A DNA stretch of 64,000 nucleotides, from positions 310,001-374,000 of the forward strand of contig JAWWNJ010000022.1 in NCBI GenBank assembly GCA_037176885.1, given 5' to 3'. This DNA comes from Favolaschia claudopus. Its lineage: Eukaryota; Basidiomycota; Agaricomycetes; Agaricales; Mycenaceae. Below are positions 1 through 64,000 of this stretch, piece after piece (within the stretch, counting starts at the first letter, position 1; each line of letters starts with the position of its first letter). Position numbers and translations under genes: made by a program. The notes under the pieces are model-generated. The model worked only from the letters and a program-made list of their open reading frames with translations, made no database searches and had not been told where the DNA came from.

Positions 1-62
1 TCAAGATATGCCGCCGTCTCGAATATCTCCCGCTCAAGCTCTGGCGGAAGGACTGGCTCCAT
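1..62 (-). CDS. F-box-like protein, N-terminal end only (cut by window edge)
   Basis: Reading leftward from an ATG at 62, the strand encodes about 20 residues starting MEPVLPPELEREIFETAA, then runs off the window. This is the F-box-like opening found in the copies at 34372 and 36971. Upstream sequence (63-120) matches the region just upstream of the 34372 copy. The gene is arranged head to head with the copy starting at 185. F-box proteins usually recruit substrates to SCF ubiquitin ligases, but only the family-like N-terminus is visible here, so function is inferred from the motif alone. Whether the gene is intact cannot be judged. Confidence 0.6.
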   Translation of the reverse strand, partial: MEPVLPPELEREIFETAAYL

Positions 63-184
63 GACTGTGCGGTTTGAGCACAAGGGAGTGTGGGAGAAGC
101 GCTGTCAATCAAGCCGCCATCATGTTTGGCTCGATTTGCACCCATCACTGATGCGCTTAAATTTCTTGACTCAGCCACCAAGCA

Positions 185-1309
185 ATGGAAACGTCTACGG
201 ATCCTACATTGCCGCCCGAACTCGAACGGGAGATATTCGAGACCGCAGCTTTCCAAAGTCGCCGCCATATCCACTCTCTTCTCTTCGTTTGCCGCAGGGT
301 TCATCGATGGTGCGTCGCGATCGTGACCCAAGCTAAAACGGACAATGGTCATCGAGTTGTCATTGAATCGCAACAAGTTGAACTAACGAGCCTATACTGC
401 AGGATAGAGCCCTTCCTGTACCGCGTCCTTCAGGTCCTCAGCCCTAGAGGTCCTCGCTTCCTTGCGTTCTACTCCAAGCCCGCGACTTTCAAGCAGGAGA
501 GTTTGCGCCATGTCTGGGTGGACGACCGCGTGTCAACGCCTGCTCTAGTATCTCTCCTCTCCGAATGCACGAGACTCCAATCCTTCCATTTTGACGGTAG
601 CCTTCCCCAGGAAATTCTCCCCCTCTTCGACGACATGCGAATCCAGAATCTCAGCATCCTAGTCGATCACAATTTTAACTCACACGCGATGCTTCCTCGC
701 TCTATGTTTCTCTCCGTCACTCACTTGGAACTAGTGGGCATGACGGATGGGTGGGCAAAACTAGCATTACTCCCGGTGTAGTGGGAGATTCGAGGAGGTC
801 TTGAGGAGAAGGGTGTTTGGTTGTGTTTGGCATAGACCTTAGAGTAGTGATCGCCGTGTATAGCCACATTCCACGTCTTGTCTTCCGCGTCTTCGCGGCC
901 TTCTTTGGTCTTCTCTCCAGATTCCCCGCCTCCACCGGTGCTTACACACCTCTCGTTGTCGGAGTCTTACAGTGGTCGTCCACCGACTTTAGATTACTGC
1001 CGACATCTTCAAGTTTTGGTCATCAATTTTCACGACTGGGAAGTGGCTAGATGCTTCGAAGAGCGTCTTCGCCTTCAACCAGATTCACGCATAGTTGTGA
1101 GGACGGTGCAAGAGGTGAACAAGTTTAAAGAATGGGAAAAGTGGGCATGGGGCGAGGACAATTATTGGAGTCGCGCAGACGCCTTCCTGGCTAAAAAACG
1201 CAGGGGTGAGATCGAAGGTACGCTAATTGTGATTCGGTTCAGCCAGAAGCACTTCTATAGTAACCGGATGCCGACAGGGTCATGTTACTTGCTCCGATCT
1301 TCCTCCTAA
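185..1309 (+). pseudogene. F-box-like family copy, interrupted by a 156-bp insertion
   Basis: Exon 1 (185-309) begins METSTDPTLPPELEREIF; a 93-nt GT-AG intron (310-402) splits a Trp codon exactly as in the paralogues. Exon 2 runs from 403. The protein matches the intact paralogue at 33123-34024 (minus) almost residue for residue, up to ALLPV near 778. There a TAG stop enters, and homology resumes at 935-940 with PVLTHLSLSE. Between lies a 156-bp block flanked by CCGGTG duplications. The C-terminus is also altered: where the paralogue stops after QKHF, this copy carries a few extra bases and reads on to a stop at 1309. The F-box-like N-terminus suggests an SCF adaptor ancestry. Because of the stops inside the insert it is best treated as a disrupted gene, unless the insert is spliced out; no in-frame GT-AG pair that would do this was found. 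Confidence 0.8.
779..934. mobile_element. 156-bp insertion with 6-bp flanking duplication
   Basis: Comparison with the intact paralogue at 33123-34024 shows that 779-934 is extra sequence. CCGGTG occurs at 773-778 and again at 935-940, but once in the paralogue, which is the signature of a target-site duplication. The ends show only weak inverted similarity (TAGTGGGAG... against TGGAGGCGGGG... read from the other end). It is probably a very short non-autonomous DNA element. A templated insertion during repair is the alternative. Confidence 0.6.
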
Positions 1310-1478
1310 GCAAATCGAGAAACAACCTCCTTCTGGATGAATCCCTCGAGTGAGTCGAACTTGACTCCAAGCGCAACAAGCTTAGGGTTGGGGAAGGGAG
1401 TGTCCTTGTACGCCCGAACTTTAGCTTGATACGTGAACTATACCGGACGGGATATCGATCAGAACGATTCAAATCATC

Positions 1479-2660
1479 TCAAACGGAAGAACGTGCCATC
1501 TCATCGAACTCGGCCATTCCTCCAGTGGGAAGGGAGGTAAAAGTCACTTCTTTCTTGAGGGCTTGTATCAAGCAAGTCAAATCAGCATCGAGGCCTAGAA
1601 GAAAGCAACACACGAAACGAAACCCACCTTTTCCGATGGCAGCCGCAAAGTCCGGATACGTGAACTGTGCGCTGACGACGGGGAACGCCCCGCCAACAAC
1701 GCCCTTGCTGGCGTCTTTATAATGCGTGAGGAGACCGACGGCAGCATGCCCGATATCTTTGGTGAAAGTTGCGTCTTGCACGTCCGTGTTCTCGAATTTG
1801 GGGATTGCGATGTTGTATGAGCCGGTGTCTGTTTTCGTGAGGGAGCCGAATCTGCGTTTTGCAAAGGAAGTGGTTAGTTGCAGCTCTGGGTGAATTCGAT
1901 GGGAATAAGAATAGAACGCACTTCCAGAGATTGTCGAGGAACCAGCAGGTCAGGAGGGAGGCGTAGGGGAGACCGGATTGCTTCAGGTAATCTTCGATGA
2001 CTGCTTTGTCTGCGTACACGAAATGATCAGTGCATGGCTACGAAGAGGAAATCGAGCAACGTACTATCGTAGTGATAAACGTGTGTGAATTTTCCATTGG
2101 TTTCTTTTGTGATATTGGGGAGGGAACTGCCGATTGAGAATTTGAGTCGCGATGGAATGGGAGAAAAATCGAACGCACGAAAAGATGAAGAACTTGACGC
2201 CGACGGCTTTCGATGCGTCAACGAGGTTTTTGCCTTGAGTGATCTCGAGTTTGCCCTTCGGGTCGGCGGGGAAGACTTCTGGGTCCCAGAAGTTGGTTAC
2301 CTGTCGTGCCCAACGCGCGTGTCAAGACTGCTTCAAGTTCGCAAAAATGAGGAAACAAAAATCACGCACCCCGAACACTGCTTCGCTTCCCTGGATGGCT
2401 TTCTTGAGAGACTCGACGTCGGAGAGGTTGCCCGAGACGACTTCGATGCCTTTGGCGATCAAGGCTTTGCTGGCGGCGGAGTCGACATTGCGCGAGACGG
2501 CGCGAGGGGTGTATTTGCCGTCGGCGAGGACGGCTTCGAGGACGGCGCCGCCTTATTGAGTAGGCGAGAGAGTGAGCAACGACGATTGTAGGTGAGGAAA
2601 AAGTCCGTCGATAGACTGACCTTGAGCTCCAGTAGCACCGAAGATGGTGATGATAGGCAT
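1479..2660 (-). CDS. NmrA-like family NAD(P)-binding protein
   Basis: Seven exons (2660-2621, 2551-2370, 2300-2179, 2126-2065, 2009-1922, 1851-1628, 1594-1479) join in frame to 277 codons ending TGA. The N-terminus MPIITIFGATGAQG carries the glycine-rich Rossmann dinucleotide-binding motif at residues 8-15. Further segments typical of NmrA/HSCARG-type proteins follow: NLSDVESLKKAI, FGVTNFWD, KFFIFSSLPNIT, and VYHYDNKAVIEDYLK. The length is normal for the family (about 280-300 aa). Such proteins sense or use NAD(P) and are atypical short-chain dehydrogenases without the classical catalytic tyrosine; their substrates are usually unknown. All introns are GT-AG and 43-76 nt. Start is the first ATG, immediately before the Rossmann strand. 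Confidence 0.9.
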
Positions 2661-2805
2661 GTTGTTGGTGGTTGAGAGTTAGCTTGAAGGATGGAAGGAC
2701 CCGCCAACTCGGAGCGTTTTTATATCGCTTGTATGTCGAAACAGTGATCATGGGCATGCATTACTTCGACCAAGAACTCCCGCCGGGACACCGCGCTATC
2801 CAGTT

Positions 2806-4090
2806 TCACAATCGAAGGTCGCATGGCGTAGACCGCCGGCGATAACTTTTCTGCGAAAGTTGAGTGCTGACCAAGCCCACAGTACGGCCAAGCGGTCTGC
2901 CGCGGGAGTTCGGTCCTGCTCCCTCGATTACTAAGGCAAATTCATATGGGATGAGTAGCAATACGCACCAAAATAGGGTAGAGAAGGGCAGACACAACGC
3001 TAAGAAGCCCATTAGTGAGCCAAATTCATGACATATTCCGCTTGACAACAAGTTAACAACATTTGTGGCGTAGACAAGCCACAAGAACTCTCGAAACCGA
3101 TTAGAAGCAACCTCCGAATTCAGAAAAGAGATACTCACGATTCGAGAGCGAGAATATCTGGGCACCGCATATAAGACTGCTCCGGAGTCTATAATGCTTA
3201 GACACGCGAAATATGGCTGAAAAATCGCGGGGTTTGGAGGTAAGCAAGGGCTACCTACCCCCCTGCCAGAGCTACTCATACAACACGTTCATTCGACGAA
3301 TCCGGATTCAGATAGAAAATACGAAGCAGATTCAACATACTGTTCACCCCCACACAACACTCTAGGTCCCAGCCCAATGCACTGGAGCCCCATACTACTA
3401 ACTCAAATGACACGGAGACTGCAAGTGAGATATGAGCCAGGTCCGAGTGATCGAGATACAGCAAGAACGTACCTCGATAGCGGAATTCGATGGGACAACA
3501 GATAGGGTTCCATGGAGGTTGTTGACTTGTTGAGTGATGAAGCGTGAAACGCCGCGACGCGAGAAGACTAGAGAAATCAGTAGTGAAGTACGTGGAAGAC
3601 GTAGAATACAAAACACTCACCTGGGCCTGCATCACATCGTAAATCCACCAATCTTCGTGTCGCCTGGATTCCCGGGAAACGGCTCGCAGACGGAAGGACA
3701 GCAGCACGTTGATTTCAATTTGCGGCCTGTTGACGGCATTGTTGACGGCGCGAGAAGGGAGGAATTCTTGGTGATATTGCAGCGGGCTACGGCCTTGATA
3801 GTTTGCTCATTGAGGGTGACTTGAGTGTAGCGCGGGTGTGTCGTAACACTACTTGAGAGGCTTGAAGCTTTGAGGAACCTTGACTGACTCGACGACAAGC
3901 TTGAAGGGAGTGCTGGTGTTTCGAAGTGGTCTTGAAGTCGGTGAAGTACCCAGGGACACGAGGGATGGGCGAAAGGGGGTTGAAGTGCACTTATACGGCG
4001 AGAGCTTGCATTTAGACAGCGGCCAGGCTCGCAAGCAAATGCTTGCAAGAGTGAGAGCGGGATGGGGGGAAAGGAAGAGAAGAGCGATAT
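2806..4090 (-). other. Unresolved minus-strand locus, possible gene or gene relic
   Basis: Several protein-like segments lie on this strand between the NmrA-like gene and the divergent gene at 4161. One, near 3760-3630, reads as HEDWWIYDVMQAQ and is followed by a good GTGAGT donor. Another, near 3250-2960, is hydrophobic (FLALCLPFSTLFWCVLLL and IIDSGAVLYAV) and looks like membrane helices. I could not join these into one frame-consistent model with a credible ATG, and recognise no family. It may be an integral-membrane protein gene with an unrecognised start, or a decayed one. Confidence 0.3.
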
Positions 4091-4160
4091 GGCGTTGATG
4101 ATCTGATTGGGCAATCAACACGTGACGTCGGAGTTTCAATTCATTTCTTCCTCCTCCTCG

Positions 4161-5084
4161 ATGTCGCGTCGCTCCTCCTCTGCCTCGGCCGATTCAGACT
4201 CGGACAACGACGCTCCGATATCCATCCCTCACACACAGGCCAAACGCGCCGCCCAGACCCGTGAAGCTGCCCGGGAGCAGGTCGTCAAGGACGAACGAGC
4301 AAAGCGGAAAGAAAAAAATCGGGAGAGGGATAGGAAGTTGAAGGAGCGGGCGGTTGCGGCGGGCCGTGGGGCGGTGGAAGCGGGGCAGGACGAGGAGAGC
4401 GATGATGACGATGATAGCGATGGTGACGACGGGGAGGACGCAGTGGAAAGTCGGATGGAGCGTGCGATGCGGGAGGCGGCAGAGGAGGGTAGCGGGATGT
4501 CGGATGAGGAAGGGGACGAGGACGATGCCATGGAGGAAGACGCAAGCGAGAGCGGCGACGACGAGGACGACGACGACACCCCTTCGACGAATCCAAACCA
4601 CCTCCCCGACCACCTTTTCGCCTCCGCCTTTGCATCGACCTCCGCTCCTTCAATTAAAAATTCTCTCCCGGAATCTAAGCCCCCGAAAGCAAAACGAAAG
4701 CGAACTCGAAACCCGAGAGCGAAGGACGTGGTTTTGGGGTATGTCGCCTTATCCTACTTGCTCACCTTCATTTCCCTGATGCGATTTTTGTTTCGCCAAC
4801 AGCTCACGCACCATCCGCGTTACCTCTTCCTCCTCCCTCCCGAACATCCCGACCACCCTCCCCTCCAAGAAAATCCGCAAATTCACAGACCGTGCGCTTG
4901 CAATGAAGGGGACTGACAGTCGCGGTAGAGGGAAGAAGGCGTGGACGAGGATGCCTAGTACGTTTCTTTTTTCTATCTATTGCGCTGTGAGCGTTCTCTG
5001 ACTGTTTCTTTTGTCGTTATAGCGAATCTGGGTGCACTACGAAGACGGAGCGAGGGACCGCCGGCGAGGTTCGTGAGGGGCTAG
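4161..5084 (+). CDS. Acidic nucleolar-type protein, possibly Utp16/Bud21-like
   Basis: Three exons (4161-4738, 4803-4957, 5023-5084) give 264 aa ending FVRG. The first 160 residues are Ser-rich, then alternate basic KRKEKNRERDRKLKERA-type stretches with long Asp/Glu runs; a KAKRKRTRNPRAKD basic patch looks like a nuclear or nucleolar localisation signal. The conserved C-terminal block (RTIRVTSSSLPNIPTTL, then KKIRKFTDRALAMKG and KKAWTRMP) resembles U3-snoRNA-associated Utp16/Bud21 proteins of the small-subunit processome. That assignment rests on general similarity, not a diagnostic motif. The start at 4161 is the ATG that opens the Ser-rich tail; an in-frame upstream extension lacks an ATG of its own. 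The last two exons and 3' flank have a copy at 32550-33095. Confidence 0.7.
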
Positions 5085-5370
5085 GTTGAGATTGCGAGTC
5101 AGTTTGAATACACACTGGCGTATATCGGAGGGAAGGATAGATGAGGTATCGCATGCGTTGACTTTACCTATGCGATCCTGCAGCTCACCTGGCGCCAGCA
5201 GTTTTGACAAGAAAAGTATTATAATGCTAGGAATAGAATAAGTACCCACCAAACTGCACGGCGACAATTTTTCCTCCCAGTCTCCGAGAACGTAGCATAA
5301 CACCTAGGCTCGAAACCCGCCTTTCTACGGGCTGTAGATAGACACCGGCATTTCAATGTTCAAGCATATG
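4843..5370 (+). repeat. Segmental duplication, copy 1 (partner 32557-33095)
   Basis: From the exon-2 sequence of the Utp16-like gene through about 280 bp of 3' flank, this stretch recurs in the same orientation at 32557-33095 with scattered substitutions and small indels. Shared landmarks are the end of exon 2, the intron, the last exon, CGAGAACGTAGCATAACACC, and TAGACACCGGCATTTCAATG. The gene is complete here and only its 3' piece is present at 32.5 kb, so this is the parental copy. Confidence 0.85.
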
Positions 5371-5897
5371 AGAGCGCCATAGGGATTTCGGGCGTTGATG
5401 GCGCCTATATAGACACCGATGCTATTATCGGGAGAGGTAGGTAATTTTAACAACCAGGATGCCCATGAAGCCTGTTCCTTCTCGCGACTGCGGTATGTGA
5501 GTTTTCACAGGATACAAACAGCGAGTGTGATGGATATGATACTGCCCAGATGAACTAGAGTCTACCTAGTTCCCAAGAATCTCAACATGCCTCAGACCGT
5601 TCCGCATCGCAAATGAAACGAGCATCCCACTTTCGGCGCCATATCGGAGGAGAGGGACGCTCAATCGTCCCTGCGCGACCTTAATTCTCCGCTTTAAATG
5701 ACCCTCCCCGCCGGAAAACCCGGACCCACCCCTCGTCATCACGCTGACTTGCGGATATGATTTCCGTGTTATCCGTATTTTCCGTCTCGTTCCTCATTGG
5801 TTGTTCGTGGACTGATAAGGCCACTTTGACGCGTCCACGACTTATAAAGGCCAGAAACAGACGGATACCACGCCCAACGTATTTTTCCCGCCCACAA
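5371..5897. other. Intergenic, no gene seen
   Basis: Between the duplicated 3' flank and the RTA1-like gene I see no conserved protein segment, RNA gene or repeat. The last 150 bp presumably hold the RTA1-like promoter; no clear TATA box stands out. Confidence 0.5.
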
Positions 5898-7170
5898 ATG
5901 CCCCCCTCCGCGCTCAGGTTTTCGCCTTATGGGTACACACCCCAGGAAGCTGTGTGCATCATTTTCGTGGCTCTGTTTGGTCTTTCTACTCGTACGTCGC
6001 AGGGCCTTCGTTCAAATTTTTTGAAACTTATATTTTACCTGTAATTTATAGTGCTGCATTTTGGGCAAGCAGCGGTGTACCGGATGTGGTGGCTCCTTCC
6101 CACCGCCGTTCTTGCCGGAATTCTTGAGACAATTGGGTGGGGCGGGAGGCTATCGTCATCCCGGGACCCAGCACTCTTCCAGTCATACGAGATACAGTGC
6201 GCTCTATTCCTGAATTTTAGACTGATACCTGGAACTCAAAATTGACAATGTATTATAGAATCGTGTGCACAATTATGGGTGTGCGTCGCGACATCCCCCA
6301 TATTTCCTTCACGAATTGACGCAAAACAGCCGACGCCCCTAGCAGCTGCCAATTTTGTGATTCTGGGGCACATAATCAATCGTCTGGGCCCCGCATACAG
6401 CCGTCTGTCTCCCAAACTTTGTAGGTTCCATATTTAACTGCAAACATGAACCTCTAGTAATGAATGCTTATATTTCCAGACACAAGTATCTTTTTATGTT
6501 GCGTGAGTCCTATCCCTTAATTTTATATCACTTTGGCCTGAATCCCATTCCCTGGAAGGACATTCTCTCTCTCGTGGTCCAAGCCGTTGGAGGAGGCTTC
6601 GCCGCCCAAGCCGTGAACCAGCACCGCAATCCCGAGAACGGAGGGCACATCATGTTGGCTGGAATCATACTTCAAATGGGTGGGTCTCCCGACACCTCTT
6701 TTCTAAAAGCTGAAGTTCACTTACCTTTTTATAGCGACGATAACAGTCTACGTCCTGTGCGCAGGCGAGTTCCTCGTCCGATACCTTCGAAACCGCCCCA
6801 TTCGTTCCTCCACGGTTGTCGCTACATCCACCCCGCCGTTATCGGGCAACATGAAAATCTTGATCTCCGCGCTCGTCTTTAACACGATATGTCTATTCAT
6901 CCGAGCTGTCTACCGTGTTATCGAGCTGAGCGACGGGTGGACGGGGAGGATTATTCGCACTGAGGTTTATTTCAGTGCGTATTTCTTCTTGTCTCTCGTT
7001 TTGTTTTTGCGCTGATTTACTTGAATTGCATAGATGTTCTTGACGGTGCCATGATCACGCTCGCCATTTTCACCCTAAACCTCGCGCATCCCGGCATGTT
7101 ACTTGGTTCCTCCTTACCCAAAGAATCTAGGAAAGAGGCGGATAGCTTGGATGAGCCGAGAAAGGTTTAG
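5898..7170 (+). CDS. RTA1-like seven-helix membrane protein
   Basis: Eight exons (5898-5991, 6052-6196, 6259-6280, 6330-6420, 6480-6502, 6559-6679, 6735-6974, 7034-7170) sum to 291 codons in frame. The 290-aa product has the RTA1 hallmark order: an N-terminal PYGYTPQEAVCIIFVALFGL helix, then WGGRLSS, MGPTPLAAANFVILGHII, the signature DIISLVVQAVGGG, and a C-terminal ICLFIRAVYRVIEL followed by a last helix. Length and roughly seven hydrophobic segments fit the family. Fungal RTA1/RTM1/Rsb1 relatives act in the plasma membrane in lipid translocation or resistance to aminocholesterol-type compounds; the substrate here is unknown. Two exons are very short (22 and 23 nt), but each restores the phase and the conserved motif. 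Confidence 0.92.
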
Positions 7171-7299
7171 TGTTGATGAACACAGGAAATGCCGAGAACT
7201 TGGATTACTGTAGATGAAATTTGGGACCGTTTGCTTTACTTGAATATTAGATATTCATCCACTCGTTTACCTATCCCGGCGCAAGTCACTTTTGCGGTC

Positions 7300-7585
7300 C
7301 ATTGAATTCGTGATATCAACTTTCACGACTGGAAAGAGGCTGTACGGTTCGACAAACGTCTCCTCCTTAAACCTGATTCACGCATATTAGTTATGAGGAC
7401 GGCGCGAGGGGTGTCCAGGTTTGAAGAATGGGAAAAGGGGGCATGGGGCGAGGACAATTATTGGAGTCGCGCAGACGCCTTCCTTGCTAAACAATGCAGG
7501 GGTGAGATTGAAGATACGCTAATTGTCATTTGGTTTAGCCAGAAGCTCTTCTAACCAGATGCTGACAGGGTCATGTTACTTGATG
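7300..7585 (+). pseudogene. C-terminal fragment of the F-box-like family
   Basis: The stretch matches the last roughly 85 codons of the copies at 185 and 33123: a degenerate INFHDW, then RFEEWEKGAWGEDNYWSR, the DAFLAK block and a stop after QKLF, continuing into shared 3' flank (GATGCTGACAGGGTCATGTTAC). No N-terminal part precedes it. The preceding ATG-to-F-box region is absent, so this is a 3' remnant of a duplicated copy, directly downstream of the RTA1-like gene. Confidence 0.8.
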
Positions 7586-8250
7586 GGTCCCGCTTTCTCT
7601 GGCATTTCACCTGGATGTAGAAATTTCTGCGGTGACTCCGCAGAACGTGCGAGCGGTACTGGATGAGAAGATACAACTGGATGTAAGATTCGGATCAATG
7701 ATCGAGACATACATGAAGCATAATCGAAGGTCGCGTTGAAGACATACCTGGGCATAGAAACTGATTCTCAGAGACATAGGCGGGGAAAGAGTAACCATGC
7801 GGAGTTCACCGGTAAGCTAGGTACGTATACGTACCGCAGGGAAAGCGAGTTATCAGGTGGATGTTTCATAAATAATTCATGTTCGCATCAAATGCCGACC
7901 GTACGTGGAAAGTCTGAAGCTGAGAATTTTTTTCCAAAAGACGAGAACTTTTCATGTCTTCCTTTGTCGTCTGATCATGGGAATCAGAGTCTTCGAGAAC
8001 TCGGAGTCGTATCGCAAAAAAAGACGATGACAGTCTGGGCTCAAGTCGCTGTCTATTCAATCCCAGACCGCCTGAACCCAAGCCATATTGTCAAAGTGCC
8101 AATTTAGAAACAAGACGAACAGCACCGTCGTGGTCAAAAAATGATGTCGATGGCACGTGAGCGCGTTGTTACGTTGACCCATCTGCCAATCAACGTTATA
8201 TAAATACGCGTACATAACTGGTTTGGAGTGCTCCTCCATCCTCGTTCTAG
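7586..8250. other. Intergenic, no gene seen
   Basis: No conserved coding segment, RNA gene or recognisable repeat was found on either strand. A TATAAATA-like stretch near 8198 (CGTTATATAAATACGCG) is a plausible core promoter for the small candidate gene that starts at 8251. Confidence 0.4.
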
Positions 8251-8663
8251 ATGTCGACAAAATTCTCCCTGTAAGCTCTCCCTATGCAATTGAAGCAATT
8301 AGAAACCGCTCCTGACTGACTTCAGCAACTGTTGCCCAGTATTCTCGGCAGCGTTTTCCTGTCGTCCAGTCAGTGCTCTCTGTCAGTCATGTCTAGGATT
8401 CTGGAAACGAAATGAATAGTATGTCTTGAACCCCTGGATTCAAACCTGAATCTCTGAATTCACGCTCTTCTCTGTGTTGCGACCCTTTACCGGTCTAGGC
8501 TCTCTTAACGCATCCTTCGTTCCATTCCAGTGGACCGATCGAAAATCCCGCCAAGGAAATGACCACCGAGCTCCTCAACCTGTCAAAGTCATTCCTATGG
8601 AACCTTCCCCATCCACCCCATCCACCCCTGTACAATTCAGATCCCACGGGGACGCGTTGCTAG
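8251..8663 (+). CDS. Small hypothetical protein, Cys-containing (81 aa)
   Basis: Three exons (8251-8270, 8326-8418, 8531-8663) with GTAAGC, GTATGT donors and CAG acceptors join in frame to 82 codons. The middle exon encodes a compact segment with six cysteines (NCCPVFSAAFSC, then PVSALCQSCLGFW). The rest is Pro-rich. A TATA-like sequence lies about 45 bp upstream of the ATG. No family is recognised, there is no convincing signal peptide, and a protein this short could be spurious. The consistent splice phases and promoter are the support. Confidence 0.4.
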
Positions 8664-8848
8664 TCCGTCTGAATTTCACATATTCAATGCACCTTCGACC
8701 CCCTATCATTCGCCAGGGCACAGTGGCTGTGAACTTTGACTTGGAGGGGAACGGTGAGGGACGACAATACAATCATTTCCAGATTTAAATAAGAATACAT
8801 CGAAGTTTGTGGTTGGTGCCCACTTCTTCGTCACCCAGTTCGCCCAGC

Positions 8849-10467
8849 ATGGAAGACGTTAGCGAATCCTACAAAGTCAAGTTTGTGCTCGGGCCCTGGG
8901 TAAGCCTCCAGCCTCTGCTCTTCATACGCTCGTGAATCACCTCGATACAATATTAGCTCGTCGGCTCGTGCTTTGAATTCGTTTTAACGGGGGTGCTTTG
9001 CTGTCAAGTAAGTTTTTTTCATCGTATCTTGCTTCGAGGACTCTTACGCTCGTCTGCAGTTCATCAACTACTTCACCTGGTACCCTGACGACAAACGATC
9101 CCTCCGTATTGCAGTACTGGTCCTACTCCTCTTGACCATCCTCAAGTCCATCGAGTCCTTGTGCGTCCCCATCAAAATTCGTCTCTTGATGTTTATCCGT
9201 TCTCAAGTGCCGCATTATGGATCTTCTTGATTGAAAATTTCGGCGACATCAATAAGAACCTGATGCTTAGCGTCACTGCGTGGTGGGATACGGCGAATCC
9301 CTTATTGGTATGCCCCTTTCCGTCCTCTCTCGAATCGTACCCTCACCCTCACTTCACAGGTCGCGATAGTAGACTTCTACGTCCAATGCTATTTCTGCTC
9401 GCGTCTCTTAGCCATCAGCAAGAGCTGGGTTATCGTCGCTCCGGTGTTCAGTCTCTTCTTCTTTGCGTTGATATCCATGGTACTTGCGGTGCGTGAGCCT
9501 ATCTAAATATAAACATTCACTTGAATTCACGCTCGCTTATTCTCCCAGACGTACTATATCACCACTTCGGAGAGCACACAGATCACCAATTGGTGTACGT
9601 AGCTTCCCTTCGTTCTCATATGAATCGTCCGTTGATTTCCCCCTTCCAGTCGCCGCGCACTTCTCCAGTTTATTTGGTAAGACTCTTTTGACGTTTCCCG
9701 CACCAATATAACGAATGTTCTCTTCTCAGCTGGCGACATGCTCCTCACCGCACTTACCGCCTACTATCTCATCAAAACCAAGAAAAACGTTCTCCCACAG
9801 ACCGTTGGCCTCATCAACGCGCTCGTTAGGCTGACATTCCAAACTGCGGCCCCTGCTGCGCTATTGTAAGTGTTATCACCCTGAGCTTGTCATCCTCCCT
9901 CTTCCTCTACCTGTTTTCTCTCTTTCTTTCCGAGTCGTCCATACTCATGACCCACTATTCGTATTTAGTGCGCTCTTCACCTTGATCTTCTCTCAAATGA
10001 ATCGCGCCGGTCACTTCTACCTCGGGTTCGTCGAAATCGCATTCAACCAACCTCTACCCAAGCTCTACGCCATCTCGATGATGTGGACGCTCAATGCGAG
10101 ACGCACCATGACCATGGGTAGGAGCGCACTCAGCGGGAGCAGCTCGGAGCACCCGAGTGGGACGCGAGTGCGGACGGCCCGACGAACCAATGTACGTTTC
10201 CTTCTGTAGTCTTGTGGGAGTGTTTTGTGTTTACGATGCCTCGAACTTCCAGGGCGACGTAGAGCTGGGAAGGATTGAGGTGCTCACGCAGACGGAAACG
10301 ACGAGGCATGTTGATGTACGTTCCTGATCCTCTCAGTTACATCCGTCTGTGATGCCGACCTTCAGCAGGTCCGCGACATGTTCGACCCAGGTCGTACGAC
10401 CGACGACCACAAGCATGGACTCGGAGGCGATCATAAACTTGGTAGTGAGACGAGTTCTGGGCCTTAG
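8849..10467 (+). CDS. DUF6534-like integral membrane protein
   Basis: Eleven exons (8849-8899, 8957-9007, 9060-9160, 9208-9307, 9360-9488, 9549-9594, 9650-9676, 9730-9865, 9969-10191, 10253-10315, 10366-10467) give 342 aa. The N-terminus KFVLGPWLVGSCFEFVLTGVL, the YFTWYPDDKRSLRIAVLVLL segment, AIVDFYVQCYFCSRLLAISK, and the C-terminal KLYAISMMWTLNARR are the conserved blocks of the large Agaricomycete family annotated DUF6534. About seven hydrophobic helices are visible, followed by a polar cytosolic tail of about 90 residues rich in Asp, Thr and His. The family has no established function; a receptor-like or transporter role is only a guess from topology. The alternative acceptor three bases downstream in the last exon (CAGCAG) would remove one Gln. 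Confidence 0.9.
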
Positions 10468-11590
10468 GCTCACTGGACGGCGTCCGGTTCGGCGCATAGC
10501 TCGACGCCCAAATCAAATCTTGCAGAAAAAACCTACAGGAAGGTTCTTTTGGATTCGGATTTGCTGTTGATGGATGTAACATCATATGTAGAATACCTTT
10601 ATACCACCAGGGTGTCTGTGCTCGTCGCTCATTGAATGTTACCAACATTGAATCGTTCGAACTTCGGATTCGTTCTGCTTTGAGTTAGTAGGCGCCAATA
10701 TGAGATTAATGAATGAAACTTGCGGGGAAAACGCACCGCATGTTGCCCGTGATTCATGGGATCTATCACCGCTTTACTCGTGTCCGTCACGATGTGGCAC
10801 TTTGACTGGCAGAGAGAAAAAGTGGTCTGTCTCGAAGTCGGCAAGCACAGATAAATATAGACCCAATGATCCTTCCCACGACTCACACCTTCGCTTTTGC
10901 TTCGTCTGTACACACCGAAAGGCTATGCGCTGGTGCGTTTTTTTTCATAGATTTTCTGCTTGATCTCCTCATTGCTTGTTGGTAGTAGCTGCGGACCGTT
11001 GCTCGGCTTCTGCTTACACTTGTTTCTGAGTCGGCGCTGCGGTGCTGCCCCAACGCTGCCCTGACAACTGTGCCTTGTTTCACGGCAACACGGAAATGTT
11101 GGCAGGTTCAACGCTGCTTGAAGTTGATGCTTTGACTCGAATCTCCTGCTGTGAACTATTTCACGAAATCCCTCCAACTCTTCGCTGAGGCAACAAGATA
11201 GTGACCGTAGAGCGACGACGGTGATATTCATTAGCGGGGCGATGATACTCAAAAACCCACTACTACTGCGGTTCGCTAGAGCCAAAGGATTGCAAAGTAT
11301 GGCGGTCACAGATGATACACTTTCAGCCTAGTGAGTTGAACTCTTCCCTGATTTACTGCCATGGATTATTGAATCTCAACTTTGGTAGCCAGTTGGCTAA
11401 CCTCCTGCGGGACCTTTCCTGCTCCGTAGGCCATCACCCATCGCCGTCGGTAGTCTTTCGAGATACTGCTGATTCCTCCGATGCGCAGCCAGTGGATGAT
11501 GCAGGTGAATTTCACGCCCAAGCTGCGTATAATTCCCGGACGTCCATATAAAACGAGGCAAATCCTTCCCATAGAACCCATCAACAAATA
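10468..11590. other. Intergenic, no supported gene
   Basis: Open frames exist on both strands, including a 128-codon one on the minus strand (10923-11309). None has a conserved motif, convincing exon structure, or similarity to other genes here. The last 60 bp before 11591 contain CCATATAAAACG, a plausible TATA element for the FAD oxidase gene. Confidence 0.5.
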
Positions 11591-13709
11591 ATGTCTTTGA
11601 GGTTTCCAGCTCTCATTGCCAGTGCTCTCTTATTTTCTGGACCGGCACTGGCCAAGTGTCGCAATACACCTGGCAGCGCTGGTTGGCCCAATGAATCATC
11701 ATGGCGCGCTTTGAACACAACGGTGGGCGGGCGGCTCGTACCTGTTGTGCCGCTTCCGGAATATTGCAAAACTCTTCCCGGTGGTGAATGTACCGACGAT
11801 CAATGGACAAGCGGACTCTTTCGCAGTCAGATCCCCGGCGCTATTGATCAGGTTAATAGGGACCCCACTTCCTCATTCGAGTCTTCGACCAATGATCACT
11901 GAAACACAGGACAACTGGGCTCAAGGATACGATCTTTCCCCGCCTTCCCTCTGCTTCAGAAACTCGACCTCGTGCGGACAAGGCGACCGTCCGTTCTACG
12001 CAGTCGAAGTGGAGACTATCGCGGACGTTCAGGTATCTCTTTACTATGAGTTTCTCCTCTTAATGCATGAGTTGAATTATATGGTTTGCAGGCCGCCGTC
12101 AAATTCGCTAGCACGTACAACCTCCGCCTCGCAGTGAAGTCATCTGGGCATGACTACCTCGGACGCTCGACCGCACCAAATTCCCTTCTCATCCACATGG
12201 CGAAGGTCACAAACGTCGACTTCACCGACAATTTTCTCGTCGACGGCAAGAATTTGGGCTCCGCCGTGACTGTCGGGCCCGGTGTTCATTTGCAAGATAT
12301 CTACATGCAGACGAAATCGCGCGGGAAGATTGCTATTGGAGGAACCGCGGCGACTGTGTGCGCCGCTGGGGGCTATTTGCAGGGTGCAGGGCATTCGGCA
12401 CTCTCGCCGCTTCTTGGATTGTCTGCGGATAATGTCCTGGGTACGTTATCGAGTTCTGACCCATCTTGAAATATGCGTAGTGTTGAAACTCCGAGCGTTC
12501 AGAATTTCAGATCGTGGTTGCTGATGGTACGCTGCTCAAGGTCAATAGTGCAGAGAACACGGATTGTGAGTCTCACTATGTCTTTTCTTGGACCATCCGA
12601 ATTTCAACCCGAACACCCACACAGTATTTTATGCGTTGCGCGGCGGAGGTGCAGGTAGCTGGGGCGTAATCGTCTCAGCCACCCTCCGCACCTTCCCGAC
12701 CTTCAACGCAACCGTCAGCATCATTCAAATCGAGGCATCAACAAACGCAGCAGCTGCCGCTATCGCCGGCGTCAACGCAAAACATATATTCGATTTCGAC
12801 GTCGTCCGTGGTGGACAATACTTCTATCTCAGACGACAAGTCAACTCCTCTGCCTCCTTATTCCAATTCGAGACCATTCTCCCTAAGATAAGTTTGGACG
12901 AAGGCACAGCTATGATCGCTCCGTCTCTGCAAGATATGTTAGCCGTGCCGGGCGTGTCACTGGTTTCTGAGGAGATGGAAGAGATGCTTGTGAACGATGT
13001 GTTGTACAATGCCGACGATAATGCAGGAGGCAATGGGGTTATGGGATCGAGGTTGATTCCAGCTGCGTCGTATGAGGGTCTCGAGGGACCGGCGACTGTT
13101 GAAAAGGTGTATCTTGAGCTGTTGGATGCGGGTGCTCCTGAGTGAGTTGATTTCTCGTTTACTGATGTCGGGATGATTCAAATACCGTTGATCTCAGGAT
13201 TCTTGGGCATCTCGTGGCTGGAGGTATGTATTATATTACCTATCCTCTAGTTGGTTCAACGTCATTTTGATTCGTTTGATAGGTCAGGTATCGGCGAATG
13301 CCAATATTTCCTCCGCAATAACTCCCGCCTGGCGCACGGCCAAGACTCATGTACGTCGTCTCACATATAGTCATTTTTGCAATCGGTGGTATCTAATAAC
13401 ATTGGTGTGTTTCAGCTTATCGTCCCCACCGCTTGGGATGATTCCGCCTCGCTCGATGAGATCAAACAGATACAAGGAGCATTCCAACATACTTTCCTTC
13501 CCATTCTCGAACAGCTCTCTGGACCTGATGCAGGCGCGTATTCAAACGAGGCGGACACATTGGAGCCCAACTTCCAGACGACGTTTTTTGGCCCAAATTA
13601 TGAGAATCTGAGTGCTACCAAGGCGAACTATGACCCGGAGGATCTGTTCATCGTTACTACCGGGGTTGGGAGTGAGAGGTGGGATCAATGGGGGATGTGC
13701 ACTATTTAA
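11591..13709 (+). CDS. Secreted FAD-linked oxidase, berberine-bridge type
   Basis: Eight exons (11591-11851, 11910-12032, 12092-12440, 12503-12565, 12625-13141, 13198-13223, 13283-13350, 13416-13709) make 438 aa. Residues 1-21 form a signal peptide (MSLRFPALIASALLFSGPALA). The FAD-binding PCMH domain starts around residue 105 (YAVEVETIADVQAAVKFA). The motif SSGHDYLGRS places the flavin-attaching His at about residue 148, and AAGGYLQGAGHSALSPLLG follows. The C-terminal berberine-bridge module ends with NYENLSATKANYDPEDLF. The family oxidises alcohols, sugars or alkaloid-like substrates with O2, producing H2O2. The second covalent-flavin Cys of bicovalent members is not evident. It stands alone; no biosynthetic cluster is visible around it. 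Confidence 0.92.
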
Positions 13710-14447
13710 TGTGGCCGGTTTCGCGAACCTAAAACGCTGTCCCTTCTCTCTGACGTTCCTTGCCTATAGTATAAGTAATCAATCTGATATTAATTCATAC
13801 TCGGTGTCCAAGTAACTCACCCTATGCTCTTTCGCCCACCCACCGGTGAATCTTCAGACTTCCGCCCACTAAGCCCCACTTGCAAGTTGCCCGCTCATTC
13901 CAGCGCAAAGCTCAATTCCGATTATTGTATTCCGGACACTGTGGGATCGAAGCCCAAGCCCACGCAGACATGGCGTAAGTACTGGGTCCATTTAGGTTCC
14001 ATTTTGGTTCCATTCAAAACGACAGCGAGGTTCGGGAGGAAGTGGGTATGGGAGAAAGCTGTCAATCAGCGTATCATCGATGGGGTGATTGCATGATGCC
14101 ATCAACTCTCGTCTTGCTCTTCCCCCAATCTTCCTCGTTACTCATTTATGCGGGTTTGAACGTATCTACCGTCGTGCGATTTCAGCGGTTAGCCATAGAG
14201 CTCACTTGTCAGACGGCATGGCATTCTTTGACCATACGTGCACCCGACGCTTGAAACTGAATTCAATTTCATTCAGTTCGATGAATTTTCCAGGTATGCG
14301 CAAGTTTCCATTGGTCCAACTGTTTGCTTCTTATCTTCCAGGACGGGCAACTCGATCTGTTGTCGAAATGCGGAAGTCTATGTGACCCAAACAACGATTG
14401 ACAGCCAGTCACAGGTCTTACCTTTTCGCTTTACGTTCCCGACTACC
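13710..14447. other. Intergenic, no gene seen
   Basis: No conserved coding segment was recognised. Open frames run through 14042-14447 on the plus strand without family resemblance and probably represent the 5' flank of the following F-box gene. Confidence 0.45.
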
Positions 14448-15617
14448 ATGAGCCGACCAACCCACAACTTGAAGCCCATTCACGACTGGTTTCCAACTGA
14501 AATGCTTGCATCTATTATACGACATTCACCGGTCTCAGACCTTTTTGCTCTTTGTACGGTCTCCCGTCAAATGCACGACATAGCCACCCCTGTCCTCTAC
14601 CGCACCGTCGTCATCTACTCGACCCCACGAACTCTAGAACTATTTCGTACTCTCGAGGAGCGGGAACAGGGAGCGGAGCCCCCACTGACCCCGCACATAC
14701 GATGCTTTCGTATTCATCAGAATTTTGACTTGTGAGTAAACCTTCAAAAGTGGCGGAACAACGCTCACTGCTGTGCTGAAATATAGACCTCTACCTCCAC
14801 TCATGATGAACACCTTGACTCATCATCTGGCTCAAATGCGTCTCCTCGACACCTTAGATCTCTCTTCGCCCAATGCCCTCGATTTCACAGAGGTTCTCGA
14901 AGACATCTACTTCCCGAAACTTTCCAGGCTTCGTCTTCTTCTCACCGACAAAACTGCAGCCCGTTTCCCTGCCTTTCTAAATCGCCACCGTACGATTGTC
15001 GAACTTGGGTTCGGCCCCTTCCTCAACGAAGGGATGGAGTTGTCGGGTCGTATTCGGCTACCCAACCTTCGCTTTTACGACGGCCCCAGCCCACTGCTCT
15101 CCTCTTTCGACCTGCAAACCACATCCCTCGAACAGGCATGCCTTCAATGTTTTCCTCTCAACCGCGACGTCGTCCGGCCCTTTGCGTACCTTGCCTCCTC
15201 GTCGCCCCGTCTCAAAACCTTGGTTGTCATCTCGATGTTCTCGACTCTAGGTGTGGTGCCGATTCTTGAAAGTGTCGCAAAGCACCTGAGTGGCATCCAG
15301 ATCCTGCGGTTCCAAACGCCCAGGCAACAGCATTTCTTCCACATTTCCGAGGTGTATCTTCATTCCCTCGACCACTAACACGTCTTCACTTTCGCTCAAC
15401 ATCTGGTTTGTAGGATGACATCGCACATGTCGCGAACCATTTTAAAAAATTGCCTCTGCTGACTGTGCTGGAATTTCCTCAACGGCGGTTCACACGGGAT
15501 TCGGAAAGCGACGAAAAGACCACGAATGTGCTCCAATTATGGCGTAGTGCATGTCCGAAGCTGTCGGAAGTGACTTTTCGTGCGTGTAATCGTCTTCTCG
15601 AGCGAGGGATCTTCTGA
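14448..15617 (+). CDS. F-box/LRR-like protein
   Basis: Three exons (14448-14731, 14787-15351, 15414-15617) code for 350 aa. The N-terminus DWFPTEMLASIIRHSP followed by VSDLFALCTVSRQMHDIATPVLYRTVVI is a clear fungal F-box. The rest consists of irregular leucine-rich segments (LDTLDLSSPNALDFTEVLEDI, FPKLSRLRLLL, LPNLRFYDG, PRLKTLVVI, LPLLTVLEF, CPKLSEVTF), the usual substrate-recognition repeats. It presumably links a substrate to an SCF ubiquitin ligase through Skp1; the target is unknown. It belongs to a different subfamily from the LPPELEREIF copies elsewhere in the window. The chosen ATG is the last in-frame one before the F-box. Confidence 0.85.
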
Positions 15618-16573
15618 AATTCGGAAATAAATGCCTAGAGGATTCTCGCTGGCAATGGGCTCAAGGGCGTTGGTCTCCGATGGACAAGGATATAAATCTG
15701 GATCATATGCTGTATTAAAAGGCGAACCCTGCATCCCCTTGTGCCCTCTGAATTTACTTTTTTGTCTCTCAGATACCCGAATGGGAAGAGGGCTGAGCGC
15801 TAGAAACGTGAACCCGTAAAGCTACTGTGTTCGGACACGCATTCATGAATATCCTGTGCGTTTCTCAAGCTGACAAGCATATCGATATCTGAGTCCCTGC
15901 CTTTGTGTCGACATAAGCGCCCGTTAATTAAAAGTGTGAGTGATAATCATCTCCACTGTAACGTTCGCCAAAGTGCAGAGTTTATCGAATTTTGGGTTGA
16001 ATCCGTGTCTGGTCAGCGCCAATCTTGAATAGTGGGAGAGAGAATCTGATATAATCGGGATACCGCACGCTCAATCAATTAATTGTTGGAGCATTCAGAC
16101 GCCGCTGCACCGCAAGCGCCTATCTGCTGTGCCAATAAATTTGACACCTTGCAGCTTCCTGCCACGAGGTTCTCGGAACTCGTTCAAGGTGAGTCACTGA
16201 ATCAGCCCTCAATCGAATCAATCAGAACCCAACGCCCTTGTTTTTGTGTCTTCTAGCATCCCAATGACTCTCTCTTCGGAGTCTACAGCTATACAAATCG
16301 TTTCAGGACGTGAACCAGACGCGCACATGAAGATAAGTAATCGCCTCCGGGCCTGGGGCAGTGCGATCGCGCTTAGGTTCGTAGATGCCGACCAACGATT
16401 TCATTAATCCGTCCTTGTCCTTTGACGTGCTGTCAAACGTTCAAGGTAGCGAGCTGTAGCGAGTCTGGACGGTACATAAATCCGCTGTAAGCAAGTAAGG
16501 CACGCGTCGCCCGCTTTCGCCCTCTTTCTCTCCATTTCTCTTCCCTTCCACCTTCACATTTTTCAAACACCCG
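15618..16573. other. Intergenic, no gene seen
   Basis: No coding or RNA feature could be supported. The final 100 bp are pyrimidine-rich (CTTTCTCTCCATTTCTCTTCC), as is common just upstream of fungal start codons, and likely belong to the promoter of the gene at 16574. Confidence 0.5.
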
Positions 16574-17480
16574 ATGGCCCCCCTAGCCACTATCCGTTTA
16601 GCGACTCTATGTTCGTGCATTTAATCCATACCTCCTTAGAGCCATCTGACCACGCGCACGATCTGCAGCGGCCTCTCTGATTTTCACTCTCATCGCCTTG
16701 GGCATTGCAGCCGACTTGACTTCCACCAGTCTCAAATTCCTCAATGTGTATTTTACGTTTGCCGCGCTTGGGATTGCTACTGCGGTGTTGAGCCTGTTGA
16801 CTCTCCCGCTTATGTGTGTTTGTCTGCAGCTCTGCTTCTTGAGTTACTAAATTTGTTCAGGATTTGGCTTGAGATTACGCGTCCTGGGGGTCCCACCTCT
16901 ATGATTATTGTTGAGATGCCGTGGCTATGTGCGTCTAAACGTCTCTTCATATATATATTTATCTCACTCAAATCTCCGAATGATTAGTTTTCCTTTCGAT
17001 ACTATGGCTCGCCACCGGCGCTCAGGCTGCGCAAGTGAGATCTATCGGCTTTTGGTTCGCATGTGCCGACCTGGGCGATGGGTTGGATAGCATTGATGCT
17101 GGCGCTTGCCACGAGATGTCTGCTCTGGAGGCGTTCGCTTTCTTGAATTGGCTGCTTTGTGCGTTTCCCTTCCACCCCTTCTCCACTTCACTTTGCTCAT
17201 CATCTATCCTTTCTCGTTTTCAGTGATGGGATACGCCCTCACGCTGCTGGTTATGTCTCTCGTTGCGGCGAATAGGAAACAGACTAATGTCTGGACGAGT
17301 TCCGTCGCTAACGCGCCGTTTGGCTCGGGTGCTCCGGACGCTGGGGTGGGCGGTACGACAACGTCTACTGGTGGGTCGTATGGTGGGCATGTGATGACTT
17401 CCACTGCTGGTGGACATTCTGGGCTTACGACGTATAATACGTCGGGATCTGTTCAGGCTGGAACGGTACATCATGTATGA
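16574..17480 (+). CDS. Four-helix membrane protein (MARVEL-like)
   Basis: Five exons (16574-16610, 16669-16813, 16861-16928, 16988-17158, 17224-17480) give 225 aa. Hydrophobic segments are SASLIFTLIALGIAA, FTFAALGIATAVLSLLTLPLM, PWLFFLSILWLATGAQAA and AFAFLNWLLLMGYALTLLVMS, the four-helix arrangement of fungal MARVEL-domain proteins. Acidic and Cys-containing SIGFWFACADLGDGLD lies between helices 3 and 4. The final 60 residues form a polar Gly/Thr/Ser tail ending HHV. MARVEL proteins sit in membranes and organise vesicle or plasma-membrane domains; nothing more specific can be said. The exon-4 reading frame was chosen because it alone continues the helix. Confidence 0.82.
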
Positions 17481-17489
17481 TGCGCCTCG

Positions 17490-17760
17490 TTTGGACTCTG
17501 CTTGCTTAGTTTCGCTCCTTGCTACCACGATACTTGGCAAACAGTAGTATATCAATATCGCCCGCGGGCTAAGTACTCGCAGATGGATTGTTTTTTTTGA
17601 GGGCTTGTTTCGGGTAGACGTTGTATCTATATATCTGGAGCTCAATCCATGAATGGCTGTTATCAGCAGTGTATAATTTAGTGCACAAGCTCCACGTTCA
17701 CGGTTTCATCTCGAAAAATTGATTCATTGACCACATGAAAACAAGAGCGCTGTCTATCTC
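17490..17760 (+). repeat. Diverged direct repeat, copy 1 (partner 24455-24680)
   Basis: The 3' flank of the MARVEL-like gene recurs at 24455-24680. Shared landmarks are CTTGCTACCA/CCTGCCACCA, GCAAACAGTAGTATAT, TAGACGTTGTAT, ATATATCTGGAGCT and GATTCAT...CACAT. Identity looks like about 70-75 per cent with indels. Only flanking, non-coding sequence is shared, suggesting that a duplicated gene downstream of 24.0 kb has been lost, leaving its 3' end. Confidence 0.6.
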
Positions 17761-18413
17761 AAATTTGATATGCTTAGTACCATTATAAGTTCTTCACAGA
17801 ACAAATTATCTCGAAGCCTACCCCAAAATCGGATCCTAGCATGATTTGAGTGTGCGGGACTCATTTTGCACAGAACCGTGACACGCTGTGTGGGAACATC
17901 AGGTGATCGTGATGCTGACACGAATATTTAAATTTTGCTGACGTTGAGAGTGACTCGGACTTCACTTCCGCGACCATCAGCATCAAGGTGCAACGTCAAG
18001 GCTCAACAGTCCGGTGCGAGGGTGGTTTGCACGCACGTACTATACAGGGCCCGTGAGACTCTCCACTGGCGCTCATGCGCTTGAAAATTTCTGACTTGGG
18101 CTTGCCAGCCTCCAGGTTCCCTGACTCGGACAGTCCCGACCTCAACTTCCTTACTTAATAATGCCTGGCTTCTGGTTGATGATCGGCGGCGGGCGCTGCT
18201 TACTAGTGCTTACTTATGTTGGGCGCTACTTATATTTCTCCTTCTGGGTTGCATTGCTCGCGCGATCGCCCTAGGAACCAATTCAGAAGTTTTCGCGGCA
18301 CAGACAGCGAACCACATTGGGTGTAAGTAACCGCGCGGGCGGCGTCGAACGTCCGTTCGCATCGGGACCCTGGATATGGTCGACGCGCCGACTTTCCTCT
18401 TTCCCACTACTAC
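17761..18413. other. Intergenic, no gene seen
   Basis: No supported feature. The stretch from 18160 to 18413 is the presumed promoter and 5' leader of the large gene starting at 18414; no canonical TATA box is obvious. Confidence 0.45.
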
Positions 18414-21400
18414 ATGCCTTCTTTCTCAAAAATCTTCAAACGGCACCGTACAAGGAGCATTGTCGACGATGAAGCCAGAGCACTCGGTGCCGGACCGTCC
18501 GATTTCAGCCATCTATCGCTGGCTGTACCAATCCCCGACCTTCGCTATAGCACCTCGATGCCGCACTTGGTCCTTCCTCAGAACGGATTCCCCATTGGCG
18601 CTCCGAATGGCACGAACGAGAGGTCCAATATGATCGACGTTCCACCTGTAGACCAGTCTAAGCTGAAAGTCTCAATACCTAACGGAGGGGGAGACGATTC
18701 GAAATTGCTCCCGCCAACTCCCTCGTCCCCACAAGTCAGCCCAGCGCGTTCCGAGCTCGGTGACACTTTAGGAGAGATGTGGCACAATATCGAGGATCGC
18801 TCTGGGAATCTTTCAAAGGCGGAGAAAGTCATCGACAAGATTAGTGACGCTGCGAGTGCGCTCGGATTTATTTCTCATCTGTACACTTCTCTGAAATTTC
18901 TTCGATAGGCACTGCGATCAACGCACAGGCCTCTTCGGAAGGGGTTGTTAGCCTGGTCAAGAGTGTGATGGCCAACGAAGAGGTGAAGGCAATAGGAAAC
19001 GCTATTCTCGAGGGCGTTCCCGCAATAATGAGCGCTCTGGAAGTTTTGACGGAGGTCCACCCTTTCCTCAAGGGTACGGATTCGTTCAATCTTTATGTTC
19101 CTAAATGACTGACTCGTTTTCAGCCGCGTACCTCCCTTTCAAATTGATTTATCACCAGTACAGTCTTCGTATTACCCTTATTTCTTCCTGACTTCATTCA
19201 ATGTTAGAGAGACCCAGCGGAGAGATAACGACCGGAAGCGGACCACGCTCTTTGGAAAGATCAAGGACGTTATGATGATATTATTAGAGTGAGTTTTGCG
19301 TAGTCATACGTGTTTACCTTTCACTCAGAGATCGTCAGCTTGAAAAGCTTCGGCAAAGACGATACTCGCACTACACCCGAGGGCAAACCTGTTCTCAGTC
19401 GCCTCGCTTCGATCTGCCAGGATATGAAGAAAGATATTGAGGAATGTTATAACGGTATGGGGTCCTCAAGTGGGGTGAGTAATCATTCATATTTTACAGT
19501 GCTCAATGTGCAGGAGAAGCGTTCCTTGGGGATCAAGTTTCTCAAGGCGTCGATCTGGAACAAGGAGCTCGGCTCCTACGCGGCGAGATTTACCAACAGA
19601 CGCGAGGAACTTACCTTCGCGCTGAGCCTAAGATCCGTTGTAACGATTGAAGAGATGAACAATAAGTGAGTGTTAATTTTTGAGATTTCTTCGGATACCC
19701 TAAATCTGCTTTGCGTTTAGTATGAAAACGTATGTGTCTCCATCATTCTTTTCGCCATCTGTCCAATGACTGTCGCTTCGTAGCATGATGCAGATGTTTT
19801 CGACGATGCTGACGCCACAGGAACGAGACATGGGACGTTGGATTCAACTGAACGGCGGCGAGAAGACCGTGATGAAAGACGATAAGAAATGTGCTGCCAT
19901 GATCAAATTCCAGGATTCCTTAGCAGCTACTACTGCCACCGTCACGGTCAGCCACGACCGCGGCGGACGACTCCCAGTGACTGCCGACGATGACGGCAAG
20001 AAAACCGATAAACTCATTGCGGAGTTGCGGAAAGAGTACCGCGAAGACGTTCGAGCCGTCATTCGCGAGAACATGGAGAGTTACTCGAAGCGGTTCGCGA
20101 TGGGTTTAGAAGATTTGGGGAAAGACCTTGGGAATAAGATACAGCATCAAGGTGATCGATTAATCAAGTACCTCAGAGGCGGCCCGCATCAGCGGATTAA
20201 CGACAAGGTGCGTTTCGCCGCCCAAATCACTTGGCGCGGGGTATTGACTTGAGACTCTTCAGATTGTCTACCGAGTCTGGAAAGACCAGGTCGGTCGTGG
20301 GGATTCAGGCTTTCTTCTGCTCGTTACGATTTTTTCTAACATCATCGATCTCAGGGCTGGAGAGGAAGCGCCAAAACTCGGGTGCTGGTGCTCGCGCTAC
20401 GCGACTACCTCGTCGAGCGGGTCGAGCACAGCAAGCTTGCTTCATTGCCGACCGAGATAGCGCAGAAGAAACGCCCAGTTTCCAAGGTGCCCACGATCAG
20501 AAAAGACGAAGAAGAGGGCGAGGATGGGGACGACGACCCTGAGACGGATATTTCCGTTGCGTTGCCGGATAGCTGGATGACATCCTATCTCCAAGTAAAG
20601 CGTCTTCGCTATCTTGAGCGTATGTGTCTCATCTTAGCGCCCAAAATATTAGCTTACCGTTTGAGTTAGAGGCTTTGGATCCCGATTCTTCCGGGTTCAC
20701 AACGATATCTGAGATAAATGGTTTCTCGCAAGCCCGTCCTGCTGGGTGGAGGTCAGTCAATCCGCTGTCTGATAAGATCAACAAGTAAATACACCTTAGC
20801 TTCCCGCACTGGGTGTCGTATTGGGCAATAGGATGGCAAATCTACGCTACAAAGTATTGCGTTGAGATCGAGGAACTCTTCGGGCAGATGATCCTGTTGA
20901 AGAAACAAATTGCCATCAAGATGCCGGGGAATACAAGATACGTGAACGACTACATCGAGGGCTGCTGGCAGCATGTCACGGCGCTGACGTCCAGTATCGA
21001 GCGATATGATGGGCCGGAGACGTGGCTCGAGGAAAAATTCGCGGCGTATTTACAGGCGCAAGAAAGCATGCTAAAAGAGCGGCTGGACAAGATTCAGTAT
21101 GACATTGATGCACTGGACACCGTCGCTCTGATCCTCCACGGGGACCGCATCGAAGGTGTACGTTTTTTTTAGTTGACCGTATGCATTCGGAAACTAATCC
21201 GCTTTGATACAGTCAATTTTCGTATTGCTAGCAATACTGCTTCGAAGACACGTCGCGAAAATGCATATTGCCCTCAAGCAAGAGCTGCATCACGAAGAGC
21301 TCTGGGACGACATGGACACCGTCACCTGGGTCGTGGATGCGGCGTGGATGCGATTCTTAGACCTCAGAGGTATGTGCTGTCGGGCGTAAGCACGTCTAAC

Positions 21401-24047
21401 TGATTGTGTTGTAGAGCAATTCCAGCATCAAGAAGTCTCGGATCTCAAGTTGATTTTCGAATGGCTTTCGTGTGGAATGGTATATCTCTTGCTTCGTTCA
21501 TATGAGTAGTACGCGTCGCTAATGTTTAACAGTTCAAAAATTACTTCGAATGGGAAAATTGGATCAAACCCCAACATTTCATGGAGAACGATATGACGGT
21601 CTGGACGAGTGATACTCTCAACGAGTTGGATCCCTCTGCGCTGGAAGGAATTCTCGTGCATGGCGAGCCTGAGAAGTCAGCTGCAAAGCCCGAGAGCGAA
21701 GAGCTAGCTGCGGCGGAGCCGGCGTCCACGTTTGTCTCCTTAGCATGTCATCAAGAGGTAGAGTGACTGACTCATTTCGCCTCCAAGCGCCGACGAACCA
21801 CAAGACACCGTCGAGGGTGTCTCGTCAGGGCGCGTAAGGTCCGTGATTTTTTTAATCGATTTCGGCGTTTCTGACTTCCTTCACAGCCCAGTCCCAACAG
21901 TGGAAGCACCCACTACGGATCATGTGCCAACGGTTCCCGAATCAAGGTATGTTTCGGTTCTTGACCTTTCACTTAGATGACTGGACTAACGTCTGTCCAG
22001 CCCCACCCTCACAAAGCCCTCGGAAGCGGAGATGTCCATGTGCGTCAGAATCTTACCTCTCTGAGATTTGCCATCCTCATCGCATCATCATAGCACCGGC
22101 AAATGGTATGGCTTCCACTGGACCGAAACTCAAAAACCGTTCCTGGCTATGACCTGCATCAATTTCAAGTGTGGGGACCGAGTCTCCGAATCTGAATCAG
22201 AAACGGAGATTTCTGGTGATGGGGTATAATTTTTTTCCTCTTCCGCCAAGATCTCGCTTGATGAATGAAATAGACCTCTGTTAACGGCTTCGACTTCACT
22301 CTGCTCGGAACCCTGTCATCCGCCGACCAACCAGCCAACACCTTTGCAGTCTCTTTTGAGCGTACTTTCACGGATGACGGGACTTGGATCCACTACACTG
22401 GCACGTACTTCTCTGATCGAGAGATCATGACGGGGACTTTCACTCGTGCTATCGCCAATGGTGATTTCCTGATCAAGAAAGTCCCCGAATCGGCCATCAT
22501 GTGTGCGCGACCTCTCGTTCGGGAACTCAATCCCAAAGAACTATGGGCGTTCGCGATCAAAGCCGTTGTGGACGATATCAAGCGGAGGAAGCCGCGGTTA
22601 CCGTACCTGTGTACTCGCATGACGGATTTGCGACGGGTTTTACGGTTTATTTACAGGGACAATCGTGATCTGTTGGATACGGATGAGGAAGTTGAATATT
22701 CGGCAATTCTTCAGACGTTTTCTTTCGAGCAAATGGTGGAGGTGAATAAGCTGGTCGATTGGTATGATTCTTGTTTGACCCTCTCAACTCGTCCTCATGC
22801 CCCGTTGATAGGTACGATCGTGCTGGCAATCTTCAACCGTGAGCATCTAGCCGAAATTATACCTAGAGCGACTGACTTGCTCGTTCATTCATTAGGGCCA
22901 ATTATTCTTGTGACAGCTGCTCTGGAGACCTCCAGCGAACGAGGATCGTCTGCTTGGAATGCGTGAGCTCGGACGGCTACGAGCGAACCATCGACGCGTG
23001 TTCCAAGCTCGAATGCATCGCGGCGGAAGTGCCTCACCGCACGGATGTCAGCCACAATCCCAAAACCCACCTCATGGTGCGCCTCCGTGACCTCCTGCTG
23101 CTCAGGGATTATTTCAGCATCAAACAACAAGCGGGGTATTCGATTCAGTATGCGCGGGATGCGTATGAGGATCCGACGCCGGATCTGCCTTTGACGACGG
23201 CCTTGCCTACGTCGCCGGGTGCGGGGGAGGAGGTTGAGGGACCTGCGGCGGGAGACTTGGAGGTGAAGGTGAATGTTGCGGAGGGAGGTTCGACAGAGAG
23301 TGCCGCTGTTGTTGTGACTGCGATCGTTGGGGAGTCCATTGCTCCTCCCACCGCTGACGCAGCGCCCGCTTCGCCGGCTGATCTTCCGCCGTTGAACACT
23401 GGTGTTTTGTCGCCGGAGCAGTCCCCTTCATCTTCCACTCATTCCGAAGCTTCATCTCCAAGTACAGCAAGCAGCCATTTGCTGTCCGTCGCCGTTACAC
23501 CTGTGGAAGAACTGGTATACGACTACCAGCAGATGAAGTGCACAGTCTGCCAGGAGCGCGTCGTTGCGCCTTGCTGGTATTGCGTTACTTGCTACAGTAA
23601 GTCTTTGTTCTTACTTGTTCGTTTGACTCTCATCCTTTTCCTCCAGGCACCTGGGTCTGCGACTCCTGCGAAACGGCCGTGAACGAACTGCTGCCGTGGG
23701 ACTACGTTAAACGATACCGCACCGAGGTCGAAGCAGGGGAATTCACCTACGGGCACAACCTCATGCATCCGCTCGTTCGCGTTACGGGATTCAAATCTGA
23801 CGGCGATTCGAAATCTGAGGGTGGGGATGAGAATGCGGATGCGAAGACGCAGGGGGACACGGCTGCGGTGAAATGGGAAGAGGTGGAGAAGCGGATTGAG
23901 GAGCTGGTGACGGCAAGATTCGAGGCGGTGAATAGTAATGTGGATAAGAGGTTGGGAGAAGTGGAGACGAAGCTTGAGACGAGGCTTGCGAATATTGAGC
24001 GGTTGTTGAGTAGTCTTGTAGGGAGGGTTGCGGAGCGGGAGTCGTAG
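18414..24047 (+). CDS. Large multidomain protein: NTPase-type N-terminal helical domain, EF-hand, zinc fingers
   Basis: Twenty-three exons join in frame into 1,497 codons. Exon starts are 18414, 18909, 19124, 19208, 19339, 19514, 19721, 19784, 20263, 20355, 20670, 20800, 21213, 21415, 21533, 21788, 21887, 22001, 22094, 22274, 22812, 22896 and 23647. After a Pro/Ser-rich head, residues about 145-245 (SEGVVSLVKSVMANEEV, AIMSALEVLTEVHPFLKAAY, RRDNDRKRTTLFGKIKDVM) match the helical domain that commonly precedes NACHT-type NTPases in Agaricomycetes; no P-loop follows. A canonical EF-hand loop DPDSSGFTTISE lies near residue 580. Near 1,130 is a zinc-finger-like cluster (YSCDSCSGDLQRTRIVCLEC), and near 1,350 a second (CTVCQERVVAPCWYCVTCY, then CDSCE). 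The last 70 residues form a coiled coil. It could be a calcium-responsive adaptor in a death- or nonself-type pathway, but this is inference. One exon (19721-19729) is only 9 nt. Confidence 0.8.
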
Positions 24048-24454
24048 ATCAGCCGGGTCGAAGGGAAGCCAGTATCTCACTCAGACAGTCTACTAAGACA
24101 TATGATAAACCTATCTCGTCGTTCGTGCGCAATATGGCCAGGATGTAGCCTTAGATTTGATTCCAGCATTCAGATTGTCAAGCGGATTATGAGCGAACGC
24201 CGAGGTGGATCAAAAATCGAACCATATCAGCGGCTTTCCAACGATTGATACTTCGTCTCTATAACATACTGCCTTCTCTGAGAACCGCTTAAACTTATAA
24301 CAAACAGAATTCGCAAAGTCGGTCATTTCATGAATGCCCCGGGGCACACACGCCCATGTAGAGATCTCGTTTGTATCTGAGGAATGGAGCTATAATGAGC
24401 GAAATGGTCTAAATTATTGCAAAGTGTCCATTATAGGATCGTCTGTATGTCTCG
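24048..24454. other. Intergenic, no gene seen
   Basis: No supported feature in this stretch between the large gene and the diverged repeat copy. Confidence 0.5.
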
Positions 24455-24680
24455 TTCTTACTCTACTTGCTTCATTTCACTCCCTCCTGCCACCATTTTT
24501 TAGCAAACAGTAGTATATTAATTCCTAGGGCTTGTGTCCGTTAGACGTTGTATTTATATATCTGGAGCTTAATGAATATAGCAGTATATTTAGCGCCACA
24601 AATCCTCCGTTCACCTCGAGGGATCGATTCATGAATCACATACAAATAAGCGATATAGGGCGTTGTCTACCTCAATTTAG
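24455..24680 (+). repeat. Diverged direct repeat, copy 2 (partner 17490-17760)
   Basis: See the copy at 17490: shared GCAAACAGTAGTATAT, TAGACGTTGTAT and ATATATCTGGAGCT blocks in the same order and orientation. Here no MARVEL-like coding sequence precedes it, so this is likely the surviving 3' flank of a lost duplicate. Confidence 0.6.
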
Positions 24681-25775
24681 ATTGTAGTTATCAGCACAAG
24701 GTATTGGTTCAACCTGCAATGAGATCAATAATCGGCAATCGCTGGAGGATCGCTCTCACCTCGGTTACTCCAGTAAGGACATCGGTGTCCTGACCATCCG
24801 TAAACTTCATATTTCTTTTCGAATGATTGACTCACCGAATCTGAGGCATATTCATTGGAATCGTCCAAATCGCTATCTTTCTACATTAGCGTGAGTAAGT
24901 TCGTTGAATTCTTGTATGCAACTGAAACTCACAGCTTCAGTAGTTGATTCCTCGTCTTGGAAACTCTCACTTCGCAAAGCATGCTGTGCAGATTCCGAAG
25001 GTCGCATACTTATCTTGAATCCTCGTATGAATACGGTCTGATTTTCGGCCCTCCGGTCTTCGCGCGGAGGATTATGTGGCCCGCTCCTCTGCGTGAAGCT
25101 GCCATTTTCCCATCGAAATTCGAGAGACGCCGGGTAGTCCTGCCATTCTCGCACTTCATCGGAGCAGTTATCCAACACGGTAATGCGCCAGGAGCTTGTT
25201 TTGGTTACGCCAGTGACGAGGTATAGAGGTGAGTCTTTGATCGAGCGCTGGAGTTGCTCGAACACGAATTCAAACCAGGCTGCCGCGTTTTGACGTGCCA
25301 TGTTTTCAAAAGATTGGGGGGATCGTAAATCCCATTTTGATGCGCCTTCTGGTAGGTGTAAAGCGGCCATTGTTTTCGACGGATCGGTTGTAGAAGGTCT
25401 TCTCTGAATTTAAAAATCGATGCAACCGGAGTTGAGACGGGCTTACTGATGTCCATTGTGGACGCTGCTCTTCTCGTTCGATATAACGAGCCCTATTCGA
25501 TGGAACAGCGAAACCTGCTCGATTTCATTGGGGCCGAGATTTATTGAGACGAAAGCGGGAGGAACGCCAAAGCGATTTGCTGGATCTTCTGGTGGGCGGC
25601 AGATATTGAACAACGTATCGAATCCGCCATCGCTGTATACCAGACCAACGTCTCCAATCTGTATTCCGATGTCCTTGATCTGGTCAGGTAGATCGTCCGG
25701 GGGCGATGGAAAAAACAGGGGGAGGCCGTGCCCGTTGGCTATTAGGACGCTGCAGTACAACTCTGGACTCTCCAT
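24672..25775 (-). CDS. Agaricomycete-expanded hypothetical protein, paralogue A
   Basis: Exons 25775-25447, 25401-24933, 24880-24836, 24789-24760 and 24713-24672 give 304 aa. The N-terminal block (SVLIANGHGLPLFFPSPPDDLPD, then KDIGIQIGDVGLVYSDGGFDTLFNICRP) and the C-terminal block (LHLPEGASKWDLRS, LYLVTGVTKTSSWRI) are the standard landmarks of a very large lineage-specific family in mushrooms with no assigned function. It forms a head-to-head pair with the paralogue at 26076. The first intron uses an unusual acceptor (TTCAGAG), chosen because only it keeps the conserved frame. The last three small exons are the least certain; the tail is Asp/Ser-rich. Confidence 0.75.
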
Positions 25776-26075
25776 CAGGGAGGATGAGGAGGATTGTGGG
25801 GGAGAGTGTGAGGCTCGTCGAATACGTGCCTCGAGGTTACGTCGTGGAACAAATGAGAAGCTGATGATCCGGCCCGCCCTCGGTCCGTGGCACCCAACCG
25901 ACACCAAACCGACACCCCATTCGGAATATGTTTGATACCTGCCTTAAACCACGAGAGGAACGCGCGTCCAGTTTCACTGCCTCTGGATACACTTAAACAC
26001 CGCGCACTTTACCTCCCTTGTTCTTACTTCCTGTCTGTTAAGCTTCGTGCAATATCACCAGTCCGAGTTGGTGAC

Positions 26076-26967
26076 ATGCCAGTTGCCAGTGAGGATCTAT
26101 TCTCTAAACTCCTTACTTCCACACAACGTGGCTACGCTATCTCTGTCCCCACACTCTCAGATGATCTGCCGACCCCCATTCGCCAAACAGGTCTCATTAT
26201 CGGGGACCTTTGCTTTCGTCATGAAGACAATTCTCTGGAGCCATTGTTCAACATTATTCTCCCAGAGACACACCCCACCAATTGTCGAGGGCTTCCCGGA
26301 AATTGGCGTCGCCTTCATCTGAAAGAAGGAGACATCCGCGAGCAGCGCCTCTATTACGAAGCTGACACAATCATACCGGATATCACGTCTACGGTACGAA
26401 GGCAAAATTTCAACATGAGTCTGGAAAATACCCTGTGCGTGCCTAAGTAGCCACGTTGGTTTTTAGGCTGAAATTCAGCGCAGAGTACCAATTGCTGGAG
26501 CGGGTGTAACCTTTGATTTGTTCTCTACTTCCAACAAATCTGCGGTTCTATTTCTACCGGATGGCGGGACAAAAATTGATCTACGTCCCACGAAGGTGTT
26601 CCGTGCTCATGCAGCAAAAAACGCAAAAAGCTGGTGTCGTTTCGTTGAGGACGAGTTACAAAGGGAGATTGGGCCCCGAGGCTTGATTCTTCTCACTGGA
26701 GTGACGAAAACCTCCTCCTGGTGTATGGCAACTGTCGACAGTTGTGGTGGTGGGAGATCGGTGTCGCTCAATGTCAAAGCAGCGCAGGTCGCTGGTCTGG
26801 GAGCTTCATATTCGTGCAAGTGGGAGCATGCTACATCTTCGATGTCCTCGGGACCGCATCGATGGCCTGGAGAGGAGGATTGGCGGGACAATCAAACCGT
26901 ATTTGTAACAGGATATCAGATTGTGCCTTCGCTGCTAGGTGGCCCGAAGGTTCGACCTATTCCGTAG
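26076..26967 (+). CDS. Agaricomycete-expanded hypothetical protein, paralogue B
   Basis: Two exons (26076-26438, 26467-26967) give 287 aa. Conserved landmarks match paralogue A at 24672: GYAISVPTLSDDLPTPIR, LIIGDLCFRHEDNSLEPLFN, VLFLPDGGTKIDLR, and LILLTGVTKTSSW. The donor GTGCCT at 26439 was selected over the stronger GTGCGT four bases upstream, because only that frame avoids a stop and continues into AEIQRRVPIAGAGVTFDLF. The intron is only 28 nt by this model, shorter than usual, so the exon junction may be misplaced. The family is of unknown function and this copy lies about 300 bp from its divergent partner. Confidence 0.75.
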
Positions 26968-27648
26968 CGCACTAGCAAGGGTAGAAGCCGTTGTATTATT
27001 TAGCAGCTATAGCTTGGGCATTGGACTTCGGAAGCAATTGTGACCGTAATTCGAAAAGCGCGCAATCGAGCCGAATTTGGAAGTTGCGCAGCAGTCAGCT
27101 GATCGCGCCTCGTGACTGTGACGTGACCGTCGTGATTATCGACTTTTTACAAGTTTTTGGCTTTGGACTCTTCGTCAGCTTACTCTGCTGCGTCTGCGCA
27201 CGAACATGGTAAAAAGCTGGTGCCCCGTTCGCGGAAACGTGATAGGTGGATGCGCCACTCGGTTATACGAACTTCCAAGTCTTGCAAGCTCGAAAGCACA
27301 GGTATACGACGCCGGACGGTGCGATAAGATTATATACAATGTCGAGACGAAAACGCAAGCCCGAGTATTCTTCGAGCTGTTCCACCCTCTTCTTGTCCTC
27401 GCCCTCAAGAACTAGTTCTCTGGCCCCACTTTGCGTCGTATTTACTTGACTTTCGGACAATAGTACATGTAAGACAATTGCTTCGTCAACTTGGTTCCGG
27501 GCGGGTTCATTCTGAATCCTTTATTTCCAGGTCTTGCATTGCGGAAGCAAACAGCCTCAGCCCGAAATTGTCTCAGTGCGGAACAAAACGAGTTAAGAAA
27601 CTTTCTCCTATCTCTTCACTTCTTGCCTCCTCCCACATCCTACCCACC
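26968..27648. other. Intergenic, no supported gene
   Basis: Short open frames on both strands around 27206-27460 lack motifs or splice logic. Pyrimidine-rich sequence just before 27649 (CTTTCTCCTATCTCTTCACTTC) is probably the leader of the next gene. Confidence 0.5.
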
Positions 27649-29814
27649 ATGATGAGCCTTCTTGACGACGTACCCCACAACGAGCAGACTGCATTGGAGC
27701 CCAAGACCATTGAGCCGAAGCCCAAGAAGATCGTGAAGAAGAAGAAGATTGTCACCAAAGCCAAGGCGTCATCGACTTTGGTCCCGCCTACGACGTCTGC
27801 CCTAGATTCCACTGGCGGCGACCTCCTACCGACCCCTGGTGCTCAGAATGGCTTACCCACTCCCGGCGTGCATCTTCCCGGCGCCTTCTATGCTGGCGAG
27901 GCGGGCGAGTCCTTGATTTCTCTTGCTAGGGACTACTTTGGTGCGCCTTTGCATTCTCTGGTTCTCTCGCTCTAGAGCACTGACTCGCCTCTAGGCGTCT
28001 TCCCTGCGCGCGATTTAACATCCCAAGAGCAGCAAGTCGCCGGCGCCGAGCTCGGCGTCGTCGTTGTCTCGACTTCAGCTGCTGCCGCTTCCGACGACAC
28101 TAAAGCGGATGTCTCAGACACAGATGCTTCACCCGCTGTGGCTGACGACCGCCCCCCGTCCTTTGTCCCATCTTCAGACACAGATCCCTCGCTCGCCGTG
28201 GCTGACGACCGTCCCCCTTCCTTCATCCCAGCTGTGGACATCAATCCCTCGCTCGCCGTGGCTGACGACCATCCTCCTTCCTTCATCCCATCGTCCCCCT
28301 CGCTCAATGTCCTAGTCGGCTCGAACACATCGCTCGCCGGCTCTGAGTCGGAGAAGCTCGCACCATTCACTGTCGACGCCTCCCCTTCCCAAGCAGTTCC
28401 GGCCCGCAACTGCGGCACTGTGGAGATCGAGCCCACTCAGCCTGCCACCTTGCTCTCACCAGACAGCACCCCCATCGTCCTGCCACCCACGCCCTTCTCG
28501 AGCCCCGCAGTTACCTCCCCTGTAGTCTTTGCCAATCACACTCACACCGAAACCATCACCACTACCGCAAGCTATGGGAAACTTGATCTCGGCGCTGACC
28601 CCCGGTTCATCGTTCCTCCTTCGGCGCTCTCCGTCGCCACCAACGACACCAGCTACGCCCTCGCTGCTCTCGCCGTCCACCTCGGCGGGGTGGGCATGCA
28701 TGCGCCGCCGGCGCCGTTTACGCCCATTCCGCCCTTCGCGCCGATTTCGCCCTTTTCGGGGGATGACATGCTTCATGGGTACAAGGAGGAGAGGGATACG
28801 AACGGGCTGGGCGAGGTCGCGGAGAAGGTATACGGCGCAGCGGAAGACAACGAACGTGTGGATGCGGACGGTGTCAATGTGTGGAAGGACGCAGCCGATG
28901 CGGAGGATTACTTCCGGATGAAGTTCGAGTCGCCTTCCACCCCTGGGTCGCGCGTCAAGGCCTTGGGCGATGGCGAGGGGAACGTCGTTGGTTTCAAGGG
29001 CGACTTCACCCCTTTGGATACACCCATAGCCCTCTCCAGCGCTCCCGCTCCCGTTGACATGCCTTCCTTCATTGCCGTCACCCCTGATACGACTACGACC
29101 ACTGCTGCCCCCGTCGACATGCCTTCCTTCGTCGCCGTCGAGCCTGCTGCTGTTCCCTCGTCGACTGCTCATTCCTCCTCCCCCGCCGTCGTCGATGATG
29201 CCGACGACAACGTCGCTGATGATTTGGACGACGAGGAGGTCAAGGTCGTGCACGCGCATGAGAGGAAGGGAGATGATCACACCCCGGTGCACACGCACGA
29301 GTTACTCCACGCTCAAAGGGTGGAGGTTCCGGCGGCGTTGATCGCGGGGGTTGAGGAGGAGGAGCGCGGGGTGGATGGGGATGTCGTGGGGAGCGGGGCG
29401 GGGGTTGGGAAGGACCAGAGTGAGAAGGAGAAGGTGGTTCCCTCAAAATTGCTGTGGTACGAGCGGGCGTACGCAAGCCCGCCTCCTCAGGCGGTGCATG
29501 GGAAGGAGATGCAGGGGGAGCGCGGGGTTGCGGTTGAGGCACCCGTGGGTAACGGTGCGTGCGATGAGGACGATGAGGTCGGTGGTGTCGTCCGTGCGCC
29601 GGTATTTGCGAATGGGAAGGTGACTGGGGACGTTGAGGTGCCTGCGCCTGCGTATGCGCCTGTGAGCGCGGTGAATGATGACCAGAGGGAGATGGGTAAA
29701 GACGTGCAGGAGGGCGAGAAAGGTGGTGAGAAGGAGAAGAAGAAAAAGAACCGGGCGTCGAGGCTCATGGCAAAGTTGATGGAGAAGATGCATGTTGGTG
29801 AGGGGAAGGCTTGA
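27649..29814 (+). CDS. Low-complexity Pro/Ala/Asp-rich protein of unknown function
   Basis: Two exons (27649-27940, 27995-29814) encode 703 aa. The N-terminus has a Lys-rich segment (EPKPKKIVKKKKIVTKAKA). The central part is Pro/Ala/Ser-rich and includes three tandem copies of a 20-residue unit starting VADDRPPSF, plus a repeated VDMPSF motif near residues 455-485. An acidic stretch (DDADDNVADDLDDEEVK) follows, and the C-terminus is basic (EKEKKKKNRASRLMAKLMEKM). No folded domain or family is recognised; it looks largely disordered. The reading frame stays open for 1.8 kb in GC-rich DNA, which also creates long shadow frames on the other strand, but the single intron and the start context favour this strand. 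Confidence 0.7.
28138..28300 (+). repeat. 60-bp tandem repeat (three units) within a coding exon
   Basis: GTGGCTGACGACC recurs at 28138, 28198 and 28258, exactly 60 bp apart. The first two units are full length and the third is truncated. Each encodes about 20 residues beginning VADDRPPSF and ending SLA. Confidence 0.9.
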
Positions 29815-30232
29815 GTATCGTGTCGCGATGAGTAGTGTCGGAAGGAGGAGTAGGATGAGGTGAGGGAATGAGGGGAGAGGATCATGATGAGGTTACGCTT
29901 GTTCCGCCTTTTTCTTCGACGCGTGATTGTGTTCCGCTTGTACTAGTACAGACTACCTAGAGATTCGTCCTATGTTATATTCTTCGATTTGTTTGTCCAA
30001 TACGTATCTAGCCCGTATCTGTTTGAGGATGGATTCGAAATTTCCGCTGAAATTGGGCGTATCTGAGCTGAGGCCTTCAGTCGACATGGCCGAATCACGA
30101 ACGGCGGGTCGCGTTTATGATACAGTACATTCGAATTGTTGAAGGCTACAGACAACATACTACATAAAGATTCGAAGTCATGATTATACAGTGATAGCGG
30201 AAACAGTTCGGCTAGAGCTCCATTTATTCCCT
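29815..30232. other. Intergenic between convergent genes, no gene seen
   Basis: Lies between the stop codons of the converging genes ending at 29814 and 30233, and therefore holds both 3' UTRs. No conserved coding segment found. Confidence 0.5.
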
Positions 30233-32005
30233 TCAAACGGTATACACCTCCTCACCCCACTCAGCTACCGAACTCAACTTTGGCGCACCAGTCGAAGGCG
30301 GAGCGGAGAATCTTGTCTCCACGAAAACTTTCTCCACCCCGCCGAGTCGTTTGTCGAATGAGGCGTAGAGTGCGGGGAATTCGTCGATTGAGACGCGGTG
30401 CGTTAGGATGCTGCGAAAAGTCATCCCGATCAGCAAGATAATCTCAAACAAAGAGAAGAAGGAGCAAGACAAGAAACTCACAAAGTCGGATCCAACTTCC
30501 TCTCCACAATCATCTCCAACAACTCCTCCCAATACTTATGCACCGGCGCCTGCCCGCACCCTACCAGCCTGATCCCCTTCTCCATCAAGGCGCCGATATT
30601 GAAGTGGTTGGTGTACCCCGCGTAGGCGGCGATAATGGCGCAGCTGCCCATCTTGCGCGTTGCCATGATCATTTCGTTGACGATTTCGCTGACGTCGGTT
30701 TCGAGCATCAAGGCTTTTTCGACTTTGTGGAGGAGGGTTTTCGGTTGGTGGAATGTTCCTGCGAAAACGCATTGAGTTACGGAAAGGTGAGTGGATGGAT
30801 GGATGGATGGATGATGGGGACAAATGAAAGAGTTAGAGTGAGAGAACGCACCACAATCGATGGCGACGTCCAAACCGCCTGGAACTAATTCTTGAATCCG
30901 TTTCACTACATCGGTGTGCTCGCTAAAGTTGATGACCTCGATGCCAGAAATCTCTTGGGCGAGTTTCAATCGCGCGGGGACATTGTCGATGCCGATGACA
31001 CGCTTTGCGCCTTTGAGGAGCGCGAAACGGACGCAGCACTGGCCGATTGGACCCAAGCCCTGTAGAATCAAGTCAGCATTCCCTGGCTCCTCCCTCTACT
31101 GGACAAGATGGTAAGTGAGACTCACCCAGATACCAACAACGTCTCCTGGTTTGACGCCCACATCAACGACAGCATGATAGCTCGTCGGGAGGATATCCGA
31201 GAGATACAGCGCTTTCTCATCGGGCACGGAATCAGGTATGGGAAGGAGATTGACGTTGCCTTTCGGGACGCGGACGTATTCTGCTTGTCCGCCAGGGAAG
31301 CCGCCGGTGAAGTGCGAATAGCCGAAGAAGCCCGCGTCGCGGTGCCCGTACATCGTATTTTGAAGTCTGATTCTTGTGATTAATTCGAGCGAAATGAAGA
31401 GGGAAGGCAAGTCGTACCCAGATGAGTTCGTACGATCGCACATGGAGGATAGCTTTTGCTTGCAATAGGAGCATTCTCCACAGGCGATTTGGAACGAGGC
31501 GACGACACGTTGGCCGACTTGGATATTCTTGACGTTTGGGCCTACGCGGTCGACGATTCCCATGAACTGGCGAAATACAACGACGATTGATAACCCTTGA
31601 TTCGTAAAAGTCTCAAAGAACACACCTCGTGTCCCAAGATATCGCCTTGCTGAAGTTGAATGATTTCACCATGGTACCTAACTCCGCGTTAGCGTCCGCT
31701 CAAGTTGTCGGCTGCAGGCAACTCACAGATGTAAATCGGACCCGCATATCGTCGTCCCCGTTACCCTCAACACTACATCGTCCGGATCCGTAATGTCTGG
31801 AATAGCAGCCTCGATGAGACGGACGTCGCGTGTGCCAAACCAGGCGAGAGCTTTCATCTTGCCGCCATCGCTTCGCGGTTGGTATTCAGCGGAGACGGCG
31901 GTCGGAACGTCACCGATGCGCTGAATGTCGTTGAATTCAATGTGCTCATTCTTTCCCAAAAGAAATTGAACCCACCTCAGCAAGTTTGTTGGATACTGCT
32001 TGCAT
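30233..32005 (-). CDS. Zinc-dependent alcohol dehydrogenase (MDR family)
   Basis: Eight exons (32005-31976, 31920-31727, 31677-31626, 31566-31418, 31366-31126, 31059-30852, 30758-30482, 30410-30233) give 442 aa. The catalytic-zinc Cys69 lies in TTICGSDLHLYHG and GHE is at 90-92. The structural-zinc loop CGECSYCKQKLSSMC is complete. The cofactor-binding GIWGLGPIGQCC and the acidic residue after RVIGIDN indicate an NAD(H)-preferring Rossmann fold. It resembles formaldehyde/threonine-type dehydrogenases of the medium-chain family; the substrate is not predictable. The first exon (MQAVSNKLAE) is inferred from a good splice pair; if it is wrong, translation would start at the ATG at 31857 (MKALAWFG), the more usual start for this family. 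Confidence 0.92.
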
Positions 32006-32335
32006 CGTCGAAATTTAATCGAATTTTAGAGTGGACGTTGATGGGTTTTGAGGAGGAATGTGTAGAGAGAGAGAGGATGACGAGCTTCATAGCTTTTAGT
32101 AGGTGGCGCCGCGAGAAAGATGAGGCCAAGGATGAGCCAGTAAATGATCAAGTCCTTGCAGTCCATGAAGTCGTTGCAGCGTCATACCCCGGGTTTTCCA
32201 CGTCCCGACTCTCCAGCCGCAGATTCGGTAAGCTGGGAAGTTGAGTCTTGAATAGCTTGAATGCCCTGCCAACTCGTGGCGGCCATATTGGGAGAAACCG
32301 ATAGATTTGCTTGTGGTTGCTGGTAGAGGGAAGAA
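32006..32335. other. Intergenic, no gene seen
   Basis: Upstream region of the alcohol dehydrogenase gene, bordered on the right by a duplicated fragment. An ACCGATAGA motif near 32296 also precedes the F-box-like gene region at 34228, so the duplicated segment may begin here. Confidence 0.4.
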
Positions 32336-32442
32336 GACCCTAACCCTAACCCATCCTCTTGTCAAATCAGCAATCCGGATTGACAGCGTTTCTCCCACAC
32401 TCTGTTGTTCTCAAACCTCACAGTCGATTTGCATGGAGCCAA
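32336..32442 (+). pseudogene. Solo 5' fragment of an F-box-like gene with telomere-like CCCTAA units
   Basis: The sequence parallels 34265-34381, the promoter and start region of the F-box-like gene at 34372. Shared blocks are CCCTAACCC, TTGACAGC, TTTCTCCCACACTCT, and CCTCACAGTCGATTTGCATGGAGCCA. After the start codon homology ends and the F-box codons are missing, so this is a 5' fragment only. Positions 32338-32352 read CCCTAACCCTAACCC, two and a half units of the common fungal telomere repeat. Confidence 0.7.
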
Positions 32443-32556
32443 TGCAGGCTCCTACCCACCCGCACGTTAACGGGGTTGGGGAAGTCACTTTCAGTGTTCA
32501 CTGCGAATTGCTTGTAGGAACAATTGTCAATTGTGTCAGTTTTCATCCACTCTCCC

Positions 32557-33095
32557 GAATATCCCGACCACCCTCCCCTCTCGGAAAATCCGCAAATTCA
32601 CCGACCGTGCGCTCGCGATGAAGGGTACTGACAGTCGCATTAGAGCGAAGAAAGCCTGGACGAGGATGCCTAGTACGTTTTTTTTCTGTCTATCGCGTCG
32701 CGAGCCTTTTCTCACTGTTTTGGACTTTGGTGTCAAAGCGAATCTGGGTGCACTACGAAGACAGAGAGAAGGACCGCCGGCGAGGTTTGTGAGGGTCTAG
32801 GTCGAGATTACGAGTCAGTTTGAATATCCGTGCTGGAGTATCATACATCGGAGGGAAGGATAGATGAGGTATCGCATGCGTTAACTTTGCCCATGCGATC
32901 CTGCCGCTCACCGCTAGCACTTTTTGAGCAAGAAAAGTACTATAATGCTAGGAATAGGGGATTCGTGAAGATCCACCAAACTGCACGGCGACAAATTTTG
33001 CTCCTGGTCTCCGAGAACGTAGCATAACACCTAGGCTCGAAACCCGTTTCTAGGAAGCAGGCTGTCAATAGACACCGGCATTTCAATGTTCAAGG
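32557..33095 (+). repeat. Segmental duplication, copy 2, with Utp16-like gene fragment
   Basis: This is the partner of 4843-5370. It carries the second-exon codons (LPNIPTTLPSRKIRKFTDRA, then KGTDSRIRAKKAWTRMP), the intron, and the final exon (NLGALRRQREGPPARFVR), followed by the same 3' flank. There is no first exon, so this is a truncated pseudogene fragment. Its 3' flank abuts the 3' end of the F-box-like gene at 33123, where GATGCTGACAGGGTC-type flank of that family begins. Confidence 0.85.
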
Positions 33096-33122
33096 AAGTA
33101 ACACGACCCTGTCAGCATCCAG

Positions 33123-34024
33123 TTAGAAGTGCTTCTGGCTAAACCGAATGACAATTAGCCTACCTTTGATCTCACCCCTGCGTTTTTTAGCAAAGAAGGC
33201 GTCTGCGCGACTCCAATAACTGTCCTCGCCCCATGCCCACTTTTCCCATTCTTCAAAATTGAACACCTCTCGCACCGTCCTCACAACTATGCGTGGATCA
33301 GGTTGAAGGAGAAGACGTTCTTCGAAGCATCTAGCCACTGCCCAGTCTTGAAAATTGATGACTACAGCTTGGAGGTGTATGCAGTGATCCAAAGTCGGTG
33401 GGCGACCACTGTAAATCTCCGACAACGAGAGGTGTGTAAGCACCGGGAGTAATGCCAGGTTTGCCCACCCGTCCGTCATGCCCACTAGTTCCAAGTGAGT
33501 GACGGAGAGAAACATAGAGCGAGGGAACATCGCGTGTGAGTCAAACCGGATGCTGAGATTCTGGATTTGCATGTCGTCGAGGAGGGGGAGAAGTTCCGGG
33601 GGAAGGCGGGGCCCGTCGAAACAGAAGGATTGGAGTCTCGGGCATTCGGAAAGGAGAGCTATCATGGCAGGCGTTGACACGCGGTCGTCCACCCAGACAT
33701 GGCGCAAACTCTCCTGCTTGAAAGTCGCGGGCTTGTAGTAGAACGCAAGGAAGCGAGGACCTCTGGGGCTGAGGACCGGAAGGACGCGGTACAGAAAGGG
33801 CTCTATCCTGCAGTATAGGCTCGTTAGTTCGACTTGTGGTCATTCAATGCCAACTCGATGAGGGTTTTAGCTTGGGGCGCGGCTCGGACGTACCATCTAT
33901 GAACCCTGCGGCAAACGAAGAGAAGAGGGTGGAGGTGGATATGGCGGCGATTTTGTAAAGCTGCAGTCTCGAATATCTCTCGTTCGAGGTCGGGCGGCAA
34001 TATAGGATTCGTAGACGTTTCCAT
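33123..34024 (-). CDS. F-box-like family protein, intact copy
   Basis: Two exons (34024-33894, 33807-33123) give 271 aa and a TAA stop. It starts METSTNPILPPDLEREIF, the F-box-like opening of this family; a conserved intron splits a Trp codon after RRVHRW. The body has irregular Leu-rich segments (LLSECPRLQSFCFDG, LLPLLDDMQIQNLSI, MFLSVTHLELVGM, LPVLTHLSLSE). The C-terminus ends WGEDSYWSRADAFFAKKRRGEI. It presumably acts as an SCF substrate adaptor. It is the intact reference for the interrupted copy at 185-1309, and lies head to head with the broken copy at 34372 across about 350 bp. Confidence 0.85.
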
Positions 34025-34371
34025 TGCTTGGGTGGTCGAGTCAAGTTGGACTGTTGGAGTCAAGAAGGAATTTGGGCGCATCAGTGATGGGTCAAACATG
34101 ATGGCGCAATGATGGCGGCTACGATACTCTTTGATCCCGTCTTGAGGCTTAGCCCCTCATCTCGCAAAAACGACAAGAGTACATAACACAGTGTCGATGC
34201 GCACCGGTTCACTCTCGTGCAGCCTTATTGGTGGAAACCGATAGACCTGAAGGAAGGAGACGATAAGTAACCCTAACCCATTAATCCTCTCGTCAACCCT
34301 TATGTAACTAGGACATGATTGACAGCCTTTCTCCCACACTCTCTTGTGCTCAGACCTCACAGTCGATTTGC

Positions 34372-35717
34372 ATGGAGCCAGTCCTTCCGCCAGAGCTCGA
34401 GCGGGAGATATTCGAGACGGCGGCACATCTTGATCGCTCCGATATTCCGACCCTCCTTCTCGTTTATAGACGGGTTCATGAGTGGTATATATTCATTAAC
34501 TCTACCTAGCAGCAGTGGTAGATCCACTCGGATTGGCTCAGGGCTGACTGGTATGCATATGCAGGATTGAGCACTTGTTGTACCGCAGCATCACAATCGT
34601 AGCTCACGATGAATATCGCCTTCTCGCTGTTCAGGCCAGGCCAGCAGCTGCAGCTTTCTTGCAGCAAAACTTGCGCTATCTCTGCGTAGCGTACACTATA
34701 GGCTCGAATCCAGCCTGTGAGGGCGAACCCGTCGATACACAGGCTGGTCGATCTGAGTTTGAATTCCCATGTCAATCAGCTTATAACCAAATAAGGTTAT
34801 TCACAACTCACCCATAATTCACTCGAATTAAGAAAGTTTTGCGCGATAACTGAGCGATTTGTATCCTACAATCACTTTGTGCTTATCTGGAGGTCCAATC
34901 GTGAGTTTTGGGGGTGTAGGAGCTAGAATGGTGTGTGTTGTTGTTGTTTGGTCGTGATGTCACAGGCTGTAACGAATAACCTTTTTTGGTAACCGAGATT
35001 GACGTGGCAATTCAAACTCAGATCGACCGGTCTGTCTATCGACAGGCTTGCCTCCATAGACAGACGGTCACCGGTCTACGTACACTACTAGTACTACTAC
35101 ACCGATGGAACCCTTGAATACTCTTCTGTCCTACTGCTCCGATCTCCAGTCCCTCTACTTTGACGGAAATCCACCCGCCGATGTCCTTGCAGTCCTCGAT
35201 AACATGCGCCTACACTGGCAAAGACTGTGTTTGTGGGTCGACAACACATTCGCTCCGGCCGTGGGCGAGCAGTATGCTGACGCGATCAATGCTCCTCTCC
35301 GTGACCCATCTGGAACTATACTTCGATAAAACCTCCGGGTTACGCACTGCGCTGTGTGATTGGAACGAGTGGTCTCATCTTGCCTCACTCCCCGCGCCCA
35401 CGCATCTCTGCTTTTCAGAGGCCCTGAGCGCCCGACTTCTCCGACCTACCTTGGACAACTGTCCGACACTTTGTGTCCTGATAACTTTGTTCTCGAACGT
35501 TGGGAGTGCCCGCGCCTTTGAAACTACTCTCACCGCTCTCGCCGGCGCTGATCCACGCGTCGTGGTTGTAGTGGTGGGACAGCTATACGAGGATTTGGAA
35601 AGCGGTTTTTTGGGGGAGGAGGACTTTTGGGATCGCGCGGACGCATTCGTTGCCCGAAAACCTACTGGGCAACCACAGCCTCCTGTGCTTAATCGGTTTT
35701 TAACACCCTTTTCCTGA
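34372..35717 (+). pseudogene. F-box-like family copy broken by a MITE and a frameshift
   Basis: Exon 1 (34372-34484, MEPVLPPELEREIF) and the following GT-AG intron match the paralogue at 36059-36971, including identical exon-1 length (113 nt). Exon 2 starts at 34565 (IEHLLYRSITIV). At 34698 the frame runs into a 381-bp insertion with an 8-bp duplication; removing the element and one duplicate (389 bp) restores the frame into MEPLNTLLSYCSDLQSLYFDG. A second lesion lies near 35255-35265, where homology shifts by one base into the frame encoding SMLLSVTHLELYFD and RTALCDWNEWSHLASLPAP. The C-terminal EEDFWDRADAFVARKPTG block ends at 35717. The gene is therefore non-functional in two places. Confidence 0.85.
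34699..35079. mobile_element. hAT-like MITE (381 bp) with 8-bp target-site duplication
   Basis: GTACACTA flanks the element at 34691-34698 and 35080-35087. The two arms are inverted repeats of roughly 100 bp. The best-matching part is GGTCGATCTGAGTTTGAATT at 34745-34764 (first base pair diverging slightly) against its reverse complement around 35006-35027, continuing into AAGGTTATTC-type sequence on both sides. No coding capacity is visible. An 8-bp duplication and short non-autonomous structure suggest the hAT superfamily. Confidence 0.8.
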
Positions 35718-36058
35718 ATCTGGCCCCCCAGTGGCGCGTATAAACTACATATGTTTTTCTCTGATCGGTGAGATTCCCGTGCTGTAGAGAGTTAAGGATC
35801 GGGTGGTTCGCAGTGTTGGGTGGTTAGTTTCGTGCCGATGGCGGAGGTGTTCATAATCGGGGCTTGCTGCTTCCGTTGCGTCGGACGACATCAGAGGTCC
35901 AGCGTGCTTGCGGGGAATGCGGGGGAATATGGAGATGAAATGCTAGATGATCAGAGAATGGTTTATTTCCAAGTAGTTTAGCACGATAGACCGACATAAG
36001 CAGATCAGTCAGTCTTCAAGCAAGTAACGCGTGGCTTGGAAATCGAGTGAGAAAAAAG
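35718..36058. other. Intergenic between convergent F-box-like copies
   Basis: No coding segment or repeat recognised; it holds the 3' ends of the two convergent copies. Confidence 0.5.
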
Positions 36059-36971
36059 TCAAGCAAAGGGATATGGCATATCAACTTTTGACTCACCCTC
36101 GATGTCGCCCCTACGTTTACGAGCAATGAAAGCTTCCGCCCGACCCCAGTAATCATCTTCTCCTCTCGCTTGTCTTACCCAATCATCAAACAAGTCAGTC
36201 ACCGCGATTGCAACCATGCGCGGATCTGTTATTACGGGGAAATCCTCGACGAAGGCTCTGGCCTCCTTCATGTTCCCGAACAGAGCGACAACTGTCCGAA
36301 GTCGCCCACATCGTTCCAAGGTTGGTAGGAGGAGATATCGAGCCAGAATTTCTGAGAAAGCCAAGTGTGTGAGGGCAGGGAGTGATGCAAGGTGGGTCCA
36401 TTCGTCCCAGGTCAAGGCAATTTCCGTTGTGGTGCCTCCATCATAATTAAGTTCTAGATGGGTGATGAAGAGAAACATTGGGCGATGCAGCATCGAGGAG
36501 CCTGAAGCCCACGAAAGTGGGAAAAAGGCATTGTCTACCCACATGGTCAACCTTTTGAGCTGCAAGGCGTCAAGGGCGGGAAGAAGATCGATGTGCATAT
36601 CCGGAGCAAAATGAAGAGTTTGAAGATCAGGGCAGCCGAACAAGAGGGCTTTTACGAGGTCCTCCTCGGCGTGGTGAAAATCCACCACGAGATGGCGCAC
36701 AGTATGCTTCAAGAAAGCATCGGTCTTGGCTTTGACCGCCGCGACAAGCATCGCATCACTGGTATCAACTACCCGGTAGAGATATGGGTCAATCCTGAAA
36801 AACCGGTCAATGGGCTTGATATTGTTGTCTACGCCAAGTTTACGCCCGATCTACGCACCATTGGTGGACCCTGCGACAAACAAGAAGTAGATGAGGAATA
36901 TGCTGGCGATTTCCGATGGCAGCTATTTCGAATATCTCCCGTTCAAGCTCTCGCGGGAAAATGGGGTCCAT
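36059..36971 (-). CDS. F-box-like family protein, second intact copy
   Basis: Two exons (36971-36859, 36794-36059) give 282 aa. The N-terminus MDPIFPRELEREIFEIAAIG is followed by LLLVCRRVHQW and the family intron in the same phase. Leu-rich segments include LLFGCPDLQTLHFAPDM, LDALQLKRLTMWVDN, MFLFITHLELNYDG, LASLPALTHLAFSE. The C-terminal signature is GEDDYWGRAEAFIARKRRGD. It is closest to the broken copy at 34372 (WDEWTHLASLPA against WNEWSHLASLPA), and the two are convergent neighbours. An SCF-adaptor role is likely from the F-box-like start; the target is unknown. Confidence 0.85.
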
Positions 36972-37401
36972 CGAACTTGACTGGGACGGAAGACTGAAGA
37001 GACGAGATCGTTGCCAGTGGTTACGAGTCGCGAGACCGTGTGAATGCGGAAATTGTGGAAATTACCGGGGTGAGTCATTTCGAATGACTCTGACTTTTCG
37101 ACCGATCGATGATCGATCTTGCCATGATAACAGCTGGGCAACGAGCAGACACAGCAGCATGGCGCAGATGGAAGCGCGCGGGGCCCATATTTACTGTGTC
37201 ACCCCGAGGTCACTCGATCGAAACGAGTTGCTGCTATTCGCATGGGTGAAATCCTTTTTTCGTTTACTCATTTTGGCTCAATTCCTTGCCCAGTTGCCCA
37301 ACGACCTGACAAACTATTATAATCATTCATCCATGTAATCCAATCCTATCATGTCCGTATGTTATATTATGTTGGTTTGAACTGCATATTACAGTCTGAA
37401 T
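36972..37401. other. Intergenic, no gene seen
   Basis: Upstream region of the F-box-like gene and 3' side of the homoserine acetyltransferase gene. No coding or repeat feature was recognised. Confidence 0.5.
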
Positions 37402-38897
37402 CTACCAATTCGTCAAATCCGCCTCCGCCTCCCCGAACACACTGCTCTTCTTCACCTCGAACGCCGCCGTATCTGACTGCACTCCATTCACCTCTGAATT
37501 AGCTCCGACATATAACTCCGGCAACTCCCGCCTCAAAAACCCCAACACATGCCCATTAATCTGCTGAAACTCCAGCAAAAAACCATCGTGCCCATCGGGC
37601 GATTGAATTGTCACAAGCTCCGCGTGAGGGATGTGCGCCGCGAGCTCATACTGCTCGTTCGGTGTGAATAGACCGTCGCTGGCGACGCTGATGACGAGCG
37701 CACGCGGCGGCAGCGTCCCGAGAACCCGTGCTAGAGCGGTCCCGTCGTCGTCTTCCAGCTCAGAGACAGTGATACGCCCCCGAGCAACGTCATGCGTATC
37801 GAGCTTGCGCGTGATGTGGATGTAGCAGTTTGCGTCGAAGCGGGCGGTGAATTTCTGGCCTTGATAGCGCAGGTAGGACTGGGCTGAGAAGATTGGCGGC
37901 CTGGCCGTCGTCAACGACGAAGGCATTCTGTGGTGCCCGTCGTTGTGTGCTGCGATGGCGGTCTCAGCGGGCGATTGGGGTCGGGAGCCGGGCGGGGTGG
38001 GTGTTCCCGGAACGACTGGCGCGGTATTCAGCTGAGCGCGGCGGCCAAAACGGCTCTCGAATGAGTCGCGGGAGCGATATGTGAGCAAGGCGCTCATGCG
38101 GGCGGCGGAAAGCCCGGAGGCAGGTTGGGTGATGTAGAAGCCGTCGCCGTATGCCGGATCGCTGTAGATGCTTTGGCGTTGGGCTTCGCCCCATGATATG
38201 CACCATCTACAAATTCGTTCTAGCATGTCACGGTCGAATGAGGGGAGAAATGGATGACGGACGCAGAATGACGAGCAGAGGTGGCGATCGGGACGACGTG
38301 TCGGATGTATCCATCGGGAGTACACAGCGGCCATTCGAGGACGGCCATCCCACCCATGGAGCCTCCGATCACGACTGCGACGGAGTTGACACCGAGGTGG
38401 TCGAGGACTCGTTTGTGTATCCTCGATGAATAAATTAGTGAATGCCTGAGATTTTGAATTCCAATACCGATACAAACCATACATCGTCGCGGATGGTCGT
38501 CGCTGGAAATTCAGGCCCATAGAGCTTACCTGTCGCAGGGTTTTTCGTGATGGGCGACGCAGAGCCGTACGGTGAGCCCAAGACGTTCGCGCAGAAGATA
38601 AAAAATCGTTGGGGGTCGAATGCTTTTCCCGGACCCATCAGTGGACCCCACCTAGATAGATATATACTCATTAGTTCAAGATACGACCTACGCATCCTCC
38701 CATCCTTCTCACCAGTCCTCAACATCGGCGCTTCCTGTGAACGCATGACAGATGATCATGACATTGTCTTTCTTGCTGTTTAGCGTTCCCCAAGTTTTGT
38801 AGGCAACGGGGACTTGGTGAAGCTGGACACCAGACTCCAGGGTGAACGAAGGAACAACGAATATTGACTGATCTAGATGTATGAGTGATTCGGTCAT
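37402..38897 (-). CDS. MET2: Homoserine O-acetyltransferase
   Basis: Four exons (38897-38713, 38651-38478, 38421-38263, 38206-37402) give 440 aa. It transfers acetyl from acetyl-CoA to homoserine, the first committed step of methionine synthesis. The alpha/beta-hydrolase nucleophile Ser141 sits in VIGGSMGGMAVLEWPL. Other family blocks are VAYKTWGTLN, CHAFTGSADVEDWWGPLMG, FFIFCANVLGSPYGSASP, DPAYGDGFY, and the catalytic Asp and His in VASDGLFTP and SPDGHDGFLLE. An insert of about 45 residues, Pro- and Ala-rich (PGTPTPPGSRPQSPAETAIA), lies before the FSAQSYLRYQGQKF block, as in other fungal enzymes. The exon 2-3 junction uses donor GTTTGT and yields Trp where relatives often have Arg, so that junction is slightly uncertain. 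Confidence 0.95.
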
Positions 38898-40652
38898 GAT
38901 GGCAGGAGGAACAGAGGGTGTTTGCACAAGTTAGTACTGATGCGACTCGGATCTGGGTATGAGTCATACATGATTTCCACTCCAATGAATTCATGGAGGT
39001 AGTTGTATTAGGGGTAAATGAGGCCTATGAAGATTGGGAGAGAGTTGCGTGGGGAGGGGGTGCTTATCGGGTGCGCCAAAGGTTGGGGCCAAAATAAATT
39101 GTCAATTGAGTATGGGTACACCGGTCCGCGTCTTCGACATTCGACATTCGTGTTCAATTGAATCAATTGAACAGTATACCTACCTATCCGCCTCACGCTA
39201 GTGCGCTGAGAGACGAACATCTGCCTCGACAAAGATAAGTAACCGGAATCATGTATCAAACAACATCATAAGTACAATTGCAAGCTACAAAACAAAATTA
39301 GTAGGCGAAAGAGTGCTCTATAGGTTTAGTCAGGGAGGAGCGGAGAGGAAAAGATAAATCGTGGACATACACAGGAGGGGATATTCGCTGGTGGAAGCGA
39401 TAGCTCATGGAGCTAAAGAATCAACCTGCAGGAAAAAAACGTTTGGACGATGGCAATGAAGCTGATATGAGAAGGACAGGTGCGCACGGAAAGGGCACCA
39501 CGCACTAAAAAAAATCTGGTCAAATTCAAACGATGCACAGAGTACGCGATGCTACACACGGATGCGGTCCACCGCGCTGGCCGCAATAGGCGCAGACGGG
39601 CACATTAGGTTTCCGTTTAGCATCATTCTGAGGAACGGTCTCGGCCGCCGCAGCGTCGCAAGTGCTCTGCGTCTCGACTTGAACGACGTGCTGAGCGATG
39701 GTGATGATAGTGTGAGTACACATGATGCACAAGGTAGGGTTGGAAAAGAGGTTGGGAGATTGGGGGTGTCGGAGGAGATGCATTCTCGTCCTTTTATCGT
39801 GTTCTTTCGACTCCTGTACACGCCACACACGTTTAGAATGGACTGACTCGGATGATTTTTGCCTACAGCAACTGTACCCAGGCGCCTCGAAATATATTAT
39901 TACCTTCCATTTTTCATCAGCTTTTCCATTTTTCATCAGCGCTCACTGGCACGTACCGTGCTGTGGAATACGCAGTCATGATTGTGGCTGAATTTGAATA
40001 GAGCGCAGAAGCTGTAAGAGACTGTGATTAGCTGCATGGGCATGTGGGTCCAACGGAGTGTGGCGTCTTTTCGCTAAGTGATGCACGAAATACTGTAACT
40101 GCGTCATCAGAATACCGAGCTTTCATAGTCAAGCCGCCGAGCCCATAGTACAAAACAGTCGATATAGCCATGAGATCCACTGAGTACACTGGCGAGGCAA
40201 TGTTGAGATGACGGTCGACTGAGTGTGGTTTTGAACAAGCGGATCGCCGGCAGCTTCTAGTTTGAAGGAGAGTCGGAGACTGACGCACTTCTTTGATTTC
40301 CAGCCCAGGATGACACGCTCCGTGATTCAAATTGATTCTCAATGGAGGAATATCTGGCGACAGTGCGTCCAGTTACGGGCATTCTTGAATTGAGTGAGGA
40401 TTAAAACAACAGAGCGACGGAGGATATGATGCTGATCTTGTGTGCGAAAATCGACTTCCCATGTCCCCACAGCGGGTTGGGTGATCAGGTTCGTTGAACG
40501 CTGCTCTTGAAACAAACACAGTTTTCAGTATTGAAACCCTGATTCTCATGAAGTCACAAGAACGGGGCGCACATGAGGAGAGCACAAAGAGTCTTGATAC
40601 ACAATGGACGCAGCTTCTACAGAAAAATCAGACCGGCCGACGGATCTCCTTG
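38898..40652. other. Intergenic, one weak small-gene candidate
   Basis: A minus-strand frame near 39722-39526 begins MCTHTIITIAQHVVQVETQ and contains CAYCGQRGGPHPC, a zinc-knuckle-like Cys/His pattern, but it has no further support. A direct repeat of TTTTTCATCAGC (39905-39940) is present. Otherwise nothing is recognised in this 1.7 kb. Confidence 0.35.
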
Positions 40653-41755
40653 TCACGCATCCTCAGCATCGGCTCCCTTTAAGAACTCAACCAAATCCCG
40701 CGCAAAAATCTGATGAATCTTGCTTGTTGGATGAAGATGATCGCGCCAAACAGCGCCACCACTCGTCGACACATCTTCCTCCGGAATTCCATGCTCCCCC
40801 AGATTGTCCAGGATTCGATTGAAGGCGTCAAATGCGGAGAATATCAGGACCCTTGCATCTGGATGCGCCGAAGAGAATTTCTGCACGGACTCTCGGAGAG
40901 ATGAGTTCCAGTTGAGGTATGTGGTGCTGATGTCGGAAGAAGCTTTCGCGCCTGTACTCCCAGAGGTAGACTCATGAAATAATCTTCGTATAAGAGGATG
41001 AAAACGTACCCGCAGGGGTTCGACCGATGGGCGGAACATCGATGAAGAGGAACAAACGAGCGCCGGCAGCGTACAACTTTTCTTGAAGCCCGAATAACAC
41101 TGCTAGTGTATCCTCGTGCGTGTCTGCATATCTTACAAGAAGTCGTCAATTCGCCAGTATTGGAAAAGATCAGACGCTTACGCGCAATCGTTTATACCGA
41201 CCCATGTCACTGTAATATTCATCAGCTGCTTGCAAAAAACGAAGAAAAAAGGTACCAAATAACGAATCTGCGGAATCCCACGGCAACTTCTTCCGCTTGC
41301 GCTGCATCGGATACCCAGTAAGAAAATCGATATCAACCTGAGTCTCCACCGCCGCACCCCAGCCAACCGCTGGAACGCGCGCGCCTCCAACGGCGTAATC
41401 ATGGACCACCAATTTGCGGTGACAAGAGTCGTCCATGAGAAGGAAGCCTACCCAGTTGGTGCCGTTCTCATCGTGTGGTATTGTGTTACGGTCAATTTTG
41501 GTGGGCGGGCGTGGTTTTCCTGGAGATCCAAAAGCGGAATACGAGTCGCCACTGAAGTCAGAGAGATTCTTAAATTCAGCTTGGCAATGGTAGAAATATA
41601 TGAGACCCAAACATACAAGATAAAGATGCGTTTCAAAGAGTTGAATCCCGGCCAGGAAATTTTGTCGTTTGATGTGGCATTGTCTATTTCTGGTTCAACT
41701 CCTGGCTGAAAGCTGTCAGCACTGAGCAGCCACCAAGTCGCAGCGATGTCGCTCA
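40653..41755 (-). CDS. GDSL-type esterase (CE16-like), 5' end unresolved
   Basis: Exons ending or lying at about 41755-41617, 41551-41256, 41209-41182, 41131-41010 and 40951-40653 join in one frame. The conserved blocks are WPGFNSLKRIFIFGDSYSAFG (nucleophile Ser in GDS), VVHDYAVGGARV, VTWVGINDCA (block III Asn) and the catalytic Asp-His pair in AVWRDHLHPTSKIH. This is the order of fungal acetylesterases of family CE16, which remove acetyl groups from hemicellulose oligomers. No in-frame ATG was found before GVEPEIDNATSNDKISWPGF, so a short upstream exon or loss of the start is likely. A signal peptide is therefore not visible. A TATAAAT-like element lies around 41805-41815. Confidence 0.8.
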
Positions 41756-42855
41756 CTCTGGCTTGTCGGTTCAGACTTTGGCTACAGCGCTCGTATAAAG
41801 AGCCAATTTATATTCGAATATAATGCTCACAGATCTCTGAAAGAAAGACAACCTCGACAAGTGCTTCATCCTGGCATGAAGGGAGAAAGAAAGAGGTGAT
41901 GCGTCGGGATTGGTCGGTGATGCGGGTGACCGAACGTGACAGTGCATCAGATTACCTTGCTTGCCAAGGTTTATTCAGCGTTCCCGAAATTCCTTATGCT
42001 TCTTCACAGCCACTACATAGCCACCGCCAAAGCAGCTGCGGCTGAGCTGCCGACCTTGTGCCGGTCGCTCAACAGCCGAATCGAGACGGCAACCAATCGG
42101 CAAGTCTTCGGCATGTTCTCAACCTGGACCCGAGGCTCAACGAATCAAGCCATCACTGGACGGCACATCGTTCATTTGTTCCAGACACAGCAAGCCCTCA
42201 GTTCAGTAGGGCTGGTAGTACGACATAGAATTCGAACATGAAATCGGCTCTGAAGAAACAGCCTCTCGGTTCGGCATTTCACTTTTCAGAACTTGAGGGA
42301 GATGTGTTTACCCGTGCTGCATAGCGTGAGTTCGGTGGAAGAGATTCATCATTTCTAAACAGCGGGAGGGAGCAGAGACGTGGTTTTGGTGTAGTAGGTG
42401 CGTGTCGGAATATTCATTTTAATCAGGAGAAATAGTGGAGGAAAATAATTCCATTCGAGGGTTCCATAAGAGAAATTGTCAACGAGCTAGACTATTGACA
42501 TTCAAACTCAGAATCAAAGATCTTGATATTGTGGGAGGAGGAACACTCCGAGCAATTGCGTCAAATAACATGAATTCTACTCCATTGATCTGAATTCGAA
42601 GTAGCGGTGGGTAGAACTTGGAGACGAACGATAGCTTGAGTCGGAGCCTGGAATCCAGACTCCGGTGCCGCGGAAGATCACAAGAATCCGCTCACACTTA
42701 AGTTTTGTTTTTCCACAAGCAAGGTTCCAGCTGGCGCAGCCAGAGCTTTCGAGTGATATCATGATGTGACAAGTCGCGAAACTCTCACCAATTGGTTGCC
42801 AGTTGACCACCATCGTCTCAGCATTCTTTTCGCGTTTATTGACCAGAGAAGTACC
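41756..42855. other. Intergenic, no gene seen
   Basis: Lies between the esterase promoter and the left end of the candidate transposon. No coding or RNA feature could be supported. Confidence 0.45.
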
Positions 42856-42955
42856 GGCACCACAGTATGGCGTGTTTATATATAAAGACCTCTCATTAGA
42901 GGTCAAACTTTTATGTATAAACGCCTCTCATTAGAGGTCCAGTTTATTCATGTGA
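42856..42955 (+). repeat. Left terminal inverted repeat with two hairpins
   Basis: Contains ACCTCTCATTAGAGGT at 42888-42903 and CCTCTCATTAGAGGT near 42924-42938, each a 5-6 bp stem around CATT, separated by AAACTTTTATGTATAAACG. The order GTTTATATATAAAGA, hairpin, spacer, hairpin, CCAGTTTATTCATGTGAT mirrors the right end. Confidence 0.85.
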
Positions 42956-43224
42956 TAATGCCACTCACCTCCCCTGTTCTGCGTGATGAACGACGAGCAA
43001 GCCTTCGAGTATGTTGTGGTAGACGATGAGGAGCAATGTTACGTTATGTCCATTTTGGGAAGGCAATCAGCAAGGCCGTTAGTCGTCGTGGGCGACGATG
43101 AGGTCGAAATGAGGCGAAAACAAGGGAGAAAATGCACAAAAAAATACATAATTCGGTGGCTCGCATGATACATTGTAATGAAGTAATAGGGAGGCATTAT
43201 TGAATCAAAAACAATGAATCCGAG

Positions 43225-46200
43225 TCAAGCTAGCGACTCTTCCACGAGGGATGCGACGAGTTGTCCGTATCTCGGGACCTCAGGTACAGGGCCATCCTCA
43301 TCCTCATACTCATCCTCTGAAGTAAGATCATCTATCCCCGCCTCTTCTGCGATATCTTTGACATTCTCCCGCCCCATTTCAATGAACCGAGGCACATCCC
43401 GCCAATTCGCCTCAAAGCGAGCTCGTAGGTCGATCTGAATGCGGGACTGACGCCGCGCATAGGCGAGGAATCCCTCAGCCACAGCAGGGCCGTCGGCTGA
43501 CGAGAAATTGCGTTGTGCGAGCAGTGAAATCCACCATTCCCCCTTCCACCTGAGGAACTCCAGCACACGACGCATCTCCTCCTCAAGTAAATCGACTTCC
43601 TCAGTCCACCGCCACGCCCTTGCCCGCGTCTTAGCCCACTCGATCCGTAACGCCTCCGTCATACCACCCTGCGATTGCTCATCCTCTGACAACTGCGAAA
43701 GCCAAATCCAGGAGGCTGGACGTGCTGCAGCCTCCTGTTCTCGTCTCACCCCTGGATCCTCGTCAACTGCCGACCCTGTCTTCCGACGTTTCTTGGACTT
43801 GTGCAGTGGATCGCTGAAAGTGGCGCGAGGGCGGGGGCGAACATCGTCGGGGGTGAGAACGCGAAGCGTTCGCGTCCATTCGGTCTCCTTAAGAATTCGA
43901 CCGAGGAGCACAATGCTCTGGTACGCGACTCGGTACTGCGCAGATGTCCGGCGAATTTGCTCGTCGAGGCTCTCGATCGTCGTCTTTGCACGAGTATTAG
44001 CTGCCACTCCACGCCGATGCAGATCCTTGAACTGATATTTTGCGGTGCGGACGAGGAGAAGCCGGCGCAACTCCTCCAGTGCGGCGTGCGCTTGGCCAAC
44101 GCGCAGCTCAAACTCGCAGCGAGCATGACTTGGCTTCACTGAAATCTGCGGCTGGGCAGCGAGCATCGACGGCAGCCAGAGCTTGATGGTGGGAACAGGA
44201 AGTGCGGGAGTCGACTGCGGCCGATCCGCCTCGGTGCGAGCAACATCGTCCGCTTCTCGAAGCGACGCGACGGTGGGAGTGAAGGATTCACGTATCTTCA
44301 GAAACTGGGTGATCTTCCTCCCCAGCTTATTGGACCGTTCAAGAAGCCCGGTCTTCTGGCCGTCGGTGGCGTGCGTTTTGAGAAGGGTTGCATCGAAAGC
44401 GAGCTGACGCTGTTGCTCCTCAAGATTCATCCCCATCACGATCATCTCATGAGCATGAAGATCCCCTCGAACATCGTCCGCATCCTGATCCTCCGCCGCC
44501 GCCGCCGCCAGGCGCCCGCGAATCGCCTGCATTCCTTCGTGCTTCTCAGTAAGCTTGAATGGGTTGGGATTCGCAGCGTCAAGCTCCCATGCTTCCATTG
44601 CTGCCCGCCACTTATCCACCTCATCCGCAGGAAGCCCCCGCTCCGCCTCCCACAACTCCAAACGATGCGACGTCATATTGGGGACGGCTTTCTGAATCTT
44701 CTCAAGCAGCGACTTGCCGAGCCCAATGGTCTTCTTGTGATTGACATCGTTGAATTGGTCGTCGAGCGCGTCGCGACGGGCACCCGGTCCCATTTCCTTG
44801 GTGCTGGGAGCGAGGCTGTTGATATTGGCCCATCCGCGCTCTGGTGCCTCTCCGTCGGTCTGACCAACGAAGGGGGTGAGATTGAAAGAGAAGAGGATAT
44901 TGCAGTCCTCGATGTGGGCGGGGAGGTGGAATTTAGGGATGAGCCAGACGTAGTAGCGCTTCAGGCCGCGCTGGCGAAGCTCAGGCTTGTATTGAAGGAG
45001 GCGAAGCCATATATTTTTGTGCCATTGACATACAATGTCGTAGGAAATGAATAGCTGGACAATATCGTCGTAGTTTTGGAGGCTCTGCCACAGCATGAAG
45101 TCCATATTGATATACCTACGATTCGTTAGTCGGATCAAAATCTCTCTTAAAGTTTCGACACATACTTTTCCCCCTTCTGAAGATCTCCCACTCCCTTCGG
45201 CCGCTTCATATTGTGGCGCGCGCAGTCGACGGTACCTATCCCCGAGGCCGCCATCCCGTATGATTCCCTGTTCGGCTCGTTGACAGCATCATGCGCGACA
45301 CAGGTACTTTTCTGTGCAAATTAGGTCAGTAAATGAAGAGTTGTTAATGTCAGAATGTCACCTCCTGCTCAAGACCCCAGTGCGCCTCCAAATGCTGCAT
45401 GTATTCTTCTACTCGTGCAAAAAAAGCAATACCGTCGCCGAGAGACGGATCTTTGGCTTCGGATGATACATCGTTTCGCCGCATTTGGAAGTTCGCATCG
45501 AGGGCGAGATACAGCGCATAGATAAAGTGCTTCTCTCGCGGAACGTTGCGCCAAGATCCATCCCGGGGCAAATTCTTCCCCGGCTGCGGGCACGCTGGGC
45601 ACAGCAGCGCACACTCCCCCGCCTGCGTACCAGCGATTCCACCCGCAGCATGCCCGCGGCCAGCGCGCTTAAGCATCTGCAGATTGCGCCACTGCCGCGT
45701 CATGCGCCGAAACTCGTGATAACGACTCTGCGAGGGAATCGTGAGTTCTTGACGATAAATGAATAGGCTGCAGTAAAACTCACCCGAGGCTGGAATACGC
45801 CACTGTTATTTGTCTGACGGGCGAGTTTGTTGTAGAAGTGGAGGGCTGAACATTTTGCTTCGAGGGTGACGAGGTGGTAATCACGCAAAACTCTAAAGGT
45901 GGCGGCAGTAGCGGGATTTGTCGTCGTTGCAGGGTATAGTCGGGCGCGCAGGAGCTGTACGTCGTGATCTTCGGCCAAGGAGCAGCTGCAAAAGTCTACT
46001 TTGACTTCGTGGATACCGTTGGAGTCGACAACGCAGAAATCGTTGCGAGGGGACTTGGGATGTATGCGTTCTTCGCCTCTCTGCAATGCCGCCGCCGCCT
46101 CGTCCGCCTCCGAGGCTTTCTTTGCCAGCGTGCCTGGACATACCCCATTCCTCCCATGACCCAGCTGTATTCTCAATCCCAGAGACTTCAATGTCACCGA

Positions 46201-46911
46201 CTCAAAGAACTCGTCATCGTTCCACATCTAGTATTTATCCGTCAATGATCATTCAAATCTAGAAGAAAATATCATTACCTCAATGCGATGAAACGGATTC
46301 TCTTTGTGTGTGAAGACGATGCATTCTTTGCACGACAAAGCGTCCGTGAAACAGTCCTTGCAACGAAAGACCGCCTCGACGGCCGCTCTATCACAATTCA
46401 CGCATTTTGTTTGGTCTCGATAGTCGCCGCGGCCCTCAAGACGTAGTAGCTCGTCGAGAAAGCGTGCACGTCGATTCACCCATTGCGCCATGGGATTATC
46501 CTACAAGATATCAGTACAGGACCTATACGAAGAACACTGAACATCTACCGACTCGCGCTCGTTCCGCCGGGGAAGATCAAGAGGATGTCCCTCATCAAAT
46601 GCGAATGAATCTTCGCCAGAGAATGGGAATGCAGAGTGGGGTATCGCATCCAAATTTTCAGCGACCTCGGGAGTTGGGAATTCGTAGTCGTCGGGAATGA
46701 GAAGGTCGCGTTCGGCAGGTCGTCGTTTGGTAGGAGAAGCAGGGACAGTGAGCCGGGATGTCGCTATCACCGTCCGACCCTGCGCATCAGTACGGATAGC
46801 ACGATGGAAGATCCCCTCTTCCTGACTGCGTGCAATGGATGGCTCTTCTTCATCCTCGCTGTCGGAAGCGACTGTAAATTGCAAGCTGCCGATTTTTTTG
46901 CGTTTCGACAT
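43225..46911 (-). CDS. KDZ-family transposase with N-terminal CxC cysteine cluster
   Basis: Six exons (46911-46549, 46500-46279, 46227-45784, 45727-45362, 45311-45166, 45115-43225) give 1,143 aa without a frame break. A Lys-rich start (MSKRKKIGSLQF) and acidic linker lead to a Cys cluster at about 154-185 (KCVNCDRAAVEAVFRCKDC, then CKECI), the CxC2-type domain. GIGTVDCARHNMKRPKGVGDL (about 489-509), YINMDFMLWQSL, ISYDIVCQWHKN, PKFHLPAHIEDCN and GQTDGEAPERGWANINSL followed by TKEMGPGARRDALDDQF are the family's conserved RNase H-fold blocks. The C-terminal 450 residues are helical and end in an acidic tail. It would cut and join the element's ends in the nucleus. Complete reading frame suggests recent activity. 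Confidence 0.93.
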
Positions 46912-47062
46912 TTCTTTCGTTGACCAAGAGATCGAGTTGAGGAAGAGGTGAGTGGTGTGTATCAGGCGGGAAGTGGATGATGGGGAGAGTGGGGAGAGAA
47001 AGCGATGATTTGCATGAAAACTATACAAAACTGATATGCGGCATACGAACCGAGAGATGATA

Positions 47063-47692
47063 TCAGTTGTTGCTGCTGGCGCCCCACCCCCTCTCCGAAT
47101 CATCACCCCACGCCGGTGCACCCCACCCAGCCAAATTCGAAGTGGGACTACCCCAGGCAGGTCCATCATCATCGTCCCAGCCCACCCAGGACGTATTGCC
47201 CGAAGTCCATGGCCATCCTGTTCCAATGCTGCCCCACCCAGAACCCCCTGTCCCCCCTGTGGATGACACGCTCCCTGCGGAGAGAGCAGCCCAAGCTGAC
47301 GCATCATTGGCAGCGTCGGCTATGGACCTCTAGTATTATATAAAATGATAGGAATGGAAGAGTGCACACGTACCTTGTGAGACCCCGGCAGGCAGACTCC
47401 GACGCAGTCGCGGGGGACCAGGAGCACGGCGACCAAGGCGGTGGTAGCTACGCCGCTCCTCCGCCGGCGGAGTGGAGGCGGGAGAGTCGACGCGACAAGT
47501 ACGAAGAGATCCTAGGTTATATAAGCACATTGTGATGAATAGAAAATTGGCATCGACAAGAGCCACAGAGTACTTACTGCGATGAGGGGGCATGGACGCA
47601 AGAGCAGAAAGGGCAGCGATAGCCCTAAGCCAAGAAATTGCGGATAAACCTTCCGCCGCATGGTGTATCATGCGGTGGGAGCTATGTGACAT
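47063..47692 (-). CDS. Small Trp/Gly-repeat (GW/WG) protein, transposon cargo
   Basis: Three exons (47692-47578, 47511-47374, 47274-47063) give 154 aa. The first half is basic, Arg-rich (EERRSYHRLGRRAPGPPRLR). The second half is Gly/Ser-rich with eight or more Trp, nearly all next to Gly (SGWGSIGTGWPWTSG, SWVGWDDDDGPAWG, LAGWGAPAWGDDSERGWG). GW/WG repeats of this type can bind Argonaute proteins ('AGO hooks') in plants and fungi. The link to RNA silencing is inference from composition. The last intron acceptor was picked to keep the frame; a donor-site alternative two residues upstream exists. It lies just upstream of the transposase gene on the same strand. Confidence 0.55.
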
Positions 47693-48051
47693 ATCGATCC
47701 GAGCCAGCGGTGTCGGTGTCAAGCGGAGAAGAGAGCCGAAACCAAGTAGAAGGTGTTAATGAGCCGCAAGGCAGCGCATTGAACAAGAAGTAACCAAGTA
47801 GTGTCCTCGACGACTTGCATCGAGGAGGAGTGAGAGAACGAAGGTAACACAGTCACACTATGTGACAATCAGATCAATTTCCTTTTTAGAAAGTACTCCC
47901 TGTGCGCAAACTATTTGGCTCGCATTACTTATTGTCTGGCTTCCTGGAAAACCTGAGTTTGTAGATAACTTTCTATTGATCTTGAGCACACCCTGAGCAA
48001 ATATTGAGGTAAAGAAACAGCGTGAACGAACACTTATAGCAAAATACATTC
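47693..48051. other. Gap between cargo genes, no gene seen
   Basis: Likely promoter of the GW-rich gene and 3' end of the F-box-like gene. No other feature is recognised. Confidence 0.4.
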
Positions 48052-49208
48052 TTAGTATCGTAAATTTTTGATATAACGGGCGGCGGCGGGCTCGAGCGGT
48101 AAACATATGAACTCGGAAGCATGCGACATATCAGTCCAGTAGAGTATAGAGTCTGTTGTACCTATGACCAGAACATCAAGATCAAGTTGCGAGTTGGCGA
48201 CGAATTTGTGACGGATCAAACGCGCCTGCGAGACGCTGTATGTGCACGCAATTACCAGGTGGCGTATTGTAGACATCTGGTCAACGATGGCGACCATGGA
48301 ATCAATGGAATCGTCGAAATCATCCTGTGAATATATATTTTTAGGACGGCGGAAGAACAACGATTAATGTAGAAATCGAAAACTTACAGCTGCGACCGAC
48401 GCTGAGCCCCACGATTTATCTTGGTAGATAACCAGTCGTCGAATGTCAGGTAGAAGAACATTCAAGTCCTGGTACCTCAACAGCCGCTGCGACCAACTGA
48501 GAAATTTGGAGCTCCAAAGAGAGAACAGGAGCAAGCGACGATGCCAAAAACTTGAGAGAAATGATCGGCTGCCGCACTTGGTCGCCGTCGGAATACTGAA
48601 ACTCTACGTGTTTCACAGGGCGGGAAGGGACGATGACAATGAGATCTTCGGGCGGCGCAGTGATGTCGGTGAGATGGGGGAGAAATGCAGGCAGGTTGAT
48701 GGCGACTAGATTGAGGTCGCCAAAGAACACCGACGTAATGTGCGGCTGCAAGAGCAAGAAATCGATTGCATCATCGCAAATCGTGGGCCAGTATAATAGG
48801 TCCTCCAGTTGCCCCGGGATTTTCTTCAGAAGGTGAGCAAATCCCAGCCGAATGTAGTGGATATGGAGGGCGCGTAGGTTGACCAGCGAGCTGAAAGCTG
48901 CCTGCAAGTCGTTGTTGTCGCCTTCGTATGCGATCCCCGCAAGAGTGAGCTTCTTCACCTAGATGAAAGTCTCAATCAAAGTCAAACCAATACAGCAGAG
49001 GACGTACTAAAGCTCCGAGCTCCTGCCTTTTTTGCAGCGTAGAGAAAAACTTGTGAGTCTGATCTCCCTCGACTTGCACAACTCGATACAATTCGGCACG
49101 GGCGATGTGAGCGAAACGACGCGAGACTAGAATTGCCGCTGCTTGGATGTTGGGATTCACAAGCCGTAGGATTTCGCAGAGACAAGAGTTGGGGAGTTGG
49201 GGTAGCAT
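48052..49208 (-). pseudogene. F-box/LRR-like gene with one frameshift, transposon cargo
   Basis: Exon 1 (49208-49008) starts MLPQLPNSCLCEILRLVNP, an F-box-like opening with VSRRFAHIARAELYRVVQV. Exon 2 (from 48958) carries Leu-rich segments (LRALHIHYIRLGFAHLL, LEDLLYWPTICDDAID, LTDITAPPEDLIVIV). Near 48475 homology-like sequence (YQDLNVLLPDIRRLVIYQD) continues in another frame with one extra base, to a donor at 48387. The last exon (48324-48052) encodes DDFDDSIDSMVAIVDQM through IKNLRY. If the extra base is real the protein is truncated after about 235 residues. A sequencing error or an unusual splice is the alternative. Confidence 0.65.
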
Positions 49209-49602
49209 GGAATGAAGGAAATCACGAACACCATTATCAGTGCGCACAGAAAGTGAGTGGGAAAGCAAGAAAGCGGGTGGGAAAGTCTATGACGGCACGG
49301 CAAATCATAATTGATTGATCAACTACAACTCGGACTCAATCCAAATGAAACGCCCAGTTCACCTCATCGAAAAGCTCCGGGTCTGCCTCGCCTCGAGACA
49401 CCGCATCAAGCGCCATCCGGCAGCAAACCTCATATGAAACAACAAGATCTATCGTGTTTCTTCGCTCTCTCAACTGCCGGATCATCCTTGACCATCTACG
49501 AATCTCCTTCTGGGCCTTGCGACTGGCGGAATACGAAAGAGAGGCAACGCGCCTGTAAATTGAAACTGGTCACCAAAATTCTAAGCGGATGAAATGAGAA
49601 GC
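49209..49602. other. Gap inside the element, no gene seen
   Basis: No feature supported. It separates the F-box-like gene from the minus-strand KDZ-like remnant. Confidence 0.4.
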
Positions 49603-50360
49603 TTACCTGTCGCGCGAACGACTACGAATCATCCCTTTCAACATACGGATGTGCAAATCAATGGTGTGTTGCGCTTGAGTGCCGCGTGCCAGCTGGGCGC
49701 GAGCAAGGCTTCGGAGTTCCTCATGAGAAGATTCAAAATCATCCATGGGACCAAACTTACAGCATCTCAGTTGAGGGTTGTCGCTCGCCGGTTGCAAAAT
49801 TGGGCTCCATTCAGTTAATTCTGGAAGATTCTTGAGCAGCTGCTTTGCACGACGCGAATCTGTGAGTTTTAAATGTTTTTGGACGTCCCATTGTTCCTGT
49901 ATCCCCGATTGAAACTTACTTACGATATTCTTCCGTGCTTCGGGATCGTCTCGCCGCCACGCAGACAACGAGCTTCTGTTCTGCTGTGCTAATATCCCTC
50001 TGATCCGGTGGATGTTCAGCATCCGGACTTCTTTTTCCCCGACGCTTTGACGTTTGACATGTAAGAATCTATTCCAGGTTATTTCCAAATTATTTCGCTA
50101 ATTTTTTGTAATTTCCCCTCTTCAGCCGTTTGTCTTCCTTCCTGGCTGCCAACAATTCGCGGCGCCGTTCTGCCCTATTCTTCGTGTTCTTCCTTGACAA
50201 GTAATCCCCGACCTCCAAGGCATCCCTCCGCTCACCCGGCCCCATCCCCATCTCCTTAGTAAGTGGCGTGATTGATGCCCCAGCCGCCCATGCGGCTTCA
50301 ATTCGTTCAGCGTTCATAGTGGTAACCGGGTAAGGGTAAGTGTATCTATGCCCCAACGGA
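49603..50360 (-). pseudogene. Second KDZ-transposase-like remnant
   Basis: A segment reading from about 50317 (NAERIEAAWAAGASITPLTKEMG, then MGPGERRDALE) parallels the transposase block PERGWANINSLAPSTKEMGPGARRDALDD of the intact gene. It is followed by a basic helix (KNRAERRRELLAARKED) and then, after a stop, by about 160 codons (49603-50088) of Arg-rich helical sequence. The rest of the transposase core is missing upstream. It may be a fossil of an older KDZ element, or a captured C-terminal domain. Confidence 0.4.
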
Positions 50361-50546
50361 GATTCGTGAATTTATTTCCATCAGACCAGAGGAAAAGAAC
50401 CGACCTTTCTATTGCTTTGAAATTCCCCATGATCTACAGGGAGCCGGTTGTAGCGTTGGTGCGATGGGGATTACAGTTCCCTTTATACCTTACGCGTCCT
50501 CTTATCGTCCAGTCAAATTAGATCATTGTTGAATAGAATTTCCTCG

Positions 50547-51453
50547 CTAATTACCGACTATTCTGTACCCATCCGCATCCCCAATGAGCATTCCAGACTC
50601 CTCATAGCCAATTAACGCCAAAAGAAGCTGCTCCCTTGAACGGAACAAAGTGTATCAATCAATGACATGGAATGAAGAAAAAAACCGAAGCGAGTACATA
50701 CCCCTCTTGCACGTAAACGTACCCAGGCGGCGCGGGACCAATCTCCCGCTTCTCTAGCTGACGGGTTTCGGCTCCCACCTCCAAAATCTCGGCCGCCACT
50801 GGAATCATCGCGCCCTCGGCCCTCGCCCGATCTTGTTCTGCTAGTGCCCTCTCTTTCATCTCCCTTCCTTGCTTCTCTGAAAGGCTGGCCATCTCCTCTC
50901 CAAACAGCGCAGCAAGTCGGTCTCGAAACGAAGCCCCATGTGGAATATGTGGAAGCGCGTGTTGGAGGGGTTGTCCGAGATTGCCGGATGAATTTTTGCC
51001 GGGTGAAGTGTTGCCGCGTGAGTTAAGATCGACGGGTTGGGATCGTTGTCGGGCAAGACTGCGCTCGAGATTCTCGCGAGCGATGCTGATGAGGGTTGGC
51101 TTGGGCTTCAAGGGTCGAAGCCGCATTCCACCATAGAATTCTGCAAAATAGAGCAATGTTAGAGAAGAAGGAGAATAGATTGCAAACGACATACCCATGA
51201 CCTCTCGGCGCTTTTGTCTCGCTAGTGCAGGTCCTTGCAAAGGCGGCTCGACCGCCTCTCGTGCCAGACGTTCCCGGGTAAGTCGTTCTACCCTGAATGA
51301 GCATAATATGTAGAATGAGAACCAGCACATACCGGCCTTGGCCTGGCGGCGCTTTCGAGTCAGCCGTTGTGGACCTAATGTTGGGCAGATGCCGGCCAAG
51401 AGACGGTCGTGGACTATCGCACGCTGTGCTGGGTCGCTCATGTCGTATGCCAT
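50547..51453 (-). CDS. Hypothetical protein, 261 aa, transposon cargo
   Basis: Three exons (51453-51195, 51140-50702, 50634-50547) sum to 262 codons. The N-terminus MAYDMSDPAQRAIVHDRLLAG is followed by basic helices (RLTRKRRQAKA, VERLTRERLAREAVEPPLQG). A Gly/Ser/Asn-rich linker leads to a coiled-coil-like segment (SLSEKQGREMKERALAEQDR). The C-terminus ends LIGYEESGMLIGDADGYRIVGN. A short stretch at about residues 40-54 (GMCWFSFYILCSFR) looks intron-like, but its removal breaks the frame, so it is kept in the model. No family is recognised. The basic N-terminus would suit nucleic-acid binding, but that is speculation. Confidence 0.5.
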
Positions 51454-53605
51454 GGAAGAGGAGGACAAGAGAGAGAAGAAATCAGACCGATCAGATTTTG
51501 GAAAGCGGCCAAATGGGGGCAAGCTGTTACCCGAACACTGTTTATCGACAGCAAAACGACGAGCACAATAAAGTAAGGGGGAGAGAGAGAGAGATTTCGA
51601 GGTCGTAAGTAGAAAATGTCGCACGTAGAACTGAGTGAAAGCAGGCCAGAGAGTATAACAGTCCAGAAGGCAGATTGGATCACCGGAGCAAGATACGTAG
51701 ATAATAGCCATTTCGCAGGGAGAATAGAGGCTGTAGCATGAGCCAGAGAAGATCCAAAGCCTCGTCTTGCTGTGCGGTTGTCACTCAAAGTCCGATGGTA
51801 AACTCAGAGCAAGATGGATGTGGACGAAAGCAAGAGAAGTTACGTGGGAATGCTGGGCAATCGCTGGTTGTCAGTTCGGCCGAAGGCCCGAAGTTGAACA
51901 GGAACACGACTCTTTTAGTTTTCTCCCGCAACGACGACTCCTCCGGCTTCAATTTTACCTCCGTTGGACTCCCAGACGTACTCCAATAGGTTCTATGTCA
52001 AAATTCTACTCATTAACTTACTTGGACACAAAGGCTCTCCAGCACATGTTCAATCGCAAAAAATCAACCCGCTTCGGCGCTTCCCTACTTGCTACTTGCC
52101 CCATACAAAGTTCCGCTGAGCACAGGAGTCATTCAACAAGCTCGATATTGTTGCGTGGCTTCTATGAGAACATCCTCCAAAAATCCTTGCTTACCAGCGA
52201 TCAAGGGAAGGAACACATATTGTTAACAATACTCTCGCAACAAGTATGCAACTCTGTTGGTGCATTGACTCACCTCCCCTCATTGTGGATTGGACGTTTT
52301 GCAATCCAAACGTCTCATAAGATCGCCAGAATTCGAAATGTTTGACCTGTATTGTCCCCGTGAAGACAATTTGCGACGAGTTGCAAATTTTGGTTCACCA
52401 CTCAAAACCTCATTATTCCAAACTCATCGCGGTTCTAGATGCACTTGGGATTACTGTCATCCAGAAACCAGAAGGAACTGACTATGCAAGACATATATCT
52501 CACTCACAGATCGAAACTTGGATGGACGGAAAGATTTATGCCTCGAGGAGTCAAGCTCTTGGGACGAAAACTTCGGTGTTCAGCTGGGATAGGTCAAATT
52601 TCAAGATTTGGTCCAAGACCTTGGATATTGAGGTATGCTACACCGAGTGGCGATTAGAAATTCTGTATGTGGTTACCGCGGGGATACTGTGTGTCTATGA
52701 ACCAGGAGATAGTTACCGAGACACGACCAAATAAAAACATTGGTTTTAATTCTCACCTGTCTGTATTTCGGGTGACTTATTACTAGACCCAAACGTGTAT
52801 CGTCTGTATTGGAGCGTATAGGAGCGTTAGTTGATGGTACTAGAGGCAGTATTCGTCTGGATTTCGTACTGTTTACACCGGAGGTTTCACACTGTATTCT
52901 GTGGCTCACTGATGTTGTAATGATGCCAATATCGAGATTCGGGAAGATAATACTCACTGTACCTTAGGCCGGATAATCCGATGGAGTAGAATCCGCATAT
53001 TACTAGGTTAACGAGGTCGCGTTCGGAAGGTGATTAGTCCGTATTAGGAAATTGACGCGTGTTGTCACAAGTGTGACATTGCCGCCGTTCTAGCTTCGCT
53101 TCCACCTTCATCGACCTGCTTCAGATATCGAGCCGCTATAGCCACTGGACTACTTGGATGCGTGTATTACATGCAACTCGCACATCAAACTCGCGGAATA
53201 TGGGTCGGAGCAGCGTATAAGTGGGAAATACACAGTTCCTGTGAGCAAACTGTCACTGTACTTACGCTAACACAAGTTTGACTGAGAGGTACGAGCGGAA
53301 TTCATGTTGCTAAACAAAGGTGAGTACCTTCGTATCTTGAAATAGTGTTCGGCTCGGAAAGTCAAGGTACTCTGGTCATACTGGAACCAAGTAATCGAAT
53401 TGGTTTGCAATAATTTTGGTCGCAGACCCCTCAAATGCAAGTACCAGCCGTCAAAACCTTAATGAGAGGTCGTTCATCGAAAGATTGTGTACGCCGCTCG
53501 TTCCAAAATCTACATTCTTCCAGTTTTTGCTGATTTTCGGTTGAATTTGGAGTCTGGCATAGCCACACCCACGACCTTCTTTCGCACCACGACATCAAGC
53601 TAACT
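51454..53605. other. Long gap inside the element, no supported gene
   Basis: Plus-strand frames at 51767-52345 and 52342-52734 contain protein-like stretches but no start, splice logic or family resemblance. They may be relics. The segment 52,740-53,600 shows nothing coding. A tRNA A-box-like sequence is noted around 53,080-53,175 on the minus strand but not called. Confidence 0.4.
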
Positions 53606-54625
53606 ATGACACACAGCAAAATTGGAAAAGGAAACGGAAGAGTCAAGGACCCAAGGTTCGACCGCTCCGTGTACCGTGGATTGATTCACTCAATTTGAGA
53701 TACTCACAGTGCTGCAGCAGAGTTGAGGCGGATTGCCTCAGCCAACTATTATCAGAAGAAGTATGTGTGTATTGTACTTAGCAAGTGCTTGATACTCAGA
53801 CCAGTTTCAGTGCAGACACAATTCGCGAGAAAAGGAGGATTCAGATGGCGGAGAAACGGTGCGAAAGGGAAGTGATGTGCGTGAACCAATTGACACGCTG
53901 TGAAGGGCCCGAATTAAAGCAAACCGTCGCAAATCCGACAAGCCTAAACTACTGAGAACAGCCACGTCGCGGGCTGTTTCTGCCCCTCCAAGGATCATCA
54001 CTTTCACGGAACGTACCGGACGCTTGGCGTCGCTGTCGCCTTCGCAACAGCCAATGAACCGCGTGGAGAACAAGGATGTTCCGAACAGGTGAGCTCTGAC
54101 CGCATCTCGGGAGCGATAGTGAAAATCAGCAGTCGATTTTGCGCCCACCAGAGATTCTTCTGCTGATGCTACTTCTGAATATAGGTCAGTGAGTCCAACG
54201 CAGGACAGGATGCGGAGCAGGGAGGAAGAGAACGAGCGGGGTGAACATAAAGAAGAAATCGGAATGCGGTAAGAAGTTGATAACCGACGGAATTGTTCTT
54301 CCGCTGACTCTCGCACAGCACAATCTCGGAGGTTGCGGAGGAATCCCCCGGAAGCGCTTCATCGGACGACCAAGATTGGCAACTGAGTCCCATTACGCAA
54401 GGTCAGGAACAACATGAGGAACAAATCGCCTCCTCCTCGTCACATTTGTACATATTCATCTCTTTACAATTTTCACCTCTGAAGAGAAGCTGTCGCAGAA
54501 TACGGCGACGATACTGGACTCCACCAATTGAGGACGATCCGTTACCTGGGCCCCAACCGCGGCTCCCGAGTTTCATTTCTTATCTGGAGGATCACATGTG
54601 TGGACAGCACGACGGACGGACTTAA
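53606..54625 (+). CDS. Hypothetical protein with basic helical region, transposon cargo
   Basis: Six exons (53606-53655, 53710-53760, 53805-53871, 53943-54088, 54185-54268, 54319-54625) give 234 aa. The N-terminus MTHSKIGKGNGRVKDPR leads into a basic helix: AAAELRRIASANYYQKN, then TIREKRRIQMAEKRCERE. After this come Ser/Pro-rich and acidic stretches (TISEVAEESPGSASSDDQD) and a C-terminal Arg-rich patch (LKRSCRRIRRRYW). The REKRRIQMAEKR-type helix recalls DNA-binding basic regions of transposon-associated fungal proteins, but no named family can be assigned. All introns are GT-AG; donors and acceptors were chosen where only one combination keeps the frame open. Confidence 0.55.
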
Positions 54626-54763
54626 ATAATGTTGGATTTTTGTTGTATTTTACTGAATTGATTTACTTTCATTCCAAATTTCACGGTTTCAACCAACAGA
54701 CGACGAACAGACGACGATCCATTGCAACAACTCTATATACAAACACAAAACGACGCAAAAGAA

Positions 54764-55421
54764 CTAAACCTCAACCCATTTCTCCACCCCCTCGCCAGCC
54801 GGAAGATTGTAGTGGTCCCGATAATAGGAGAGAGCTTCGACGCGGGAGGTCTTCTTCGCCATGTGCTGGAACGGCACCCCGTTGCACTGCTCATTGGCAT
54901 CCTTGCTGAAAACATATTGTCAATTATGATAGAAATGCAAGAGAGATGTACAGAACTCACGCCGACTGGTACATTCCGGGCTCTCGCCCGCGGATAACCA
55001 CATACCAGGTCTCACCAGAACCTGGGGGGTGAGTTCTCTCAAGATCGGCGGGAGTCTGGGCAATCTGGCGCTTGAAAACGGGGTCGGTGTCGACCTCGGC
55101 GGCGGCGGCAGCTTGAGCAAGGGCAGCCGCCCGCGCACCGGCGACTTCTATGCCGACGACGAGAGGCAATCTGGCTGTTAAGAACGGTGAGGGAAATTTT
55201 TTGATTAGAGAAAAATATAAACGCATACCTTGCACCTCGACGGAAAGACGCATGACCTCCGTGGTGGCTGTAGAGAGCCGAGACACCAAAGCGACGAGCT
55301 CCTGGAGCTCGCTGAGGGGGGCGGCGGAGGCTGCAGAGGAAGGAGGCTGGGTGGTGGTCATGGTGGGAGGAAGATAGTGGTGAATGTGGGTATGGAGGTC
55401 GATTTGAAGGTTGTGGGGCAT
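54764..55421 (-). CDS. RNase H1 N-terminal (viroplasmin-like) domain protein, transposon cargo
   Basis: Three exons (55421-55229, 55174-54961, 54905-54764) give 182 aa. The first 65 residues are a Ser/Ala-rich and helical region; residues 66-115 are Ala-rich (ARAAALAQAAAAAEVDTD). The C-terminal block WYVVIRGREPGMYQSA, then CNGVPFQHMAKKTSRVEALSYYRDHY, has the pattern of the small RNase H1 N-terminal domain (also seen in plant-pararetrovirus viroplasmins), which binds RNA-DNA hybrids or double-stranded RNA. There is no RNase H catalytic domain. Many mushroom genomes hold such stand-alone modules. The gene is divergent from the large gene at 55837. Confidence 0.7.
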
Positions 55422-55836
55422 TTGAGAACGAGTGTGGAGGTTATTATGTGAAGTCTCAGATCTTAAGGGTGACCGGGTGACTTGTGCTTTAGCGAGAGAC
55501 GCATGAGACGTATCACAAAAAAGAACATTCCATGATGAGACTTACCTCAATACCCATTGAGGTACTTGACTTAGCGACAATCGGTCCGATGTGCAGATCT
55601 AGGGAAGGAACAACCTGGAACAACCAAAGATTACCTCCTTTGGAAATCCAGATCAAAGTGCGCCGCAATTCTGTTTCAAAAAATTAGTCGGATAGATGCT
55701 GGTAAACGGAGATCGAAATCGGCACGGTCTCGTCTCTCTTTGCTTTCATACCCTGACTTGCAGCACTTAGTCGTTGCGACATTTTACTTCGCTTTTTGGC
55801 TTACCTTGGCTCTCTGGCACATTATTCTCTCCCAGA

Positions 55837-58791
55837 ATGCCAAAAGGCAGAGTATCAAAGCTTCCCCAAGACAAAGCGGCCTACTTGGAGTCGTATTGGC
55901 TTGAATTTGTACAGCTACAACCTCACCTGGGAAATTTCTGGCCTAAGGTCTTCCGCGGCTGGTTGCAAAATTGGCCGGTGGAGGTTGCGCTAGGCTTACC
56001 GCTGTCCGATTCGACCGGGGCAGCAATAGAGTCGTCTGAAAGGTCGGCAGATGAGGAATTAGCCATAGGAAAGGCAATACGGATTCAGGAGGGGGTATTT
56101 ACCTTCATTCTAAATTTATTGAGCATCAACTTACCGTTGTCTCGGCCAGGTAGTTCGCAATTGGTACAATAACCGCTCGCAGAAAGAAAAGAAAGCATTA
56201 AATGATAACAACGCCCCGCCTTCCAGTACCAGCGGCCTGGAAGATGTTGTAGCTGTGCTCGGGAAAAGCTCGCGTGCTCCCCGCCGTTTGCAGCGTCGCG
56301 AGATCTGGCAGAAGCGCAATAAGGGGGTGATCGACGCTGCATTTGAAGCCGAGGGCTTGAAATCTCTCATGCCGCCAGGAGATGATGATGAAACACCCGC
56401 TGAGCGAAAGCAGAGAGTATCGAGAGGACGAAGAGATCAGCAAACTTTGCGACGAAAAGTCCTTGCGCGGCTGTTTTTGGAGGCGACAGATGAGGAGATG
56501 GCGACGGTGGAGGAGTTATATCAAAATCAGGTGAAGCCTTCGAGGGGTGGTGAGGTGTCAAGCACTCCCGAAGCATTCCAGCGGTGAGTATTCAGATTAT
56601 CGCCAAGTTTATTCAGATTTTGATGGATTGTCGTAGAGGAATCGACCAAGTTGGGCCTTTATTGAAGCACGTGCACGCCTACGTCCAGAAGAAGACAGGA
56701 TTGGTTGGAACGACGATGCTGGTCGGCCCCATTCCCAACCAAGGAGGGAAGATCGGGACACAAACGTATGCGTTACTGTGACGGTGACGATACGATGATT
56801 ACTTAACCTCTTTTCTCAGCTACTGCCATGGTGTCACTTCCGCTGGACACACATTCGACCAGGCACATGCTGGATGGGAAGACCAGGTCGTGAAACCCCT
56901 TCATCAGTTTGGGAAGAAGGTTTTCGGTGCGTCATTCACGTATACAAAGTGTTAAGACACTGATATATATTCACTCTATTTTAGACCACCAAGCTCGACG
57001 TGAACGCGCTCTTTGTCCACAGGGAAGGTGCGAGCTCGACAACACACCAAATACCAGCCCTGCTGGCTCTACTCCCGCCCAAATCACTCCCTCTGAGGCG
57101 CCGACATCCACCACCACCGAAACCCAGCCTGAAACTCCCCTGCCAGCTCCACCACCTATCTCGGCATCTTCAGACGCACTGCCTGGCCAGAATACGGTGC
57201 CTACCCCTCCTCCCGATGTCTCTGCACCTCCTCATGACGGCTCCCCGACTCGCCCAAACCTCTTCCTGCCCGGGGAAGGCGATGATTTCGGGCACGAAAA
57301 TTATCCGCCACTGGATCTGGATCTTAACTACTTCCCACTCCCCTTCGAAATTCTATCCAACCCTGATGTCTTTTCCGCATCCCCTGCATCTGCGCCACAA
57401 ACTCCGAACCTCGCTGTGCAGCCACCGATCAGAGGCGATACACCGTCTTTCGATCTCTCTTCGCCGGTAACAACGGCAACCCTGCAAACTCACGCCCCTA
57501 CGCAAGCTACCTCATTTGCAGCTACGCAAAATTGGGTTTTCCCCAGCAACCTCCCTCCCCAATCCACCCCGTCCTCTACTCCTCGACTGACACCATGTAC
57601 CCCGACCTCGTTTGCTCGGCATTCCCCCATTGCACCCACATCTGCACCGCCCCGTCCTCAGCCTCGTCCCCTTGCATCTCTCGCTCCCAGCTCCGTCTCC
57701 GCGCCGTCTACACCAACGCGAGCCGGCACAGCTCTGTTTCAGCGTCAGCCGCCAACGGTTCGAGGCGGAGGAGCAACAACTCCTTCTCCGCTTCGCCATG
57801 TGCTCACAGCTAGTCTCGCTTCGTTCCCAGCTCCATCGGCTCCATCCACCTCATCTTTCCCTGCGGCCCCCATCGTCGCCCCCAGCGATTCGACCACTTC
57901 CCCTGCCGCAACGCCCTCAGCTCCCACGACAGACTCTGTTGTCATAACTCCCCCCGTCTCCTCCTCTGCGTCTTCGACGCCTCCAGCGTTGCCTGTCGTT
58001 CCCATGACAACACCCGCACGAGTGGTGTCAGCGCTGACAGCGGACGACTTTCCCGAGTCAAGACCACTTTCGAATGCCCCTCCAGCACCAAAAACAGCCA
58101 ACCCGGGAGCGGCGCGAGGTGGCGGACGGGGCGGACGCGCAAGAGGACGTGGAGGTCGAGGCGGAGGAGGTAGAGGTAGAGGTGGAGGTCGAGGTCGAGG
58201 CGGAGGCGGAGGTCGAGGCGGAGGCGGAGGTCGAGGCGGAGGTGGAGGTCGAGGCGGAGGCGGAGGTGGAGGCGGAGGTGGAGGTGAAGTGGACACCGGG
58301 TACCTTCTGGGGCACGATGCAGAGGGCGGCAACATGTGGCAGCTCGGCACTGGGCAACGCAATGCGAATCGCGAAGCCGCTGCCGCTGCCGCTGCAGCTC
58401 AGAAAGTGCGCGACCGAGCTGCGCGCGACCGTGACCACGGCATTTTCTTCTTTCCTCCTCCTCCACCCGGCACCGCCGCACTTCCCGCTGAACCCGCAGC
58501 CTTGGGCGCGCGCGCTCCACCACCTGAGCCGCGAGTCCTCGGTCTTCGCGGTCCTTCAGAGCGCACTCTCAAAAAAGGTTACGTACCACCAAAGAAGCGT
58601 ACAATGGAAGAGATTCGGCAGGAAGCTAGCAAGAGGAAGGAGGATAAACAGGCGGAGAAGCTCGCAGCGGCAGCGAAACGCAAAGCGGAGGCTGAAAATG
58701 TGCGTCCTGGACCGTCGAAAAAAAAGTAAGTCCGTCGGTTTTCTCAGAAAATATTCTATTTATCTCATCGGTGTGTAGGCGCACTAAGTAA
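55837..58791 (+). CDS. 893-aa protein: conserved N-terminal block, Pro-rich middle, Gly/Arg repeat
   Basis: Six exons (55837-56094, 56150-56583, 56637-56765, 56820-56926, 56985-58725, 58779-58791) give 894 codons. The N-terminal 310 residues look folded (YWLEFVQLQPHLGNFWPKVF, EGVVRNWYNNRSQKEK, VGTTMLVGPIPNQGGKIG, THTYCHG-like segments, HAGWEDQVVKPLHQF). From 310 to about 690 it is Pro/Ser/Thr-rich. Then comes a pure Gly/Arg repeat (GRGGGG units, encoded at 58129-58290). The end is Ala- and Lys-rich. RGG boxes typically bind RNA and drive condensate formation. No named family is recognised. If the last intron were retained, translation would stop at 58729 after KKK, so the end is nearly the same either way. 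It is the rightmost cargo gene. Confidence 0.75.
58129..58290 (+). repeat. GGxGGA-type microsatellite coding for a Gly/Arg repeat
   Basis: About 160 bp of GGAGGTCGAGGCGGA-type units with AGA/CGA arginine codons at intervals, translating to GRGGRGG and GGGRGGG runs. It lies inside the 893-aa gene, and the complement gives Pro-rich shadow frames. Confidence 0.9.
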
Positions 58792-59762
58792 TTACTTGTA
58801 TCACTTTCTGATGTTGCATCGCTGCTCAACCAGCCACTGCTTAGAGTAGCCGAGTTATCTTTGTCTTCACTCAACTGAAATAACGACGATTTTCTTTACT
58901 CTAAATTAATCTGTGGCATGTTCTACCTTGTACTCTATAAGAATGAATAGTGCTTCAATGAATACATCATGTGAACCTCAATATTTGGCTGTAAATCTCC
59001 AAGTGTGACTTCCACAATCTTTTTGTCGGTCCAAGCAGGTGGTAAGCGCCTTAGGCGCTTAGCACTTAGAGCTTTTCGACTTGAGTGTGGCTGAAAGCCG
59101 AATGACCGAATAACGCCGAATATTCGAGGTGCGACTGATGTTGACTTTTTGAGGCCAAACTCTTGTAGGTAGTGTCGCATTGAGCTATAGAAAGATCAAT
59201 GTACAAGTAAAGAATCCTATTACCTTTTTCCTGAACATTCAAATCCGGCCTACACAATATTTTTCTCAAAATGATCTCTATACAAACAGGGACAAATAGG
59301 ATCCCAATTAACCTAGCGCCCATTTGAAAACGATCCCTCTCCTACTCTCCTACTCAGTTATACTACACATCTCTCAGCCAAAAACTGCAATGCTATTCGG
59401 GCAGGAAATTTTACCGGGTTTCGGCAGGTGCCGGTAATCAGATTGGGTGAACGAAACAGGAACAAACAAAAGCGCCCCACCATTTTCCCCCCAATACCCC
59501 GACGTCGTGCGGACCACCCAAGGCTTCCTAGCCTATACTGTGCACTATATTACCAAGGTAAGGTCTTAAGCTTGCTCCCTGGGCACTGAATTGGCGGTAC
59601 AGGGGCGGCAGAGCCCGTATTTTCGCACCCAATTTGGGTGGTGATGCGCTACACCGCCACCAACCGCCACCCGCCATCCCGCAAACGCGCCAGAGCGGTC
59701 GATTGCGCCTGACGACGCCGCCGCATGGAGAGCCCTGCCGTATATTGACAGGTATGTCACTG
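58792..59762. other. Right subterminal region of the element, no gene seen
   Basis: Lies between the last cargo gene and the right terminal repeat. No coding or RNA feature was supported. Confidence 0.45.
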
Positions 59763-59868
59763 TGATATATAAATAGATTGGACCTCTAATGAGAGGCTTT
59801 TATATATAAGAGTTGTACCTCTCATTACAGGTCCTTTATATATAATATCGCCGTATAGGGCTGGTACC
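59763..59868 (-). repeat. Right terminal inverted repeat with two hairpins
   Basis: On the plus strand: GATATATAAATAGATTGG, hairpin ACCTCTAATGAGAGG (59782-59796), TTTTATATATAAGAG, a second hairpin in which one base is changed (ACCTCTCATTACAGGT), then TTTATATATAATATCGCCG. Its reverse complement aligns along its whole length with 42856-42955. Confidence 0.85.
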
Positions 59869-60513
59869 GGAATGGTTCCCCAAAGGTTCTGCGGAGCATT
59901 ACTCGCTGTTCCCAACCTCTTCCGCATGATACTGGAGCTTTGGACTTGCTTTGGTCCTTTGGATCGTCACTGTCTCGGAGGCGATGTCGCAAATTCATAA
60001 ATCATTCCGCTATCAGTGTGCCCAATCAACCCCACAACCCGAGACGACACTGGAAATGCCGACAGGTTTCACAGACTGATTCATTATCATGCGAACCCAT
60101 ACGAGGTCGCAGGACTTCGGATGCTCGATGCCAAACTCCGTGTCGTTATCACCAGCTGTGGTGAGTTGCGTGCACTCGCCAGTCATCGTTACTTGCAATT
60201 CTCCGGTCTTGAGACTCAGGAACGTCCCTGACATGAACGTCCTGGTCCTGACTTCCTTTCGATTTTAGACGCATATCAGTGAGTATTCCCGAAACAAGTC
60301 TAATTTGGAGCTCGGTTTATATGCGGGCAGTGTCTCACAACCGAACACGAGGTGTCGAAGTGCTACTCCCCCGCTCCATTCCCTCCTCTCGTTCTACCAC
60401 TTCGCTTGTAGCCTATTTGCCTTATTCTATGTTGTAATTGGTTCCTCAAGCTCTGCCCGCGAAGCTTTATACATTCTTCGTGAGCTCGTTCGTCAAGCGC
60501 ATCCGCTGTGGAA
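59869..60513. other. Intergenic, no supported gene
   Basis: Sequence outside the transposon. Frames near 59940-60230 have no family resemblance or splice logic. Part could be an unrecognised first exon of the downstream membrane protein. Confidence 0.4.
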
Positions 60514-61655
60514 ATGGCTAACATATGGATCAGGACCTCCATGTCGGCGAACAACGCATTATCCTCTTCGAAGCCGTCCTTCGCGTCCTCTGTGTCCTCT
60601 ACTGCGACGTTACCTTCATCATCCACTTCACCACGGTCAATATTACTTTCTTTCTTCCAACCTTACGGCTCAATTCATGCAACAGATCCATCTCACCCGC
60701 CATGTCTTCGTCTTCATCTCATATCTCAACTTCAGTTCAAAGCAATGTCATTTCATCTCGCACCCCTTCGTTTCCGTCTCTTTCCTCCTCGAGTTCATCT
60801 TCCCAAAGTGCCACGATCTCTCCACCATCTCATTCACTCACACCTTTTCCAACCTTCTCTCCGCCATCCAGTTCCATAGCGGAAAGCATTCCAAGCCAGG
60901 TGAGTGATTATTGTCCAACTCATGGCTCGGTCTTGTCATATTCATGCAAATGATAGGACCCACCCAATATTGTGAACGCTCAATCAAAATCTCTGACGCA
61001 GAGGCCGGGCATTATCGCGGCCATCGCCTCTGCTTCTCTAGCCATTCTCTTGCTCACTGTTTTGATTCTATTCCTCTGTCGACGCCGCCGCCGCCGCCGC
61101 GAAGTGCAGCTCGGAAGCAGCATCACTTCTCAGGAAGTTTTCATGAGAGACAATCTTTATAACGAAAATATGAAGGACTCTCCCCATTCGCTGGCAGGGA
61201 GCGCAGGATGGCCTTCGGAGGAACCGGTCTGGGCTTCACAAATGCAGGCGCGCCTGGAGCGGTGGCAGTCGAGGCAGAGTGTCAGCAGCACCCTCGTTGG
61301 CACGGCTAAAGCGCCGCCGATGCCGATGCCGCACTACACTGTGCGCTCGCATGCAAGTATGATTAATGCAAACGCAGACGTGTACGGCTTTGGGCAAGAC
61401 CTCGCGTGGAAGGAGGCACATTACGAGGAGCCTCTGCCTGCCGTGCGTCCTCTTCCATCCTCGAGCTCGGCAAGCTATCCAGACATCGAGGTGATACCGC
61501 CTACGCCGCGCGGGGAAATCGTCTATCCGAATATGCCGTCTGCTGTACCGCTCATGCGTAGCGCGTCAACGGCTTCCTCTGCGCGTTCCGAATATTCCGC
61601 CGAGTCGATGGTCCGATCCCAGCCATCGCCGTCGCCTGTCGTCCACGTACGATAA
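60514..61655 (+). CDS. Ser-rich single-pass membrane protein
   Basis: Exons 60514-60635, 60686-60899 and 60957-61655 give 344 aa. The N-terminal 125 residues are overwhelmingly Ser/Thr/Pro (SSKPSFASSVSSTATLPSSS), suggesting an O-glycosylated extracellular part. A single helix (GIIAAIASASLAILLLTVLI) is followed immediately by LFLCRRRRRRR, a strong stop-transfer signal. The cytosolic tail has YxxF/Pro-rich motifs and ends PSPVVHVR. The architecture resembles fungal cell-wall-sensor-like (Mid2/Wsc-type) proteins, but without a WSC domain. No signal peptide is visible, so an additional 5' exon is likely and the start at 60514 is provisional. Confidence 0.7.
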
Positions 61656-61923
61656 GGGACAAATCATGCTTTAACACTCATACACGACAATCACGAAGTT
61701 CTCAATCTCGATGTACGATATATTGCTTGAATGCAGCAGACTATAATTATTTCTTGTACTTCTTGGTAAGTTATACAGCAGAGGCAATTGAGACAGCGTA
61801 ATAGATAATACAATACAACTTGTACAGGTCATTCATTTATACATTAGTAGAGTAAAAACTTTTTCTTCTTTCCGTTATCGTCCTTTCATTCATTCATCTC
61901 GTTGCGTGTCGTTTCAATCATTT

Positions 61924-64000
61924 TCAAGCCCTCCCCTCCGCCCTCTTCTCCACATCTCCCTCCCCTCCCTTCCTCACCAAATTCCCCCTCTCGCGCTCAC
62001 TCTCCCCATCAAAGCCCGACGCATTCAAATCATCGTCCGTCTCATACAACTTCTCCGCCTTGACATCCTGCCTTAACAAGAACTTGCGAATCCCATACGG
62101 CACCTGCCTTAACCCATACGCGGCATGTCGATGCATGGGAAGGGAGAACACTTGGTCGAGTTCCTCCAGCGTTCGTCCCTTGGTCTCGCGCACGAACAGT
62201 AAGATGAGTACCCATAGGATGCTGTATCGGTCGAATTTCAATGACATTGAGCAGACCGGCAGACAGATTGAATGAATGCTGTACGCACCAACACCAAGCG
62301 GCATAGAAGCCGAATGCGCCTTGTGGTTTGAAAGCCGAGAGGAGGGACGGGAAGGTAATTGATAGGACGAAGTTGAAGAACCAAGTCGTGGCAGTAGCAA
62401 AACTCATGCCGAGGTTGCGAATGTACAACGGGAAACTGCAAATTCGACACCAGTTATATTTAGCAACAGACAGACAGAATCATTCAGGAACGAAAACGAC
62501 GTACGCTTCGGCTGAGTAGGTGAATGGTACGGGGCCTTCACCAGGGGAGTAGAATATGCCGAAGAGATCTGGAAGGAGGATCGGAATTAGAACGAGGGGC
62601 GGAGAAGGAGAGTATACATGGAAGTTACGAACATATTCCGAGAGATACGCCAGCAAGTTGGCCCTCGCGCGTTGGAGACCAGAACGAGAATCCGGTGATT
62701 AGGAGGCAGATAGCCATGAATGGGAATGTGAAGAGTAGCAAATTCCTAGGAAAAACGATAAGCAAAATGATTCCACAGAAAGACGTCTATCTCGCCTTCG
62801 CCCGAAAGTATCGATCGTGAAGACAGCAGGCAATGCGAACAAGAAGTTGATGAGGCCGAAACCGAATGACGACAAGAGTGCGGAGACCTGCGAGAATCCG
62901 GACTCCACGAACACTGTCGACGAATAATACGCAATGACGTTCACACCGCAGAATTGTTGCCCTGGTAGACGACGCTTATTTAGTCGAAAAAATAGAACAA
63001 TAAGGGGGGTGAAACACACCAAACATGACAATGAAGCTCGCAATCGCGGCATTCCGATTCCTAGGCACAGACCACATCTCCCACAACCGATTCCGTCCCG
63101 AAGAAATCTCATTCTCCACCTCAAGCGACACATGGATATAATACAGATCCCGCGCAGCCTGCACCGGACTGAATCGCAGCCGGCAAAGGTCATTGTAGGC
63201 TTCCTGGTATCGCCCTCGGCCGATGAGCCATCTGGGACTTTCCGGTGCGAACATGACTTGGAGGCAGACGAGGAGGGCGGGGATACCGGCTGAACCAAGC
63301 ATGAGACGCCAGTTGAGGCCCGTGATGTTGGGTTTGTCGGGGATGAAGAAGAATGCGACGTCGATGAGGTCGCCGAACATTATTCCGAAGGCTAAGAGGG
63401 AGAAGGTCAGGCCCTTGTATGTAGTTCATGGATTGAGGAGTAAAGAACGTACCTGTCCACATCTGCCACATCATAACGAGTGCTCCCCTGTTTATTTCGT
63501 GAGCGATTCTTCTATGAGGCGAGAAGTCATACGAGCCTGATATTCGCCGGCGCGCACTCCGCCGAATACACTGGGACAGTAGCAGACTTGGGCCCAATGC
63601 CGAAACCACTGCGAAAACGTCAGTCGGCCACATGCTTTCGGATTATGAGCTCACGAACAGGAAGAATCTCGCAATAAACAGGTGCCACCACGTATTCGTG
63701 AAGGCACTCCATATACAGGTGAGGAAGCTGAAGCCATATCAGTTGGAATTGGACGACAGAAGAAGAAACGAAGAGAGAGAAAGACGAACCTGATTAAACA
63801 TGTTATAAAGATAGTTTTCTTGCGGCCAAGAGCGTTGTTCAGAGGTTCTGTGAGCCAGCAGCCAACGAAGGCGCAGCACCTGAGAAAACAGAGCATTCCT
63901 GAGCGATGCAATTGCACAAGGATGAAGAGAACGTACATGTATGGGGCCGAATTGACCAACCCAACCAGCCAGGTGTCGTGCTCTGTAGCAAATGATCAGC
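61924..64000 (-). CDS. MFS sugar transporter, partial (5' end beyond window)
   Basis: The gene runs off the right edge; the C-terminal stop is at 61924. Visible blocks include a loop with [49 protein letters not shown], the [16 protein letters not shown] signature, [21 protein letters not shown], and [17 protein letters not shown]. These define the sugar-transporter family with twelve helices. Substrate is probably a hexose or related polyol, by family. One intron (near 63540) appears to need a GC donor (AG|GCTCGT), because AG|GT is absent and the NIRGALVMM frame is kept only this way. The C-terminal tail is charged and rich in Glu/Lys. Confidence 0.9.

Follow-up and report, generated by a model that had tools for sequence, protein, structure and literature searches.

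The window, i.e., the whole 64,000-bp stretch of Favolaschia claudopus (Mycenaceae) DNA that was analysed, harbors an element, W, which extends exactly from 42858 to 59863 (17,006 bp). The features of W are collected in Table 1; gene coordinates come from a home-made predictor and were verified by comparison with relatives and annotated proteins rather than with transcripts. The initial annotation had placed the borders at 42856-59868, which is roughly right, but that span includes parts of both target-site duplications (TSDs). It had also described about seven cargo genes, instead of which about five genes and a KDZ-like fragment, transposase included, were found.

Table 1. Positions of the features of element W and its flanks within the window
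Feature	Position	Strand	Details
Left TSD GTACCGG, 7 bp	42851..42857	.	single copy, as ATACCGG, in empty paralogs
Left terminal inverted repeat	42858..42953	+	starts CACCACAGTATGGCG, then two units (A/T box and palindrome)
Palindrome GACCTCTCATTAGAGGTC in left end	42887..42904	.	second copy at 42922-42939, less symmetric
KDZ transposase, 1,143 aa, six exons	43225..46911	-	CxC2 and KDZ domains; Pfam, predicted splicing
KDZ transposase exons	46549-46911, 46279-46500, 45784-46227, 45362-45727, 45166-45311, 43225-45115	-	home-made predictor
F-box gene, 348 aa predicted in C167	48055..49208	-	PF00646; dN/dS 0.19-0.24
KDZ-like fragment	50093..50371	-	around transposase ERGWAN..EMGPG block; joined to g3 in P0140, P0141 and P0146
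g3, without known relatives outside F. claudopus	50702..51453	-	MAYDMSDPAQRA...; three predicted exons
Fast-evolving region without coding periodicity, about 3 kb	51500..54370	.	present in four relatives aligned
g4, 173 aa	54764..55421	-	sub-threshold RNase H1 N-terminal-like match; predicted gene, Pfam scan
g5, 891 aa, five exons	55837..58729	+	predicted model
Right terminal inverted repeat	59768..59863	-	reverse complement CAGCCCTATACGGCG...; two palindrome-like units, 59816-59833 and 59781-59798
Right TSD GTACCGG, 7 bp	59864..59870	.	pairs with left flank; empty-paralog comparison

The inverted repeats proposed for both ends were confirmed and are imperfect, the 68-nt arms being 82% complementary and 77 bp matching at 84%, with 10 of the outermost 15 bp alike by eye; they recur at the ends of further elements in the F. 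claudopus genome. With the left end as query, 15 non-self matches were obtained, of which ten start exactly at 42858, three start 1-2 bases outside it, and the remaining two, which are right ends, start inside it. Hairpin-bearing ends were likewise recovered as palindromic motifs in both termini. In the left end of W, 8 of 9 pairs form in the first palindrome and 6 of 9 in the second, and at the first site 6-9 of 9 pairs form across the eight elements examined; the palindrome counts omit C11b and C68, both near-identical to C11a.

Predicted genes and non-coding sequence

The KDZ transposase is full length, as previously described; spliced as predicted, its frame contains no internal stop, and its start was set at MSKRKK by comparison with P0002. 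The window exons match PF18758 (KDZ, E 1.1e-34) and PF18803 (CxC2, E 5.1e-38), and this is the sole transposase among the frames scanned in W, occupying the same place in five of five internally read elements. A PDB sequence search with the KDZ profile gave no match, and AlphaFold confidence was low in the KDZ core, the model being too poor for use.

An F-box-like gene was correctly recognized, since its PF00646 match (21.9 bits) exceeds the cut-off of 20.5, but the frame in W is not intact: it is broken near 48.46 kb, judging by two overlapping matches in different frames. In C11a, C26 and C167 no such break is seen. The KDZ-like remnant was also verified (E 2.8e-5 against 120 KDZ proteins), and of four comparisons two were computable, giving dN/dS of 0.22 and 0.38. 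Between g3 and g5 lies g4, whose RNase H1-N-like match, noticed earlier, is weak and falls below the Pfam cut-off (20.5 versus 21; 14.8 in the C49 copy); a PDB sequence search with g4 returned one match only, at E 0.22.

The g5 protein (888-893 aa in four open variants) combines a homeodomain-like N-terminus, a conserved core, a Pro/Ser-rich part, an RGG stretch and a basic C-terminus. The Gly/Arg stretch had been assigned to a separate gene, but that open reading frame is the last exon of g5. When the g5 profile was searched against PDB, the top match was the Oct-1 POU homeodomain (E 7e-4), and homeodomains made up 15 of the 16 matches with E < 0.02, the second-best match being an unrelated protein. 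Pfam found no domain in any of the three g5 proteins scanned, and the AlphaFold model was too poor for use (mean pLDDT 46.6, low). A PDB fold search with structure models gave nothing at E <= 0.001, and neither NCBIfam (five proteins) nor the phage collection gave matches.

One of two previously proposed unknown proteins corresponds to g3, while the second was not recovered: windows from 51.5 to 54.4 kb have no 3-base periodicity (chi2 4 or less), and a gene in this region is not supported. Some periodicity (chi2 19) is present at 54378-54617. Moreover, a GW-rich protein suggested at 46.9-47.3 kb, upstream of the KDZ start, is not supported: the corresponding sequence is interrupted by stops in C11a and C167 and is unmatched in C26, though one 240-bp window there has 3-base periodicity (chi2 28).

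Related copies and conservation of the gene set

Other loci with the same paired ends, named in the initial annotation as support, were found, and identical 7-bp flanks are present in all 14 elements with both ends read, comprising 11 cargo-sized elements and three short derivatives sharing the ends. The 11 cargo-sized elements are 16.7-17.7 kb long, except for two that reach 27.7 and 53.6 kb through nested insertions; coordinates and lengths of the long C5, C119, C1 and C149 copies were derived by hand. The copies C11a, C11b and C68 share 99.6-99.8% identity along 17.2 kb and occupy three sites with three different TSDs. Because three differently sited copies are so alike over this length, the whole block can be taken to transpose, and the family, judged from these alignments, is one that moves as a single block.

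W itself is without a near-identical sister copy, and at its insertion site, paralogous repeats that lack the insert continue uninterrupted over the junction. Sequences lacking exactly the W segment were thus obtained, but as repeat paralogs rather than strain alleles; such precise pre-insertion sites were identified for five of nine insertions tested, W included. For C26, C5 (short), C19 and C121, no pre-insertion site was present among the best 40 of 319 candidates scored. Copies with one end only, which had been named as counting against such an element, were seen twice (C149:24640.. and C22:..253055); in both, the KDZ match stops short and no left end lies in the sequence piece examined, and we read them as decayed copies. 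The family reading is still supported, and the paired ends, TSDs and pre-insertion sites argue for the multi-gene KDZ transposon originally suggested.

All five genes were matched in five of five internally read elements, a larger set than a transposase by itself requires. Identities of the KDZ and g5 proteins are correlated (r 0.89, 21 non-independent pairs). The third codon position holds the most mismatches in 20 of 20 comparisons, although the phase with the most third-position mismatches was taken among several open phases, which favours a periodic result. The dN/dS point estimates are 0.07-0.38 (21 of 24 comparisons computable), and bootstrap intervals, with replicates of undefined dS dropped, lie below 1 in all 24; dS exceeds 1 or is undefined in 17 of the 24, and the ratios are therefore rough. 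All genes show purifying selection, so that the supposed cargo resembles machinery belonging to the element itself, a conserved set of genes whose evolution follows that of the element.

The alternative, in which a KDZ transposon picked up host genes that ride along and benefit either the host or nothing, appears unlikely. Fungi commonly have F-box genes, and the RNase H1-N-like domain type of g4 is not specific to transposons, both of which would suit capture; nevertheless, the KDZ transposase, F-box gene, g3 (then the KDZ-like fragment), g4 and g5 are common to two subfamilies whose transposases have 70-73% identity across the C-terminal 600 residues. In addition, all ten database homologs of g3 are F. 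claudopus proteins, nine of them on contigs equal in size to those bearing an end of the element family and the tenth on a 305,241-bp contig equal in size to one with a KDZ relative, and 2 of 13 g5 relatives in Mycena are on contigs equal in size to contigs with KDZ hits. A passenger island between unrelated ends was also considered and rejected.

Comparison with known mobile elements

The W family has the KDZ domain, CxC zinc cluster and TSD length (7-8 bp, here 7) of the KDZ superfamily. Kyakuja TET+ transposons of Agaricomycetes have been reported to possess a KDZ transposase, 7-bp TSDs and 5'-CA..TG-3' termini, as well as a TET/JBP gene, and two Laccaria families are said to be without terminal inverted repeats (TIRs) (Kojima 2025, PMC12730594). 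In termini, TSD and domains, the W family appears to resemble Kyakuja: the KDZ transposase, Agaricomycetes host, 7-bp TSDs and CA..TG termini (the latter two in 14 of 14 elements) are alike. Unlike the two Laccaria families described there, the W family has imperfect TIRs, and TIR absence may not define the whole lineage. It also differs from the TET+ elements in carrying four other conserved genes, and no Pfam match to TET/JBP was seen in the 18 scanned of 51 listed open frames of at least 100 aa or in the g3, g4, g5, F-box and KDZ proteins scanned.

Cryptococcus KDZ1-KDZ3 are 9.2-11 kb long, with TIRs of 139-241 bp, a CxC1 domain and TSDs of 8 bp (KDZ1) or 4-8 bp (KDZ2, KDZ3), and reporter-gene insertion has been demonstrated (PMC12810828). 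They are similarly multi-kb KDZ elements with TIRs, whereas the W family is about 17 kb, with CxC2 and a 7-bp TSD. In fish, Zisupton, of the KDZ group, has 8-bp TSDs and an F-box domain in one transposase isoform (PMC12062965, PMC12730594). The F-box is thus inside the transposase isoform, while in the W family it is a separate gene; the 7-bp TSD in 14 of 14 elements also departs from the 8 bp of Zisupton/Dileera.

An element of CACTA/EnSpm or of another superfamily, inside which the KDZ gene lies nested, is highly improbable and was rejected: the left end does start with CAC, but the TSD is 7 bp rather than 3 bp, only the KDZ transposase occurs among the scanned frames, at the same place in 5 of 5 elements, and coding periodicity is absent from 51.5-54.4 kb, the one long part left unassigned. 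Starships are large gene-bearing fungal elements with tyrosine recombinase captains and are mostly far larger than 17 kb. The W family is likewise large, gene-bearing and fungal, but it has a KDZ transposase and 17 kb. No tyrosine recombinase was seen among the 18 of 51 listed open frames scanned.

Segmental duplication or repeat-mediated rearrangement, falling by chance between inverted repeats, has next to no probability and was rejected, since C11 does have two copies 12.4 kb apart, an interval that C304 repeats, but each copy has its own 7-bp TSD and different flanks, and five precise pre-insertion sites contradict it. C304 (12.4 kb) was rejected as an element: it is the sequence separating two elements, with outward-facing ends, and does not enter the TSD count.

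A proposed transposition machinery

W is very probably a complete, ~17-kb Kyakuja-like KDZ transposon, probably autonomous or recently so, which is moved as a block by its transposase with a 7-bp TSD and carries a gene set long under selection. The broken F-box frame of W and its lack of a near-identical sister copy weigh against this. The transposase might use DDE chemistry to cut at the CA..TG termini. We propose that g5 binds the palindromes in both ends; against this, the proposed TAAT/ATTA core is present at only 20 of 32 palindrome positions and at 0 of 4 in the short C5 derivative. The homeodomain-like g5 may in this way contribute to assembly of the transposition complex, in a role comparable to that of TnpA in En/Spm. 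In the En/Spm TnpA-TnpD system, a transposase works with a separate factor that binds repeated subterminal motifs, and TSDs are 3 bp; the proposed two-component logic is alike, but the proteins are unrelated and the TSDs differ (3 versus 7 bp). Moreover, g3 and the KDZ-like fragment could regulate the transposase, the F-box protein might recruit the host SCF ubiquitin ligase so that a host factor active in restriction or silencing is removed, and g4 potentially handles nucleic acid.

More tentatively, and rather doubtfully as a whole, this KDZ lineage might represent a multi-protein machine on one 17-kb unit, with a palindrome-recognising homeodomain-like RGG protein, a regulator related in part to the transposase, an F-box protein that directs the host ubiquitin ligase at factors of silencing or repair, a nucleic-acid-binding protein, and copies reshuffled by recombination. 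Exact ends and pre-insertion sites now define a large DNA transposon in a mushroom genome, which takes a conserved gene set along as one block. With its kept F-box and homeodomain-like genes, it offers a concrete case on which accessory machinery in a eukaryotic DNA transposon can be tested. The short derivatives indicate the ends that a mini-element assay would need.

Borders and mobility of the element family

The KDZ transposon of the window and its relatives in the Favolaschia claudopus (Mycenaceae) genome, searched over 264.6 Mb in 460 contigs, form a genuine, well-bounded, multi-gene transposon family; copies are named here by contig. A left-end query (245 bp) gave at least 16 matches, self counted, and a right-end query (261 bp) at least 34, with 10 of the 15 non-self left-end matches starting exactly at 42858. 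The initial annotation placed the element at 42856..59868; the element itself stands, while its exact borders are corrected by comparison of the fetched copies (table). Its suggested search for other loci with the same ends was borne out, as identical 7-bp flanks were present in all 14 elements with both ends read, a count that leaves out C29 (left end alone read), C206, C205, C40, C253, C139, C244, C109, C81, C8 and C12. One-ended copies, regarded earlier as an argument against such an element, do occur: two copies have a right end but no left end in the piece fetched, and are read as decayed copies. Three left-end matches of equal score (81%), on C244, C109 and C81, may mark another recently amplified group.

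When the joined flank pairs of nine insertions were searched together, five gave matches uninterrupted across the junction, and all six empty places fetched aligned across it, each with a single target copy that was identical to the target-site duplication (TSD) in C167, one base off in the window element, C11a and C68, and two bases off in C11b. These places are paralogous repeats that received the element, and the segment-free site sought earlier exists as precise empty paralogs, not as alleles. The target site of the window element is itself repeated: C12 and C4 carry copies of it at ~91-92% identity. Moreover, C11a, C11b and C68 are 99.6-99.8% identical along their full length and occupy three sites with three different duplications. 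Both the borders of the family and the movement of the whole block as a unit are, on these sequence comparisons, firmly supported. The two near-identical 17.2-kb copies on C11 lie in the same orientation, 12.4 kb apart, and C304 carries a second copy of that interval, being perhaps its other haplotype.

Elements and features (window positions unless a contig is named; empty-site alignments as identical/aligned positions)
Feature	Location	Length (bp)	Identical 7-bp flanks	Empty-site alignment
Window element	42858-59863	17,006	yes (GTACCGG)	231/251; 227/248
C11a		17,223	yes	291/299
C11b		17,219	yes	291/300
Both C11 copies with interval	C11:160523-207378			
C68		17,210	yes	277/300
C167		53,563	yes	279/309
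C26		27,709	yes	
C49			yes (GTGTTTC)	
C5 short	C5:1760310-1765309	5,000	yes	
C19	C19:2008935-2015738	6,804	yes	
C121		4,259	yes	
Long C5 copy; C119; C1			yes	
C149 element	C149:444046-461637		yes	
Right end without left end in the piece fetched	C149:24640..; C22:..253055			
Decayed relative ~100 kb before the window element, outside the window; right end present, transposase match truncated	C22 ~236104-253055			
Left-end matches	C244:196390-196594; C109:842501-842705; C81:26953-27157			
Target repeat of window element	42761-42857; 59871-60018			
KDZ-like fragment	50093-50371			
Stretch lacking coding periodicity	51500-54370			
Open frame outside the element	37402-38637 (minus)			

Gene content, constraint and mosaic structure

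Matches to the KDZ transposase, the F-box gene, g3 (a protein adjoined by a KDZ-like fragment), g4 (with a sub-threshold RNase H1-N match) and g5 (large, homeodomain-like, with an RGG stretch) were found in all five elements read internally (the window element, C11a, C26, C167 and C49); nested insertions of ~10.7 kb in C26 and ~36 kb in C167, both related elements, split g3 and g4, respectively. The transposase of the window is full-length as annotated (1,143 aa, no internal stop, CxC2 and KDZ domains), and its best relatives are F. claudopus proteins, while the F-box frame is broken near 48.46 kb. The KDZ-like fragment, which matches the region around ERGWAN..EMGPG in the transposase (E 2.8e-5 among 120 sequences), is fused with g3 in three annotated models. 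No Pfam domain was found in g3 or g5. The g5 protein of the window has 891 aa in the model taken, and a g5 profile built from 19 proteins matched the Oct-1 POU homeodomain best in the PDB (E 7e-4); homeodomains made up 15 of the 16 matches with E <0.02, the second-ranked, unrelated protein being the sole exception. In the WxxNRxxKEK motif of g5, all six specified residues are invariant in 19/19 proteins. The accessory-gene roles are putative. Nearly 3 kb without coding periodicity diverges fast yet is alignable in all four relatives compared. Outside the element, a 411-aa open frame weakly matches an alpha/beta-hydrolase domain (E 1.5e-5), falling slightly short of the Pfam threshold.

Bootstrap intervals of dN/dS were below 1 in all 24 gene-by-pair comparisons (highest upper bound 0.78), with point values of 0.07-0.38 in the 21 computable and dS above 1 or undefined in 17 of the 24. 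The third codon position was the most mismatched in 20/20 comparisons, where among several open phases the one with most third-position mismatches was taken, favouring this result. KDZ identity correlated with that of the g5 N-terminus (r 0.89; 21 non-independent pairs of seven elements), the proteins being matched through contigs of equal size rather than shown adjacency. Between the window element and C167, identity is 74-85% in the transposase, 83-85% in the next 3 kb, where the F-box gene lies, 63-71% between 50.9 and 53.9 kb and 88-94% in the last 6 kb, and synonymous divergence is 1.09 for KDZ and 0.19 for g5; parts seem to have been exchanged between copies.

Relatives of g3 numbered 10, in F. 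claudopus alone, and those of g5 19 (6 F. claudopus, 13 Mycena); two of the latter 13 (Mycena olivaceomarginata) lie on contigs sized as KDZ-bearing contigs (489,775 and 117,156 bp), the KDZ-bearing contigs compared coming from 120 of 746 KDZ matches. In excerpts of published work, Kyakuja has a 7-bp TSD and CA..TG termini and Zisupton an 8-bp TSD (Kojima 2025, PMC12730594), Cryptococcus KDZ elements are mobile at 9.2-11 kb (PMC12810828), and an F-box is noted with Zisupton (PMC12062965). No paper describing the ~17-kb F. claudopus family was among the matches listed from a literature search whose coverage excludes most subscription journals.

Terminal repeats and short derivatives

The ends, which are imperfect terminal inverted repeats, begin with CA...GGCG; an A/T box comes next, and after it an 18-bp site resembling a palindrome. 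A second such unit lies 35 bp further inward, though the right ends of C5 short and C19 lack it. Of the nine base pairs of the left first site, 6-9 hold in eight elements, and at least seven in 7/8 of them versus 2.1% of control stretches; symmetry is lower (5-7/9) at right first sites and second sites. Both arms are altered together at the left first site, GACCTTTAATGAAAGGTC in C26 versus GACCTCTAATGAGAGGTC in C19 and C49. Because TAAT, the classical homeodomain core, is found in these palindromes, g5 is proposed to bind them. As a recognised core TAAT is a weak idea, since TAAT or ATTA occurs at only 20/32 palindrome positions (4/4 in the window element, C121 and C49, whereas C5 short has none and the C11a group, active recently, 1/4), and a palindrome-binding dimer would be the safer part of the proposal.

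Three short elements, C5 short, C19 and C121, have little in common with the long ones except the ends, which therefore seem to be the part recognised in transposition. The shared left-end stretch spans 83-103 bp and the right-end one 59-61 bp in C5 short and C19; on the right side another 143 bp are alike at 74% in C5 short, and C121 matches C49 over 240 bp at 75%. C5 short and C19 are non-autonomous siblings, 82% identical to each other over 1.1 kb.
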